Notes under the pieces: model-generated
What the model saw: only the letters and a program-made list of their open reading frames with translations
What the model was told of the DNA's origin: nothing
Database searches by the model: none
Made by a program: the position numbers and the translations under genes
From: Saprospiraceae bacterium
Lineage (GTDB): Bacteria > Bacteroidota > Bacteroidia > Chitinophagales > Saprospiraceae
Direction of reading: 5' to 3'
DNA: 64,000 bases
Assembly (NCBI GenBank): GCA_020628095.1
Contig: JAHDFP010000015.1
Span: 1-64,000 of the forward strand
In this document: positions 1 to 64,000 of the stretch, piece after piece
Layout of the letters: every line of letters begins with the position of its first letter
Numbering within the stretch: the first letter of the stretch is position 1

Positions 1-43
1 CGACTTATAGTCGAAATCAAATCTACCGGCTTATAGACGGTAG
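1..43. repeat. Two adjacent small hairpins
   Basis: Two inverted repeats lie side by side at the window edge. The first is CGACT-TAT-AGTCG (1-13). The second is CTACCG-(9 nt)-CGGTAG (23-43). Both carry the word CTTATAG at or near the loop, so they look like two copies of one small element or an upstream structured leader or terminator. The left context is cut off, so the role is unknown. Confidence 0.35.
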
Positions 44-64
44 TAGTTTAATTTTGGAGATGAA

Positions 65-643
65 GTGAGTTCCGATGGTTTTGTAACCTATAATCGAATG
101 AAATTTGTACCTGATGATATGGAGCCGATATTTTTCGCTGGAAATAGTAAATGGAAACAAACAGGAATTAATCCCGAAAAATATTTGGGAAAAGAAGTCA
201 AAGTTGGATTGGTGTTAGATGAGAAGAAAATTATTGACCACTCAATTATTTTTCCAACACCATTGAATCCCTCTATTAGCAATGCGGAACAAAGTTCTGA
301 ATTGGTACATTATGTGGAAGCGGATCGAAATAAGATAGAATTATCATGGAATACAACTGTAGGAAATAACGTCGGTAATATCCTTGTTGTTATGAGATTT
401 GAAGGTTATACTAGTGATGATATTTTGGGTAAAAAGTATGAACCATTCACCAAACTGTTTCTATTAGAAGATGACGGATATCAGAAATTGAGTCAAGAAC
501 TATTTCAAGGCATTCCTACAAAAGGATTAGTTTCCTTTGAGTTTTTAAGGGGATATTGGGATGATTCCTTCAAAGCCTTAGATGATAACAATTTTAATAT
601 TAGGATATTTAGTACTTCATTACTTTACACTATTTTGGAGTAG
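65..643 (+). CDS. Hypothetical protein, 192 aa
   Basis: I do not recognise this protein. It starts with GTG at 65; GGAG lies five bases upstream, and an in-frame TAG at 44-46 blocks any longer start, so it is not simply the tail of a larger ORF. There is no signal peptide, membrane segment or cysteine motif. Hydrophobic and charged residues alternate as in a soluble alpha/beta or beta-rich fold, with a central stretch reading like a beta-sandwich strand pair (NILVVMRFEG). It ends five bases before the convergent stop of the DoxX gene. It is fairly AT-rich, so it may be accessory DNA belonging to a locus left of the window. Confidence 0.6.
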   Translation: MSSDGFVTYNRMKFVPDDMEPIFFAGNSKWKQTGINPEKYLGKEVKVGLVLDEKKIIDHSIIFPTPLNPSISNAEQSSELVHYVEADRNKIELSWNTTVGNNVGNILVVMRFEGYTSDDILGKKYEPFTKLFLLEDDGYQKLSQELFQGIPTKGLVSFEFLRGYWDDSFKALDDNNFNIRIFSTSLLYTILE

Positions 644-647
644 AGAA

Positions 648-1061
648 TCATATGACACTATCAAACTTATCATCAAAGGAATATTTGCCTGATCCTAGTA
701 AGTAGATGGATGCGAATCCAATGAGATAAATAAAAGCGGGTTCTTTAGATGATTCGTTGCCATACATGAACCAAGGGTCCTGACCGTGAACCAGAAAAAT
801 GGCTACTAGCATGGTAATGATCAGTGGCAGAGAAAATAAGCGTGTCTTATATCCTATTATAATAAAAATACAGGCAACAAATTCTGCAATGACGGCTAAT
901 AACAAGGTTATCTCGGCAGAGAGACCTATGAAAGAAAAAAACTTAATTTCTTCTCCTGATAGATATAGCTTAAGCTTTCCCAGACCATGTCCAAGCAACA
1001 TATAAAAGCCAAAACCAAGTCTAAGTACTAAGGCAGCGAGATCGGGATATTGAATAGTCAT
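648..1061 (-). CDS. DoxX family membrane protein
   Basis: This 137-residue protein has the four transmembrane segments and spacing of the DoxX family, with the early motif LRLGFGFYMLLGHGLGKL and a later IIGYKTRLFSLPL loop. DoxX proteins are small inner-membrane proteins. Some take part in redox or quinone-linked processes, but the substrate of this group is not known. The gene begins eight bases after the stop of the START-like gene on the same strand, so the two are probably co-transcribed. Family assignment is firm; function is not. Confidence 0.8.
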   Translation of the reverse strand: MTIQYPDLAALVLRLGFGFYMLLGHGLGKLKLYLSGEEIKFFSFIGLSAEITLLLAVIAEFVACIFIIIGYKTRLFSLPLIITMLVAIFLVHGQDPWFMYGNESSKEPAFIYLIGFASIYLLGSGKYSFDDKFDSVI

Positions 1062-1069
1062 CTTAGTGA

Positions 1070-1447
1070 TTATCCGCCACAGACGATACGTAACTGAGAG
1101 ACTTGCTTAGACCACCAGTCCTTTTGCTCCTGCTCTTCTCCGTCATCACAGAAGTCTGTGATCTCCAGTATAGTCTGTTGAGTTATATCAGATTTATACA
1201 TTCTATATTCCAAATATTCGCCCTCGTCCGAATCTTCAAATTTGAATCTTAACCTTTCCTCCTCTATGTCATCCACTATATGTGCTTGTTCTTCATCTCC
1301 TTCCCATGAGAAAACATATTCGTCCTCAGTCACATCGCACCCTTCACTAAACCATAACACCAGACACTCTGGAGCCGTCAGAAATTTATACAGGATGGAC
1401 GGTGAAGCCTTGAATATGAACTCCATGTCAATTTTCACTCTATCCAT
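1070..1447 (-). CDS. START-like (SRPBCC) domain protein
   Basis: This is a single-domain protein of the Bacteroidota START-like group, within the SRPBCC/AHSA1 superfamily that forms a hydrophobic ligand cavity. Visible features are FIFKASPSILYKFLTAP at the N-terminus, a central WFSEGCDV stretch and a closing WWSKQVSQLRIVCGG helix. The ORF track begins 12 codons upstream; I chose the internal ATG (reading MDRVKID) because family members start there and the upstream residues look random. It is very acidic. It precedes doxX in a two-gene operon. The ligand is unknown. Confidence 0.75.
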   Translation of the reverse strand: MDRVKIDMEFIFKASPSILYKFLTAPECLVLWFSEGCDVTEDEYVFSWEGDEEQAHIVDDIEEERLRFKFEDSDEGEYLEYRMYKSDITQQTILEITDFCDDGEEQEQKDWWSKQVSQLRIVCGG

Positions 1448-1607
1448 TAAAGAAATATTTATTTGTAATGATTTGGTTATCAAAAATATGGGCAGAATAT
1501 ATGATAATTTTTACGAAACAAAAATATTTATAAGAATTATTTGTAATCAGAAACTTTTTTGGTCAAAAATAGATTGAATACAAGCGTAAACTATAGTACA
1601 TTTTGCA

Positions 1608-1639
1608 TTTGATTATTGCGTACAATAGTTATACTTTTG
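1608..1639 (+). promoter_or_regulatory. Predicted rpoD promoter
   Basis: TTTG at 1608-1611 and TACTTTTG at 1632-1639 are separated by 20 bases, matching the Bacteroidota housekeeping consensus (-33 TTTG, -7 TAnnTTTG). The start codon of rpoD lies about 37 bases downstream of the -7 element. The sigma factor would thus be made from its own class of promoter. Confidence 0.65.
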
Positions 1640-1676
1640 ATGCTCAATTTTCCTTAAATACCTGAAATATAAATAG

Positions 1677-2543
1677 ATGCGGCAATTAAAGATTACTAAG
1701 TCCATAACCAATCGTGAAAGCCAATCATTAGAAAAATATTTACAAGAAATCGGGAAAGTTGATCTCCTCACTCCAGAGGAAGAAGTAGATTTAGCAAAGA
1801 AAATCAAGGCAGGAAACCAAGAGGCATTGGAAAAACTAACCAAGGCCAATCTTAGATTTGTGGTTTCTGTAGCCAAGCAATACCAGAATCAGGGATTATC
1901 ATTGAGTGACCTTATTAATGAGGGGAACTTAGGTCTTATTAAGGCTGCCCAGAGATTTGACGAAACGAGAGGATTCAAATTTATCTCTTATGCCGTATGG
2001 TGGATTAGGCAATCTATCCTACAGGCTCTAGCTGAACAATCAAGAATCGTAAGATTACCTTTAAACAAAGTCGGCTCTCTTAATAAAATCAATAGAGCCT
2101 TCTCTGAGTTAGAGCAAGAGTTCGAAAGAGAACCATCATCTGACGAGTTAGCGGAATTATTAGAGATAACGGCGGATGAGGTGGAGACAACCCTCGGTGT
2201 TGCGGCGAGACACGTGTCTATGGATGCGCCTTTTGTCGATGGAGAGGACAACTCTTTGCTGGATGTATTGGAAAACTCTGGTACACCAGGTACAGATAAG
2301 AAACTAGAATACTCTGAATCCCTCAGAAGAGAAATAGAAAGATCACTGAATACTCTTACGGAGAGACAATGTGATGTCATTAAGCTATACTTCGGTATAG
2401 GCATAGAGCATCCGATGTCACTGGAAGATATAGGTGATAGATTTGGGCTAACGCGTGAGCGTGTAAGACAGATCAAGGATAAGGCTATCAACAAACTAAG
2501 ATCTGCTTCTCGTAGCAAATTACTGAAGCATTACCTAGGATAA
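1677..2543 (+). CDS. rpoD: Primary RNA polymerase sigma factor RpoD/SigA
   Basis: This is the housekeeping sigma-70 factor, directing RNA polymerase to most promoters. At 288 residues it has the short form typical of Bacteroidota: region 1.1 is absent and region 1.2 starts near residue 15 ([19 protein letters not shown]). Region 2 follows ([20 protein letters not shown], then [14 protein letters not shown]), then region 3. Region 4 ends the protein with the helix-turn-helix [19 protein letters not shown] and KAINKLR. A consensus promoter lies upstream. It converges on the Lrp-type gene, with 21 bases between the two stops. Confidence 0.97.
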
Positions 2544-2564
2544 TACAAGTACAGGCTTCTACTC

Positions 2565-3029
2565 CTAATTCATATTAAGTGGACGCTTGAGACTATTATG
2601 TAGTGATATAAAGGTCTCTGTCCTTTGTATTCCCCCTATTTGTTGGATTTTGTCAGATATAATTGTTCTGAGATGATCTGTATCACGACTTATTACTTTG
2701 GCAAAAATGCTGTAAGTTCCCGTCGTGTAATGCGCCTCTAAGACCTCATCTATTTCACTTAGTTGTTGAGACACATTATCGTACATTTTACTTTGCTCTA
2801 AAAATATACCTAGAAAGGCTGTTATATCATAGCCCAACTTAGAGTAATCTACATTGAGCTGTGTATTGAGTATAACACCAGCATCCATCAGTTTTTTGAT
2901 TCTGACATGCACAGTTCCACCAGAAATAAACAATTCTTTCCCTATCTCGGCATAGGTTTTTTTGGCGTCCTTCATCAGAATTGATAATATCTTTAGGTCG
3001 GTATTATCAGGTACATAACTTTTCTTCAT
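2565..3029 (-). CDS. Lrp/AsnC family transcriptional regulator
   Basis: The 154-residue protein has the two-domain Lrp/AsnC build. A winged helix-turn-helix occupies roughly residues 8-55 (NTDLKILSILMKDAKKTYAE, then SGGTVHVRIKKL). A RAM effector-binding domain follows (TAFLGIFLEQ, AHYTTGTYSIFAKVISRD, with the closing QRTETFISL). Such regulators bind DNA as dimers or octamers and respond to amino acids or related small molecules. Its divergent neighbour is the S41 protease, 116 bases away, so the shared intergenic region could hold autoregulatory sites. The effector cannot be told from sequence. Confidence 0.9.
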   Translation of the reverse strand: MKKSYVPDNTDLKILSILMKDAKKTYAEIGKELFISGGTVHVRIKKLMDAGVILNTQLNVDYSKLGYDITAFLGIFLEQSKMYDNVSQQLSEIDEVLEAHYTTGTYSIFAKVISRDTDHLRTIISDKIQQIGGIQRTETFISLHNSLKRPLNMN

Positions 3030-3078
3030 CTTAATGGGAAATATTTGCGATTATCGTTCTAATAGCCCTAAAAATAGA

Positions 3079-3086
3079 TATGTTTG
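3079..3086 (+). promoter_or_regulatory. Possible -7 element of the protease gene
   Basis: TATGTTTG matches TAnnTTTG exactly and lies 59 bases before the ATG of the S41 protease. No good -33 TTTG is seen at the expected distance, so this is a partial promoter call. Confidence 0.35.
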
Positions 3087-3145
3087 TCTATTATCCAGAC
3101 TTATTAGCGTAATCTTAACTTTAAACTACTATCCATAATCTATAA

Positions 3146-4714
3146 ATGAGACCAGTCCACGAGCCTCAACAAAATCATATTTTCTTACCTCTCATTGCCG
3201 CAATCGCATGTGCCATCGGATTAGTCGCGGGTTACAAAATCAACTTTAGTAATAACGATTTGGCTCTCATAAAAGTAGAAGAACAATCTCAGAATCTAGG
3301 ATCAAAGACGGGGCAGATAGAAGAAATATTACGTTTTGTAGAAACTAATTATGTAGAGGATATAGAAGAGGACGAAGTTGTGGTAGACGCCATAAATCAT
3401 ATCCTTGAGCAATTGGACCCTCATTCTAATTACATCACTCCAGAAGAAGTAGAGGAGTATAACGAAAAGATGGATGGTGAATACAAAGGGATAGGCATAG
3501 AAACTATTAAGCTGCGCGACACATTCTATATCTCAGGTATCAACGAAGCTGGTCCAGCCTATAAATCAGGTCTGAGAGTAGGTGACGCCATCATAGCCAT
3601 AGATGACAGTATCATCTCAGGAACTAAGACGGAGTATACTGTCATGAGGAAAATGCTCAAAAGAAATACAGATGAAGACATCCAAATAAGTTATTCCAAG
3701 CCAACTACGGAGAATACGGATATCATCAATCTCGTACCAGAAAATATAAGTATTCCCTCTGCTAATCATCTCATCATGGTAGAAGATGATGTCGCGTATA
3801 TCAAAGTGCTCCGGTTCAATGCCAATACCTATAGACAATTTATGGAGTCTATAGAGTCAGTCGGAGAGGAGTTATCTCCGCTCAATCTGATTATAGACCT
3901 CAGAGATAACCCAGGCGGTTACTTACCTGAAGCCATCAATATACTATCTCAACTTTTCCCAGAGAAAGGCAGATTACTGACTTACACGCAAGGTCTGAAT
4001 AGAAAAAAGAGAGAATATCTTACCACGGGCAAACCATTTTATCAGATAGGCAAGATTGCTGTTTTGATTAATAGTGGATCGGCCTCTGGTAGTGAAATAT
4101 TAGCTGGTGCGATACAGGATTGGGATCGCGGATTTATCATTGGGGAACCATCTTATGGTAAGGGACTCGTGCAGGAGTTGTTTCCACTTAATAATGGTGG
4201 AGCACTTCGATTGACAGTAGCTAAATATTATTCTCCTAGCGGCAGACTCATCCAAAAGTCTTACGATAATATCAATGATAATTTCGAGGCGGATACTTCA
4301 TCTCATAGGACCAAGTTACTCTCACGTCAGGTATCAGGTGGTGGCGGCATCGTCCCTGATTATGCCGTGGCAGATTTATATAACGATTATTGCTTTCGCT
4401 ATTTTGATTATATAGATTATTTTCTGATTGATCTTATGAGGAAAAATGACACCTATGAGCTGTCGGATATTTCCTTTACCGATGAGGCATTGACTTCTTT
4501 TATAGAATCAGAGTATTACGAAGAAACTGATAACATCAGGGAAAATTGCCTGTTGGAAGCAGAAAGATTCATTAATGCCCATTATAAAAGAATGAAAGGC
4601 TCGGAGCTGGATTATCTTAATATGGCGATGATAGATGACCCCATGATCGAAAAAGCTCTATCTATTATTTCTGATAGGAAAACCACACTGGCTTTACTCT
4701 CTGATAAAAAATAA
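3146..4714 (+). CDS. S41 C-terminal processing peptidase (CtpA/Tsp-like)
   Basis: This is an envelope serine protease of family S41, which trims or degrades exported proteins from their C-termini. An N-terminal membrane anchor (residues about 9-30, LPLIAAIACAIGLVAGY) is followed by the N-terminal S41 helix region (EQLDPHSNYITPEEVEEYNE) and a PDZ domain (GIGIETIKLRDTFYISGI, GLRVGDAIIAID). In the catalytic core the nucleophile is probably S314 in SGSASGSE, with the general-base lysine K339 in GEPSYGKGLVQ, 25 residues later as in E. coli Tsp. A roughly 130-residue C-terminal extension follows. The 3' end overlaps the convergent TsaC-like gene by 21 bp. Confidence 0.93.
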   Translation: MRPVHEPQQNHIFLPLIAAIACAIGLVAGYKINFSNNDLALIKVEEQSQNLGSKTGQIEEILRFVETNYVEDIEEDEVVVDAINHILEQLDPHSNYITPEEVEEYNEKMDGEYKGIGIETIKLRDTFYISGINEAGPAYKSGLRVGDAIIAIDDSIISGTKTEYTVMRKMLKRNTDEDIQISYSKPTTENTDIINLVPENISIPSANHLIMVEDDVAYIKVLRFNANTYRQFMESIESVGEELSPLNLIIDLRDNPGGYLPEAINILSQLFPEKGRLLTYTQGLNRKKREYLTTGKPFYQIGKIAVLINSGSASGSEILAGAIQDWDRGFIIGEPSYGKGLVQELFPLNNGGALRLTVAKYYSPSGRLIQKSYDNINDNFEADTSSHRTKLLSRQVSGGGGIVPDYAVADLYNDYCFRYFDYIDYFLIDLMRKNDTYELSDISFTDEALTSFIESEYYEETDNIRENCLLEAERFINAHYKRMKGSELDYLNMAMIDDPMIEKALSIISDRKTTLALLSDKK

Positions 4715-5266
4715 CTCGCCTTCTTCGTTATAGCTTATAAGCATGCTTGATTTGCCATTATTGTCAGTAGAGCGTCCCGCTCTGAAAGTATAATCGACGG
4801 ATTTTAATATTTGACCTTCTATATCTTCGTAATTAGCTGGAGCAGGTTCTCCCTGCACGTTGGCGGATGTAGAGACGATGGGTTTTCCCAGTTGTGATAT
4901 GACGAGCTTAAGAGTTTCGTCTCTGACGACACGTATGGCAATGGTCTTGTCATCAGTCAACAGATAGTGAGGAATTTTCTTGTTGCCCTTATATATTACA
5001 CTTACGGGCCTGCGGTGATGATATATAAGGGTTTCTATTCTGGGGTGGATAGATTCTATATAGGTTTTAAGGGTTTTTATAGTATCGACTAATAAGATCA
5101 TCTTCTTATGTCGATCCCTTTTTTTGATCTCGAAAATCCGATTTACAGCCTTTTCGTTCATGGCGTCACAGCTCAATCCCCAGATCGTATCGGTCGGGCA
5201 AAGGATTACCTTTCCCTGCTTCAATAGATCACATACTTCGTCCAAATTATCTAAGTGGTTTTCCAT
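4694..5266 (-). CDS. tsaC: L-threonylcarbamoyladenylate synthase (TsaC/Sua5/YwlC family)
   Basis: The enzyme forms threonylcarbamoyl-AMP from threonine, bicarbonate and ATP, the first step of t6A37 modification in ANN-decoding tRNAs. The YrdC fold is recognisable from ILCPTDTIWGLSCDA, the KKRDRHKKMILLV basic loop, and the late PIVSTSANVQGEPAP motif. At 190 residues it is the short TsaC/YwlC form, without the Sua5 C-terminal domain. The stop lies inside the convergent protease gene. The upstream 170 bp is shared with the divergent PKD adhesin. Function is essential in most bacteria. Confidence 0.92.
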   Translation of the reverse strand: MENHLDNLDEVCDLLKQGKVILCPTDTIWGLSCDAMNEKAVNRIFEIKKRDRHKKMILLVDTIKTLKTYIESIHPRIETLIYHHRRPVSVIYKGNKKIPHYLLTDDKTIAIRVVRDETLKLVISQLGKPIVSTSANVQGEPAPANYEDIEGQILKSVDYTFRAGRSTDNNGKSSMLISYNEEGELFFIRE

Positions 5267-5436
5267 AAAATCTTATAGAACTGTCTTTCGTTACATTAAG
5301 GAGTTGTTACTTAGGTGTTTTTACTTTTGGAATAAACGATATATCATTAATTTTAATTTTATACAGAATGTAGATTTTCTCTTTCTAAGCCAACGTTTTT
5401 CTATAATTTGAGATAATCTATTATACAAGACATAGC

Positions 5437-7758
5437 ATGAAGCATAAACGCAACTTCTCCAGACTTTACCTTGCACTCACAATCCTGTTGTTTGGCTCCA
5501 TGAATGTGCAAGGTGCTCACATAGTCGGTGGTGAGGTGTATTATACTTTTGTTAGTTTCAACGCGGATACCACAGAGGTGACGTTCAGGATTGAGATTCC
5601 TATGTACCGTGATGCTTTTAGCGGTGGTGCTCAGTTTGATAGACCGCCAGATGGAGCTATGTTCGGTATATACAGGCAAAGGACGCCTTTGGACTGGTTT
5701 TTTATAGATCGTGTAGGTCCTATAGATCATGGACCTGTCAGCGATGTCGTACAAGCAGATGATCCCTGTGTAGAAGAACCCAGTAATGTAGGAGTGCAGA
5801 CCGCAGTCTATTCTTTCCAGTATACATTCGAGATTATCGACGAAAGTTATATGATCACTTACCAGAGGTGCTGCCGTAACGAGACTATAACTAATATAAG
5901 GGACCCGGGAGACACGGGGGCAGTTTTTGATATAGAGATAACCCCGGAGGCACAGCGATTAGGTAATAGTAGTCCTCAGTTCAATGAGTTCCCGCCTATA
6001 TTTATATGTCAAGGAGCGGATATAGGATTTGATCATTCTGCGATAGACAGAGATGGAGATGTATTGAGATATACTTTTTGTGCGCCATTTGAGTCTGGTG
6101 GAACCGTAGATGCTAATACGGGTAATCTTGGATGCTGCGAGTGTGTAAGACCTAATCCTGTCGATTGCCCACCTAATTATGGCAATGTTACTTTTCTTCC
6201 TCCTTATACCGCACAAGCACCTATGGCTGGCAACCCACTTGTGACCATAGATCAGGTGTCCGGTCTGATAAGTGGCGTCCCTGAGTTATTAGGCCAATTT
6301 GTAGTAGGAGTTTGTGTGGAAGAATTTAGAAACGGCGTAAGAATAGGCACGATACGGCGGGATTTTCAGTTTAATGTTGTGCCGTGTGTCCCTAATGTGG
6401 TTGCAGATTTTGCCTATGAAATTTTAGATACCATTGCCCCTATAGCTGGTGATTGCAAAAAGTTTGAGATAAACTCTTGCGGAGAAAACACTATCCGAAT
6501 ACTTAATGACAGTCAGCAAGAATCTAACATATTCGAATATCACTGGACGTTTTTTAATCCAGATGGATCAGTGCTAAATGATGTCGTCGGTGGGGCAAAT
6601 GTCAGAGATGTTGATGTCACTTTCCCAGACATAGGGGAATACACTGGTCAGATGATAATCAATGAGGGGTCAGACTGCTCAGATACGGCTTGTTTTTTTA
6701 TAAATATTTACCCCAGTATAGATGCAGATTTCAGTTTTGAATACGATACCTGTTCTGCAGGCGAGGTTAGTTTTTTTGATCAAAGTATAACAGGAGCTGC
6801 TGGCGGAATCACTGCATGGCAATGGAACTTCCTAGATGGTAATACGAGTAATCAACAGGATCCAATGCATGAATTTGACCGTCCAGGTATTCTTCCTGTA
6901 AACCTAACTGTGACGGATGACAATAGGTGCTCAGACGAAGTTGTACTCAATGTAGACTGGAGACCTGTGCCTAATCTTATCATCGTAGAGCCTTCTACTT
7001 TTGTGGGTTGTAGTCCATCTGAGATATTTTTTAATAATCTGTCCAGTCCTATTGACTCTACTTACGAGATACTATGGGATTTTGGTGATGGCAATACCAG
7101 CGATCAGATAAGTCCAACACACGTCTTTAATGATCCTGGCAATTATTCTATTTCTCTGACCATAAAATCCCCAGTAGGTTGCGAGACATCTGAGAACTTC
7201 CAATCATGGATAAGAGTACTAGAAGGACCAGAAGCCGACTTCGCATTCTCACCAGAACAACCTAATATTTTCAATAATACCGTATCCTTCACTAATTTAT
7301 CTTTGAGGGATGGCGCATGGCAATGGAACTTTGGAGGAATAGGCTCATCCAGTGACGAAAATCCGACTTATACCTTCCAAGACACGGGTGTCTATGAGGT
7401 CAAGCTCACTGTTTTTCACGAAAGAACAAATTGCACGGATACGATTAGTCAAATAATAGACGTAGAGCCTATTGTAAAATTCTTTATGCCAAACGCATTT
7501 ACACCTAATAATGATACATCCAATGATTTATTTTTGGGTAACGGTTTCTATGATGGTTTGGCAGATTTTACCATGTCTATTTGGAATCGATGGGGGGAAC
7601 TCGTCTTTGAGACAACAGACCCTCGTGACGGCTGGAATGGTCAAAAGAATAACAGCGGTAATTTTTCTCCGCAAGGGGTATATGTATATAAAGTCAGTTA
7701 TATTGGTCCAAGGGGAGATAGAGAGAATCTGGAGGGGCATGTAACCCTGATCAGATAG
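5437..7758 (+). CDS. Secreted PKD-domain protein with T9SS type B sorting domain
   Basis: This is a large exported surface protein. A signal peptide (about residues 1-26, ending NVQGA) is followed by a cysteine-rich N-terminal region starting AHIVGGEVYYTF, a stretch repeatedly seen in Bacteroidota gliding-associated proteins. Three PKD-like beta-sandwich repeats follow (about residues 430-680), each with the WxF/WDFGDG-type core: AWQWNFLDGNTS, ILWDFGDGNTS and AWQWNFGGIG. The end (FMPNAFTPNNDTSNDLF ... WNRWGELVF ... GVYVYKVSY) is the CHU_C/type B sorting domain recognised by the type IX secretion system. The likely role is adhesion or surface display; the ligand is unknown. Confidence 0.9.
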   Translation: MKHKRNFSRLYLALTILLFGSMNVQGAHIVGGEVYYTFVSFNADTTEVTFRIEIPMYRDAFSGGAQFDRPPDGAMFGIYRQRTPLDWFFIDRVGPIDHGPVSDVVQADDPCVEEPSNVGVQTAVYSFQYTFEIIDESYMITYQRCCRNETITNIRDPGDTGAVFDIEITPEAQRLGNSSPQFNEFPPIFICQGADIGFDHSAIDRDGDVLRYTFCAPFESGGTVDANTGNLGCCECVRPNPVDCPPNYGNVTFLPPYTAQAPMAGNPLVTIDQVSGLISGVPELLGQFVVGVCVEEFRNGVRIGTIRRDFQFNVVPCVPNVVADFAYEILDTIAPIAGDCKKFEINSCGENTIRILNDSQQESNIFEYHWTFFNPDGSVLNDVVGGANVRDVDVTFPDIGEYTGQMIINEGSDCSDTACFFINIYPSIDADFSFEYDTCSAGEVSFFDQSITGAAGGITAWQWNFLDGNTSNQQDPMHEFDRPGILPVNLTVTDDNRCSDEVVLNVDWRPVPNLIIVEPSTFVGCSPSEIFFNNLSSPIDSTYEILWDFGDGNTSDQISPTHVFNDPGNYSISLTIKSPVGCETSENFQSWIRVLEGPEADFAFSPEQPNIFNNTVSFTNLSLRDGAWQWNFGGIGSSSDENPTYTFQDTGVYEVKLTVFHERTNCTDTISQIIDVEPIVKFFMPNAFTPNNDTSNDLFLGNGFYDGLADFTMSIWNRWGELVFETTDPRDGWNGQKNNSGNFSPQGVYVYKVSYIGPRGDRENLEGHVTLIR

Positions 7759-7801
7759 TAAATATTGCTAATACGAAATGTAAATCATTGCCCAAGAAAA
7801 A

Positions 7802-7834
7802 TTGCAATAGTTAATATTTATTATCATATCTTTG
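7802..7834 (+). promoter_or_regulatory. Predicted rplS promoter
   Basis: TATCTTTG at 7827-7834 is an exact TAnnTTTG match, and a TTG at 7802-7804 lies 22 bases upstream. The rplS start codon is 32 bases downstream. Spacing and match are good for a Bacteroidota housekeeping promoter. Confidence 0.55.
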
Positions 7835-7866
7835 CGCTCCGATTATAGATCGTAAAATCACGCATC

Positions 7867-8223
7867 ATGGATTTGATATCATACGTACACGAGCAACTTA
7901 CTGAGAAGAAAGACCTTCCTAGCTTTAGACCAGGTGATAATGTGGCAGTGAGCTACAAAATCAAAGAGGGCGCTAAGGAAAGAATACAAACCTTCAAGGG
8001 TGACGTAATCCAAATCAACGGCATAGGCTCGACTAAAACATTTACAGTACGTAAGTTATCTAATGGTGTCGGTGTGGAAAGAATATTTCCTTTTAACTCT
8101 CCTATAATAGACACTATAAAAGTCCTCAAAAGAGGTAAGGTAAGACGAGCTAAACTATACTACCTAAGAGACTTAGTAGGTAAAAAAGCTAAGATCAAAG
8201 AGAGAAAATTCGTCAAAAAGTAG
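7867..8223 (+). CDS. rplS: 50S ribosomal protein L19
   Basis: L19 sits at the 30S-50S interface near the aminoacyl site and supports subunit joining. The 118-residue length is normal. The family signature is clear: [56 protein letters not shown], then the basic C-terminus [17 protein letters not shown]. Here it is not in the common rpsP-rimM-trmD-rplS operon: the adhesin gene is upstream, and a convergent SDR gene begins six bases beyond its stop. It has its own predicted promoter. Confidence 0.97.
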
Positions 8224-8229
8224 GCTGTA

Positions 8230-9093
8230 CTAAAAGCCTCTATAGTTCTTAGCCTCTTTATTACTCAGATTTTTCCATATCATCTTATCCACTAGCTTAG
8301 TAGGCAACCACTTGGATATAAGGCGGAAAGCTATTTTATTTTTAGTTACGAGATAACGTGGTTTGGGGTTTTTAGACTCCAATATATCATAGATGCACTG
8401 GGAGATGACCTCTGATGGTAAGGCGTTTTTTTCAGTATTGGCGATGATTTTGTCCGCCTTTTTGACCATAAATCCATAATCTGTATCCTCATACTTTTGT
8501 AGCGCGCCTTTATTCTTGCTCCATATTTTAGTTTTTATTGGTCCTGGTTCTATGATGGAGACTTTGATATTATAGAGCATTAGCTCGCGTCGGTAAGCAT
8601 CAGACATGGCTTCTAAGGCATATTTCGAGATGCAATAAGCACCCATAAACGGAGAAGTAAAGAGACCAGATACAGAGCCTATCATGATTATTTTGGAAGG
8701 ATCGGTCTGGTTATTCTTTGTTATCAAGGGCAAAAATACATTAGTTATATACTGAGCACTTAGCACATTGACATCTAGCTGCCGTCTCAATTCATTATTA
8801 TCCAATAAGGCCAATGGTCCGGGAATGGCTAATCCCGCATTATTAATGAGTGCGAATATCTCCCTGTCTTGTATTATTTCTTTTACATCGGTGAAGCTCT
8901 TGTCTATGGCATCCTCATCCGTCACATCGAATAATAGACAATCGAAATGTTCTTTCCACTGACTTTTAAGTCTATGTTTGTCTTCGGCTTTGCGGACGCT
9001 ACCGATTACATGATACCCTTTGTCGATGAGGTATTGGCAAGTATCGTATCCTATTCCAGAAGATACTCCAGTTATAATCACAATTTTTCTCAA
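8230..9093 (-). CDS. Short-chain dehydrogenase/reductase
   Basis: This is a classical SDR oxidoreductase of 287 residues. The Rossmann glycine motif TGVSSGIG is at residues 8-15, the structural NNAG motif follows (ALINNAGLAIPGP), and the catalytic Ser and YxxxK (MIGSVSGLF, then GAYCISKYALEAMSD) sit in the usual order. A C-terminal extension (RYLVTKNKIAFRLISKWLP) of the type seen in retinol-dehydrogenase-like and DHRS7-like SDRs suggests a hydrophobic substrate. Its 5' end is divergent from the AlkB-like gene, with about 75 bp between the starts. Substrate and cofactor preference are not determinable here. Confidence 0.88.
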   Translation of the reverse strand: MRKIVIITGVSSGIGYDTCQYLIDKGYHVIGSVRKAEDKHRLKSQWKEHFDCLLFDVTDEDAIDKSFTDVKEIIQDREIFALINNAGLAIPGPLALLDNNELRRQLDVNVLSAQYITNVFLPLITKNNQTDPSKIIMIGSVSGLFTSPFMGAYCISKYALEAMSDAYRRELMLYNIKVSIIEPGPIKTKIWSKNKGALQKYEDTDYGFMVKKADKIIANTEKNALPSEVISQCIYDILESKNPKPRYLVTKNKIAFRLISKWLPTKLVDKMIWKNLSNKEAKNYRGF

Positions 9094-9168
9094 AATGAAT
9101 TAAATTTAAAGTGCACTTATTCGATTAGTAATAATTGCAATAAAGCAAGAAAATCTAAAATACCGAGA

Positions 9169-10200
9169 TTGACGCGTGATCTGAAATACTTGTTGGCATA
9201 TATTGTTCCGCTGACTGCGGCATTGGCCTTATTATTCCGAGGATCATTTGCTTTTTTCACGGTTGTTGTGGTATTCGTTTTGATACCTGTATTAGAGATT
9301 TTCTTTCCTCAGAGTACAGATAATCTACCTCAGGAGGTCAGTGAGCGAAAAGCAAGCATGATTTTCTTTGATTGGCTGTTATATCTTAATATTCCTATAG
9401 TCTATGGGTTGTTGTTTTACTTTTTGCATGTTCATAGCCGGTATCCTCTGTCAGGTATAGAGATCGTAGGTCTTATCTTCTCTTTGGGTATATTCTTAGG
9501 GTCCAATGGTATCAATGTCGCTCATGAGCTCGGTCATCGTGATGAGTGGTATCATAAAGTATTTGCTGCTTTATTATTACTTCCTGCCATGTACATGCAC
9601 TTTACCATCGAGCACAACCTAGGACACCACAAAAATGTAGGAACTAAAGAAGACCCGGCCACAGCGCGTTTTGGAGAACCACTTTATACTTTTTGGATCA
9701 GGTCTATGAGTATGTCCTATATTAACGCATGGAAAATACAGCTGAAATTGCTCAAGCAAAACAATAAGGCCTTCTTAGACTTAAGTAATAAGATGATGTT
9801 ATTTACACTTGCGCAGGTGTTATGGGTCGTAGGATTATACAGCTTATATGGAGGATGGGTTACTCTTTATATGATGATTATCGCTCTGGTTGCCGTGCTA
9901 TTATTAGAGACGATTAATTATATAGAACATTATGGTCTGATGAGAGAACGGATAGGAGAGCGTTACGAGCGTGTAAGACCTGAGCACTCGTGGAATTCTA
10001 ATCATGAACTCGGTCGGATATTATTATACGAGCTGACAAGACATTCTGACCATCATTATATATCTAATAAAAAATATCAACTACTAGATCACCATGACGA
10101 GGCGAGGCAATTACCCTTTGGTTATCCAGGGAGTATGCTATTATCATTCGTACCACCGTTATGGTATAAAATAATGCATCGTAGAATAGAAGCTAGATAA
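9169..10200 (+). CDS. AlkB-like membrane non-haem di-iron alkane monooxygenase
   Basis: The protein is an integral-membrane fatty-acid-desaturase-superfamily hydroxylase; AlkB enzymes hydroxylate the terminal carbon of alkanes. The histidine boxes are present: HELGHRDEWYH, HNLGHHKN, NYIEHYG and TRHSDHHY, embedded among about six membrane helices. The track ORF starts at 8947 inside the divergent SDR gene, which is unlikely. The only reasonable start is TTG at 9169, giving 343 residues beginning just before RDLKYLLAYIVPL, where family members begin. It is the first gene of a tight operon with the next three genes. Substrate range (alkane or other lipid) is not shown by sequence. Confidence 0.85.
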   Translation: MTRDLKYLLAYIVPLTAALALLFRGSFAFFTVVVVFVLIPVLEIFFPQSTDNLPQEVSERKASMIFFDWLLYLNIPIVYGLLFYFLHVHSRYPLSGIEIVGLIFSLGIFLGSNGINVAHELGHRDEWYHKVFAALLLLPAMYMHFTIEHNLGHHKNVGTKEDPATARFGEPLYTFWIRSMSMSYINAWKIQLKLLKQNNKAFLDLSNKMMLFTLAQVLWVVGLYSLYGGWVTLYMMIIALVAVLLLETINYIEHYGLMRERIGERYERVRPEHSWNSNHELGRILLYELTRHSDHHYISNKKYQLLDHHDEARQLPFGYPGSMLLSFVPPLWYKIMHRRIEAR

Positions 10201-10205
10201 GAATT

Positions 10206-10589
10206 ATGAGAGGATACTATATTATTTGCATAGTGATAATCAGTACGATATTTTCGTGTAAGACGGATAATACAGAACCTATATTGGTGGAATCTATCCA
10301 AGGCAAGTGGCTGATAGAAGAGGCATTTCGTAATAATAGAAAGACAGATCTCCTGAGAAATGGCTATTTCGAGATAACGGATTCTACTTTTTCTACCAAT
10401 ATAAATCCTCAGGGAATCAAAACATCACGATATACATATATAGACAACAAGATTACCATAAGAGAAGAAGAGGAAGAGCATACAGTCTATAACGTGGAAT
10501 ACGCCACGGAAGATACTCTAAGAATGAATACCTCTTTTGGTCATTTTGATTTTAAGTTCATGACCGTCAAGGAGAAGGATGATAAATAG
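10206..10589 (+). CDS. Lipocalin-like lipoprotein
   Basis: This 127-residue protein has a short signal ending in the lipobox TIFSC, so it should be lipidated and envelope-bound. The mature part reads like the small lipocalin-like domain common in Bacteroidota: IQGKWLIEEAFRNN at the start, then FEITDSTFSTNI and later strands TSRYTYIDNKITIREE. Such domains are eight-stranded barrels that may bind lipids or small ligands. It begins five bases after alkB and overlaps the GWxTD gene by 11 bases, so translation is probably coupled. No ligand can be named. Confidence 0.7.
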   Translation: MRGYYIICIVIISTIFSCKTDNTEPILVESIQGKWLIEEAFRNNRKTDLLRNGYFEITDSTFSTNINPQGIKTSRYTYIDNKITIREEEEEHTVYNVEYATEDTLRMNTSFGHFDFKFMTVKEKDDK

Positions 10590-12036
10590 ATTCATCATCT
10601 GGTTGTTTTTAGTTTTTGGCGTTACAGAAACATCTGCTATAGAGGTAAGTATTAATTATGCCGTATTCCAAAGTAATGAGACGGCTTATCTAGAATTATA
10701 TACCAGATTCTTTGGTGAGACAGTACAGTTTGTGTCTATTGATAGTACGGATCAGGTCCAGTCTTCCGTAGAGTATCTATTACTTATCCGTAAAGAGGAC
10801 AGCCTACACATAGCCGAAAAATATATAGTCAATAGTCCTATGACTAATACCTCAAGTGATTTTTGGGATAGTAAGAGGTATTCTTTACAGGATGGTTATT
10901 ATGACATTTCTCTACAACTCGTAGATCTTAATAATACATCTGATACCTTAAGCATTGATTGGGATATATCAGTCGTATCTGTGAACGGTAAGATTCATTC
11001 TTCGGATATGTTATTATTATCAGAAGTGCACCCTGATAATGGTACACAGAAGTTTTGCAAAAACGGGTTTTGTTTCGAGCCTTTATCTTTTGGGCTCATT
11101 GGTCCTGATAACCAGACGCTTATATCTTATCAAGAACTATATCAGCTAACTACGGAGATTGATAGCCAATATTACGTGCAATATTATGCTCAAAGTCTCG
11201 ATAGCACAGGGCAAATCATAAAGACCTTTCCTTCTGCATATAAAAAGTTAATTGCTCGTGAGTTTGAGCCATTATTGCTGGAGTACGATGCGAATACGCT
11301 CCCTTCGGGCAATTATAGATTTGTAACGGAAATCCGTATAAAAGACAAGACACTCATCAAGAGTAGTAGCAAGTCATTCTCCGTATATCATCCTCAGGTC
11401 GACTATCAATTGAAGTATCAAGGGGATACAAAATTTGAAACTGCCTTTGTGCAATTTTTGGATGGTGATGAGCTGGATTATGCACTAAAAGCAATTTATC
11501 CTCGGGTGGGTAACACCATGACAGAGGCGCTTAATGTCATTATAAAATCAGAAGATCTCCTAACAAAACGCTATTTCCTTTACCATTTTTGGTCGGGATT
11601 TTCGGCAACTAATCCCAAGGAGGTATACGAAAAGTATATGAAAGTGGCTAAAGCCATAGATCAGAGATATGCCAATAATGTTGGTTATGGATTTGAGTCT
11701 GATAGGGGTTACTATTTCTTAAAATACGGAAGACCTGATGATATCGTTTTTGTAGAAGATGAACCTTCGGCACCTCCTTATGAGATATGGATATACAACT
11801 ATATGCCTGAGACCCAAGAGACGAATGTGCGCTTTTTGTTTTATAACCCTTCCCTAGCGAGTAATGATTTCATACTATTACATTCTACGTGCAGGGGAGA
11901 ACGAAATAATCCACGGTGGGAAGTCGACCTGTATAGCGATGACTATAATGCCACGAGTGAACATTATATAGATGCGCGAAGGGTTAATGAGGGATTTAAT
12001 AGAAATGCCAGAAGATTCTTCTCTGATGCCAGATAA
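10579..12036 (+). CDS. GWxTD domain-containing exported protein
   Basis: The protein is 485 residues with an N-terminal signal peptide (MINRFIIWLFLVFGVTETSA). The C-terminal third carries the GWxTD-domain signature: GFESDRGYYFLKYGRPDDI, then a phrase like PPYEIWIYNYM, then VRFLFYNPSLASNDFILLHS. The domain is widespread in Bacteroidota and Acidobacteriota but has no established biochemical role. The middle region is beta-rich. It overlaps the upstream lipoprotein gene by 11 bases and the downstream amidase by 11 bases, placing it in the alkB operon. It is the least understood member of that operon. Confidence 0.8.
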   Translation: MINRFIIWLFLVFGVTETSAIEVSINYAVFQSNETAYLELYTRFFGETVQFVSIDSTDQVQSSVEYLLLIRKEDSLHIAEKYIVNSPMTNTSSDFWDSKRYSLQDGYYDISLQLVDLNNTSDTLSIDWDISVVSVNGKIHSSDMLLLSEVHPDNGTQKFCKNGFCFEPLSFGLIGPDNQTLISYQELYQLTTEIDSQYYVQYYAQSLDSTGQIIKTFPSAYKKLIAREFEPLLLEYDANTLPSGNYRFVTEIRIKDKTLIKSSSKSFSVYHPQVDYQLKYQGDTKFETAFVQFLDGDELDYALKAIYPRVGNTMTEALNVIIKSEDLLTKRYFLYHFWSGFSATNPKEVYEKYMKVAKAIDQRYANNVGYGFESDRGYYFLKYGRPDDIVFVEDEPSAPPYEIWIYNYMPETQETNVRFLFYNPSLASNDFILLHSTCRGERNNPRWEVDLYSDDYNATSEHYIDARRVNEGFNRNARRFFSDAR

Positions 12037-12805
12037 TAGAAACTTGCTGAGTGTCGCTTTATTACAATTACATATAGAGTGGCATAATCCCGAGACTAAT
12101 CTCAATAGGGCAGAACAGATGATGGGTGGCGTAGAAAACAAGGACGTCATCCTGCTGCCAGAGATGTGGGCAAGTGGCTTTACTATGAAGGCCCATCATT
12201 ATCATAGTTATACAGAGTCAGCTCTATCAGCTATGCAGAAATGGAGCAAAGAAAAAAATGCCCTCATTATAGGTTCTCTTATTAAGAAACAAGCCGATAC
12301 CTATTATAATCGTCTATACGCTGTGAGTAATGGAGAGGTAATCGCACAATACGATAAAAAGCACCTATTTGCCTATTCTGGCGAGGATCGGTTTTTTGAC
12401 GCTGGAGCGGAGAGAAAACTAATAGATTATAAAGGATGGAAGTTGTCTCTTAACATTTGTTATGACCTTCGGTTTCCCGTCTGGTGTCGCAATGTGGATG
12501 ATTATGATGTCAGCCTTTTCGTGGCTAATTGGCCTGATAAGCGTATCTCTGCCTGGGATAGCCTATTGCAAGCAAGATCTATAGAAAACCAAGCTTATGT
12601 ACTAGGATGCAATTGTTATGGCGTGGATGCCTGGCACAACAATTACTCAGGACATTCGGCTATATATGGTTATGATGGTGCACAATTAGATTACCTAGAG
12701 AATAGGGAAGGTGTTATCCATTATGAGCTTGATAAACAAGCTTTGACCCAATTCCGAAACGAACTACCGTTTCTCCGAGATCGCGATAATTTCATATTAC
12801 AATAA
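12026..12805 (+). CDS. Carbon-nitrogen hydrolase, omega-amidase-like (YafV/Nit2 type)
   Basis: This nitrilase-superfamily amidase probably hydrolyses omega-amides such as 2-oxoglutaramate. The catalytic Glu-Lys-Cys set is visible in ILLPEMWASGF, YDKKHLF and NICYDLRFPVW. The track ORF starts at 11972; I chose the internal ATG at 12026 because the family starts right before the first strand (LLSVALLQLHIEW). That gives 259 residues, the usual size, and an 11-base overlap with the GWxTD gene like the overlap before it. The gene is the last of the alkB-lipoprotein-GWxTD-amidase operon. Confidence 0.88.
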   Translation: MPDNRNLLSVALLQLHIEWHNPETNLNRAEQMMGGVENKDVILLPEMWASGFTMKAHHYHSYTESALSAMQKWSKEKNALIIGSLIKKQADTYYNRLYAVSNGEVIAQYDKKHLFAYSGEDRFFDAGAERKLIDYKGWKLSLNICYDLRFPVWCRNVDDYDVSLFVANWPDKRISAWDSLLQARSIENQAYVLGCNCYGVDAWHNNYSGHSAIYGYDGAQLDYLENREGVIHYELDKQALTQFRNELPFLRDRDNFILQ

Positions 12806-12957
12806 GACTTTGGATAAACTCTATTTCTTGTATGACTAATAATGTCTTTGTTAGTCGTTATGGCAAGGAGAAACTTGCCCGATAATATGTACTTTTGGCT
12901 GGCTTTTATGCCTTGGTTTATGTAATGACCAATAAGAATTAAAAAAGGATAATTAGA
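12806..12957 (+). promoter_or_regulatory. 152-bp intergenic region with a -7-like element
   Basis: The gap before the TonB receptor contains TACTTTTG at 12890-12897, an exact TAnnTTTG match, but no -33 TTTG at the usual distance. The sequence AAAGGAT lies near the start codon. No hairpin terminator for the preceding amidase gene was found. Confidence 0.3.
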
Positions 12958-15243
12958 ATGATAAGAATTATCAGTCTTGTTTCAGGTATTTTACTTTTTG
13001 GCATCTCTGTGATGATGGCGCAGGAAGGAAGTATACGTGGTCATGTCTACGATGTGGATAGCGGAGAACCTATTGCTTTTGCCAATCTACTCGTAGATGG
13101 TACCGATAAAGGAACGAACACTAATGTGGAAGGTTTCTTTACGATCAACGGTGTCAATGTCGGAGAGTACGACCTAAAAGTTTCTTACATAGGCTATGAG
13201 GAAAAAACCATCAAGGTCAAATTTTCTAAGTCCAACATAAATTATTACAAAGTCAACTTGGCCGAATCAGGAGTCAGTACAGGGGTGGTTAACATCAGTG
13301 CCGATAGACAGCAGGCCCGCTCGGAAGTACGCATCTCCAAAATACAGGTTAGCAAAAAAAGAATCAAAGCCTTGCCATCTACTGGTAGTGATGCGGATAT
13401 TGTCCAGTACCTACAGGTCTTGCCAGGAATTATATCCACGGGTGACCAGGGAGGGCAGCTTTATATCAGAGGAGGGTCTCCCGTGCAGAATAAGATATTA
13501 TTAGATGGATTGACCATTTATAATCCCTTTCACTCGATAGGTTTTTATTCCACCTTTGAGACAGAACTGATACGCAATGTGGATGTATTGACAGGAGGAT
13601 TTAATGCTGAGCACGGAGGACGTATCTCTGCGGTGGTGGATATTTCTACAAGAGAGGGTAATAAGAAAAAAATAGGTGGTCAGCTATCGGCGAGTCCGTT
13701 TATGGTCAAGGGGCTGATAGAAGGACCTATCATTAGCCTCAAAGAAGACGCAGGAAGTGCGGCGTCATTCGTATTAACTAGAAAGCAATCAATTATAGAG
13801 AATACCTCGACAAGTCTTTATTCTCATGCCAGTGTCAATGATTCCATTGGTTTACCATTTGCTTTTAGTGATACTTATGGAAAGCTGTCTTTTGTGACGA
13901 GCAATGGAAGTAAGTTTAATCTATTTGGATTTGATTTTGATGACGAATATAATAACCCTTTAGTCTCTAAGATAGGATGGAAAAATAGTGGAGGTGGTTT
14001 GACTTTCGATATATTGCCAGTAACTAGTTCTCTTAAGTTTGGAGGTATTGTTGGTTTTTCCAAATATAATATCGGGATAGAAGAAACGAATTCTGATCCT
14101 CGGCGTAGTCTAATAAGAGAATATTTGTTGGGTATTGATTTTGATTATTTCGGATCTGATTTTTCTATCAATTATGGTATCGAAGTAAAGAGTATCAGAA
14201 CAGAGTTTGAGTTTAAAAACCCTTTCGGTGTGACGTTAACTCAGGAGCAAAACACGACTGAATTATCTGGATTTTTCAAGTATAGAAAAGCATGGGATAA
14301 ATTGGTCATAGAGCCAGGCATCAGATTTCAGTATTATGCTTCGTTGGGTAACTTTTCACCAGAGCCAAGATTGGGTCTGAAGTATAATTTCTCTGACGCC
14401 ACTCGATTTAAAGCTGCAGCAGGAATATATACTCAAAATCTAATCTCTATATCTAACGAAAGAGATGTGGTCAATTTATTTACTGGATTTCTTTCTGGTC
14501 CTGAGACACAATTCCGAGGTCTCGATGGCAATCCTGTCGACAGCAAGCTTCAAATAGCTAGGCACTTGGTTGCTGGTGTAGAGCAGGATCTTACAGATAA
14601 AATACAAATTAATGTAGAGGGCTATTTCAAAGATTTCTCACAATTAGTCGTCATCAATAGAAACAAAACCTTGCCTTCGGATTCTGAATATAGCGTGGAG
14701 GAAGGAGAGGCTTATGGTATCGACTTCTCTCTCAAATATGAAACGCCGAGCTGGTATATCTGGTCTACTTACTCTTATGGCTTTGTTAAAAGAAATGATG
14801 GTGAGCAGATCTATCCGACTATTTTTGACAGGCGTCATAATGTCAACTTTTTGGCGACATATACATTCGGCGCGGATAAGGATTGGATGTTGAGTGCCAG
14901 ATGGAACTTAGGCTCTGGTTTTCCATTTACTAAGACACAAGGATTCTATAATCACCAAAGATTAGAAGATGGTATCGACTCAGATTACCTGACATCTAAT
15001 CCTGAAGAGATCGGAATAATCTATTCTGATGAGCGTAATGGTGGTCGATTACCTTACTATCACCGCTTAGACCTTTCTGCTCAGAAAACAGTGACTTTCT
15101 CCGATAATATCAATATGGAAGTCGTGGCGAGTGTAAGTAATACTTATGATCGGGATAACATATTCTATTTTGATCGTATAAGATATGAGCGTGTGGATCA
15201 GTTACCGATTATTCCTGCTGCGGCGATCAGATTTAACTTTTGA
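12958..15243 (+). CDS. TonB-dependent outer-membrane receptor with carboxypeptidase-like domain
   Basis: This 761-residue outer-membrane transporter imports a substrate using TonB energy. After the signal peptide (ending VMMAQ) comes a carboxypeptidase-regulatory-like beta-sandwich (GSIRGHVYDVDSGEPIAFAN ... SYIGYEEKTI, about residues 24-105). The plug domain follows, with LYIRGGSPVQNKILLDG and ISAVVDISTREGN, then a 22-strand barrel ending in an aromatic residue (AIRFNF). No SusD-like partner is adjacent, so it is not a standard polysaccharide-utilisation pair. Similar stand-alone receptors of this size occur widely in Bacteroidota. The substrate is unknown. Confidence 0.9.
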   Translation: MIRIISLVSGILLFGISVMMAQEGSIRGHVYDVDSGEPIAFANLLVDGTDKGTNTNVEGFFTINGVNVGEYDLKVSYIGYEEKTIKVKFSKSNINYYKVNLAESGVSTGVVNISADRQQARSEVRISKIQVSKKRIKALPSTGSDADIVQYLQVLPGIISTGDQGGQLYIRGGSPVQNKILLDGLTIYNPFHSIGFYSTFETELIRNVDVLTGGFNAEHGGRISAVVDISTREGNKKKIGGQLSASPFMVKGLIEGPIISLKEDAGSAASFVLTRKQSIIENTSTSLYSHASVNDSIGLPFAFSDTYGKLSFVTSNGSKFNLFGFDFDDEYNNPLVSKIGWKNSGGGLTFDILPVTSSLKFGGIVGFSKYNIGIEETNSDPRRSLIREYLLGIDFDYFGSDFSINYGIEVKSIRTEFEFKNPFGVTLTQEQNTTELSGFFKYRKAWDKLVIEPGIRFQYYASLGNFSPEPRLGLKYNFSDATRFKAAAGIYTQNLISISNERDVVNLFTGFLSGPETQFRGLDGNPVDSKLQIARHLVAGVEQDLTDKIQINVEGYFKDFSQLVVINRNKTLPSDSEYSVEEGEAYGIDFSLKYETPSWYIWSTYSYGFVKRNDGEQIYPTIFDRRHNVNFLATYTFGADKDWMLSARWNLGSGFPFTKTQGFYNHQRLEDGIDSDYLTSNPEEIGIIYSDERNGGRLPYYHRLDLSAQKTVTFSDNINMEVVASVSNTYDRDNIFYFDRIRYERVDQLPIIPAAAIRFNF

Positions 15244-15268
15244 TAGAAGCAAGAGTCTCTTATTTTTG
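15239..15268 (+). promoter_or_regulatory. Predicted promoter of the TerB-like gene
   Basis: TTTG at 15239-15242 and TATTTTTG at 15261-15268 are 18 bases apart, a good Bacteroidota promoter. It overlaps the stop codon of the TonB receptor. The start codon of the next gene lies 27 bases downstream of the -7 element. Confidence 0.55.
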
Positions 15269-15294
15269 CCACTCAATTTCAAAAATTAAATTAG

Positions 15295-15774
15295 ATGATA
15301 GAAGGATTTGAAAACCTAAGTGAAAATCAATTTACAACATTAAAAAAGAGCGTGTCATGGATCACTGTCCTGATAGCTGGTGCGGATGGCTCTATAGACG
15401 AAAGTGAAACGGAGTGGGCTAAAAAACTTACGGAAATACGAGGATATGCCAATCCAAGTCTGCTCAATGCCTTCTACGATGAAGTAGGCAAAAATTTTAG
15501 CGAAGAACTGAAGTCTCTAATGGATCACGTCCCCTTTGATACTAAAGATAGAACTCAATTACTGACTAGAAAGCTCGAAGAACTTAACGCGATCCTTCCT
15601 CTTTTGGATAATCGCTTTGCACTGGAATTATATTTCTCCCTTAAATCTTTCGCTAAGCATGTTGCTAAATCCACTGGTGGATTCTTGGGCTTTTTCAGTA
15701 TAAATAAAGAAGAAGCCAAGTTAATTGAACTGCCTATGATTACGCCTATAGAATTGGCAGAAGAAGAAGAGTAG
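15295..15774 (+). CDS. TerB-like acidic protein
   Basis: The 159-residue protein is all-helical by appearance and resembles TerB-like domains: an early TVLIAGADGSIDESETEWAK motif, typical of the metal-binding acidic helix start in this superfamily, then long amphipathic helices. There is no signal peptide; a glycine/phenylalanine-rich turn (TGGFLGFFS) precedes the acidic C-terminus. TerB proteins are linked to tellurite or envelope stress, but single-domain relatives are mostly uncharacterised. It has its own predicted promoter and lies ahead of the broken SRPBCC gene. Domain assignment is moderate. Confidence 0.6.
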   Translation: MIEGFENLSENQFTTLKKSVSWITVLIAGADGSIDESETEWAKKLTEIRGYANPSLLNAFYDEVGKNFSEELKSLMDHVPFDTKDRTQLLTRKLEELNAILPLLDNRFALELYFSLKSFAKHVAKSTGGFLGFFSINKEEAKLIELPMITPIELAEEEE

Positions 15775-15832
15775 GGCAGACGTAGGATCATAATAGAACT
15801 TTTTCCTTATACCATATCGTTAATATACCTCT

Positions 15833-16255
15833 ATGAAAAGTGAAGATAATCCACATGATTCCAATATAGTCTCTATCGCTCTCGATATCAATGCGCAGCC
15901 CGGACTTATCTGGGATATTATCACTAATAAAAAATATGCGAAAGAATTAGGGAATGTATTTGATAAAAATGCCTTTGTCGAATCTGATTGGAAGTTGGGA
16001 TCTGAGGTGCAATTCAAATATGAACCTGATCGTTTAGTCTGTACGGGCATTATAGGAGCATGGATAGAGAATCAATTGATACGAGTGGATTATGATTTTT
16101 CAGGTTTTAAGTATGTCGAAAAGTACAGTATAGAAAGAGGAGAGTCATTTTCCACACTGGCAATATATGCAGGTCCTTAAACCGAAGATTTTGAAGCTCA
16201 AAAGCTGGTTTGGGGTAATTGGCTGGCGAAGGTCAAGGAACTTAGTGAAAAATAA
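15833..16255 (+). pseudogene. SRPBCC-domain gene interrupted by one in-frame stop
   Basis: The track ORF (115 aa, to 16180) shows an SRPBCC/polyketide-cyclase-like domain: SIALDINAQPGLIWDIITNK, then LGSEVQFKYEP and a late strand ending AIYAGP. The TAA at 16178-16180 is followed in the same frame by 24 more codons reading TEDFEAQKLVWGNWLAKVKE and then the true stop at 16253-16255. That tail is the long C-terminal helix expected for the fold. The gene is therefore intact except for one nonsense codon, most simply a recent point mutation or a sequencing error. A truncated product would lack the helix that closes the ligand pocket. Confidence 0.75.
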
Positions 16256-16259
16256 AACG

Positions 16260-16317
16260 AATACTAAGACAACAGACGCGGACAAGGTATAAGCTGCACA
16301 TCTGTTGTCTTAGTATT
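16260..16317. terminator. Long perfect inverted repeat between convergent genes
   Basis: The arms AATACTAAGACAACAGA (16260-16276) and its exact complement (16301-16317) form a 17-bp stem with a 24-nt loop. The element sits between the stops of the SRPBCC gene (+) and the DUF5916 gene (-), where a bidirectional terminator is expected. It lacks a clean T tract on either side, and its loop is long for an intrinsic terminator, so another palindromic element is possible. Confidence 0.5.
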
Positions 16318-16334
16318 TATATGTAGTAAGTTTT

Positions 16335-18980
16335 TTATTTGACAAAACGATAAGTCGCCTTCAATAAAAATATGTGTGAGGCATTCTCATCTATAATTTG
16401 GTCGGTTAGGGACTTGATGACATTATCCACTCTATTTCCGTACATAGAATTATTCATAGTCCAAACTAGGAAAAATTCTGAACCAGGAATGTATTCCCAT
16501 CGCAACACAAGATTGGACCTAAACTGCATATAGGAAAAATCTGGATTTTGGAGTTCGTAATCTTTTGCACCATTTAGATTGTGATCTACGAGATAGCTGT
16601 TGTTTTCTTCATTGTAACTAATAGATTCGTCTTGGTATAGCTCTATTTTTTTATTTAGATCTATGGAGGTCGCGTCTTTCACGTATTTATAATTGGTGTA
16701 TCCACCGCTAGTCACATAAGGTTGTCCGTAATATTGGATGCTTAGATTGGGATTGACTGTATAGTTTATTCTGAGAGAAAGATTTACAGTTTCTCTATCC
16801 AAACTTCCAAGGATATAGGCTTGGCGATCATCTATTGTCTTTTGGGTAACGTATTGTAGGGCATTGAATGATTGCGAGTAGGAGGCTTGTAATCTGAGGC
16901 TAAGGGCATTGACAGGTTGGTAACTGACCCCTAACCAAGCTTCTTTATAGGATTGTGTATTATCCTTGGCGTTTTCATAACTCATTCCCCAATTGAGAAC
17001 CACCGCTTTTCTCCCATCTGATCTGGCGTTATAGTAAAAACCAACCTTTGGCATAAATCGAAATCGCGGCCCACCTCTCAGTTCCGCATAAGAATAGGAG
17101 GTTGGTGTATAATTGATTCCAAATCCAGTATAATAGAAGTTCTTGAAGTTAAAGTGAGAATTAAAATTGAAAGCAGTTAAGGTGCGATTACCTCCGAAGT
17201 CATAGGCGAGCCATTCGTTGACATTGATTTGTATACGATTGAAAATAGAAAAGGGTTGTAGCCAACGGTAACCCATCCAATAAAATTGTCGGATATCATC
17301 GGATTGTCTCTGGAATCCTAGATCATTTAGTTCCAGTTCTGGAGATCGCCATGCGATTCCTCCTTCTCCTATAAGTCGACCATTGCCTGATCTGCCTAGC
17401 TTGATATGACCTCCTGTACCAGTAAGACTGGTACGATCGGTATCCAGCGAAAGATGGTCTGCATCTTCTCGCTGGAAGAGATGTCCTATAGAACGTTGTG
17501 TATTTTCTATAGCGGTCGTCGAGCCACTGACATGGCTAGTCACCATATTGCCAGCCACATACCAAGACCTTTCTTTCCATCTATGCTCAAAATCTATCCC
17601 TGCGGTGATGGCAGACTTATGAAGGAAATCAAGATTATCCTCCATCTTTCTTTGAGTAGATGTGAGTATTCCACCGATCTGACTATTACGATTATTGAAG
17701 TCTTTTTTGAGTCTTCCGACAAAGTAATTAGTCAGGGGTTCTACCACCTGCATAGATCTGTCTCCTTCATTATCTATGATGGCATATTCTTTATCGGTGA
17801 TACTTTCTAGTATACCTATGGACAGACCATTTTTGGTTTTTCCGCTTAACTTCGCCGCGCCCAGTATGGTAGTGTTAGTCGGTACGTCAGCGATGTCTCC
17901 ACATTGTGTTGTGGGATAGCCCGATGGACTTTTGCCAATACGACGCGAATAAAATAGATTATCGCTCCAGAAGGTATTTCCAGCCATAGACCGAGATAAC
18001 CCATAATCGAATATGTTATTATTTTCTACAAAAAATGGCCTTTGCTCTCTGAAGAATATCTGGAAACCATCCAGATTAATAGCGGCAGGATCGGCTTCCA
18101 CTTGCCCAAAATCGGGATTGACAGTCAGGTCCAGCGTGATGTCATTTGTTACTCCGATTTTCGCATCTAATCCTGCGGCTAACGCGGGCTTGTTCTTTTT
18201 GAAAGGATGATCGCCAGGACGATTATCTACCTCTGACTTAATGACTGTGTACGGTTGTATCTCGACTTGTTTCTGAGGCTTAATATTTCGGATTCCTTCT
18301 AGTGTGCCAAACTGGCTTACAAGCCCTGGCGCATCACGCGGTACGAATTGCCACATAGACCCTTCTTGTTCCCGGAACAAATATCTTCGTACCTGCACAC
18401 CCCATTTCTGGTCAGTGGATTTGGAGAATCTCAATTGGCTGAGTGGGATACGTAATTCGGCCATCCATCCTTCTTCATTGATAGAGGATTTAGCAAGCCA
18501 GATGGGATTCCAGCTTTCGTCCCAGCCCATCCCGTCGTTACTTATCAGTTCGTCGCCCTTTACCCCAGCGGCAGAAATGGTAAACATAAATGCGGTCTGC
18601 TTATCATTATAACTATCGAACCCTATGGAAATACGATCACCTTCAAAGCCATCTCGGCGTGATAACCTCTCTACGATTTTATTTGGTTCTGTATCAAAAC
18701 ATTTAAAGGCCACATAGATGTACTTTTGATCACAGACTATTTTGAATGCGGTCTCTTGATGAGGGGCTTTTCCTGAGTCTGGAAAATCCTGTGTAAAGTC
18801 TGATTCCCAGTTTCCGCTTAACCATATTTCCTCATCTAATATGCCATCTATTGTAGGTGTCTGAGCAGCGGAGATCATTATGGCTTGTGCGGTCCGTTGC
18901 GCAATAGTATCTTGATCTTGGGCGCTCAGTGTCGATAAGCTAAGGACATAGCAAGCCAGTGCTAGCAATGGGTATCTCAT
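16335..18980 (-). CDS. DUF5916 outer-membrane-type protein with CBM9-like N-terminus
   Basis: The 881-residue protein has a signal peptide (ending STLSAQ). A family-9 carbohydrate-binding-like domain follows at about residues 35-230: PTIDGILDEEIWLSG, IYVAFKCFDTEP, then GWMAELRIPLSQLRF. The DUF5916 region with FREQRPFFVENNNIFDYG comes next, then a long beta-rich part ending in an aromatic-rich strand (FLLKATYRFVK), which suggests an outer-membrane barrel. The family is common in Bacteroidota and its role is unknown; it may bind a ligand at the surface. It lies 58 bp downstream of the M56 gene on the same strand and could share its transcript. Confidence 0.85.
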   Translation of the reverse strand: MRYPLLALACYVLSLSTLSAQDQDTIAQRTAQAIMISAAQTPTIDGILDEEIWLSGNWESDFTQDFPDSGKAPHQETAFKIVCDQKYIYVAFKCFDTEPNKIVERLSRRDGFEGDRISIGFDSYNDKQTAFMFTISAAGVKGDELISNDGMGWDESWNPIWLAKSSINEEGWMAELRIPLSQLRFSKSTDQKWGVQVRRYLFREQEGSMWQFVPRDAPGLVSQFGTLEGIRNIKPQKQVEIQPYTVIKSEVDNRPGDHPFKKNKPALAAGLDAKIGVTNDITLDLTVNPDFGQVEADPAAINLDGFQIFFREQRPFFVENNNIFDYGLSRSMAGNTFWSDNLFYSRRIGKSPSGYPTTQCGDIADVPTNTTILGAAKLSGKTKNGLSIGILESITDKEYAIIDNEGDRSMQVVEPLTNYFVGRLKKDFNNRNSQIGGILTSTQRKMEDNLDFLHKSAITAGIDFEHRWKERSWYVAGNMVTSHVSGSTTAIENTQRSIGHLFQREDADHLSLDTDRTSLTGTGGHIKLGRSGNGRLIGEGGIAWRSPELELNDLGFQRQSDDIRQFYWMGYRWLQPFSIFNRIQINVNEWLAYDFGGNRTLTAFNFNSHFNFKNFYYTGFGINYTPTSYSYAELRGGPRFRFMPKVGFYYNARSDGRKAVVLNWGMSYENAKDNTQSYKEAWLGVSYQPVNALSLRLQASYSQSFNALQYVTQKTIDDRQAYILGSLDRETVNLSLRINYTVNPNLSIQYYGQPYVTSGGYTNYKYVKDATSIDLNKKIELYQDESISYNEENNSYLVDHNLNGAKDYELQNPDFSYMQFRSNLVLRWEYIPGSEFFLVWTMNNSMYGNRVDNVIKSLTDQIIDENASHIFLLKATYRFVK

Positions 18981-19038
18981 TGTAGTAAAGTTTGTTAGAT
19001 TAAGAAATTTCGAATTTTTGCTTTACGCCAGTCTCTTT

Positions 19039-21648
19039 TTAGTGATGGATTTTGTGTTTGATATAATCCTCTAGTGATGGCATTGTATAGCCTTTAGATT
19101 TGACATCTTTTATATATCGTGCTGAGACACCATGTATTTTGGCTTTTTTGATAGTCCTGAAATTAACGCCATCTAATCCCAATGACTTTATTTCTTTTAT
19201 ATAGCGTCCATTGATACTATGGATTTTTGCATTGACAAAATCATCAGCACTTAGATCTTCAAACCCCTGTTCTCTTATTCCTTCCACGTAGCTTTTTGAG
19301 ACGCTGTGTATTGCAAACTTCATTAGCTGATCGTAACTTAGATTATCGAAGCCTAATGATCTGATATCCTTGACCTGGGATGGATTGAGTCCATGTATTT
19401 TGGTTTGGACCATGTCATCTGGAGATAGGTTGTCGAAGCCTAATGACCTTATACCTTCTATATGCTTTTTGTCTACACTATGTATAGCAAAGGTCTTAAT
19501 CATCTCAGGAGAAAGATCTCCATATCCGAGGTCTTTGAGTTCTTCGACATATCTTTTAGTGACGCCGTGTATTTTGATATTAACCATATCCTGTATGGAC
19601 ATCTTCCCAAAACCTAGTTTTTCTATTTCCTTCATTTCGTCCATATCGACGCCATGTATTTTGAGAGAGGTTAGCTCCTTGAGTGTCAGATTTGTATAGC
19701 CATAATCTTCCAGTCCCTCTATGAGTTCTTTGTCCACCCCATGTATTTTGCAAGACATTAGTTCTTTGACCGAGTAGCCATCAGGAGATACAGTTAGTAT
19801 TTCTTCTGCATATTTTTTATCTACTCCATGTATGGCGATTTCTACCATGCGATCAAAATCAACAGTCTCTCCAGCTATCTCAAAGACGCCTTTTAGGTCT
19901 TCATATTTTTTTTCGTTATTAATAAATATGGCACGCTGAATCAAGTCTTGTTTGTTGAGGTGTTCGGTGTCTTTGGTTACTTTGGTAATAAATGCCTTCG
20001 TGCTATTGCTTAAAAATAGTTGGAAGAGTAATGGGTCATCTGCGTCGTCTACACCCAAGTTAGTAACGAAATCTAAAAAGTTTTCGTCGGCCTCAAAATT
20101 GAATTTTCCATGACCATAACCATCATCAAATTCCCCTTTCAGTACTAATGTGCCAGGATCACGGGTGATCTTAAATATGCCCTGTTTTACCTCATCAAAA
20201 TTTTCTATTTCGTTCTTGTAAAAGCATTCATTCATTGTCCAATTGCCACCATTGCGACTAAAGGAATTATTAAGATGGAAACATACATCGTTAGACTCGA
20301 CACTCGCCTGCCAAAAACCTGGCTTCACCTTCGACTGATCTAAGCTCTTGAATTTTTGTGTAAATCGTGACGGTCCTTTTTCTTTGACTTTTATGCTTAC
20401 TTTGGCATCCTTGTCTTTGACTTTATTATTTTGATATTGTTTGCTATAGACTTTGCTTTCTTCAGCTTTGCTTTTTTCTTGTGCCTTTGACTGGGCAAGT
20501 TCCTGTGCTTTAGATTGTGCTTGTGCTTTTGGATTAGTGGTGGATAATTTGGTTACTGTTCCTGATTGTTCACTATCATATAGCGTTGTGGATTCTGGAA
20601 TAGACTGTTCTTCTTGCAGTTCTGATGTGTTAAGTGATGGATCATCTCCTTTGGTTGAGTTAGTATTTACATTAGTGTTATTGACTGCATTGAGCGTGAT
20701 TACAGAGAAGCCTAATAGAGGCAGAATGAATAAATATTTCCAACTAGATCGCGCGGAAGATTTTTTAGCGTTCATCATTATTATTCTTGTTTTTAGTATT
20801 GATTGATTATAATTTGTTGTGAGGCTGAGGGCATGTTGAGGTACGGATACTTTCAATAGGTTCATCTGATAAGACTCCCTCTCTGTACCTTTTCTGAGCA
20901 TGGTGTCGTCGGTCAAAAATTCCAAGTTATTAGTAATCTCGCGACGTAATAGCCACGCAAATGGATTGAACCAAGCAATCATGACTATTATCTCGGCGAT
21001 AAGTTTATCTATGTAATGAGCCTGTCTGACATGGATCTTTTCGTGATTCAGTATTTGGTCATAAGTCTCGAATTCGTACATCGTTGGATTAATGAATATC
21101 CAACTCATAAATGAAAATGGCGAAGTCTCGGTTTCCATCTCATAGATCCTGTAGTCATCGTCCTGTATGAATTCTAATTTGTTACGTGTCAAAATGATCA
21201 TGACAAACTGAATCAAAAAGGTCAGGACAAAAACACCTACCCCTATAAGATATATCCACCAAAATAATTTGCCGTAATCTATATTGCTGAGTAGCGATGT
21301 TTTAGATTTTGTCTCGGATCGTTCGATAGGAGAAGATGTCGTAGAGTTATCCACTACGCTATTTTTTTTTCCTTCTGTGACAGCCGATTGGTTTATTGGA
21401 TTATCAGTGTTAGTTATGCTTGTGTTTTTATCGGCTATGATTTCTGCTGTAGTCTCTTTCTTAAAAAGATCATCCTTGATGGACATCCACGCTGGAATAC
21501 TTATAAGTGGCAAGACCAGAGCCAGAACGACAGACCCTATCAGAAAAATACGATTGAGCTTATAGAACGTTTCTTTTCTGAGTAGTACCCAATAAAACAG
21601 AAATACTACACCCAGTAATAATGAGCTATGCAGGAGATAAGAGATCAT
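19039..21648 (-). CDS. BlaR1-like M56 metallopeptidase with C-terminal 29-residue repeats
   Basis: The N-terminal half is a BlaR1/MecR1-type membrane protein. Helices at about residues 1-55 and 125-155 precede the zinc-protease motif HEKIH in ILNHEKIHVRQAHYIDK near residue 200, and another helix follows at about residue 310 (YLFILPLLGFSVITLNAV). A long Gln/Ser/Lys-rich linker (QSKAQELAQSKAQEKSKAEE) comes next, then an uncharacterised domain, then nine 29-residue repeats. No penicillin-binding sensor domain is visible, so the signal is probably not a beta-lactam. The gene overlaps blaI by 4 bp, the normal arrangement in which the peptidase inactivates the BlaI repressor. Confidence 0.88.
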   Translation of the reverse strand: MISYLLHSSLLLGVVFLFYWVLLRKETFYKLNRIFLIGSVVLALVLPLISIPAWMSIKDDLFKKETTAEIIADKNTSITNTDNPINQSAVTEGKKNSVVDNSTTSSPIERSETKSKTSLLSNIDYGKLFWWIYLIGVGVFVLTFLIQFVMIILTRNKLEFIQDDDYRIYEMETETSPFSFMSWIFINPTMYEFETYDQILNHEKIHVRQAHYIDKLIAEIIVMIAWFNPFAWLLRREITNNLEFLTDDTMLRKGTERESYQMNLLKVSVPQHALSLTTNYNQSILKTRIIMMNAKKSSARSSWKYLFILPLLGFSVITLNAVNNTNVNTNSTKGDDPSLNTSELQEEQSIPESTTLYDSEQSGTVTKLSTTNPKAQAQSKAQELAQSKAQEKSKAEESKVYSKQYQNNKVKDKDAKVSIKVKEKGPSRFTQKFKSLDQSKVKPGFWQASVESNDVCFHLNNSFSRNGGNWTMNECFYKNEIENFDEVKQGIFKITRDPGTLVLKGEFDDGYGHGKFNFEADENFLDFVTNLGVDDADDPLLFQLFLSNSTKAFITKVTKDTEHLNKQDLIQRAIFINNEKKYEDLKGVFEIAGETVDFDRMVEIAIHGVDKKYAEEILTVSPDGYSVKELMSCKIHGVDKELIEGLEDYGYTNLTLKELTSLKIHGVDMDEMKEIEKLGFGKMSIQDMVNIKIHGVTKRYVEELKDLGYGDLSPEMIKTFAIHSVDKKHIEGIRSLGFDNLSPDDMVQTKIHGLNPSQVKDIRSLGFDNLSYDQLMKFAIHSVSKSYVEGIREQGFEDLSADDFVNAKIHSINGRYIKEIKSLGLDGVNFRTIKKAKIHGVSARYIKDVKSKGYTMPSLEDYIKHKIHH
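19051..19833 (-). repeat. Nine tandem 29-residue (87-bp) coding repeats
   Basis: Nine uninterrupted units follow the pattern IHGVDKxYIExIxxLGFxxLS plus about eight more residues ending in K or A. Every unit is exactly 29 residues. The DNA copies have diverged and some codons differ at most third positions, so this is an old, selected protein repeat rather than a recent slippage expansion. The array runs to the last residues of the protein (ending IHH). Confidence 0.9.
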
Positions 21649-22007
21649 GATTTCTTGTTTTTGATGATTTTCATAATATCCTTGAGTTCTTCTTCGTCTA
21701 CGTTTTCGCTTTTAGCGAAAAAGGCGACCATATCAGAAAAGGAATTATTAAAGAAACTGCCAAGTACGTCTTTAACGGCTTTGACTTGATAGTCTTCCTT
21801 AGGAACCACGGCATGATAGCGATGCGACTTACCAAAAGCCTCATGACCAATAAAACCCTTCGTCTCCAGTATACGTACCATCGTCGATACGGAATTATAA
21901 TGGGGCTTTGGCTCAGGGAGCTTCTGGATTATCTCTTTGACGAAGCTGGGACCGTTCTCCCAAAGAACATGCATAATCTGTTCTTCTCTATGTGCTAATT
22001 TCTTCAT
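21645..22007 (-). CDS. BlaI/MecI/CopY family repressor
   Basis: This 120-residue winged-helix repressor carries the family features: LAHREEQIMHVLWENGPSFV at the N-terminus, recognition region HYNSVSTMVRILETKGFIG, and a C-terminal dimerisation helix pair (VLGSFFNNSFSDMVAFF). BlaI-type proteins bind palindromic operators and are cleaved when a partner M56 peptidase is activated. The partner gene follows immediately with a 4-bp overlap. Three palindromes cover the predicted promoter just upstream, so autorepression of the blaI-M56 operon is strongly implied. Confidence 0.93.
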   Translation of the reverse strand: MKKLAHREEQIMHVLWENGPSFVKEIIQKLPEPKPHYNSVSTMVRILETKGFIGHEAFGKSHRYHAVVPKEDYQVKAVKDVLGSFFNNSFSDMVAFFAKSENVDEEELKDIMKIIKNKKS

Positions 22008-22024
22008 GTCTATGAATTATATAG

Positions 22025-22032
22025 CAAACATA
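22025..22032 (-). promoter_or_regulatory. Predicted -7 element of the blaI operon
   Basis: On the minus strand this reads TATGTTTG, an exact TAnnTTTG match, 18 bases before the blaI start codon. A weak TTAG lies 23 bases farther upstream in the -33 position, inside the second operator palindrome. Confidence 0.5.
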
Positions 22033-22100
22033 TAACTAATTAATTAGTTATATAACTAATTCGTTAGTTAATAAACTAATAAATTAGTTTAGCGTACGCT
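22031..22100. promoter_or_regulatory. Three tandem palindromic BlaI operators plus a fourth dyad
   Basis: The first is a perfect 22-bp palindrome with half-site TATAACTAATT (22031-22052). The second is TAACTAA-N4-TTAGTTA (22053-22070). The third has half-site TAAACTAAT (22072-22091). All share CTAA/TTAG, and their centres are exactly 20 bp apart, so dimers would bind along one face of the helix. A separate perfect 10-bp palindrome, AGCGTACGCT, follows at 22091-22100. The cluster overlaps the -7 to -33 region of the blaI operon, the position expected of a repressor site. Confidence 0.8.
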
Positions 22101-22349
22101 AAGTGACTGTTAATCAGTGGAATGGAATTAGAAATAAATGTGATATTGTTATTTTGAAAGTGAGGATAACAGTATGGAAAATGGCTATTAACTTATGAAT
22201 CCTGATAATTGATGCAACATATTAATTAGCTTCTTCTTCAGGATTTTATAAAAATTGCTATGAGATACGAATTAGTCCAAATGCTAATCGGTGAAGAGCT
22301 TGGGGCTAAATTTTTTCTTTCCTTGCATTCCTTAAGATACGAAATGCCT
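22101..22349. other. Intergenic stretch without a gene
   Basis: No ORF with recognisable coding character was seen. Near 22310-22345 the words TTTCTTTCCTTGCATTCC and TTAAGATACGAAAT resemble the stretch just upstream of the IS1182-type transposase at about 24066-24095. This may be a solo remnant of the same element. The segment forms the boundary between the blaI operon and the cassette array. Confidence 0.4.
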
Positions 22350-22401
22350 CTAACGCATCCTAAGTAGGTGTCAATAGTTTGTCAACAGCCTCTATTGTTA
22401 T
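22350..22401 (-). repeat. attC-like site A
   Basis: TAAC at 22351-22354 pairs with GTTA at 22397-22400. An inner stem AGG-TGT (22366-22371) pairs with ACA-(G)-CCT (22385-22391), leaving G22388 unpaired. The stop codon of the 291-aa gene (22398-22400) is part of the outer box. The minus strand ends GCGTTAG, close to the attC core. This is the weakest stem of the four. Confidence 0.55.
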
Positions 22402-23273
22402 ATGTCGTTTTTTAATTCATCAAATTTATTATCTATTAGGAATTCACAGAATTCTTTTCTTTCAAACCCTTTTCCATGTTTATAATGCCAATGATGATAA
22501 CCAAATTCAATATCATACATTTCTCTGGTTTGTTTAAATCCAATTCCTATGACTTTACCTATAAATGAATTAAAAATATCTTCACTTTTGGTATGAAGAG
22601 AAATCTTTTTGTGTTCATTTAAGGTTAGATTTGTTTCACCTTCCTTGGAATGGATAACTATATCGATAAATCCATTTTTAATTGTGTTTTCTGAGTTAGA
22701 TTCTAAGAATTCTAAAATTTGTTGAGCTTCAACAAAATGTTTGTTAATGAATAGTTGTCTATCCAATTCCTCCCAATGATTACAAATCCAAATCCAAAAA
22801 CCATCAATAGAATTTAGAAATTTAATAGTTAAGTTAAAAACGTGTTCCAAGTTGCTGTCATCGATTACTAACTCAAATTCGAATATTCCATCTTCATTTT
22901 TTGAATAAGCAACAAACTGCTCTTGGATTCTTTCTATTTCATATTCACCTTCTTCTGTGGAAAAAATTACACCTTCAGGAGGATTAAACATGCACTCATC
23001 ATTCGGATGTCTTTTAAATAAATTTAAGGCTTCCATCATTTTTACCGAGTCAGAAAGTTCAACCAATTTATTCGGATATTCAAATCCCTCCAAATTGTCC
23101 ACTCTTTGTGCTTCTATAAATTTTAAATTTTTTAACCCTTCATTGAAAGCTAATGGTTTTATTTGATTGATTGCCTCACCAATTCCATCTGCTTGGCAAT
23201 AAAAATTTGTGAATGCACCGCAATTTTCGTAGTCAGCTTCAACAAAAAAGTACCATTCTTTATCTGTTTTCAT
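22398..23273 (-). CDS. Cassette-borne hypothetical protein, 291 aa
   Basis: I do not recognise a family. The protein is acidic, without signal peptide or membrane segment. The start is Trp/Phe-rich (EWYFFVEADYENCGAFTNFY); the middle has WIWICNHWEELDRQLFI, and the end is rich in aromatic residues and His (YDIEFGYHHWHYKHGKGFER). It looks like a single globular protein, perhaps of two similar alpha/beta halves. Base composition is clearly more AT-rich than that of neighbouring core genes. It is the last cassette of the array: its upstream attC is split by the IS remnant, and its stop codon is embedded in attC site A. Confidence 0.7.
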   Translation of the reverse strand: MKTDKEWYFFVEADYENCGAFTNFYCQADGIGEAINQIKPLAFNEGLKNLKFIEAQRVDNLEGFEYPNKLVELSDSVKMMEALNLFKRHPNDECMFNPPEGVIFSTEEGEYEIERIQEQFVAYSKNEDGIFEFELVIDDSNLEHVFNLTIKFLNSIDGFWIWICNHWEELDRQLFINKHFVEAQQILEFLESNSENTIKNGFIDIVIHSKEGETNLTLNEHKKISLHTKSEDIFNSFIGKVIGIGFKQTREMYDIEFGYHHWHYKHGKGFERKEFCEFLIDNKFDELKNDI

Positions 23274-23311
23274 TTTTGTATTCTAATGAGAGATAACGGC
23301 AGTCTGTGCAA

Positions 23312-24060
23312 CTACCTAAGATAAAGATATGAATAAAACGTTCTTATACTGTGGTGGTGTGTGGAGTGTATTATTTGCTGGATTGCTAACATGGCCCATG
23401 AAGCATGACAAGCACGTATAGCTAATAAAATGCGTTTTAGAGCCATTATGAGCTCTTTAATACCTATAATTTACTAACGCGTTTTAGGTTATAGCATAGA
23501 TGTATGATAGAAAATTCTGTCGTCACATTTTCTATACCTTTCATTACCGTATAGGTATAGCCGTACTGTCGTTTTATTGTGCCAAAGGGATGCTCCACGA
23601 TAGCTTGACGTCTTCGGTATTCGGTTTAGAGTGTTTTAAAGGCAATGGGGTTTTCCTTTCTAAAATTAGCTATCGTTTTATAACTTGGAGTTTGATTATT
23701 GAGGCCTCCCATCCGTTTACGGTTCGCTCATTTGAATGTCCTTGTGGACATTCACTCCTGCTTTAAGCAGGAGATCATTCATTCATACCACAGTTCTATA
23801 TTTCGTTTGCATTCTGCATGCAGTTTGCGTGAAGAGCACACAGAGTTAAGATAGCCATAGATATAAATTTTTATCAACGTAGAACAAGCATAGGCTGGTC
23901 TGCCTTCATGCTTATCTCCTTTTATTATAAATCCTAATTTTTGCGGATTAACACTTTCTACAAAGGCATCAATGACACGTACTAAATTGTCTTGCTCAAT
24001 TTTTTCTTCTAATGAAATCATCATTAATTGAGAGCGAGATGGAGAGATGACCAGTGGCAT
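23312..24060 (-). pseudogene. IS1182-family transposase remnant
   Basis: The N-terminus (24060-23779) reads LVISPSRSQLMMISLEEKIE, then NLVRVIDAFVESVNPQKLGF and KLHAECKRNIEL, the standard start of IS1182 transposases. Reading resumes after an insert with LNNQTPSYKTIANFRKENP (about 23640-23700). It then jumps to the family C-terminus, RRRQAIVEHPFGTIKRQYGY and EFSIIHLCYNLKR (about 23475-23620), so roughly the central catalytic part is deleted. A one-base frameshift near 23464 is followed by the last helix (KELIMALKRILLAIRAC) up to a stop next to the left terminal repeat. The gene cannot encode active transposase. Confidence 0.85.
23713..23787. repeat. Hairpin-rich ~75-bp insert in the transposase remnant
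   Basis: The insert separates two parts of the transposase frame. It contains CCGT-TT-ACGG, GAATGTCC-TTGT-GGACATTC (23734-23753) and CTCCTGC-TTTAA-GCAGGAG (23755-23773), followed by ATTCATTCAT. Two strong hairpins one base apart are typical of REP/REPIN-like or other small palindromic elements. No second copy was seen in this window. Confidence 0.65.
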
Positions 24061-24208
24061 ACGAACTCTTTTCTTTGCTCTTATTAAGATACGAAATCGA
24101 ACGATTATATTATTCCATTTCTCGGAGTTTTTGCACAGTCTGACGGAAGATGATATGTGGCTGTACGAAGTATGCCATCATATATAGTGTTACCAGCTTT
24201 TTTCTTTT

Positions 24209-25207
24209 TTACATTATCCCACTTGTCAATTGAGTTTCATCAAATCGCCAAAGGAATTTATTTGCTTTTTCTTCATTCTGATTTATAAATTCAATTGTTT
24301 TTTGTTTAATTAGTTTCTTGACATCTCTCTTAATCTTATCGTCAATTAAACTCTCTTTAAAGCTTCCGCCATAGATATAGCCCTTACCCTTTACAGTACA
24401 AACCAAGATAAGTCCATTATTGAATTTTTTCTTTTTGATTTTGTGGTTTTCAAGCTTAGAGTCTTTTACGTGTTTTCTGCAGCCACTTATTAAACCTTCA
24501 AGGATTCCATCAACCAAAGAACCTCCACAAACTGTATGTATCTCATTTGCAAAGCTTGCTATTTGAGTTGGAGGATGCCAATCTGTGCGATAACCAAGGA
24601 ATATTTGGTATACATTATCATTTATTTCGCCTTCAAATTCAATTTCAAATTTAGGCTTTCCTAATGCTTCAATTTTACATCTTTCATAGATGTATCTTAT
24701 TCCTTCTGGATAGGAATAAAATGATTGATTCAAGTATTTTTTGGATTCATCGGAGATTAGTATTTCTGATTTTCTATGTAGGTAGGCCATTTGAGTTGCC
24801 ATTTCATTTAGGTGAACAAAATCAACTCTTTTAATAGGAAACACTGTTTGGTCAAATGACCACTTTATTAGAAGTTTATTCTTTTCTCTTTTCTTAATAT
24901 TGAGTTTATTAGACAACGCTTTTAGGACACTGAAATGAAAGTTGTCCCTTATGTGTTCTGTTTCAGTTGTTGGATTTAACATTAACTCTGTAAAGTTGGC
25001 ATCTGATTTTATGACTATTTGATATTGATTGTTGTTAATAATGGTGAAATGAAAGAATATTTGTTCAGTATTCATTTGTTCAACCGAGTCAAGAAAAATC
25101 CCTTTGACCAAGTTTATTAGTCCTTTACTGCCAACCCATCCTAAATACATTCCAGGTCTTTTCCTAATGGCTTCTTCTCCTGATAATTGTTGAATTTTTT
25201 CTTTCAT
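24209..25207 (-). CDS. GyrB-like protein with degenerate ATPase, lacking Toprim
   Basis: This 332-residue protein resembles the first two domains of DNA gyrase B. Near the start it has GEEAIRKRPGMYLGWVGSKG, as in GyrB. In the transducer domain it has YPEGIRYIYERCKIEAL and IASFANEIHTVCGGSLVDGI, matching the GyrB SFVNNINT-EGG-H-GF phrase. The ATP-binding segment is altered: where GyrB has EVVDNxxDE, this protein has GIFLDSVEQ, losing the catalytic Glu and the Mg-binding Asn. The QTK lysine loop is not visible either. The Toprim domain is absent and the protein ends after the transducer. It is a cassette between attC sites B and C. It may interfere with or mimic gyrase; that is speculation. Confidence 0.75.
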   Translation of the reverse strand: MKEKIQQLSGEEAIRKRPGMYLGWVGSKGLINLVKGIFLDSVEQMNTEQIFFHFTIINNNQYQIVIKSDANFTELMLNPTTETEHIRDNFHFSVLKALSNKLNIKKREKNKLLIKWSFDQTVFPIKRVDFVHLNEMATQMAYLHRKSEILISDESKKYLNQSFYSYPEGIRYIYERCKIEALGKPKFEIEFEGEINDNVYQIFLGYRTDWHPPTQIASFANEIHTVCGGSLVDGILEGLISGCRKHVKDSKLENHKIKKKKFNNGLILVCTVKGKGYIYGGSFKESLIDDKIKRDVKKLIKQKTIEFINQNEEKANKFLWRFDETQLTSGIM

Positions 25208-25218
25208 CTAATTGCTGG

Positions 25219-25277
25219 TAACGGATAATTATATCCTCCGTGGCGACGAAGGAGCTATGGAGTGATATATAGTGTTA
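25219..25277 (-). repeat. attC-like site C
   Basis: This is the clearest of the four. TAAC (25219-25222) and GTTA (25274-25277) bound the site. The left arm ATATC-CTCC-G-TGGC (25231-25244) pairs with GCTA-T-GGAG-(T)-GATAT (25254-25268) to give 14 pairs including two G-T, with T25263 unpaired. The loop is GACGAAGGA. It lies between the stop of the 187-aa gene and the start of the GyrB-like gene. Confidence 0.75.
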
Positions 25278-25292
25278 GTCATAGTCCTTTCT

Positions 25293-25856
25293 TTAGAAAC
25301 TAAGTCTCTCCTTTAACTCTCTTAATTTTTCAACTTCTAAATTTTCCTCAATAAGATTTTCTATTTTCATTCTAAGTATTTCGCTATCAGGTTTTCTTTT
25401 TGTCATTTCGAGCTTTATACTGTTAATGTCAATTAGGTAATCTTTGTCAATTCCATCTTGTTCTTCTAATTCCTTTTTGATTTTATTTATTAGCTTTTTA
25501 ATCTTCTTGTTTTCGAATTCAATTGGATCTCTGACTTTTTCCCATTTATCGATAATTTTCATTATTCCCTTTTCCTCGAGATATGACTCAATTTTCTCTT
25601 GATATTCATCAGAAAGATTTTCAAAATATGAAATTCCTTTTGGTGTAATTGATGAAACAGTTCCACTTTTTTGAGGAAAGTGCAATAAGTAACCTTCAGC
25701 TCCTAACGTGTTCATTATGTCTATAACATCTCTTGACTGATAGCCTGCATCAAGCATTTCTATTGGCCAAAAAGGTGTTATTGCAAATTTCGGATCTGCT
25801 TTTTTAGTAAAATGGTATATGCCAATTACGTGATCTAAAAACTCTTTATACTCCAT
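25293..25856 (-). CDS. Cassette-borne hypothetical protein, possible winged helix, 187 aa
   Basis: I cannot assign a family. The first 75 residues read like a small winged-helix domain: DVIDIMNTLGAEGYLLHF, then strand VSSITPKGISYFENL, ending with the typical TPKG turn. The rest is strongly charged and likely coiled-coil (ENKKIKKLINKIKKELEEQ and the C-terminal MKIENLIEENLEVEKLRELK). The gene overlaps the retropepsin-like gene by 11 bases, so both are translated from one cassette transcript and probably act together. It could be a regulator or the substrate of the protease; neither is shown. Confidence 0.65.
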   Translation of the reverse strand: MEYKEFLDHVIGIYHFTKKADPKFAITPFWPIEMLDAGYQSRDVIDIMNTLGAEGYLLHFPQKSGTVSSITPKGISYFENLSDEYQEKIESYLEEKGIMKIIDKWEKVRDPIEFENKKIKKLINKIKKELEEQDGIDKDYLIDINSIKLEMTKRKPDSEILRMKIENLIEENLEVEKLRELKERLSF

Positions 25857-26292
25857 ATTTATTTATCAATTTAGTCTTTTTCAATTTATTGTTCATAACG
25901 ATTAAGTCAAATGTTTCATATCCTTTGTAATATCCAAGTAGTGAATAATTAATTTTCAAATCGTTTGCTAACGCTGCAACAATTTCAAAATCATACCCTT
26001 GAATTCTTAACGTTACTTTATAAACATTCAATTTTGTTCGTGAGTTTCCAAATATTAGTGGTGTAGTATCAAATGGCTCTATATTTTCAAATAGCTTCTT
26101 ATTTCTTTGATGGATGACAGAAATTGATGCTCCTGAGTCAAATATAAAACTCTCTGAAAATGGATATGATGTTACATTATATTTTGGAAATGTAATGATA
26201 GCAGGTATAATCGGGAAATAGCTTTTTGAGCACTTGGTTTTACTCAAAACATTTGATTGGATTCTATATTTTTCTTCTATTTCAATTCTCAT
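25846..26292 (-). CDS. Retropepsin-like aspartic protease domain protein
   Basis: The 148-residue protein carries the retropepsin active-site phrase FIFDSGASISVIHQ near residue 50, where D-S/T-G is the catalytic triad of one monomer, and the late ILG-type motif (SLLGYYKGYETFDLIV). Such single-domain proteins work as homodimers, like retroviral and SdpA-type bacterial proteases. No signal peptide is visible, so it should be cytoplasmic. It is the first gene of a two-gene cassette between attC sites D and C, preceded by 187 bp of AT-rich leader. Substrate unknown; the overlapping partner is an obvious candidate. Confidence 0.75.
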   Translation of the reverse strand: MRIEIEEKYRIQSNVLSKTKCSKSYFPIIPAIITFPKYNVTSYPFSESFIFDSGASISVIHQRNKKLFENIEPFDTTPLIFGNSRTKLNVYKVTLRIQGYDFEIVAALANDLKINYSLLGYYKGYETFDLIVMNNKLKKTKLINKYGV

Positions 26293-26479
26293 TTCTCAGA
26301 TACTGACTAAAGGTTAAATTGTTTTGTTGATTTTGAGTGATTTATATATGCGAAAATTAACAAATATTATTGATTTATCAGTTAGCATGATTAGTTTACT
26401 TCCCAATCTGAATGAGTAAAAATTGACATATTCTTCTTTCTATTTTTTTGGCGGCTTGGGGAGGCAGGGGAATTATGAC
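26293..26479 (-). other. Leader region of the two-gene cassette
   Basis: This very AT-rich stretch lies between attC site D and the retropepsin-like gene. No ORF or exact TAnnTTTG promoter is visible on the minus strand. A promoter of its own would be usual for a multi-gene cassette with a long leader, but I cannot support one here. Confidence 0.35.
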
Positions 26480-26540
26480 TAACGGATCGGCTATATCGGG
26501 AGTGCTGACGAAGGAGGCATTCCCTGATCATAGCATGTTA
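26480..26540 (-). repeat. attC-like site D
   Basis: TAAC (26480-26483) and GTTA (26537-26540) bound the site, and the stop codon of the 260-aa gene is inside the right box. ATC-GGGA-GTGC (26495-26505) pairs with GCAT-TCCC-(T)-GAT (26517-26528), 11 pairs with T26525 unpaired. Outer CTA/TAG (26491-26493 and 26531-26533) can also pair. The loop contains GACGAAGGA, identical to site C. Confidence 0.75.
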
Positions 26541-27320
26541 TGAGCTGGCTTTTTTCTTTTTTGTCCACATTACGTAAATATCGAATATTATGTAGCTTGA
26601 ACCTATTATTCCAAATATTAACAAAGGCCCAATTGATTTATCGTGATTCCATATTGCTATTCCAATAGCCCAAAAGCCTAAACTAAAGATATAAGCTATT
26701 ATCCTCTTTAAAGTATTTTTCAGACTCCATTCAGGTTCATTTTCTATTCTATCTTCTTCTTCCTTTAGCTTCTGAATTACTGTTTCATTTAAACTTTCAA
26801 TTTTGTTTGATATGTAATAGTAGTTCAGAAATGTATTTCTATTTTGCTTATTGACTCCGAAGAAATCTGGAACCGTAATAAAACCTAATTCCATCATACT
26901 ATTTATTAATACTTTATTCTTTTTTCTTTCAATTTTTATTGTTTGGGAATCTCTACTTTTCCAAGGATTGTAACCAGTAGCTACTACTTCATTCTCTTTG
27001 AAATAATCGATTCGCCAATTTAGTTTATTTGCTGCAGCAAGCACTGAGTCTTCAAATTCTTTATCAGTTCTTTGCTCGTTGATTTCATAATAGTTGAGTT
27101 CTCGCCATTTAAAAATCCCTATAATTAGGCTAATCAAAATGAATATTATTTGTGTTCCTACGGAGAAGGTGTTTACTGCTGTTTTGCCACTCAATTTGTA
27201 GAACAATTCAAATGCTGGAAACATTAAGGGAACAATGACAAATGAATAGTGCCCTAAAGTTTGCCAGAAACTTAGAGCTACTCTTTTATCCGATTTAATA
27301 TGATGACTATTTTTGTTCAT
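26538..27320 (-). CDS. Cassette-borne membrane protein, 260 aa
   Basis: The family is not recognised. Two pairs of membrane segments flank a cytoplasmic domain: FVIVPLMFPAFELFY and IIFILISLIIGIF at residues about 30-72, then about 130 soluble residues with PH-like or ferredoxin-like strands (IDYFKENEVVATGYNPW, QTIKIERKKNKVLINSM), then IIAYIFSLGFWAIGIAIW and LLIFGIIGSSYIIFDIYV near the C-terminus. It ends in a lysine-rich tail. The gene is the first cassette of the array on the promoter-proximal side. Layouts of this kind occur in many uncharacterised Bacteroidota accessory proteins. Confidence 0.7.
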   Translation of the reverse strand: MNKNSHHIKSDKRVALSFWQTLGHYSFVIVPLMFPAFELFYKLSGKTAVNTFSVGTQIIFILISLIIGIFKWRELNYYEINEQRTDKEFEDSVLAAANKLNWRIDYFKENEVVATGYNPWKSRDSQTIKIERKKNKVLINSMMELGFITVPDFFGVNKQNRNTFLNYYYISNKIESLNETVIQKLKEEEDRIENEPEWSLKNTLKRIIAYIFSLGFWAIGIAIWNHDKSIGPLLIFGIIGSSYIIFDIYVMWTKKKKASS

Positions 27321-27585
27321 CGTGCTTGCTCATAACTATCCTATATACACACCTTTTTTAAAAGGTACATCTATTTCCTCTATAAACCCACCCTTCTCTC
27401 CTAGAATTATTGGTATAGTGACTCTTCAGAAGGTACGTTATCTAATTTAAAGACTATTTGCAAGAGTGGTCTAAATACTTTAATACTTTCCATCCCCAGT
27501 TATCCACCCCTGTGGATAACAAAATAACCATTGCATATCCCGATTATATATCTTGATGTTTTTATAAGTAAGAACCTAATCTAAG
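27321..27585. other. Divergent intergenic region between cassette array and ndpA-like gene
   Basis: This 265-bp stretch separates the array from the conserved chromosome. It holds a lone GTTA (minus strand) near 27333-27336, where the array would begin, and a DnaA-box-like inverted pair near 27499-27520. No integrase gene and no ORF were found. Confidence 0.45.
27499..27520. promoter_or_regulatory. Inverted pair of DnaA-box-like sequences
   Basis: GTTATCCAC-CCCT-GTGGATAAC is a perfect 9-bp inverted repeat with a 4-nt loop. The minus-strand word TTATCCACA (27511-27519) equals the DnaA box, and the plus-strand TTATCCACC differs by one base. With only two boxes and no dnaA gene nearby it is unlikely to be an origin; it could be a DnaA-responsive site or just a hairpin. 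Confidence 0.4.
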
Positions 27586-28620
27586 ATGATAAATTATAGA
27601 GATGCACGGATAGATGCGTTGGCGGTACATTATGTAGGCAACCACATGAACCAAGGGAAACTCTACCTTTCGTCAGAGGTCGCGGAGATCAGAGATGAGG
27701 ATGTAGAGCGGAATCTGCTGAGTTATTTTTGTAAGAATTTTAGGGAACCTGCCTTTTATTCTTTTCAGGCAACGGAGGACTCTTATGTGCAGAATGAGAT
27801 GTATAACGTGATGAAGCCCTTGTTTGATAATCCGTCTTTATTATTAGATCAGTCGGTGACGATAGCTCAGAGACTCTATGATGCCACTCAGAATGCAGCG
27901 ATCAAAGATGGTGACCTCATGGTGGCTTATATCAGTGATCTGATAATAGAGGATGAGATGACTTCGGCGATTGCAATATTTAAGTCAGAGAATAAGGACG
28001 ATTATATAAAGCTGCTGAGGCAAAAAGACAATTATCGCATCACCAAAAATCAAGGCATCAATATAGGCAAGCTGGACAAGGCTTGCTTAATATTTAATAC
28101 GGAGGCGACGGAAGGTTATCGCATACTGGTGACGGATAAGAAGAGGCTCAACGGAGAGGCGTATTACTGGAACGAGAAGTTTCTGGAGATCTCGCCACGC
28201 TCTGATGAGTATTATAATACGGCCGTCTACATACAAGCGACTAAGTCATTTATAGATGACCAAATGTTTGTGGAAGGGGGATTCGATAAGGGGGAAGAGG
28301 CGACCATGTTAGAAGCCTCCAAGCAGTACTTTGAAGAAAACGAAAACTTCAATGAAGAAGAATATCTACAAGCTGTTTTCCATGATGAGGATAAGATAGA
28401 TGCCTTTGATAATTTCAAAAAGAACCGACAGCTTAACCTGCTTAATCATTTCGATATCTCTGATCAGGCGGTCAAGAAAAATTCTAACGTATTCAAGTCC
28501 GTCATTAAGCTTGATCGTAATTTTCATATCTATGTACACGGCAATAGGTCGATGATTAGTCGAGGAGAAGATGCTGATGGTAGAAAATTCTATAAGCTAT
28601 ACTATAATGAAGAGGCTTAA
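27586..28620 (+). CDS. Nucleoid-associated protein, NdpA/YejK-like
   Basis: The 344-residue protein matches the NdpA/YejK (37-kDa nucleoid-associated) family, cytoplasmic DNA-associated proteins of unclear role. Supporting phrases are IDALAVHYVGNHMNQGKLYL at the start, KDGDLMVAYISDLIIEDE and SAIAIFKSENKDDYIKL in the middle, and the C-terminal KSVIKLDRNFHIYVHG. The family is widespread in Bacteroidota. It is separated by 54 bp from the flippase-like gene on the same strand. It marks the return to ordinary chromosome on the right of the cassette array. Confidence 0.85.
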   Translation: MINYRDARIDALAVHYVGNHMNQGKLYLSSEVAEIRDEDVERNLLSYFCKNFREPAFYSFQATEDSYVQNEMYNVMKPLFDNPSLLLDQSVTIAQRLYDATQNAAIKDGDLMVAYISDLIIEDEMTSAIAIFKSENKDDYIKLLRQKDNYRITKNQGINIGKLDKACLIFNTEATEGYRILVTDKKRLNGEAYYWNEKFLEISPRSDEYYNTAVYIQATKSFIDDQMFVEGGFDKGEEATMLEASKQYFEENENFNEEEYLQAVFHDEDKIDAFDNFKKNRQLNLLNHFDISDQAVKKNSNVFKSVIKLDRNFHIYVHGNRSMISRGEDADGRKFYKLYYNEEA

Positions 28621-28674
28621 TCGTTAAGATTATATATTATAGAATATGCTTATATGTTTTAGCTTTGTGATATT

Positions 28675-29688
28675 ATGAGAAAAGAGGTCCTTAACACTAT
28701 TATTGGCGTTGTATTAGGAGCTGTACTTTTATACTTTACTCTGAGGGGGCAACCACTTCAGGAAATCTATGACAACCTCAAATCTTCGCGACTAAGTTAT
28801 TTGTGGTGGTCCGTTGTGGTCTTATTATTTGTCTTTGTGTTTCGTGCCTTGAGATGGAATGTGATGTTGGACAACATAGGATACAATATCAAGAATACGC
28901 ACATCCTGTATTACACTTTATTCGGATATCTGATTAATACATTTACGCCCAAGCTCGGAGAGGTCCTGCGATGCACAGCTTTGCACAAAGATGCAGATAT
29001 TCCTGTGGCTAAGAGTTTAGGTTCTGTTATTATGGAAAGGGTCTATGATGTGCTCATTTTGATTATTGGATTAGTCGTTATCGCTTTAATGGAATCCAGG
29101 AGATTGGGGCATTTGTTTTCTGAGATATGGACGTATCTGATGGATATTATATCGACTAATCAGACGACAATGATCTTGGGTGTGGTTGCGTTGTTGGTGT
29201 TGATGGTATTAGGTGTCGTTGTATCTCGAAAGCTAAATCTATTTGATAAGGTAAAATCCTTTGTTACTGATCTATTGACTAGCGTCAAGGATAGCATACT
29301 GATGAAAAACTTCCCTAAGTTCTTATTGTACACAGTGATTATATGGGTGCTACTGGCAATCATGAATTTGCTATACATGAAAGCCATACCACAGACTGAT
29401 GGATTGACATTTTATTTTGCGGTCGTGGTTCTTTTTGTCGGTGCTATAGGGTGGGCCTTACCAACACCTAATGGCATTGGTTCGACGCATTTTATTATTC
29501 TACAGTTATTTATTGTTTTTAATCTGGACGAAAGTGCGGCCGTCACGTTCGCTGTATTATCCAATGGTATGATACATATATTCTCAATCATTTTTGGATT
29601 GATAGCAGTGGCTATAAGAATGGTGAAAGGAAATAAATGGCAGCCTGTGGGTACGAATGGATTAGCGATAGACCCAATATCTAAATAA
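28675..29688 (+). CDS. Flippase-like / LPG-synthase-type membrane protein
   Basis: This 337-residue polytopic protein (about eight helices) belongs to the flippase-like UPF0104/LPG-synthase transmembrane family. Diagnostic stretches are LSYLWWSVVVLLFVFVFRAL, the loop NTFTPKLGEVLRCTALHKD, and WALPTPNGIGSTHFIILQ near the end. Relatives move or modify lipid head groups or lipid-linked sugars. It is convergent with the lipid-biosynthesis operon and overlaps the gtrA gene by 27 bp, which suggests, but does not prove, a role in the transport of inositol- or ceramide-derived lipids. No catalytic lysyl-transferase domain is attached. Confidence 0.8.
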   Translation: MRKEVLNTIIGVVLGAVLLYFTLRGQPLQEIYDNLKSSRLSYLWWSVVVLLFVFVFRALRWNVMLDNIGYNIKNTHILYYTLFGYLINTFTPKLGEVLRCTALHKDADIPVAKSLGSVIMERVYDVLILIIGLVVIALMESRRLGHLFSEIWTYLMDIISTNQTTMILGVVALLVLMVLGVVVSRKLNLFDKVKSFVTDLLTSVKDSILMKNFPKFLLYTVIIWVLLAIMNLLYMKAIPQTDGLTFYFAVVVLFVGAIGWALPTPNGIGSTHFIILQLFIVFNLDESAAVTFAVLSNGMIHIFSIIFGLIAVAIRMVKGNKWQPVGTNGLAIDPISK

Positions 29689-30087
29689 AGGAAAGCTTAC
29701 AAATATTCCAGCCAAAGTGGCAATAATTATTTTGGAGAATAAATATTGTATTCCAAACATATTAGCCAAGTAATGCATCCCCAGAACATTAACACCCATG
29801 ATTATTATACTGGCAATCAAGTACTTAAAGGCCTGAGTCCAAAATGGTCTGTCTGTCCTCTCGAAGGTCCAATATCTTCCTAGCAGAAATCCAACAATCG
29901 CACCGACTCCTGTGGCTAGAGCGGTAGATACTAATAAGGCTCGCTCTGCATTGAGATCACAAAGGTTTTCGAGTATTTTTGATTCTTTGGTGATAAGGAG
30001 AGTCAGGAAATCTGCACTCGTTGCACAGATAGCCGTCATCTGTGCTCTCAAAAAGGAGACTAAGAAAGGGACTTTATGCTCCGACAT
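29662..30087 (-). CDS. GtrA family membrane protein
   Basis: The 141-residue protein has the four helices and closing motif of GtrA-like proteins, with a loop reading VGAIVGFLLGRYWTFER and a C-terminal FPLFRYWVYR. GtrA members are thought to translocate lipid-linked intermediates such as bactoprenol-glucose across the inner membrane. The gene is last in the minus-strand lipid operon and overlaps the PgpA-like gene by 14 bases. In this context it may help export or glycosylate the lipid made by the operon. Confidence 0.85.
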   Translation of the reverse strand: MSEHKVPFLVSFLRAQMTAICATSADFLTLLITKESKILENLCDLNAERALLVSTALATGVGAIVGFLLGRYWTFERTDRPFWTQAFKYLIASIIIMGVNVLGMHYLANMFGIQYLFSKIIIATLAGIFVSFPLFRYWVYR

Positions 30088-30544
30088 TTGGCGCTAAGTA
30101 GATAATGGCATGCAAAGCGATGCAAGCATAGATTCCTGCTAATACATCGTCCATCATAACACCAAGTCCCCCCTTGACATTATTATCTATCCATCGGACG
30201 CCAAGCGGTTTGAGTATGTCAAAAAATCTGAATAGTACGAAGGCAATGACTATCGTTTTCCAGTTGATCGGAATCCAGAGAAGAGCAATAAGATAACCTA
30301 CCAGTTCGTCTATCACGACGCGAGATGGATCATCACCCCATGCTGGAATAATCATATCTGTACTGAATATGCCTATAGCTGCTAACACCGCAATGGCTAC
30401 TAATAGCACAGGCGTAGAAACAGGAATGTCTAATAATAACAAAGCGGACATGGCGATGACCCCCGCCAGAGTACCAAAAGTACCTGGCGCTAGAGGGGCA
30501 TATCCCATACCTAAGACCGTGACTATGGCCTTATGGATTATCAT
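30074..30544 (-). CDS. PgpA-type lipid phosphatase (probable phosphatidylinositol-phosphate phosphatase)
   Basis: The fold is that of phosphatidylglycerophosphatase A: GYAPLAPGTFGTLAG near the N-terminus, then DDPSRVVIDELVGYLIALL and the closing KGGLGVMMDDVLAGIYACI, with acidic metal-binding residues. At 156 residues it is complete. PgpA normally dephosphorylates phosphatidylglycerophosphate. Placed directly after inositol-phosphate synthase, it more likely removes the phosphate from phosphatidylinositol phosphate, as proposed for the Bacteroides inositol-lipid cluster. The gene starts two bases after the ino1-like gene stop, and its 3' end overlaps gtrA. Confidence 0.85.
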   Translation of the reverse strand: MIIHKAIVTVLGMGYAPLAPGTFGTLAGVIAMSALLLLDIPVSTPVLLVAIAVLAAIGIFSTDMIIPAWGDDPSRVVIDELVGYLIALLWIPINWKTIVIAFVLFRFFDILKPLGVRWIDNNVKGGLGVMMDDVLAGIYACIALHAIIYLAPNVGA

Positions 30545-30546
30545 TG

Positions 30547-31860
30547 TTATTCGTAGTCTTGACCGAGGTGGGTAATTATTTCTTTACCGCCGATGTACCT
30601 CAGAGTATTCTCTAACTTGTGGAGCTGCTTGAATATATCATGTATCGGATACCTGTTCTTAGGCGCTTGTGGCGACTTGAGATAGAAAGATAACCACTCC
30701 TGTATACCAGACATTCCTGAGCGCTTCGCTAGGTCTAAGAAGATAGCCAAATCTAATACGATCGGCGCAGCGAGGATAGAGTCACGACATAGAAAATCTA
30801 CCTTGATCTGCATCGGATAGTCTAACCATCCTTTGATGTCGATGTTATCCCATCCTTCTTTGTTGTCTCCGCGTGGAGGATAGTAATTGATACGGACTTT
30901 ATGATAGAAGTCTTTATATAATTCTGGATATAAGTCTGGCTCTAATATCTGTTCTAGCACACCGAGCTTAGAGACTTCTTTAGTCTTAAAGTTGTCTGGA
31001 TCGTCTAATACTTCTCCATCTCTATTACCGAGTATATTGGTAGAAAACCATCCATCTACACCTAAGGCTCTGGCCTTAAATCCTGGTGCCAATATGGTTT
31101 TCATTAAGGTCTGACCAGTTTTGAAATCTTTACCTGCTATCGGCGTCTGCGTTTGTTTAGATAACTCGACTAGTGCCGGTATGTCGCATGATAGATTAGG
31201 TGCGCCATTGGCGTAAGGTATTCCCATCTTGATGGCTGCATAAGCATAGATCATACTTGGAGCAATCATCTTGTGGTTAGACTTTAGTCCTTTCTCAAAG
31301 GCTTCTATGGTTCTATGTACTGGACCTTCTTTGATGTATATTTCCGTAGATCCACACCATACCATCACTAGGCGATCGCACTTATTATCTTTTTTAAATT
31401 TTGCTATGTCTTTCATGACCGCTTCGGCAAGTTCCATTTTGGTCTTACCTTTTTTGACATGAGTACCGTTTAGTTTTTTGACATATTGAGGGTCAAAGAC
31501 GGCTTTCATGGGCTTTATTTTCTTAAGACCCGACTTCAGTTTATTGAGAAGATTGATATCTAATACATCTGCATGCACAGCTGCATCATACATATCATCT
31601 TTGAATATATCCCAACCTCCGAATGCAACTTTCTTTAAGCTTTGCAGAGGAACGACTTCTTTGATAAGTGGTTTGTTCTTAGATGTTCTTTTGCCAAGTC
31701 GGATTCTGCCCATTTCTGTAAGAGATCCGATGGGTTGCGCCAATCCTTTGTTGACTGCCATAACACCAGCCATGAATGTTGTTGCTACAGCACCCATACC
31801 TGGAAGTAAGATGCCTAATTTACCTTTGGGAGCGGAAGCAATGCCTTGTTTCTTTGCCAT
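30547..31860 (-). CDS. Myo-inositol-1-phosphate synthase
   Basis: The enzyme converts glucose-6-phosphate to inositol-3-phosphate using NAD, the entry step of inositol-lipid synthesis. The family is evident from GKLGILLPGMGAVATTFMAG at the N-terminal Rossmann start, DRLVMVWCGSTEIY, SMIYAYAAIKMGIPYANGAP, the active-site region GKDFKTGQTLMKTILAPGFK with key lysines, and WLDYPMQIKVDFLCRDSILA. The length (437 aa) is typical of the prokaryotic/Bacteroidota form. It sits between the CerR-like gene and the PgpA-like gene in a run of nine minus-strand genes. Assignment is firm. Confidence 0.95.
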   Translation of the reverse strand: MAKKQGIASAPKGKLGILLPGMGAVATTFMAGVMAVNKGLAQPIGSLTEMGRIRLGKRTSKNKPLIKEVVPLQSLKKVAFGGWDIFKDDMYDAAVHADVLDINLLNKLKSGLKKIKPMKAVFDPQYVKKLNGTHVKKGKTKMELAEAVMKDIAKFKKDNKCDRLVMVWCGSTEIYIKEGPVHRTIEAFEKGLKSNHKMIAPSMIYAYAAIKMGIPYANGAPNLSCDIPALVELSKQTQTPIAGKDFKTGQTLMKTILAPGFKARALGVDGWFSTNILGNRDGEVLDDPDNFKTKEVSKLGVLEQILEPDLYPELYKDFYHKVRINYYPPRGDNKEGWDNIDIKGWLDYPMQIKVDFLCRDSILAAPIVLDLAIFLDLAKRSGMSGIQEWLSFYLKSPQAPKNRYPIHDIFKQLHKLENTLRYIGGKEIITHLGQDYE

Positions 31861-31865
31861 AATTT

Positions 31866-32855
31866 TTAAAGTAGTTTATTTTTTATGCACCAGTCCAATG
31901 TGATGTCCAAGCCCTGGCTCAGATTATATTGGGGTGCGAAGTTAAAATCATTTTTTAATTCTGTTATATCTACTGCGAAAGACCTTGCAAAATATTCTTT
32001 CACCTTATTCTTGTTCAATAGTGGAAATTCGCCTTTTAGTTTTCCTGTCCATTCGCTCACTGCGGCGATAGCTTTCATGGCTGGAATAGGTATCCTGATG
32101 CTTATTGTCTTTTTGTCAAGTTTTGATTTGAGAAGATTATTGAGCTCATTATGTGGATAAGGGATGCCATCACTGACAAAGTATGCCTTATTGCGCACTG
32201 ATGAACTAAGCGTATGTATGACCAGGCGAGACAGATCTTTTATATATATGAAGGTCTGTAATTGTTCGCCTTTGCCTATGATAGGTTCTATTCCTTTTTT
32301 TATGGTTTTATAGACTTCGACCATATCGACATCTCTGGGTCCGTACACAGCAGTAGGTCTCAGTATGATCGAAGGAATTTTCTTAAATGATTGCACGAAC
32401 TGTTCTGCTTGCAACTTGGATTCTCCATACCAAGTGACAGGGTGCGGTGTCGCATTTTGATCCAATATTTGATTGAGTTGTCTATCGGCTGGACCATAAG
32501 AAGCAAGACTACTTATCAGGACCAGTTTTTTGGGTATGACATTTTCTTCTATGAGGATGCGACATATTTTGCGGATATAGCCCGCATTTATCTTAAAATA
32601 AGTTTCTTTATTAGGTGCATTAGTTACACCCGCATTGAGTACGATATAATCAAAATGATGCGAAGATAATTGCTCCCTAAGATTGTCTTCATTTTCAAAA
32701 TTGTAATAGACAAAGTTGATTCTGGGATCTTGGAGGTATTGTAGGTTACTAGACTTGCGCACACCAGCATATACACTATATCCCTGCGCCAAGGCGTCCT
32801 CTACAATATGACTGCCTACAAAACCATTACTTCCTGTGACCAGAAGTTTAGGCAT
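31866..32855 (-). CDS. NAD-dependent epimerase/dehydratase family; probable ceramide reductase (CerR-like)
   Basis: This extended SDR has the TGSNGFVGSHIVEDAL nucleotide-binding motif, the Ser/Tyr/Lys set in LISSLASYG and WYGESKLQAE, and the late RPTAVYGPRD phrase. In Caulobacter an enzyme of this family (CerR) reduces the oxidised ceramide intermediate after acylation, and the gene lies near spt. Here the gene directly follows, with a one-base overlap, the GNAT-type ceramide synthase and precedes inositol-phosphate synthase. The CerR role is therefore a context-based inference on a secure family assignment. It could otherwise act on a sugar nucleotide. Confidence 0.75.
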   Translation of the reverse strand: MPKLLVTGSNGFVGSHIVEDALAQGYSVYAGVRKSSNLQYLQDPRINFVYYNFENEDNLREQLSSHHFDYIVLNAGVTNAPNKETYFKINAGYIRKICRILIEENVIPKKLVLISSLASYGPADRQLNQILDQNATPHPVTWYGESKLQAEQFVQSFKKIPSIILRPTAVYGPRDVDMVEVYKTIKKGIEPIIGKGEQLQTFIYIKDLSRLVIHTLSSSVRNKAYFVSDGIPYPHNELNNLLKSKLDKKTISIRIPIPAMKAIAAVSEWTGKLKGEFPLLNKNKVKEYFARSFAVDITELKNDFNFAPQYNLSQGLDITLDWCIKNKLL

Positions 32856-33988
32856 TAAGCTTCTTTGAGATTATAGTTATATAAGCGATATGTCTTGTAT
32901 TTCTTTCCATTCAGTTTTTCTGCGGATGCCACCATCTCGGCATTAGACTCTAATATCCAAGAAGCCTCACCACCTAAAAGCTTCCTCTTTTTTGCCTCCA
33001 GTATATTTTTAGCAAAAAATATGGCTTCTATTCCTTTTCGTCGATATTCTTGTTTGACACCAGTGGCCATAATCCGTACGCAGCTTACTTTTTTCTTGTT
33101 GAGTAATAGCTTGAATACATTGAATGGGAAAAGTCTACCTTTTTTGAATGATTTAGTGATTTCATTCACATCAGGAATAGATACTGAAAATCCAACAGGC
33201 TCGTTATCTACCTCTGCGATGTACATGAAGTCTTCATCCGCCATAAGTTTGAGACCTGAAGCCAAGTGAATCCACTCTTCGTCAGTGAAAGGCACAAAAC
33301 CCCAGTTTTTTTCCCAGGCTGCATTATAGATGTTTTGTAGCTTAGTAATCTCCTTTTTGAAGTCTTTGATACGGATATTACGGATGGTGATACCTGTACG
33401 AGCAAGCCTTTCTTCCAGTAATTTGGACAGTTTGATTGATTTTTCTGAGACCGCCTCGGTATATATCATAAAAGCGAAGAGGTCCATCTCCTTGGTAAGA
33501 CCGCATTGCAATAATAGATCGTCATAGTATGGCTTATTATAAGTCATCATGATCTTAGGTGGCTCATGAAATCCATCTATGAGGAAGCCCGCCGTTTCGT
33601 TAGTTGTGAGATTAGTCGGACCTATCAGGGCATCATAATTTTCTGCGGCGAGCCAGCTTTTAGCTGAACTAAGCAAAGCTTGTAATACTTCTTTATCGTT
33701 GATAAACTCTAAAAAACCAAAAAATCCCACGTTAGAGTCATGATATTGGTTGTAGCGAGGGTTCTTTATAGCCGCTATTCGACCTACGATTTTATCATTT
33801 TTGTAAGCCAAATAACATTGTGTATCCCCATAATTATAAAAAGGATACTTTTTTTTATCAAACATTTCCTTCTGAGCAATGAATAGCTCTGGTACATAGT
33901 TAGGGTCTCCCTCATAATGCTCATGAGCGAAGTCGATAAACTGGCAAATCTCTTTCTTAGAGTTTGCTTCCTTTATGGTGATGGACAT
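32855..33988 (-). CDS. GNAT-fold acyltransferase; probable bacterial ceramide synthase
   Basis: The 377-residue protein carries a GNAT fold, with a late acetyl-CoA-binding-type motif (SCVRIMATGVKQEYRRKGIE) and an N-terminal region containing GPTNLTTNETAGFLIDGF. This two-part layout is found next to spt in Bacteroidota and resembles the bacterial ceramide synthase (bCerS) group, which N-acylates 3-oxosphinganine using acyl-CoA. The gene lies 27 bp after spt and overlaps the CerR-like gene by one base. Assignment to bCerS rests mainly on this context; family membership in GNAT is clear. Confidence 0.75.
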   Translation of the reverse strand: MSITIKEANSKKEICQFIDFAHEHYEGDPNYVPELFIAQKEMFDKKKYPFYNYGDTQCYLAYKNDKIVGRIAAIKNPRYNQYHDSNVGFFGFLEFINDKEVLQALLSSAKSWLAAENYDALIGPTNLTTNETAGFLIDGFHEPPKIMMTYNKPYYDDLLLQCGLTKEMDLFAFMIYTEAVSEKSIKLSKLLEERLARTGITIRNIRIKDFKKEITKLQNIYNAAWEKNWGFVPFTDEEWIHLASGLKLMADEDFMYIAEVDNEPVGFSVSIPDVNEITKSFKKGRLFPFNVFKLLLNKKKVSCVRIMATGVKQEYRRKGIEAIFFAKNILEAKKRKLLGGEASWILESNAEMVASAEKLNGKKYKTYRLYNYNLKEA

Positions 33989-34015
33989 TTGCCTTATTTT
34001 ATGACAAGCAATTGT

Positions 34016-36189
<2,174 letters not shown>

Positions 36190-36197
36190 AGATGGAT

Positions 36198-36707
36198 TTA
36201 CAACACTATTCGCTCGTAGACAGCTTGTTTATTATTACAACCGAATAATTCTATATATTTCACCTGTGGGAAAATGCCAAATTCGTCGGCATAGACGTAG
36301 ATATTCTTTAGTTCGGATATGCTCCCATTTATATTACAATAGGTCGCGCTATGTCCATTTTCTTCTTGACTTACGAAAAACTTTAACTTCTTGTAGGAAG
36401 TCATACAGCACTCGTAAGTTGTGTTGTTTATTTTTCTGGATTTGTATCCAAATGCCTTTTTCTGAATATTGTTAAGCACGCCTTGTGACCCGTCACTGGA
36501 ATAATTAATCCAGTTGACATTGATAGGGTAATCTTGATTGATTAGTCCATCAGGGTTTTTATTAAGAGTGTAGACTAGCGTGTTTTTATTGAGATTTCTT
36601 TGGATAAAAAAAAGAAGATTGTCGACGTCTTTAGGTACAGGGTAATCATCTGGCAAACCTGATTCTCCCTTGATGACAAATTGAGATTTAGTCAGATCGG
36701 TGTACAT
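36198..36707 (-). CDS. DUF4833 domain protein
   Basis: The 169-residue protein matches DUF4833: LLFFIQRNLNKNTLVYTLNK at the N-terminus, INVNWINYSSDGSQ, and YVYADEFGIFPQVKYIELFG at the end. No biochemical activity is known. There is no signal peptide, so it should be cytoplasmic or peripheral. It is found with inositol-lipid genes here, between the CDP-alcohol phosphotransferase and the PAP2 protein, 65 bp and 8 bp away. Its place inside the operon suggests a structural or regulatory part in this lipid pathway. Confidence 0.8.
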   Translation of the reverse strand: MYTDLTKSQFVIKGESGLPDDYPVPKDVDNLLFFIQRNLNKNTLVYTLNKNPDGLINQDYPINVNWINYSSDGSQGVLNNIQKKAFGYKSRKINNTTYECCMTSYKKLKFFVSQEENGHSATYCNINGSISELKNIYVYADEFGIFPQVKYIELFGCNNKQAVYERIVL

Positions 36708-36772
36708 AATAGATTTCGGTTAGGTTATAAAGACGAAATTAAACGTTTTCTGTTGCCCTACAGTTCTTTTTG

Positions 36773-37474
36773 TCAACCATTTTTTCTTAGCTCATTGGAA
36801 GCATGATTAAGCCTTTGGATAGCCGTCATATTAGCCGAAATAGCTAAAAAGAATATAGCAATACTGAATATGGAAATTGTTTCGAAAAGAGGCTGATTGA
36901 GCCAATCTACATTATATGTATAAGCTCCGCCCATAATAGACGACAAAATAGAGGTCGCTATACTAGAAAAAGCAATGAGTAATATCCTTTCTGGTCTCTG
37001 CATAAGACCGACGCTGGCATCCGCATTGAGACCTTCGGCTCTTGCTCTCGTATAGCTGACCATAATAGAGCCTATCATGGCCATAAAACAAAATATAGAT
37101 GTAAATAGGTAGTTCTGTGTGACAGTGTAATAACAGAATCCAAAAAACATAAATAATTCACTGTAACGATCTATCACAGAGTCAAATAAAGCACCAGAGG
37201 GGTGCGCGGTACCACTTAGTCTGGCCAATCGGCCATCCACCATATCCATAGCTCCTGCCAATAAGATAATCCACCCAGCTATTCCTATATACTTATGGTT
37301 ATCTCTATCTCCGATCTCCGCTCCATATATAAGTACCGCAGCAGAGCCGACCGTCAGGAGCAACCCAAACAGGGTAATCATATTAGGTGTTACCTTGAGT
37401 TTGATAAGGACTTTGATTATAGGATCCATGACCTTATAAGCCAGTTCTTGTCCTTGTTTTTTTAAATCATACAT
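36773..37474 (-). CDS. CDP-alcohol phosphatidyltransferase; probable phosphatidylinositol-phosphate synthase
   Basis: The CDP-alcohol signature DxxDGxxARx8Gx3Dx3D is complete at DMVDGRLARLSGTAHPSG followed by ALFDSVIDR. About six membrane helices and 233 residues match the family. Together with the inositol-phosphate synthase and the PgpA-like phosphatase in the same operon, the best reading is transfer of a phosphatidyl group from CDP-diacylglycerol to inositol phosphate. PgsA or PssA activity cannot be excluded by motif alone. It is the first gene of the minus-strand lipid operon, 136 bp from the divergent KASIII gene. Confidence 0.85.
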   Translation of the reverse strand: MYDLKKQGQELAYKVMDPIIKVLIKLKVTPNMITLFGLLLTVGSAAVLIYGAEIGDRDNHKYIGIAGWIILLAGAMDMVDGRLARLSGTAHPSGALFDSVIDRYSELFMFFGFCYYTVTQNYLFTSIFCFMAMIGSIMVSYTRARAEGLNADASVGLMQRPERILLIAFSSIATSILSSIMGGAYTYNVDWLNQPLFETISIFSIAIFFLAISANMTAIQRLNHASNELRKNG

Positions 37475-37610
37475 CTTTTATACGGTAACTTATTCATCCG
37501 AAATTTAGACTTTATTATCTCAAATCTTAAATTGTGATTGTGTTTTTTAGACGAATGAGACACATCATTCTTTGTACTAAGACTTTATAGTCTTTTTTTA
37601 AACCAATACG

Positions 37611-38669
37611 ATGAAATCGAAAATTGCAGGATTGGGTAAATATCTACCCAGTATCACTATGACCAATGATGATTTGACCAAATTCATGGATACTTCTGAC
37701 GAATGGATACAAGAGCGAACAGGAATCAAAGAACGACGATATGCCATAAAACATAAAGAAACGACCTCTACGCTCGGTGCCAAAGCAGCTGAGATTGCCA
37801 TAGAACGGGCCGGAATCACTAAGGAAGATGTTGATTTTATAATTTTTGCGACCCTCAGTCCTGATTATTACTTTCCTGGGAGCGGTGTATTACTCCAGAG
37901 AGAATTGGGTATCTGTGATACGACCATTGGGGCGCTGGATATAAGAAACCAATGCTCTGGTTTTATATATGGTCTATCTATAGCTGATCAATTTATCAAA
38001 ACAGGCATGTATAAAAATATCCTTCTTGTAGGTGCAGAAATGCACTCTATGGGATTAGATTATACCACACGTGGTCGAAATGTCACTGTGATATTCGGGG
38101 ATGGCGCTGGAGCAGCAGTTATACAGCCTTGTGAAGACGAGGGCAAAGGCGTACTGACGACCCATCTACACTCTGATGGAAGGTTCGCCGAAGAATTAGC
38201 TATGAAAAATCCAGGGTCACATGGCGGTTATCATCTGGAGGATGCGACAGCTTACGAATTTCCAGATAAAGATTCGCCAGGAGATATTTTTGTGACGCAG
38301 GGCATGTTGGATAATGCCTTATTATATCCCAACATGAATGGTCAATTGGTATTCAAAAATGCCGTGGTCAGATTTATGGAAGTTATACAAGAAGCTTTTC
38401 AGACGGCTCAATTGCCCTTATCAGAACTAGATATGTTCATTCCACATCAGGCCAATCTTAGGATTAGCCAGTTTGTACAAAAGAAAATAGGGCTGACCGA
38501 CGACCAGGTATATAATAATATACAACGATATGGTAATACCACCGCAGCATCCATTCCTATCGCATTGACGGAGGCATGGGAGGAGGGCAAAGTCAAAGAT
38601 GGCGACCTCGTCTGTCTTGCGGCTTTCGGTAGTGGATTTACCTGGGGAAGTGCCCTCATCCGCTGGTAG
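37611..38669 (+). CDS. 3-oxoacyl-ACP synthase III (KASIII/FabH-like)
   Basis: This thiolase-fold enzyme starts acyl-chain synthesis from acyl-CoA and malonyl-ACP. The catalytic triad is visible: C115 in RNQCSGFIYGL, H279 in IPHQANLRI and N309 in YGNTTAASIPIAL. DTSDEWIQERTGIKERR is the FabH start. At 352 residues it is about 30 longer than E. coli FabH, with an insert around GSHGGYHLEDATAYEFPDKD. A second KASIII for specialised lipids is possible given that it diverges from the sphingolipid/inositol operon. A hairpin followed by T residues lies at its stop. Confidence 0.88.
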   Translation: MKSKIAGLGKYLPSITMTNDDLTKFMDTSDEWIQERTGIKERRYAIKHKETTSTLGAKAAEIAIERAGITKEDVDFIIFATLSPDYYFPGSGVLLQRELGICDTTIGALDIRNQCSGFIYGLSIADQFIKTGMYKNILLVGAEMHSMGLDYTTRGRNVTVIFGDGAGAAVIQPCEDEGKGVLTTHLHSDGRFAEELAMKNPGSHGGYHLEDATAYEFPDKDSPGDIFVTQGMLDNALLYPNMNGQLVFKNAVVRFMEVIQEAFQTAQLPLSELDMFIPHQANLRISQFVQKKIGLTDDQVYNNIQRYGNTTAASIPIALTEAWEEGKVKDGDLVCLAAFGSGFTWGSALIRW

Positions 38670-38694
38670 GGGTCTATCCCCTGATAAATTTTTC
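38668..38694 (+). terminator. Possible terminator at the end of the KASIII gene
   Basis: AGGGG-TCTAT-CCCCT (38668-38682), directly overlapping the TAG stop, is followed by GATAAATTTTT. This fits a short intrinsic terminator. The right arm can instead pair with a downstream AGGGG as part of the larger palindrome below. Confidence 0.45.
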
Positions 38695-38743
38695 CCCTGC
38701 TGGTAGCTTGCATTGAGCTTGTCGAATGTGGGGGTCAGGGGAT
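38676..38743. repeat. REP-like palindromic element
   Basis: ATCCCCTGA (38676-38684) is exactly complementary to TCAGGGGAT (38735-38743). Inside, CCCC (38694-38697) can pair with GGGG just before the right arm. The centre holds CATTGAGCTTGTCGAATG, a partly self-complementary word of the kind seen in dispersed intergenic repeats. No second copy exists in the window. Confidence 0.45.
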
Positions 38744-38777
38744 GGATTGTTAAAGTGATTTTTAAATTATATGGACT

Positions 38778-39494
38778 ATGAAGCTTGATATATTGGCTAT
38801 CGGGGTACATCCTGATGATGTAGAGCTTGGGTGTGGTGCGACCATTCTCAAGCAAATTGCACTTGGATATAAGGTCGGAATACTCGACCTGACACAAGGT
38901 GAATTAGGAACCCGAGGCAATGCCAAACTTAGACTGGAAGAGGCAGAAAATGCAAGGGCGTATGCGGGGGCGTTAGTCAGAGAGAATATTGGCTTAGCCG
39001 ATGGATTCTTTTCTAATGATAGAGATAGCAAAATTAAGATCATCCAGATCATAAGAAAATACCAGCCAGAAATCATTCTCGCCAACGCTGTAAAAGACAG
39101 ACATCCAGATCATGGCAACGCCGCCAAGCTCATCTATGAGGCTTGCTTCTTATCTGGTCTACTCAAAATAGAAACTCAATGGGATAATAAGGTGCAAGAG
39201 AAGTGGAGACCAAGAAAATTATTCAATTACATTCAAGATTTTGACCTTGTACCTCATGTCGTGGTCGATGTATCCGATTACATAGAACAAAAAATAGAGA
39301 TGGTACTGCATTTTCGATCTCAGTTCTATACCTCTGACAAAAACGAACCTGAAACACCTATCTCTTCCAAAGATTTTATTGATAACCTAAGAGGTCGTGC
39401 CAGGGCGCACGGACGGCGTATCGGTGTCAAATATGGCGAAGGATTTACTTGCGAGAATTTTATAGGTACAGATGATATAATGAAAATATTATAG
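38778..39494 (+). CDS. bshB1: Bacillithiol biosynthesis deacetylase BshB1
   Basis: This PIG-L/LmbE-family zinc deacetylase removes the acetyl group from GlcNAc-malate during bacillithiol synthesis, the low-molecular-weight thiol of many Bacteroidota. Zinc-binding HPDD (residues 11-14, in AIGVHPDDVELGCGATI) and HPDH (DRHPDHGNAAKLIYEAC) are present. The BshB1 sub-family phrases TQGELGTRGNAKLRLEEA and RGRARAHGRRIGVKYGEGF near the C-terminus support the specific name. Length is 238 residues as expected. No bshA or bshC lies nearby. Confidence 0.92.
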   Translation: MKLDILAIGVHPDDVELGCGATILKQIALGYKVGILDLTQGELGTRGNAKLRLEEAENARAYAGALVRENIGLADGFFSNDRDSKIKIIQIIRKYQPEIILANAVKDRHPDHGNAAKLIYEACFLSGLLKIETQWDNKVQEKWRPRKLFNYIQDFDLVPHVVVDVSDYIEQKIEMVLHFRSQFYTSDKNEPETPISSKDFIDNLRGRARAHGRRIGVKYGEGFTCENFIGTDDIMKIL

Positions 39495-39523
39495 AGTCAG
39501 GATTGGTAAAACAGAGAATAAAC

Positions 39524-39865
39524 TTACTCTGGCTTTTTGACGTCTATTTTTTGACCATACTCTAAGGCTTCTGTGTACTCTACAGTCCCTAATCTGATTT
39601 TGATAGGCCTTTTGGCTATTGCGTTGATTTTGTTTTCCAGTTTACACATGACTCCCAGATGGTCCAGGTAGGTCTTGTTGTATTTTTTGACCATAGAAGG
39701 GGGCTTAGATATCGTATCGTTTTTTAATAGTAATTGGCTTTTTGTGACAATGGTATGACTGGGTGCTGCATTCGGGTTATTTGTAGATATGTTCTGCGCA
39801 TAACCAGTAGTGGTTGCAATGGCTAAAAGAAGAATAGCAATATATCTAAAACTAAATCTTATCAT
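39524..39865 (-). CDS. Small exported hypothetical protein, 113 aa
   Basis: A clear signal peptide (RYIAILLLAIATTTGYAQ) precedes about 85 mature residues without a recognisable domain. Basic stretches such as KPPSMVKKYNKTYLDHLGVM and a C-terminal EYGQKIDVKKPE suggest a small periplasmic protein. The gene starts one base after the stop of the degenerate M23 gene on the same strand, so the two are likely co-expressed and may act together. It is convergent with bshB1. I cannot propose a function. Confidence 0.65.
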   Translation of the reverse strand: MIRFSFRYIAILLLAIATTTGYAQNISTNNPNAAPSHTIVTKSQLLLKNDTISKPPSMVKKYNKTYLDHLGVMCKLENKINAIAKRPIKIRLGTVEYTEALEYGQKIDVKKPE

Positions 39866-39866
39866 C

Positions 39867-40820
39867 TTATCGATTTTGATCGAGCCACTTTTTATATTTT
39901 TTCAGTTCCTTTTTTGACATTTCATATTTGATGGTGTTGTCATCGTGATTAGCTACAATTTCTTTTCCTCCACAATGCTCAAATGTTATAAGACCATTCT
40001 CGGTATTAAACTTAATAGGAACATACGAGATATTGTGCATTTCATCTATAGTCTCTCCATTTTTTACTTTTGGATACCTGTCATAATAGTAAACAGAAAA
40101 GCTAAAATGACTGCCATAATTGTAGTTTGCCGCATCTGATATAGCGATAGCCTGCCCTGGATATACTTTGTCTCCTGGGTCTACCAAGTTACCTCCAACT
40201 TTAAATTTAGAGTAACTCGCCGTCGTTCCATCTTTATGTTGTACACGTATGAAGTTTTTTTCACTTGTAAAGCTTACTTTTTGTTTTGATTCGGAATTAT
40301 CGATACTATTCTTGACTTTGGTTACTGTACCCATTCGTGCAGCATAAATAGTGTCTCCTACATTCGTTTTTACAGATAGACTATACCAGTTTCTTGGTGG
40401 ATCAATTCCAAGATAAGAATCCCACGCATAAGAATGTTTATCTATTATGGTGCTACTTTTATTCTTAACTGGAAGCAAGTAAGGGTAATCAAAGTCTGGT
40501 TTTTTCTTGTGGTGACCATTATAGCTTTTCGTCTTATACTTAAATTTTGGTCTAGACAGTTTTGTTATTGACCTTACTTCACATAAGAGATTTCTTCCGG
40601 GCTTTACACTTGTGATAAAACCACTGTCACTTTTAGAACAGCTACCATCGGTAATATATTCGAATGTAAGATGTATTACTCGATAACCATAGTATTTGTT
40701 TTCTGCATATATTTTATAGGACGTGCTTCTACCGTCCCATTCTCTATAAGTACGAATCTGGGCTTGGATACTAGAAGTGATTAATGTGAGTATAGCGATT
40801 AATAGACACTTGTTGTTCAT
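39867..40820 (-). CDS. Secreted M23/LytM-like protein, probably inactive
   Basis: The track ORF starts at 40865; I prefer the internal ATG at 40820, which gives an immediate signal peptide (MNNKCLLIAILTLITSSIQA). The mature part has an M23-type lysostaphin/LytM core: IDKHSYAWDSYLGI, GDTIYAARMGTVTKVKN, NFIRVQHKDGTTASYSK and VYPGQAIAISDAANYNYGSH. The HxH motif normally ending the site reads HFS (GSHFSFSVYYY), so the zinc-binding second histidine is lost. Catalysis is therefore doubtful, and the protein may bind peptidoglycan or activate an amidase, as EnvC does. Confidence 0.75.
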   Translation of the reverse strand: MNNKCLLIAILTLITSSIQAQIRTYREWDGRSTSYKIYAENKYYGYRVIHLTFEYITDGSCSKSDSGFITSVKPGRNLLCEVRSITKLSRPKFKYKTKSYNGHHKKKPDFDYPYLLPVKNKSSTIIDKHSYAWDSYLGIDPPRNWYSLSVKTNVGDTIYAARMGTVTKVKNSIDNSESKQKVSFTSEKNFIRVQHKDGTTASYSKFKVGGNLVDPGDKVYPGQAIAISDAANYNYGSHFSFSVYYYDRYPKVKNGETIDEMHNISYVPIKFNTENGLITFEHCGGKEIVANHDDNTIKYEMSKKELKKYKKWLDQNR

Positions 40821-40898
40821 GGATTGATTTAGTTTTTTTCTACAGACTAAAATAGATAAAAACAAATTGGGTATCCACTATATAAAGTTTTGTAAGGT

Positions 40899-43334
40899 TT
40901 ATATTCTAACGATCTTTTGCGTATATGATTTATTACCTAAAATGATATTTATAATATAGATACCTGGATAAATATTAGTTGTTTCTATAGAGACTTTTTC
41001 ATTACAATTAATTTTTTGAGTTGAAACTATTTTATTATTTATATCAAGGAGAATTATTTCTGCGTTATCGCAATTATGATTAGGTAACGTAAGGTTCAAT
41101 TCATTTCCAAATGGGTTTGGTGATATAAAGATCTCCTCTGTCAGAGGCTCTGGAACAAGGACGGAAGCGACTTTTGTATGATTCTTTCTACCATTATTCA
41201 AATGTTCTGTTATCTGATAGTAATATATTCCATTGTTAGTTATGTTGGCGTCTGTCCAGTTCATATTTGTCAGAAGTTCGTTTTGTTCTAATTGACCTAT
41301 GAGGCGATATTCCGTATCGGACACATGTTTTCTTAGAATATCAGATTGGATCACCTTATCAGAAGACGGACTCCATTTTAGTATAATGTCTCCGCTGTCT
41401 TTTTGCCATTGAGCGACAAGGTTGTTGTCGGCAATATCAAGAGTTATTCTATCGGTATAAATATGACCGTAATTATCAGCGATATAGATATTATGTAGAT
41501 AGTCAAAATATAAGAATTGATATTGAAGAGAAGTGATAAGTTGATCCCCGATAAATGCAGAATTAATGGTTGCGAAATCGTCATAAGTATATTTTATAGT
41601 GTCTCGGTTACCTAACTTGAAAAATACATCATCCGAACCTTCTATAAATCCATAATGAGATATATAATTAGTGGTTTCATGATATTTAGTAAAAGTAATT
41701 CCAAAATCATCACTTCGATAATATTCCCAAAATCTATCGGTAATGGTTCGCTCGTATTTAATAGCCACGATTAGTTCACCACTTCTTTTTTTCAATATGT
41801 ATATGTCATCAATATCATATCTTGATGGCAAATCGGCTATGGGTAATTCAATATCTAACGAATCCAATGCGCCTGCTGATAGATCATATTTTCTCACTAC
41901 AAGTTCAGTAGGGAAAGTATTGAGTTCGTAAGTAATTAGTTGACCTTCGTAATACACATAGTCGCAAAGGCCACAGTCAATGGTCATCCAATTTTCTCCA
42001 CTATCGACAGAGATATTAATATTATCATAGAAATACTCCTGGTAGATTAATATTTCACCTGATACGATTGTTTTATCAGGGCAATAAGTCAGAGAGTCTA
42101 CTATTTCGCCTGTAACGTTTTCCGAATAGCACTCATAATCTCTTGAATCTTCTTGTTCGAAATAGAAATGACCGTCCAAAGAAATATAATCCAGTTCGTA
42201 CGTGCGGCGGTCATCAATGTCAATTTTTTTCCATGTCCTATCATACTGCCATATATGATGGTCCTCTGTTATTACAAATAGACCATCATTATATGTAGAA
42301 TACATTTTATCAATCCGGGTATGCGTCATAGGAGGTATGATATAACCAGCGATATCAGATTGGTCGAGTTCCGCAAATTCGTATGAGGTACTATATTTTT
42401 TATATAACCGATCTTTATGCATTACGCTACTGGCGATTTCTTGTTGATTTCTATTGTAAAGTGCATAATTCTGAGCTCTTTTGTCGAATGGCTCAGAATA
42501 AGCCTTATCGATAGAACTTGTATAGATATAGTCTTGGTTTAAAAGATAAATGGAATCTTGATAAACGTGATTAAGTGAGGCCCACATTCTTTCACCGTCA
42601 CTATCTAATAAAGGTTTTTTGTTCAAATCCGTCAGGTCTGGATTATATCTATAGATAGTATCTTGTTTCCAATGTAAACTAGTAAGTCTGAAAAAATATA
42701 CGTAATCGTCCGTAACTATTAGGTCACTTGTTTGCTCACGATTAAAGACATAGTTAACAAGATTCATCTCTTTATCATACACTGCGATATCCAAGGCTCC
42801 TCCTCTATCATTAGCAAAATATGTAAAGGAATCGGTTTTATAGAATCTGGTTTTGCCCCAATAATATCCCGAAGGTGTAGGATTGATTATGGAAAATATC
42901 AAATTATCAAATGAACCATCATAAGCTCGGAATAATGACCCAGAAGCGAAGTATATAGTGTCATTGACTACATCTACACTACAAGAACCAGAGGCAAAAT
43001 TGTACTCGTTCCAGACATTATTACCATCTAATGTAAAAATTGTTCCTGAACCACTATGAAATATTAATGTTCCATCGCTGAGTTTTTTAATTTCTTCGAC
43101 ACGGTAAGGAAGAGGAAAAGTATCCCACGATATTCCCTGATCTACTGACTTATAGCAAAAGTCCCAACTATTATATTTTGGTATGAGATATATGTCATCT
43201 TCTACGAAAATCAAGTCATCTATTGATGTTTCTGGAATCGAAGGAAGCTTGGTGAGGTTAATTTGCGAATGGATGTAGGGTTGTAAGCATAGGACTGATA
43301 AGACAGTCTTGATCAATACTGATAGAGGTTTCAT
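40899..43334 (-). CDS. Secreted beta-propeller-like protein with T9SS type A sorting domain
   Basis: The 811-residue protein has a signal peptide (SVLCLQPYIHSQ). A long array of WxxF/Y strands with dispersed Ser/Tyr follows (for example GTIFTLDGNNVWNEY and SVDSGENWMTIDCGLCDYV), typical of BNR/sortilin-like or VCBS-type propellers. An FN3-like domain near residues 630-730 (NLVAQWQKDSGDIILKWSPS) precedes the C-terminal sorting domain: ISPNPFGNELNLTLPNH, then IYPGIYIINIILGNKSYTQK. It should be exported by the type IX system. The substrate is unknown. Confidence 0.82.
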   Translation of the reverse strand: MKPLSVLIKTVLSVLCLQPYIHSQINLTKLPSIPETSIDDLIFVEDDIYLIPKYNSWDFCYKSVDQGISWDTFPLPYRVEEIKKLSDGTLIFHSGSGTIFTLDGNNVWNEYNFASGSCSVDVVNDTIYFASGSLFRAYDGSFDNLIFSIINPTPSGYYWGKTRFYKTDSFTYFANDRGGALDIAVYDKEMNLVNYVFNREQTSDLIVTDDYVYFFRLTSLHWKQDTIYRYNPDLTDLNKKPLLDSDGERMWASLNHVYQDSIYLLNQDYIYTSSIDKAYSEPFDKRAQNYALYNRNQQEIASSVMHKDRLYKKYSTSYEFAELDQSDIAGYIIPPMTHTRIDKMYSTYNDGLFVITEDHHIWQYDRTWKKIDIDDRRTYELDYISLDGHFYFEQEDSRDYECYSENVTGEIVDSLTYCPDKTIVSGEILIYQEYFYDNINISVDSGENWMTIDCGLCDYVYYEGQLITYELNTFPTELVVRKYDLSAGALDSLDIELPIADLPSRYDIDDIYILKKRSGELIVAIKYERTITDRFWEYYRSDDFGITFTKYHETTNYISHYGFIEGSDDVFFKLGNRDTIKYTYDDFATINSAFIGDQLITSLQYQFLYFDYLHNIYIADNYGHIYTDRITLDIADNNLVAQWQKDSGDIILKWSPSSDKVIQSDILRKHVSDTEYRLIGQLEQNELLTNMNWTDANITNNGIYYYQITEHLNNGRKNHTKVASVLVPEPLTEEIFISPNPFGNELNLTLPNHNCDNAEIILLDINNKIVSTQKINCNEKVSIETTNIYPGIYIINIILGNKSYTQKIVRI

Positions 43335-43450
43335 TTTGTTCTACTTTGTTTTTAAAGATATGATTTTACAAAACCAAAAGAAAGGATGTCCTTCTTAGAG
43401 TAATGTTTTAGTTTCTCTTTTGACAAATAGCAGAATCAGATAAGTATGCC

Positions 43451-44584
43451 TCACCCTCTTTTCTTACTCCCCGCATATATCTCAAACTTATACAACTTGG
43501 CCTCATCACCGCCATTATCTAGGGTGTACTTTTTTGAGCTATGCAATCCAAAACTTTTCATGGCATCTTTGCGAGTGGTAAAGATCCATGCTTGTGATCC
43601 TTGCCAATGATTTTTGAGATGATCACCAGTCATTTTGTAAAAGTCATCCAATCCTTTTTGCTCGACACGTTTGTCATAGGGAGGGTTTATAATGACGTGG
43701 TGCGCTTCATGGGCAGAAGTTTTAAAAAAATCTCTTTGGAAGACCTGTACCTTTTCCCTGAATGGGAGTCTTTGAAGGTTTTTCTTCAGGTCTCTTACAG
43801 CAAACTTGTTATAATCGCTGCCTTTAAATGCGCACTCAGGTTGTTGGATGCGCTCATCGGCCGATTGTTTTATGGCTTTGAATATCTCTGGATGGTAGTC
43901 TGCCCATTTTTGGAATCCAAATTCCTTTATAAAATAGCCAGGAGGTAGATTGCTTGCCATCATAAGGGCTTCGCTGACCAATGTGCCAGAGCCACACATG
44001 GGATCATAGAATGTATCTTGTTGATTCCAATCAGATAATAGAATGATGCCAGCAGCTATCACTTCGTTTAACGGAGCTTTGTAAAACCGTTCTTTATAAT
44101 TTCTAAGGTGCAAGGATTGTCCCGAGCTATCCAAGCTGACAATCAGTTTTTCGTCACTTATAAAAATATGGACTTGTGTATCAGGATTTTTAGTGTCTAT
44201 GGATGGTCGATATCCATATTTATCTCTCAAATGATCTACTATCGCATCCTTGGCTTTGTAAGTAACATATCGAGAATTTTTAAAAACGGGACTATTAGCT
44301 GCTGCACGTATCGCTAAGGTATTTTCTTCTTTGATATATGGATACCAATCTATAGAGTATACGGCATCATACAGTTGATCCTCATTGCTTACCTGAAATT
44401 CTTGGATTGGAACCAGTACTCTTATGGCAGTCCTTACTTGATAATTACACTTGTATAATTGCGCCCAACTCCCTTCGCACTCGACGGCACGTTTTGATAT
44501 TTTAATGTTTTGAAGATTTAAGTCTGCAAGTTCTTTTGCTAGTACATTTTCTAAACCTTGAAGAGTGGTAACGACAATTTTCAT
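43451..44584 (-). CDS. THUMP-domain class I RNA methyltransferase (RlmL N-terminal-like)
   Basis: The protein is a SAM-dependent RNA methyltransferase. A THUMP-type RNA-binding domain (about residues 45-155) precedes a Rossmann methyltransferase with the SAM motif DPMCGSGTLVSEALMMA and the catalytic motif IINPPYDKR, which indicates N2-guanine or N6-adenine methylation. The length (377 aa) corresponds to the RlmL/YcbY N-terminal half, which in E. coli makes m2G2445 of 23S rRNA. No RlmK-like domain is attached. It ends three bases after the carboxylase gene start, on the same strand. Confidence 0.88.
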   Translation of the reverse strand: MKIVVTTLQGLENVLAKELADLNLQNIKISKRAVECEGSWAQLYKCNYQVRTAIRVLVPIQEFQVSNEDQLYDAVYSIDWYPYIKEENTLAIRAAANSPVFKNSRYVTYKAKDAIVDHLRDKYGYRPSIDTKNPDTQVHIFISDEKLIVSLDSSGQSLHLRNYKERFYKAPLNEVIAAGIILLSDWNQQDTFYDPMCGSGTLVSEALMMASNLPPGYFIKEFGFQKWADYHPEIFKAIKQSADERIQQPECAFKGSDYNKFAVRDLKKNLQRLPFREKVQVFQRDFFKTSAHEAHHVIINPPYDKRVEQKGLDDFYKMTGDHLKNHWQGSQAWIFTTRKDAMKSFGLHSSKKYTLDNGGDEAKLYKFEIYAGSKKRG

Positions 44585-44586
44585 AG

Positions 44587-46224
44587 TTAAGTTTGGATCA
44601 CGCCAACATTGAATTTTTCTATTGGTGCATGATTAGCCACTTCGATAGCATTGGATATGAAGGTACGCGTATCACGAGGATCTATAATGGCATCTATCCA
44701 TAGGCGAGAGGCCGCATAATAGGCCGTTGTCTCTTCATCATACTTGGACTTAATGCGATCAAAGATTTCCTTTTCCACTTTTTCGTTGAGTTCTTCTCCT
44801 TTTTTCTTTTTGGTGGATACTTCGATTTGCGTCATGACCTTGGCGGCTTGTGCGCCACCCATGACGGCAATCTTAGCCGTAGGCCATCCGACTATAAATC
44901 TTGGATCATAAGCCTTTCCGCACATGGCATAGTTACCTGCACCATAAGAGTTACGCATGACGACTGATATTTTCGGTACGGTACTATTAGATACGGCATT
45001 GACCATCTTGGCACCATCTTTTATAATGCCGCCATGCTCCGATCTCTTGCCGACCATAAAACCAGATACATCATGAAAGAATATAAGAGGAATTTTTTTC
45101 TGATTACAGTTGAGGATAAACCGAGTGGCTTTATCCGCAGAGTCGGAATATATAACACCGCCGAACTGCATCTCGCCCTTGGCGTTTTTGGTAACTAATC
45201 TATTATTAGCCACGATACCCACAGACCAACCATCTATTCTGGCATAAGCTGTAACTATGGTTTCTCCGTAGTCTTGTTTGTAATAAGTTAATTTGGAATC
45301 ATCGACGATGGCCTCTAGTATTTTGGTTGTGTCATAGGGCTTTACCGCTTCTTCTGGAAAATTTCTTAGTATCTCTTCTGACTTAACTTTTGGTGGCAGG
45401 GATTCTGCTCTGTCTATTTCCGCGAAAGGGTAGTGTCCCATGTTAGAGACCAGTTCTTTGATTTTGTCTAGGGCCTCATGATCGTTGGCGCATTTGTAAT
45501 CGCATACACCAGATATTTCTGTCTGGGTCGCTGCACCACCGAGTGTCTCTTTATCTACGGTCTCTCCGATAGCGGCTTTGACCAGATATGGTCCCGCTAA
45601 GAAAATAGAGCCTGTGCCCTCTACTATAATAGACTCGTCAGACATAATAGGCAAGTAGGCACCTCCAGCAACACAACTGCCCATGATAGCAGATATCTGA
45701 GGTATACCCATGCTAGACATCTTTGCATTATTCCTGAATATCCTTCCGAAGTGCTCCTTGTCAGGAAAGATATCATTTTGCATAGGAAGAAAGACCCCCG
45801 CACTATCTACAAGATATATTGTAGGTAGCCTGTTTTCCATAGCAATCTCTTGTGCTCGGAGATTTTTCTTACCTGTCATAGGAAACCAGGCTCCTGCTTT
45901 AACCGTCGCATCGTTGGCGACAATCATACAGAGCCGACCGCCGATTTTGGCTGTACCAGTGACCACACCAGCCGAAGGCGCGCTACCTTGCTCTTCATAC
46001 ATACCATAAGCAGCCAAAGCACCTATCTCTACGAAGCTATCTTTATCTACAAGATAGTCTATCCGCTCTCTTGCGGATAGTTTTCCCTTACTCTTCAGTT
46101 TTTCTAGTCTCTTAGGTCCACCACCTAATTTTATCTTGTCGAGTGTCTTATTGAGCTTTGCCACTTCGAGCTTATGGTAGTCCTCGTTTTTATTTAGTTC
46201 TAGTTCCTTTTTACTAATGCCCAT
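44587..46224 (-). CDS. Acyl-CoA carboxylase carboxyltransferase (beta) subunit
   Basis: This biotin-dependent carboxyltransferase, 545 residues, belongs to the methylcrotonyl/propionyl-CoA carboxylase beta group. Two carboxyltransferase halves are seen, with MGSCVAGGAYLPIMSDE in the first and SVVMRNSYGAGNYAMCGKAY and FIVGWPTAKIAVMGGAQAA in the second. The Tyr/Met phrase around GNYAMCGKAYDPRF is closest to the MCC-beta pattern. The partner biotin carboxylase subunit is not in the window. Substrate (methylcrotonyl-, propionyl- or geranyl-CoA) cannot be fixed from motifs. Confidence 0.88.
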   Translation of the reverse strand: MGISKKELELNKNEDYHKLEVAKLNKTLDKIKLGGGPKRLEKLKSKGKLSARERIDYLVDKDSFVEIGALAAYGMYEEQGSAPSAGVVTGTAKIGGRLCMIVANDATVKAGAWFPMTGKKNLRAQEIAMENRLPTIYLVDSAGVFLPMQNDIFPDKEHFGRIFRNNAKMSSMGIPQISAIMGSCVAGGAYLPIMSDESIIVEGTGSIFLAGPYLVKAAIGETVDKETLGGAATQTEISGVCDYKCANDHEALDKIKELVSNMGHYPFAEIDRAESLPPKVKSEEILRNFPEEAVKPYDTTKILEAIVDDSKLTYYKQDYGETIVTAYARIDGWSVGIVANNRLVTKNAKGEMQFGGVIYSDSADKATRFILNCNQKKIPLIFFHDVSGFMVGKRSEHGGIIKDGAKMVNAVSNSTVPKISVVMRNSYGAGNYAMCGKAYDPRFIVGWPTAKIAVMGGAQAAKVMTQIEVSTKKKKGEELNEKVEKEIFDRIKSKYDEETTAYYAASRLWIDAIIDPRDTRTFISNAIEVANHAPIEKFNVGVIQT

Positions 46225-46238
46225 GAGTTAATTAAGGT

Positions 46239-47213
46239 CTATAAGAATCCTTTTTCTTTCATCCAATCGTCATTGTATAATTTACCTACATAACGACTGC
46301 CATGATCATGAAATATGACAACGACAAAATCATCACTGGATAACTGCTCTTTCATCTGTATAAGACCTGCGACAGCACTTCCAGCACTATAACCGAGTAA
46401 TAATCCTTCTTCCCTGGCAATTCTTCTTGCCATAACAGCTCCATCCTTATCCGTGACTTTCTCAAAATGATCTATGATATCAAAATCAATATTGGCAGGA
46501 ATGATGTCCTCTCCGATGCCTTCTGTTATATAAGGATATATCTCTTTTTCGTCAAATTCTCCCGTCTCATGATATTTTTTAAGCGCAGATCCGTAAGTGT
46601 CGACACCCCAGATTTTTACATCGGGATTTTGTTCTTTGAGGTATTTGCCTGTTCCTGATATTGTACCACCAGTACCTACGCCAACGATCATGTGGGTGAT
46701 TTTTCCCTCTGTCTGTTTCCATAGTTCTGGTCCAGTGGATAGATAGTGGGCTTCTCGGTTAGATAGGTTGTCGTATTGGTTGCACCAGACGGAGTTAGGA
46801 GTTTCTTTGCTGAGTCGCTCTGCGACGCTGTAGTATGAGCGAGGATCATCTGATGCTACATCCGTAGGGCATATAATAACCTCTGCTCCTAGGGCCTTTA
46901 GTATATCTGCCTTTTCTTTGGATTGTTTGTCCGTTGTTGTGAATATGCACTTATATCCCTTGACACAAGCGGCTAAGGCTATCCCCATACCCGTATTACC
47001 TGAGGTACACTCTATAATTGTACCTCCTGGTTGTAGACGACCGTCTTTTTCGGCGTCTTCGACCATCTTTAAGGCCATACGATCTTTGATAGAATGTCCT
47101 GGATTGAATGTTTCTACTTTGCCTAGTACCGTACAAGGCAACTCACTACAGACCTTATTGAGCTTGATAAGTGGAGTATTTCCAATGGTCTCAAGTACAT
47201 TATTGAATATCAT
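46239..47213 (-). CDS. PLP-dependent cysteine synthase / cystathionine beta-synthase-like enzyme
   Basis: The fold-type II PLP enzyme has the lysine motif NPGHSIKDRMALKMVEDAE, the Ser/Thr-Asn-Thr phosphate loop TSGNTGMGIALAAC, and VGVGTGGTISGTGKYLKE for the cofactor phosphate. The C-terminal HDHGSRYVGKLYNDDWM resembles CBS rather than CysK, in which this helix differs. At 324 residues it lacks the CBS regulatory pair. Either cystathionine or cysteine formation is possible. The gene is 14 bases upstream of the carboxylase subunit in the same orientation. Confidence 0.85.
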   Translation of the reverse strand: MIFNNVLETIGNTPLIKLNKVCSELPCTVLGKVETFNPGHSIKDRMALKMVEDAEKDGRLQPGGTIIECTSGNTGMGIALAACVKGYKCIFTTTDKQSKEKADILKALGAEVIICPTDVASDDPRSYYSVAERLSKETPNSVWCNQYDNLSNREAHYLSTGPELWKQTEGKITHMIVGVGTGGTISGTGKYLKEQNPDVKIWGVDTYGSALKKYHETGEFDEKEIYPYITEGIGEDIIPANIDFDIIDHFEKVTDKDGAVMARRIAREEGLLLGYSAGSAVAGLIQMKEQLSSDDFVVVIFHDHGSRYVGKLYNDDWMKEKGFL

Positions 47214-47262
47214 TCAGGTTATCTTTTACGCTGATTTCACTATAATCTGCGCAAAGATAATC

Positions 47263-48306
47263 TTATTCGTAATAGTAAATCTCTAATGAGAATAATGTAT
47301 CGTGAGCACCCAGGTGTAGTGCCAATGATTTGGTCAATATGATATCAATATCATCGGCATATTGATTGGGGTCGAGCTGTCCTACAACAGTGGCCTGTGC
47401 CTCTATTCCTGTCAACGGATTTTTGAGAAAAACAGTAGTATTAATAGGAAGAGTCTTATGAAAGGTCAAAAATTCGGCTTCCGAATCACCGGATTTATTC
47501 CAGTAGCCTATGGCTCTTTTTTGAGACTTGAGTGTGCGTAATTCTATCTCTATAAGGTCAGATTTCAGATCATCAAGCGGAAGCCACGTTATATTAGTCG
47601 GGAAATGATAGCTTTTATTTCGCGTAGACCTTAATGATTTAGTAACGAGTGGAGGCAATATCTTGTAATCGGCTTTCTTGGTAGCCGATGGAAGAGGAGT
47701 CACTTCTTGTTTCTCTTGCACTATTTTTTTGATAAAGGTTATTCCGTTTTCTTGTACTGGCTCTACCTCCACGGTCTTTTCCTCCTTAGTTTCCGTGGTG
47801 TTCGCAACAGTCCTGTTATTCTTGGAATCCAACCATCCGACAATAAGAAGCTGACCTGGGTCAATGACAAAAGAACTTAATCCATTTCTTGCAATCAGAG
47901 ATTCCACAGACTGCCCAAAATACCTTTTTGCAATATGGTAGAGTGATTCTCTTTTTTTGACGCGATAGCTTATGGCGGTTGATAATGAGGATGGAGCGAT
48001 GATGGACTTGTCTATTTGCTCATTTTCCAATGTGATTTTGATCTGTGATCCTACGGATATGATATCATTTTGCTTGAGGTTGTTGTGACTGAGCAGTCTA
48101 TCTATGGGCTCACCATATATTTTAGATATTCTGTAGGGATTCTCTTTGGCTTGGACGGTGTGAAAATGTATGATTTGACCTTGTGTATTCACCTCCACTT
48201 CTATAGAAGTAGGAAAAGGGGATAACTGCGAATCACCTTGAGCAAATAGGGTAGTATGATACGTTATATAAACGAGTAAAAGACTTAAAATCGATAATCT
48301 GGGCAT
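47263..48306 (-). CDS. Exported LysM-domain protein
   Basis: A signal peptide (LLLVYITYHTTLFAQ) is followed by two LysM motifs: one at about residues 50-90 (QAKENPYRISKIYGEPIDRL) and one at about 110-160 (YRVKKRESLYHIAKRYFGQS). LysM domains bind peptidoglycan GlcNAc residues. A low-complexity linker precedes a C-terminal domain with strand-rich text (ITWLPLDDLKSDLIEIELRT ... AHDTLFSLEIYYYE) that I do not recognise. A -7-like TATGTTTG precedes the gene. It could be a wall-anchored structural protein. Confidence 0.8.
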   Translation of the reverse strand: MPRLSILSLLLVYITYHTTLFAQGDSQLSPFPTSIEVEVNTQGQIIHFHTVQAKENPYRISKIYGEPIDRLLSHNNLKQNDIISVGSQIKITLENEQIDKSIIAPSSLSTAISYRVKKRESLYHIAKRYFGQSVESLIARNGLSSFVIDPGQLLIVGWLDSKNNRTVANTTETKEEKTVEVEPVQENGITFIKKIVQEKQEVTPLPSATKKADYKILPPLVTKSLRSTRNKSYHFPTNITWLPLDDLKSDLIEIELRTLKSQKRAIGYWNKSGDSEAEFLTFHKTLPINTTVFLKNPLTGIEAQATVVGQLDPNQYADDIDIILTKSLALHLGAHDTLFSLEIYYYE

Positions 48307-48328
48307 TCAAATCGCGGTTAACCAAATA

Positions 48329-48336
48329 CAAACATA
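48329..48336 (-). promoter_or_regulatory. Possible -7 element of the LysM gene
   Basis: The minus strand reads TATGTTTG, an exact TAnnTTTG match, 23 bases before the LysM start codon. No good -33 element was seen. Confidence 0.35.
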
Positions 48337-48389
48337 TAATAAAAATATGTAATGTATAAATCTTTGTATTTGTTTAACTTAGATTTAAA

Positions 48390-48426
48390 ATAAAAAATAC
48401 CCTCAATCATTAGAACTGAGGGTATT
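48390..48426 (-). terminator. Intrinsic terminator of the small-ORF transcript
   Basis: AATACCCTCA (48396-48405) and its complement TGAGGGTATT (48417-48426) form a 10-bp stem with an 11-nt loop. On the minus strand the stem is followed by a T-rich run (TTTTATTTTA), the hallmark of an intrinsic terminator. It lies about 70 bases past the stop of the 40-codon ORF and before the LysM gene, so it ends a separate short transcript. Confidence 0.75.
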
Positions 48427-48494
48427 AAAGTCAGGAACAATTATTTATATCAATAAGGTTGTGTATGCTTAAGTATAAGTAGTTTAAGAGCTTC

Positions 48495-48617
48495 TTACAA
48501 TTGCAAAGCTTTTCCTATGAGCATGATAATACTGATGACCAGTATACCTATGCCTATTGTATTGGATACATAGAAGAAGGCTTTGTCTGCTTTGTTTCTT
48601 GCGGTGTTTTGCATCAT
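48495..48617 (-). CDS. Small predicted membrane peptide, 40 aa
   Basis: This ORF is too short for the supplied track. It starts with ATGATG and runs for 40 codons to TAA. The first 15 residues are polar and basic (MMQNTARNKADKAFF) and the rest form one hydrophobic helix (IGIGILVISIIMLIGKALQL), a single-pass membrane peptide. It follows the 48-codon ORF by 14 bases on the same strand and is followed by a strong terminator, which supports a genuine small operon. No family is known to me. Codon positions look normal; expression needs confirmation. Confidence 0.55.
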   Translation of the reverse strand: MMQNTARNKADKAFFYVSNTIGIGILVISIIMLIGKALQL

Positions 48618-48631
48618 TTTCTTTGGTTTTT

Positions 48632-48778
48632 TTAGAAACTGATTTTCAAAGTATAGAAGGTAAATGCTTCATTGATCCATTTATGCCAGCTCCCTTTGTT
48701 AGGCAAATTGGATTTTTGAACGCCCATCCACGCCGCTTTTAGAATATGTTGTGCACTTTTTACAACAGGAATTTTCAT
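48632..48778 (-). CDS. Small predicted basic peptide, 48 aa
   Basis: This short ORF is also outside the track. It begins MKIPVVKSAQHILKAAWMGV, an amphipathic, basic N-terminal helix, and continues to a Trp/Phe-rich tail (WHKWINEAFTFYTLKI) before TAA. There is no cleavable signal. It is the first gene of a two-ORF transcript with the 40-aa membrane peptide and ends at a terminator. Three ATGTA words at an 11-bp period lie about 110 bases upstream. The function could be a signalling, toxin or envelope peptide; I have no family match. Confidence 0.5.
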   Translation of the reverse strand: MKIPVVKSAQHILKAAWMGVQKSNLPNKGSWHKWINEAFTFYTLKISF

Positions 48779-48887
48779 TTTGAGTCCGTTATTTTAAGAA
48801 TTAGAAAATTGGATAATTATGAAAGGGAGGTCAAAGGAAAATCTCAAAAGGTAACGCTTGAGTAATTAGCGTAGTTGCTGTTAAGAC

Positions 48888-48918
48888 ATGTAGAGGCTAT
48901 GTATACCCTATGTAGAGG
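48888..48918. promoter_or_regulatory. Helix-phased direct repeats upstream of the small-peptide ORFs
   Basis: ATGTAGAGG occurs exactly twice (48888-48896 and 48910-48918), separated by 13 bases, and a related ATGTATACC lies between them at 48899-48907. All three ATGTA words start exactly 11 bp apart. Two 9-bp direct repeats with a 12-13 bp gap are the layout bound by LytTR-type response regulators, though the base composition is not their usual consensus. Confidence 0.45.
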
Positions 48919-48971
48919 ATAGATTTTTTTACTTTATTTAGGCTTTGCTTAATAGAAGGTAAAGCAGCCGA

Positions 48972-48992
48972 CACTTTTGAGGTCAAAAAGTG
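48972..48992 (-). terminator. Possible terminator after the DUF6438 gene
   Basis: CACTTTT (48972-48978) and AAAAGTG (48986-48992) form a 7-bp stem with a 7-nt loop just past the stop of the DUF6438 lipoprotein gene. There is no clear T tract, so the call is weak. Confidence 0.3.
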
Positions 48993-48999
48993 CTCTTTT

Positions 49000-49740
49000 C
49001 TAGCGTTTTTCAGTTTTCATATTGAATACTGCGGACTTTATGAACTCATCATTATTGAGTACTTCCATGATACTTTCAGGCGTATTTTTCTTGGGATTGT
49101 AGGAAATAAGCCACATATCCAGACCATCACTTAGCTTTTTGATGATACGGACGCCGTGTTCTTTTCTCATATTATCAAACCATTTGGCCAATTGAGGGCC
49201 GCCGATAGTCGTTATAATGATTTCTGATTTGATCTCTTGTTGCTTAGGGTCTTGCTTTTCTTCAGAGCTTGGTTTTTCTATCAGAGTCCACCCTTCTTTG
49301 ATCATGGCTATTCTCTCCAGAGAAAACTGCAGCTTATGCAAGATTTCTGGTCTTTCTCTCTTACCCACTATTTCCTTAAGTACACCATCTTTTTGGTAGG
49401 CCATGCTGACACTCGGCAAATCAGGGATGTTGCTTTCGTAGTAATCCTCTAATGTATGAAAACCTGATTCTTCAAACTGCGCTAGTATATCTTTATAGAT
49501 GTCTTTAGATAGTTGCTTACCGTACTTTCCCATTCTATCGACATTGTTTTTCCCTTCGAATGTGCAATAGCCCTTATCATATATCTTAATTGTGTAGACC
49601 GGGCAACTACCGAAACAAGCTCCTTTGGACATAGATATGATCGCCTCATCCTCCGATAAAGCTTTTGGATCTGTAACGACCTTCTGAGTATTACAAGAAA
49701 ATAATAACAATAGGGTCATAGGTAGTAAGATACGTAACAT
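49000..49740 (-). CDS. DUF6438 lipoprotein
   Basis: The track ORF starts at 49821, but the internal ATG at 49740 gives a standard lipoprotein signal with lipobox LLFSC (MLRILLPMTLLLLFSCNTQ). The DUF6438 signature follows at once: SMSKGACFGSCPVYTIKIYD, then YGKQLSKDIYKDILAQFEES. The two cysteines of the CFGSC motif are conserved in the family. A linker and a strand-rich C-terminal domain end the 246-residue protein. Downstream of arsS in the same orientation, it may belong to its transcript. The function of DUF6438 is unknown. Confidence 0.78.
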   Translation of the reverse strand: MLRILLPMTLLLLFSCNTQKVVTDPKALSEDEAIISMSKGACFGSCPVYTIKIYDKGYCTFEGKNNVDRMGKYGKQLSKDIYKDILAQFEESGFHTLEDYYESNIPDLPSVSMAYQKDGVLKEIVGKRERPEILHKLQFSLERIAMIKEGWTLIEKPSSEEKQDPKQQEIKSEIIITTIGGPQLAKWFDNMRKEHGVRIIKKLSDGLDMWLISYNPKKNTPESIMEVLNNDEFIKSAVFNMKTEKR

Positions 49741-49799
49741 GTCCAGATATAATTTGCCCAAAGATAACGATCGATATGATAAAAGTATTATTGCGAGGA

Positions 49800-50870
49800 C
49801 TAGACTATTTCGCCACCACAACTGCTCCCTGCGCCTGCTGTACAGCCATAACAGTGCTGATTGGTTTTGATACGTCGGGATGATAATTCTTTCATATCAA
49901 ACTGCGAGATATGAGTGGAATTACCCTCACATTTCAAGTCCAACATTTGGTTGAAATCACAATCATAGAGATAGCCATCCCAGCTTACAGAGATCGTATT
50001 ACGACACATCAGACCATCTACAGTGGCAGGATTATATGCTTGTATGAGGTCATTCATATATTGCTCATAGTTGTTAGTCTCTATGAGAAAATCCAAAAAT
50101 CTACTTATAGGTAAGTTAGTAATGGCGTACAGAGAATTAAACTGGATATTATACTTTCTTAGTAGCTGCCTTTTGAATTCGGCTTGTAAATTTTCTTGCT
50201 TATCAGGTAAGAAAGCCCCAGCAGGATTATAGACAAGATCTAGCAATAAGCCTGTACCGTCTATTCCATAACCCACTTCATTGAGTTTTTGCAATGCCGC
50301 TATCGAATCTTCGAAGACACCATCTCCTCGTTGGCTGTCCGTTCTTGTCTTAGAAAAGTAGGGTAGAGAAGAAACAACATGGATATTATTAGCTGTAAAA
50401 AAATCAGGCAGATCATGGTATTTAGGATTTGCCATGATGATGGTAAGATTGCACCGCACCATAACCTTGACACCAGCCTGAAAGCATTCTTCTACGAACC
50501 ATCTGAAGTGTGGATTCATCTCGGGTGCACCACCAGTAATATCTACAGTAGGTATTTTGTTTTCTTTGATAATATTAAGGCATACTTCCAGAGTTTCTCT
50601 GTCCATATTTTCTTTCTTCTTGTCAGGTCCCGCATCGACATGACAGTGGGCGCAGGTCTGATTGCAGAGCTTACCTATGTTGATCTGAAATATCTGTAAC
50701 TCACCTGGTCTTATGGCATCCAACCCAGTGGTTTGTTTGACCTGCTCGCTAAACGGGACAAAATCATACTTTTCTGATTCTGGATTAGATAGTATTTCTA
50801 GCTGGACAAAGGTGTCCGATAATCTGCTCTGGCGTGAGCTTAGTGATTTGCTGCGTTGCTTGACGCCCAT
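49800..50870 (-). CDS. arsS: Radical SAM protein, ArsS-like (arsenosugar biosynthesis)
   Basis: The 356-residue radical SAM enzyme has the [4Fe-4S] cluster motif C69-x3-C73-x2-C76 in KLCNQTCAHCHVD, preceded by FQINIG, and ends with a cysteine-rich HCYGCTAGAGSSCGGEIV that could hold an auxiliary cluster. The pattern matches ArsS, which in cyanobacteria makes dimethylated arsenosugar precursors together with ArsM. No ArsM is adjacent. The upstream peroxidase-like gene ends on its first base (one-base overlap), as in related clusters. The chemistry follows from family; the arsenic substrate is inference. Confidence 0.82.
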   Translation of the reverse strand: MGVKQRSKSLSSRQSRLSDTFVQLEILSNPESEKYDFVPFSEQVKQTTGLDAIRPGELQIFQINIGKLCNQTCAHCHVDAGPDKKKENMDRETLEVCLNIIKENKIPTVDITGGAPEMNPHFRWFVEECFQAGVKVMVRCNLTIIMANPKYHDLPDFFTANNIHVVSSLPYFSKTRTDSQRGDGVFEDSIAALQKLNEVGYGIDGTGLLLDLVYNPAGAFLPDKQENLQAEFKRQLLRKYNIQFNSLYAITNLPISRFLDFLIETNNYEQYMNDLIQAYNPATVDGLMCRNTISVSWDGYLYDCDFNQMLDLKCEGNSTHISQFDMKELSSRRIKTNQHCYGCTAGAGSSCGGEIV

Positions 50871-51205
50871 TACATCAATTTTTGCTTGACATGATTCATC
50901 ATTTGTACGCCATAGACAAGGGTGGCTCCTCCTTTGATCGCAGCCGATACATGGACCGCTTCCATCATCTGTTCTTCATCCGCGCCTTTTTTCAGACAGT
51001 CAGAGGAATAAGCGTCTATGCAATAAGGACATTGTACAGCATGCGCCACAGCCAAGGCAATCAATGATTTTTCTCTAGCAGTCAATGCACCTTCCTCGAA
51101 GACCTTTCCGTACCAATCAAAAAACTTCTGACCATATTCTTCCTGAAAATCGGTGATTGATCCGAATTTTTTCAAATCCTCAGGATCAAAGTACTTTTTA
51201 TCCAT
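50870..51205 (-). CDS. Arsenosugar-associated peroxidase-like (AhpD-fold) protein
   Basis: This 111-residue carboxymuconolactone-decarboxylase/AhpD-fold protein has the CxxC redox pair in the helical motif VQCPYCIDAYSSDCLKKG, with flanking LIALAVAHA and HVSAAIKGGATLVYG. In several Bacteroidota the same small protein lies directly before an ArsS-type radical SAM gene. Here it overlaps arsS by one base. It may protect the radical enzyme or reduce a substrate. The gene is divergent from the lipoprotein gene, with 171 bp between starts. Confidence 0.8.
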   Translation of the reverse strand: MDKKYFDPEDLKKFGSITDFQEEYGQKFFDWYGKVFEEGALTAREKSLIALAVAHAVQCPYCIDAYSSDCLKKGADEEQMMEAVHVSAAIKGGATLVYGVQMMNHVKQKLM

Positions 51206-51337
51206 AATCTAACTAATTATCGTGAATGTAGCTCAAACCTCACATTACGGGTGAGGATTATATATTAATTGTTAAAGTGAGGACAATTATAGTATAATCT
51301 TTCTTTAGTACACCTTATCATGGCTTGTAAACTTTGA

Positions 51338-51369
51338 TTTGTCAATTCATTAGTTTACGCTTATGTTTA
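51338..51369 (+). promoter_or_regulatory. Possible promoter of the lipoprotein/GNAT pair
   Basis: TTTG at 51338-51341 and TATGTTTA at 51362-51369 are 20 bases apart; the second element differs from TAnnTTTG by one base. The start codon follows only seven bases later, so the message may be almost leaderless. Confidence 0.35.
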
Positions 51370-51376
51370 TAATTAT

Positions 51377-51898
51377 ATGAGGGCAAGTTACTCTTACATT
51401 ATAATATTGATTCTATTGCATTGCTCAGGATGCGGAGAGAACGGGTCAAGACCTAGTGCGGATAAGGAGAATAAGGGTGTCGATATGAAGATTACGGTTT
51501 CGGCTGGAGAGCTTCTGGCAGATTATGACAAGTTAGCCATTCCTTCGTTTTTTAATCTTGGACATATCATAAACTATTCAGGAGCTAAGAAACAGGCTAT
51601 CCATCTATCCAAGAGTATTAAATCAGGTCAGAGAACTCAAGCCATCCCTGTAGCGTTATTTCAGTTTAGAAGAAAAGGAGTTGTCCAAAAATATATCATC
51701 ACAAAGCCCGAGACAGATACCTTAGAAGATCTGGATGCTTACACACACTTTATGTCTTACGAATCCGAATTAAAAACATTAATAGAAAACTGGTTTAGAG
51801 TACAATGTGATCTGGGCGAATGCGATAACTTTTCTTGGTCCAATGCTTACAAGGCATATCTGGATATGAACGAACCTAATGAGAAGACCAAAGGGTGA
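51377..51898 (+). CDS. Lipoprotein related to pyrophosphatase-type proteins, probably inactive
   Basis: A lipobox (LHCSGC) makes this a 173-residue envelope lipoprotein. From residue 70 the strand and helix order and wording (GQRTQAIPVALFQFRRKGVV, then KYIITKPETDTLEDLDAYTH, then LKTLIENWFRVQ) resemble the C-terminal part of the Bacteroidota inorganic-pyrophosphatase-like lipoproteins. The metal-binding motifs of PPase (such as DxDP/DPLD) are not visible, so activity is unlikely. The stop and the next gene's GTG overlap in GTGA, showing translational coupling. This relationship is tentative. Confidence 0.5.
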   Translation: MRASYSYIIILILLHCSGCGENGSRPSADKENKGVDMKITVSAGELLADYDKLAIPSFFNLGHIINYSGAKKQAIHLSKSIKSGQRTQAIPVALFQFRRKGVVQKYIITKPETDTLEDLDAYTHFMSYESELKTLIENWFRVQCDLGECDNFSWSNAYKAYLDMNEPNEKTKG

Positions 51899-53079
51899 AG
51901 CAGGTAATTATCAAAGAACAAGGAAAGTCCTATACTCTTATCATCACGCATAAGATCTCAGATATAAAGGCAGAATGGAATCTACTCTCGGGACAACATA
52001 CTTATGCTCAGACGGATTACCTAGAGCTGCTGGAGAATAATGGTCCCAAAGGATTTGGGTACGTCTACGTCGTTGTCAAAACTGTGAGTGAGGTGCTGGC
52101 TACTTATTATTTTCAGCACAAAACCATCAAGCTGTATGAAGATTTCAGAATACATTCCCATAAAAAAGATTTCTTTTCCAAAACAAGAATCAAAGTACTC
52201 AAGCAACTCTTCAAGCTCATCAAGCATGATATTCTGATCTCTGGAAATGTCTTACTGACTGGGGAATATGCTTACTCTAACTCAGCCAATTCTCTTTCTT
52301 ACATATACGACCGCCTTACCGAGAGCGCATGTCTGTATATCAAAGAGGTGCATAATAAACGTATCAAGACTATCCTGGCTAAGGATTTTTACATTGATAA
52401 CGAGGTCAAGCACATAGATTTTCATGGAGCTAAATATGCCAAAATCGAGGTGCAACCTGATATGGTCTTTAAGGTTAATCCAGAATGGAAAGATTATCAA
52501 GACTACATAGGAGCCGTTAGGTCAAAGTATCGTGTTAAATTCAAAAAGGTCAAAAAGAAGGGTAATAATCTGAACATCAGAAAATTAGATGAAAGCGATG
52601 CCTTGACATATAATGATCAGATGTACAGTATGTATAAGGATACTGCGGATAGAGCCACTTTTAGCCTTTTTCTTCTGCATGAAAATTATTTCAGCACCCT
52701 TAAAAAAGTCTTGGGAGACAACTTATCATTGTTCGGCGTATTCTTGGAAGAACGTATGGTTGGTTTTTTCACCTTCGTCAAAAATGGAGATGCCGCGGAT
52801 GCACATTTTTTGGGCTATGACGTCCATCTTAATTCTAAATACCAATTATACTTTAATATCCTCCTCAAACTTGTAGAGGAAGCCATACTTATCAAGGCGA
52901 AGTATCTCAATCTGTCTCGAACGGCATTAGAAATAAAAAGTTCCGTCGGAGCCGAACCCTACAGAATGAATGTCTTTCTCAAGCATAGAAACCCGCTACT
53001 CAATATTATATTGCCGACCTTACTTAAATATACCGTACCCGAAAACAACTGGGTACAGAGAAGCCCTTATGGTAAGTAG
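51895..53079 (+). CDS. GNAT-fold, FemAB-like acyltransferase
   Basis: The 394-residue protein begins with GTG inside the stop of the lipoprotein gene (GTGA overlap). Two halves with GNAT character are visible; the second contains ERMVGFFTFVKNGDAADAHF, then a conserved turn at HLNSKYQLYFNILLKLVEEA and the late AKYLNLSRTALEIKSSVGAE, the pattern of FemAB-like and peptidogalycan-type proteins that transfer amino acids or acyl groups to wall or lipid acceptors. No signal peptide is present. It is convergent with the anti-sigma-like gene. The acceptor is unknown. Confidence 0.65.
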   Translation: MKQVIIKEQGKSYTLIITHKISDIKAEWNLLSGQHTYAQTDYLELLENNGPKGFGYVYVVVKTVSEVLATYYFQHKTIKLYEDFRIHSHKKDFFSKTRIKVLKQLFKLIKHDILISGNVLLTGEYAYSNSANSLSYIYDRLTESACLYIKEVHNKRIKTILAKDFYIDNEVKHIDFHGAKYAKIEVQPDMVFKVNPEWKDYQDYIGAVRSKYRVKFKKVKKKGNNLNIRKLDESDALTYNDQMYSMYKDTADRATFSLFLLHENYFSTLKKVLGDNLSLFGVFLEERMVGFFTFVKNGDAADAHFLGYDVHLNSKYQLYFNILLKLVEEAILIKAKYLNLSRTALEIKSSVGAEPYRMNVFLKHRNPLLNIILPTLLKYTVPENNWVQRSPYGK

Positions 53080-53081
53080 CC

Positions 53082-53417
53082 TTAGTGATTATTAGAGAAG
53101 ATGCCATTGAGCTGTCTGGCGACTTCTACTGAATAGAAATAGTCCTGAGACTTTGTAATATCTTCCCATTCTACCAAGTAATCAGATCTGAGCACGTCTT
53201 TTCTATTGGATTCGTTATAGATGAGAAAGATACAGGTGCATATCACCGTAAGCGACGCCGCTATAGACAACCAAAATTTCCATGCGTCTTTTTTTCTCCT
53301 ATGAGTTAGCTCTTTGTGAGAATTGAGCTTATGCTCGATGCGATCCCAGACCTGCTTAGGAGGTTGGACCTTAGCATCTCTGGCAATATCTGATATGTGA
53401 TTATTTTCTATGGACAT
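53082..53417 (-). CDS. Probable anti-sigma factor
   Basis: This 111-residue protein has a short cytoplasmic N-terminus (SDIARDAKVQPPKQVWDRIE) followed by one membrane helix (FWLSIAASLTVICTCIFLIY) and a small periplasmic tail, the layout of membrane-bound anti-sigma factors. The gene follows the ECF sigma gene by three bases on the same strand, the usual sigma/anti-sigma arrangement. No zinc-binding ZAS motif (HxxxCxxC) is seen, so it would be a non-ZAS type. The triggering signal is unknown. Confidence 0.72.
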   Translation of the reverse strand: MSIENNHISDIARDAKVQPPKQVWDRIEHKLNSHKELTHRRKKDAWKFWLSIAASLTVICTCIFLIYNESNRKDVLRSDYLVEWEDITKSQDYFYSVEVARQLNGIFSNNH

Positions 53418-53420
53418 GAC

Positions 53421-53969
53421 TTAGTTTCTTATGGAATAGATTCTATGTTTTTTTTTATAAATTTCTCTGAGTTTCTTCTTGGCTAATATTAGTTGCGATT
53501 TAGATGTATTGATACTAATGCCTAATTGTTCTGCGATCTCTCGGTGCTTATAACCCTCTATGACGTAAAGATTGAATACTGTACGATACCCCGTCGGCAG
53601 ATCATCTAAGAGTTCTAATAATTCTTGATAGCTTATATTGCTGATTGCCGTACTGTCTTGTTTGAGATCATAGGCTTTTTCTATTTCTACGTGCAGATTA
53701 AGGTTGTTGTTTTTTCTGATTTGCATCAGACATTCGTTTACAACGATACGTTTCATCCATCCTTCAAAACTGCCATTGCCTTGATACTGATCTATCTTGC
53801 TGAATATTTTATAAAAACTCGTTACCAAAAGATCCTCCGCTTCGACATTGTTTTTCATATATCTCAGACATATCGCGTAGAAAAGACCAGAATATTTCTC
53901 GTACAAAGCCTTCTGAGCACCGGGGTCTTGTTTTTGGCATTGTTGGACGATATGTACTTCTGATTGCAC
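53421..53969 (-). CDS. ECF RNA polymerase sigma factor
   Basis: This 182-residue ECF (sigma-24-type) factor has region 2 at its N-terminus (QKALYEKYSGLFYAICLRY and SFEGWMKRIVVNECLMQIRK) and a region 4 helix-turn-helix near the end (LDDLPTGYRTVFNLYVIEGY and HREIAEQLGISINTSKSQLI). The adjacent downstream membrane protein is its probable anti-sigma factor. The gene is divergent from valS, with 119 bp between starts. The regulon cannot be inferred. Confidence 0.92.
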   Translation of the reverse strand: MQSEVHIVQQCQKQDPGAQKALYEKYSGLFYAICLRYMKNNVEAEDLLVTSFYKIFSKIDQYQGNGSFEGWMKRIVVNECLMQIRKNNNLNLHVEIEKAYDLKQDSTAISNISYQELLELLDDLPTGYRTVFNLYVIEGYKHREIAEQLGISINTSKSQLILAKKKLREIYKKKHRIYSIRN

Positions 53970-54020
53970 TTAATGAGTTAGTTATACCTATGAGATGAAA
54001 GATAAAGGTAAAATGGTGTA

Positions 54021-54047
54021 TTGTAAAGCAAATAAATTTCATTTTTG
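54021..54047 (+). promoter_or_regulatory. Predicted valS promoter
   Basis: TTG at 54021-54023 and CATTTTTG at 54040-54047 (one mismatch to TAnnTTTG) are 16 bases apart. The valS start codon lies 41 bases downstream of the second element. Confidence 0.4.
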
Positions 54048-54088
54048 CATACTAATAAGATTAAGCACAACAGAATTAATAAAGGATT

Positions 54089-56725
54089 ATGAGCGATAGT
54101 ACGAAGTATAACCCAAGTGCAGTGGAAGATAAGTGGTATGCGCACTGGGAGAAGTCAGGCATTTTTCACTCTACGCCAGATGATAGGGAATCTTACACGA
54201 TCCTTATTCCACCACCCAATGTGACTGGAGTACTCCACATGGGACACATGCTCAATAATACGCTACAGGATTTATTGACGAGAAGAGCAAGGCTACAAAA
54301 CAAAAATGCTTGCTGGGTTCCAGGTACAGATCATGCTTCTATAGCGACGGAGGCCAAGGTCGTAAGAATGCTCAGAGAAAAAGGGATCAAAAAATCAGAC
54401 CTCACGAGAGAGCAGTTTATGGACCATGCTTGGGAGTGGACCGACAAGTATGGTGGTATTATACTTAAGCAGCTAAGAAAGCTTGGAGCCTCGGCGGACT
54501 GGGAAAGAACGGCTTTCACGATGGATGAGACGAGGTATCCGATTGTCATCAAAGCCTTCGTGGACTTATACAATCAAGGTAAGCTCTATCGCAAAAATAG
54601 AATGGTCAATTGGGACCCAGAAGCGCAGACGGTATTATCTAATGAGGAAGTCATCTATAAAGAAGAAAATGCCAAGTTATATCATGTCCAATACAAAATA
54701 GACGGAGCAGATGATTACATAACGATCGCTACGACGCGTCCTGAGACCATACTAGGAGATACAGCTATTGCCGTCCATCCTGATGATCCAAGGTATCAGA
54801 AATACAAAGGCCAACAAGCTATTGTGCCGATGGTCTATCGTACCATTCCGATCATCTTTGATGAGTATGTGGATATGGAGTTTGGTACGGGTGCACTCAA
54901 GGTGACACCAGCACATGACCCTAATGATTATGACCTAGGACAAAAGCATAATCTCGAAGTGATAGATGTACTCAATGATGATGGGACGATCAGCGAGGCA
55001 GGAGGTCTATATATCGGCAAGGATAGAATAAAAGCCAGAAAACTTATAGTCAAAGATCTGGAAGCTTGCAGCGATCTGGTCAAAGTCGAGGACCTGACGC
55101 ACAATGTTGGGCGTTCTGAGAGGACTAATTGTGTTGTAGAGCCTAAGTTGTCCTTACAATGGTATGTGGATATGAAGGCTCTTGCCGCTCCTGCACTCGA
55201 TGCGGTAGAAAATGATGAGGTCAGGTTTTATCCAGAAAAATATAAGAATACTTATAGGCACTGGATGACTAATATCAGAGATTGGTGTATATCAAGGCAA
55301 CTATGGTGGGGGCAGCGTATTCCCGCTTACTATTATAAGGACAAGGTCTATGTGGAAGAGACTGCGGAAAAGGCATTGGCAAAAGCGAAGAAGGACTTTC
55401 CTAAGATTAAGCTCAGTGATCTTAGACAAGACGAAGATGTATTGGATACTTGGTTTTCTTCTTGGCTTTGGCCGATTTCCGTCTTCGATGGATTTAAGGA
55501 TCAGAAAGAGTTAGACTACTATTATCCGACGTCGGTATTAGTGACAGGCTGGGATATTATATTCTTATGGGTTGCGCGTATGATAATGGCGGGTTATGAG
55601 TGGAAAGATAATTTTCCTTTTAAGGATGTCTACTTTACGGGGATGGTAAGAGATAAGCAGCGACGTAAGATGAGTAAGTCCTTGGGTAACTCACCTGATC
55701 CCTTAGAGCTGATAAAAAGCTATGGTGCAGATGCTGTCAGGTATGGTATGCTTTCTTGTTCGCCTGCTGGTGGAGATTTACTTTTTGACGAAAAATTAGT
55801 AGAGAATGGACGTAACTTCTGTAATAAAATATGGAATGCGCAAATGCTTGTTTTGGGATGGGAGGTCGATAGTCAGATAAAGACACCTAAAGGAAATACG
55901 TTAGCTACCGAATGGGTGAGAAATGCAATGGCAGAAACGATAGTTGCTGTAGAGAAATCTTATAAGGAGTATCGTATATCGGAAGCTCTCATTACGTTGT
56001 ATTCTTTTATCTGGAATGATTTCTTTTCTTCCTATTTAGAAATGATAAAGCCTGCTTATCAGAAACCCATTGATAAAGAAACTAAAGCGGCGTGCATAGA
56101 TATTTTTGAAGAGATATGTGTTCATTTGCACCCTTTTATGCCATTCATAACTGAAGAGATATGGCATAATATTAAATCAAGGAAAAAGGGAGAAGACTGC
56201 ATCGCCACGCACTATCCAGCAATGAAGGAGAATATAGATGTGGCAATAGTAGAAGATGTCAATTTGCTCAGAGATATATTATCTAACATCCGCGATATAA
56301 AAAACAAAAAACAAGTCAAACCAAAAGACACTGTAGAACTTACCATAGTCAGCAACGACGAAATAGATCGTTGCCTCCACAGAGAGGGTTATGTCGAATT
56401 ACTTAAAAAAATGGGCTTTGTAGAGAAGTTAGATATTCTGAAAGATGACAAAGATGTAAAAGGAATCGTATTTATTTCTGGCAAGACTAAAATAGCCGTT
56501 GAGCTTAATCTTGTAATAGACAAAAAAGCAGAACTGCAAAAGGCGAGGGAAGAGCTAAAGTACCAAGAAGGATTCGTCGCATCAGTCAACAAAAAATTGG
56601 ATAACGAACGATTTGTATCTAACGCCCCTGCCGCCGTTGTCGATAAAGAAAGAAAAAAGCGTAGCGACGGATTGGCACGTATCGAAGCATTGAAGAATAT
56701 TATCAAAGACTTAGAGACAGACTAA
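54089..56725 (+). CDS. valS: Valyl-tRNA synthetase
   Basis: This class I synthetase charges tRNA-Val and edits mischarged threonine. The HIGH-type motif is HMGH at residues 50-53 (GVLHMGHMLNNTLQDLLTRR), and the KMSKS loop is exact at 527-531 (RRKMSKSLGNSPDPLE). An editing CP1 domain occupies about residues 190-340 (TIATTRPETILGDTAIAVHP). A C-terminal coiled-coil arm with KAELQKAREELKYQEG is typical of ValRS. Length is 878 residues as expected. The lacZ-like gene starts 24 bases downstream. Confidence 0.97.
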   Translation: MSDSTKYNPSAVEDKWYAHWEKSGIFHSTPDDRESYTILIPPPNVTGVLHMGHMLNNTLQDLLTRRARLQNKNACWVPGTDHASIATEAKVVRMLREKGIKKSDLTREQFMDHAWEWTDKYGGIILKQLRKLGASADWERTAFTMDETRYPIVIKAFVDLYNQGKLYRKNRMVNWDPEAQTVLSNEEVIYKEENAKLYHVQYKIDGADDYITIATTRPETILGDTAIAVHPDDPRYQKYKGQQAIVPMVYRTIPIIFDEYVDMEFGTGALKVTPAHDPNDYDLGQKHNLEVIDVLNDDGTISEAGGLYIGKDRIKARKLIVKDLEACSDLVKVEDLTHNVGRSERTNCVVEPKLSLQWYVDMKALAAPALDAVENDEVRFYPEKYKNTYRHWMTNIRDWCISRQLWWGQRIPAYYYKDKVYVEETAEKALAKAKKDFPKIKLSDLRQDEDVLDTWFSSWLWPISVFDGFKDQKELDYYYPTSVLVTGWDIIFLWVARMIMAGYEWKDNFPFKDVYFTGMVRDKQRRKMSKSLGNSPDPLELIKSYGADAVRYGMLSCSPAGGDLLFDEKLVENGRNFCNKIWNAQMLVLGWEVDSQIKTPKGNTLATEWVRNAMAETIVAVEKSYKEYRISEALITLYSFIWNDFFSSYLEMIKPAYQKPIDKETKAACIDIFEEICVHLHPFMPFITEEIWHNIKSRKKGEDCIATHYPAMKENIDVAIVEDVNLLRDILSNIRDIKNKKQVKPKDTVELTIVSNDEIDRCLHREGYVELLKKMGFVEKLDILKDDKDVKGIVFISGKTKIAVELNLVIDKKAELQKAREELKYQEGFVASVNKKLDNERFVSNAPAAVVDKERKKRSDGLARIEALKNIIKDLETD

Positions 56726-56740
56726 AAAGAGGATGAATAA

Positions 56741-61422
<4,682 letters not shown>

Positions 61423-61545
61423 AAATAGTGGATTGAAAATGACTTAATTGGGTTACGCTTTTCTTCTGAAGTAGGGCAGCCTGTAATAAAATATGGATTT
61501 ACGAACTGCCGTTATTTTCATATTAACCCAATCGAACAACTATAA

Positions 61546-62454
61546 GTGCAAAAAATAGTAACTCTTATATGCCTGTCATTAATGGTCTCTGGGACATTGG
61601 GTATATTATTTATAGATCCAGTTAATACCTCTGACACCAATGCATTTATCGGATTATTAATACTCTCTGTAATTGGATGTGCTGTCAATGCCGAATATGG
61701 TCAGAGCTTAACCAAAGGAAATAAGGCCTTAACCATCTTCTTCCCCGGTTTATATGTTTTGGTTTTTATGATAAAGTTAAATCTTATAAAAGGGAAGTTT
61801 TATCCAGTGATTTTGTTTCATCCTCTACTTGTTGGTTTCTTAGTTTTCGCAATTATTATTTATACTTCATTTAAAGTAAAGAGCTATTTACAACTTGGCC
61901 TACTTCTTTCATTATTTTATTTATACATCAAGGGTCCATATCATTATGCTATGGATGCCTATAACATTCATATCACACAGAGGGATAGGATAAGTTTTAG
62001 AATAGAGGAGGAACAGCCGCAAGCTGCAGAAGAAGCTAAGATTACAGTTGATAATTATAAGTTTCTTAACTGGAATAGAGACACGATAATCTTTGACACT
62101 TTGTCCAGGCCTTTACTATTAGAGACATGGGCGGAGTGGTGTGGTCCATGCAAGGTTGCTATTAAAGAATTGCAAAGCAGTTTTGATGTGATGAAGCCAG
62201 AGTTAGATCATTATTACATTTACGTCCCAGGAAGGCATAAGATCAGAGAGGATATGGTATTTGAGTATGACCTAATAGAAGACAAAGAAAAGATTCTTAT
62301 TGATATATCCAGTCAGTTCTCTAAAGGAAATAACCTTAGAGATCTTCCAGGGTTTTACATGTTCGATGAGAACGGAGAAAATGTCTTAAAAGAGAATGGT
62401 TATCATAACAGAATTAAAGATCAACTTCTCTCAAACATTAAGAGTAACATTTAG
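61546..62454 (+). CDS. Membrane-anchored thioredoxin-like protein
   Basis: The protein starts with GTG at 61546. Four membrane helices fill residues 1-135 (ICLSLMVSGTLGILFI, IGLLILSVIGCAVNA, FFPGLYVLVFMIKL, LLVGFLVFAIIIYTSF). A thioredoxin-fold domain follows, with active site WCGPC in LETWAEWCGPCKVAIKEL and the cis-Pro in RDLPGFYMFD. TlpA/ResA-type proteins reduce exported cysteines, but a four-helix anchor of this kind is unusual. The domain orientation relative to the membrane cannot be determined from sequence. The gene stands alone, with about 120 bp on either side. Confidence 0.8.
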   Translation: MQKIVTLICLSLMVSGTLGILFIDPVNTSDTNAFIGLLILSVIGCAVNAEYGQSLTKGNKALTIFFPGLYVLVFMIKLNLIKGKFYPVILFHPLLVGFLVFAIIIYTSFKVKSYLQLGLLLSLFYLYIKGPYHYAMDAYNIHITQRDRISFRIEEEQPQAAEEAKITVDNYKFLNWNRDTIIFDTLSRPLLLETWAEWCGPCKVAIKELQSSFDVMKPELDHYYIYVPGRHKIREDMVFEYDLIEDKEKILIDISSQFSKGNNLRDLPGFYMFDENGENVLKENGYHNRIKDQLLSNIKSNI

Positions 62455-62572
62455 GATTAGATAATATTATTGTCTTATGTCGCCATAAGCTCCATCGGTC
62501 ATTTATCACCTATTTCTTACGGATGATTTTATATTTTCGGTCTTTCGGATAAAACTTATATAGACTGATTAC

Positions 62573-64000
62573 ATGGAAAGACTTATTACTCTAATATTTA
62601 CTATTATTTTCTCCTTTGCCTTCATCTCAATAAACAAACTGAATGCACAATACTGGCAACAATTAGGAGATACCCCCTTTAGCTCTGACCATACTAATGG
62701 CTTTGGTCATGGTGATAAAGCCTACCTTATACAGGGTTACGAAAATGCGCCCAATGCAGTCTGGGAATATGACGCTCAAATAGATGAATGGACGCAACTT
62801 ATGACATTTCCTGGTCCAGAAAGAGCTTTGGCTATAGGCGATGAGTGGGATGGTAAATATTATTATGGCTTTGGTTTTGGCGTAAGTGGAGGGCTAAGTG
62901 ATTTATGGGTTTTTGATCCAGAGGACATGTCTTTCACAGAATTGCCATCTTGCCCGTGTACTGGACGAGGGCATCCTGCTTTTATAGCCTTCGAGGACAA
63001 AATCTATATGGGTTCTGGATCAAGTGATTCGGAAGATTTAAGAGATTGGTGGATATATGATATACCCTCGCAGACTTGGGAACAAAAGCAAAATATACCA
63101 GGAGAGCCAAGACATCATCCCTTTTTCTTCGAGTCAGGTGATAAGGTATATGTCGGAGGTGGACACATTAACAATTGGTTATCCTATAATATTAATACAG
63201 AGACATGGGCCGAAATAGATAATACGCCATTGGGACGAGTTGCGGGTACTCAGCTAAGCTATGGAAAGTATGGTCTCGTCGTGGCAGGTGATGATAGAGT
63301 ACATGACCATGTGCCTGACGAAGAGACCTTTATGAGCTATGATACCGAGACAAATACATGGGAACAATTACCTTCCTTACCTAACGGCAGCAGATGGGCG
63401 CCAGCATCTTTTATACTTGATAACGAATTATACTTTTTAGATGGTTTGGATTATGACGAAGTGCGTGGGGATTCAACTTTTTGGAAAATAGATCTCGGTG
63501 TTGTGGGTTGTGCACCCGCAGAGAACCTCAGTGTGATGAGTCTTACAACCGAGTCTGCTGAGATCTTTTGGAAAGGAAATGTCAATGCGGAGGCTGATAC
63601 TCTCAAATGGAGAGTCGTAGGAGAATCAGTATGGAATACGATTGCTAACCCTCAGGCAGTCTATGTGTTGGATGGATTAGAAGTATGCCAAGAATATGAA
63701 TGTGTCGTCACCAATGCTTGTGGATCGAATACTTCATTTTCTGAGACGGTTAGATTTACTACAGATGGTTGTTGTACGACTCCAGCTCTTGCATTTGCTG
63801 AGCGGACAGAAAGTTCTTTAGAAGTTAACTGGGAGGGTATAGTCGCAGCGAGTGAATACGAAATTCGCTGGAAGACTAAAGATGGTATTGATTGGACTTC
63901 CGATAGATCGGTAGATGGAAATTTGGTCGTCGGAAACTTAGAAGAGTGTACGGAGTATGAATTTCAAATTAAGTCAATATGCGATATAGAGGATATTGAC
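62573..64000 (+). CDS. Exported Kelch-like/FN3 protein, incomplete at window end
   Basis: The ORF is missing from the track because it runs off the window. From ATG 62573 the 476 codons read: signal peptide (TIIFSFAFISINKLNAQ), then Kelch-type beta-propeller repeats at about residues 30-310 (for example VWEYDAQIDEWTQLMTFPGP, DLWVFDPEDMSFTELPSC and YNINTETWAEIDNTPLG). At least two fibronectin type III-like domains follow (APAENLSVMSLTTESAEIFW and TPALAFAERTESSLEVNWEG). The C-terminus lies beyond the window; a T9SS sorting domain is expected by analogy with similar proteins. Confidence 0.8.
   Translation, partial: MERLITLIFTIIFSFAFISINKLNAQYWQQLGDTPFSSDHTNGFGHGDKAYLIQGYENAPNAVWEYDAQIDEWTQLMTFPGPERALAIGDEWDGKYYYGFGFGVSGGLSDLWVFDPEDMSFTELPSCPCTGRGHPAFIAFEDKIYMGSGSSDSEDLRDWWIYDIPSQTWEQKQNIPGEPRHHPFFFESGDKVYVGGGHINNWLSYNINTETWAEIDNTPLGRVAGTQLSYGKYGLVVAGDDRVHDHVPDEETFMSYDTETNTWEQLPSLPNGSRWAPASFILDNELYFLDGLDYDEVRGDSTFWKIDLGVVGCAPAENLSVMSLTTESAEIFWKGNVNAEADTLKWRVVGESVWNTIANPQAVYVLDGLEVCQEYECVVTNACGSNTSFSETVRFTTDGCCTTPALAFAERTESSLEVNWEGIVAASEYEIRWKTKDGIDWTSDRSVDGNLVVGNLEECTEYEFQIKSICDIEDID

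Follow-up and report, generated by a model that had tools for sequence, protein, structure and literature searches.

A cassette-encoded, apparently ATP-dead relative of the GyrB N-terminal half in Bacteroidota

Results

The gene and its cassette

We analysed a window of 64,000 nucleotides from a Saprospiraceae bacterium (GCA_020628095.1, contig JAHDFP010000015.1, positions 1 to 64,000), in which an intact open reading frame on the reverse strand (25207-24209, ATG to stop) encodes a protein of 332 amino acids (Table 1). The protein consists of a degenerate GHKL domain (about residues 1-158) followed by an S5-like transducer domain (about residues 159-332). The initial annotation, made from the sequence alone, had described a cassette-encoded GyrB mimic recognised by an N-terminal RKRPGMYLG and a transducer phrase and lacking the whole Toprim domain. 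The two signatures are indeed present, at residues 15-23 and 218-235 (SFANEIHTVCGGSLVDGI), and Toprim is absent, the frame stopping within the last helix of the transducer. Elsewhere in this genome the protein matches only two parts of a single 654-aa frame, which is the GyrB of the host.

Table 1. Features of the cassette chain and of the GyrB-like gene in the window
Feature	Position	Strand	Content or basis
Attribution of gene: stand-alone GyrB N-half-like pseudo-ATPase, 332 aa	24209..25207	(-)	ORF, Pfam, PDB profile, AlphaFold, Foldseek
GIFLDSVEQ, residues 36-44, at the position of GyrB EVVDNSIDE	25076..25102	(-)	alignment with 35 GyrB/ParE
GGSFKESLI, residues 280-288, at the switch (QTK) loop position, Lys284 kept	24344..24370	(-)	alignment
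First cassette of the chain, ends GTTATGAGC / GCTCATAAC	26537..27336	(-)	membrane protein ORF 26538-27320
attC-like spacer, first / middle cassette	26484..26536	(-)	hairpin z -1.4
Middle cassette, ends GTTAGTCATA / TATGACTAAC	25274..26483	(-)	ORF 25846-26292 and ORF 25293-25856
attC-like spacer, middle / GyrB-like gene cassette	25223..25273	(-)	weak hairpin, z -1.25
Cassette of the GyrB-like gene, start GTTACCAGC (25222-25214), end GCTGGTAAC (24197-24189)	24189..25222	(-)	9-nt exact inverse complement
attC-like spacer downstream of the GyrB-like gene cassette	24146..24188	(-)	hairpin z -2.0; IS1182 debris next

Three chained units, of which the gene forms the last, have self-complementary ends of 9-10 nt and are separated by spacers of about 50 nt. 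Exact inverse-complement ends are expected from the R'' and R' sequences of integron attC sites, and the term cassette is borne out by one or few ORFs lying between ends of this type. The end pair of the cassette that carries the gene was matched by none of 500 shuffles; a chain of three is by itself moderately unusual, 3 or more units being reached by 6 of 30 shuffles. The middle cassette encodes a protein with weak matches to retropepsin-like aspartyl proteases and an FDSGAS motif (ORF 25846-26292), and right after the last attC-like site lies a fragment of an IS1182 transposase (23779-24060).

A relative with 48% identity lies in an array of 12 chained cassettes in Aurantibacter aestuarii (L012:510-14338), which likewise has self-complementary ends of 9-10 nt and hairpin spacers and exceeds the shuffled maximum of 5 units. 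Spacer hairpins reach a z of -5.6 in Aurantibacter, whereas those of the window are weak. Directly before the ATG, the window gene and the Aurantibacter gene have the leader GTTACCAGCAATTAG in common, and GTTACCAGCAATT is found upstream in L008/L015, a sign that a cassette leader was inherited.

No integron integrase scored over the TIGR02249 cut-off in the genome of the window or in six genomes with relatives, and the array is therefore CALIN-like. Matches under this cut-off also turn up in every control genome, as expected of XerC/D. A consensus attC pattern and a DNA query detected no further copies in the genome of the window, and in a same-genus comparison for an empty site synteny was lost. 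Integrons have been reported as only rare in Bacteroidetes (IntegronFinder 2.0, PMC9024848); arrays like that of Aurantibacter, with no integrase over the cut-off, look under-reported in the Bacteroidota.

Homology and predicted fold

Judged from sequence comparison and a predicted model, the protein is a remote homologue of the N-terminal half of GyrB. Residues 189-319 match PF00204 (DNA_gyraseB) with E=2.5e-14 and 53.6 bits (cut-off 27), a gathering cut-off that is also passed by five other family members (L006, L007, L011, L012 and L017), L019 falling below it. NCBIfam gyrB models match at E values of ~1e-25 to 1e-29, best over residues 100-319, with scores far under their curated cut-offs: TIGR01059, the gyrase subunit B equivalog, gives 89.5 bits against 882, and with its end in the transducer the protein has neither the Toprim nor the C-terminal domain of that group. 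Solved GyrB chains were retrieved at E ~5e-12 with the single sequence and at 9e-37 with a family profile.

The AlphaFold2 model, built with an alignment of 12 family members, has a pLDDT of 87.8 and a pTM of 0.84, with low confidence at residues 78-86, close to the site of the lost ATP lid. Foldseek ranked GyrB/ParE ATPase-transducer structures on top (best E 1.2e-24, TM 0.76), with TM values of about 0.7-0.8 for GyrB/ParE and 0.80 for a GyrB model. Structure prediction and superposition, envisaged at the outset as a check on the GyrB likeness, thus agree with it, the predicted fold being GHKL plus S5-like transducer as in the N-half of GyrB/ParE.

With the 43-kDa N-terminal fragment of GyrB/ParE the protein shares fold, domain order, the RKRPGMYxG start, the transducer core (SFAN, GG, GL) and the position of the switch loop. 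In contrast to GyrB, to which it is about 25% identical (at most ~26%), the family lacks the ATP site, lid, Toprim domain and tail, has a short arm and carries motifs of its own (NQNxxxxPEG, RxDWxP, KxxNGLI and RFD). The truncated gyrase B of Myxococcus xanthus (3CWV, 369 aa) is likewise a stand-alone GyrB N-half and superposes on the window model with a TM of 0.70-0.74 (Foldseek), yet is only 17-18% identical. The fold is ordinary; what is unusual is a seemingly ATP-dead B-subunit half borne on a cassette.

ATP site and switch loop

In an alignment of the 12 family members with 35 GyrB/ParE sequences, the ATP site of the window protein is dismantled. As first described, GIFLDSVEQ stands in place of EVVDNSIDE, so that the catalytic Glu42 of GyrB is replaced by Gly36 and the Mg-binding Asn46 by Asp40, and the loss of the other Mg/ATP residues was also read correctly: DxGxG and the glycine-rich lid are gone, motif II (DNGRGIP) and the AGGKF...SGGLHGVG lid both being deleted. 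The GHKL ATP-binding motifs and lid of GyrB are thus missing from the protein. The initial annotation was mistaken in one respect, having counted the QTK lysine loop among the losses. GyrB F-x-G-Q-T-K-x-x-L aligns with Y-G-G-S-F-K284-E-S-L; the Q and T are replaced, and the loop and its lysine are retained.

These changes extend to the family. The lid is deleted in all 12 members and none has a usable set of ATP residues or intact ATPase motifs, the latter being what would have cast doubt on the alignment; L010 keeps the Glu and Asn of motif I and L006 also keeps motif I residues. Among nine close members, Glu42 is replaced by Gly in most, Asp occupies the Asn46 position in 7/9, and K or R is found at the Lys337 position in 7/9. 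Over the whole family, K or R occurs at the switch-loop lysine position in 10 of the 12 members, the exceptions being L017 and L019. The N-terminal arm is reduced or lacking altogether; the L013 protein, for example, begins with MTFEESVRKRP.

A rare and scattered family

We sought relatives in ~400 genomes each at the family and class level, and used a profile to scan single genomes representing each species. The former searches identified intact relatives in seven other genomes, and the latter added those of Aurantibacter aestuarii (L012) and Xanthocytophaga flavus (L017) together with L013 and L019. Where records of close members carry an organism name, all are Bacteroidota, and the members are scattered across the phylum. 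A search of 300 genomes from the family of Aurantibacter recovered, besides the known member, ordinary GyrB only, and we therefore consider the family rare as well as scattered, occurring in roughly 1% of genomes or fewer. When the phylum was searched with the profile at 1e-15, ordinary GyrB/ParE came up, and this search bears on the frequency solely through its lack of strong matches.

A single-sequence scan of genome contigs and a profile scan of viral contigs gave no relatives. Matches in BFVD were viral topoisomerases and RIIA-like proteins, and we recognised no viral counterpart of this pseudo-GyrB among them; weak phage matches were 22-24% identical. The plasmid matches that were inspected were rejected, being either full-length GyrB (L076) or a different stand-alone GyrB N-domain of 396 aa (L075:2941-4131, Streptomyces), annotated as 'ATP-binding protein', that keeps DNGRG. 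With motif II kept and the motif I Asn and lid altered, the Streptomyces protein represents a second, separate sort of stand-alone GyrB half.

Individual loci show further features. In genome G262, a 77-aa relic of the 3' end of a family gene is 60% identical (L005:1501-1731). One member (L019:7713-9101) has an N-terminal extension of ~89 aa with a sub-threshold HARE-HTH match (E 0.023), and the Xanthocytophaga locus includes a complete-looking Hachiman pair, HamA and HamB (L017:2509-5477).

The protein is real and belongs to a separate conserved family that had no earlier annotation. In a phylogenetic tree, all 12 members fall on one side of a branch apart from GyrB/ParE (support 100/99). Several rows of the tree are long-branched, so the inner order and exact placement of L007 are unsure. 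Codon differences between the window gene and its Aurantibacter relative amount to 0.36, 0.28 and 0.57 at positions 1, 2 and 3, the pattern of a translated gene under selection. The nine close members have 48 near-invariant positions, of which 5 lie in the first 118 residues, all common to GyrB, and 43 in the remainder. Family-specific positions make up 28 of these 43 (28/48 overall) and all lie in the second half; the changes include a charge change from GDDxREGL to KxxNGL and the RxDWxP and RFD motifs. By this distribution, constraint has shifted from the ATP domain to the transducer half.

Discussion

Proposed role and alternatives

The reading we favour, with a probability of roughly 0.45, is that of an ATP-dead pseudo-B-subunit that works by binding, its likeliest partner being a type II topoisomerase or its DNA. 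Such a pseudo-enzyme, carried on an integron-type cassette, would derive from the N-half of a type IIA topoisomerase B-subunit (GHKL plus transducer); it would neither bind nor hydrolyse ATP, and would act by holding a partner through the transducer half, where nearly all conserved positions lie. The more definite statement, that the protein modulates or protects gyrase or topoisomerase IV through such a partner, is tentative and on balance doubtful. A salt bridge between Asp40, in place of the Mg-binding Asn, and Lys/Arg284, at the lysine position that formerly sensed ATP, could stand in for the nucleotide and fix the conformation of the transducer; this lock is a guess from the alignment, in which both residues are retained together in six members. 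That cassette-borne pseudo-B-subunits of Bacteroidota regulate or protect gyrase or topoisomerase IV without ATP, a lysine-aspartate lock holding one N-gate-like conformation, we regard as unlikely in that full form.

No neighbour gene is shared among the family members, and no partner gene is visible. The net charge of the members is not consistently basic, so that it does not point to DNA binding throughout the family. Among the roles first suggested was that of a resistance factor; nothing connects the protein to resistance. Our literature search found no description of such a protein and no homologue of tested function, and in the relevant passages found in a review of protein gyrase inhibitors no GyrB paralogue is described (PMC10886550).

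A serious alternative, somewhat short of an even chance, is that the GHKL/S5 fold has been reused for binding or sensing with no tie to gyrase, for example in a regulator or a defence sensor for another protein or a small ligand. The dominance of family-specific conservation is in line with it, as are the extra N-terminal region of L019 with its HARE-HTH match and the position of the Xanthocytophaga member ~2.5 kb from the Hachiman pair; cassette arrays also often bear accessory functions. Against a sensor of this kind, PADLOC returned no match for any member tested, Hachiman is nearby at only 1/8 loci, and the HTH region of L019 is poorly modelled (pLDDT 54). A decaying, truncated copy of gyrB is barely credible: the protein is shorter than GyrB and a relic exists in G262, but ORFs are intact in 12 genomes, which form one separate branch with strong common constraint and a third-position bias, all in contradiction to decay.

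The GyrB-like fold would also suit a decoy that sequesters drugs, toxins or phage proteins aimed at the GyrB ATPase domain. Proteins that target this region exist, among them MfpA and Igy, a proposed DNA mimic (PMC10886550). Drugs of the ATP pocket, however, require a pocket that is gone here, and a decoy should retain the surface of its target, from which the family, with its low identity to GyrB and its 28 family-specific positions among 48, has diverged too far; a decoy is therefore improbable. Pairing with GyrB at the N-gate as a dominant-negative partner that poisons or brakes gyrase is compatible with the predicted fold and the retained switch-loop position. In GyrB, the N-terminal arm and the ATP lid both build the N-gate dimer, and the short or absent exchange arm and deleted lid of the family make such pairing very improbable.

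Precedents

For the pseudo-B-subunit that we favour, two known systems offer partial parallels. The qnrVC cassettes with attC sites show that a gyrase-acting product can be carried on an integron cassette (PMC2600354), but QnrVC is a pentapeptide-repeat protein of unrelated fold, and its action on gyrase is known whereas that of the window protein we infer. The GHKL fold of plant MTOPVIB is degenerate, and this protein, which lacks ATP binding, forms a dimer in the absence of ATP and binds DNA (PMC11077084). MTOPVIB and TOPOVIBL, the plant and animal meiotic topoisomerase VI B-like proteins, are also relatives of topoisomerase B-subunits; unlike the window protein, they are eukaryotic partners of SPO11 from the type IIB lineage, and the likeness is one of a way of working, not of membership.

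Implications

A B-subunit module that has the fold and the switch loop and seemingly no ATP would be a direct probe of what a transducer can do free of nucleotide. The family would also enlarge the set of mobile factors with a possible action on gyrase, which is an important target of drugs. Should it prove unrelated to gyrase, such genes are still likely to be mislabelled as gyrase subunit B by automatic annotation.
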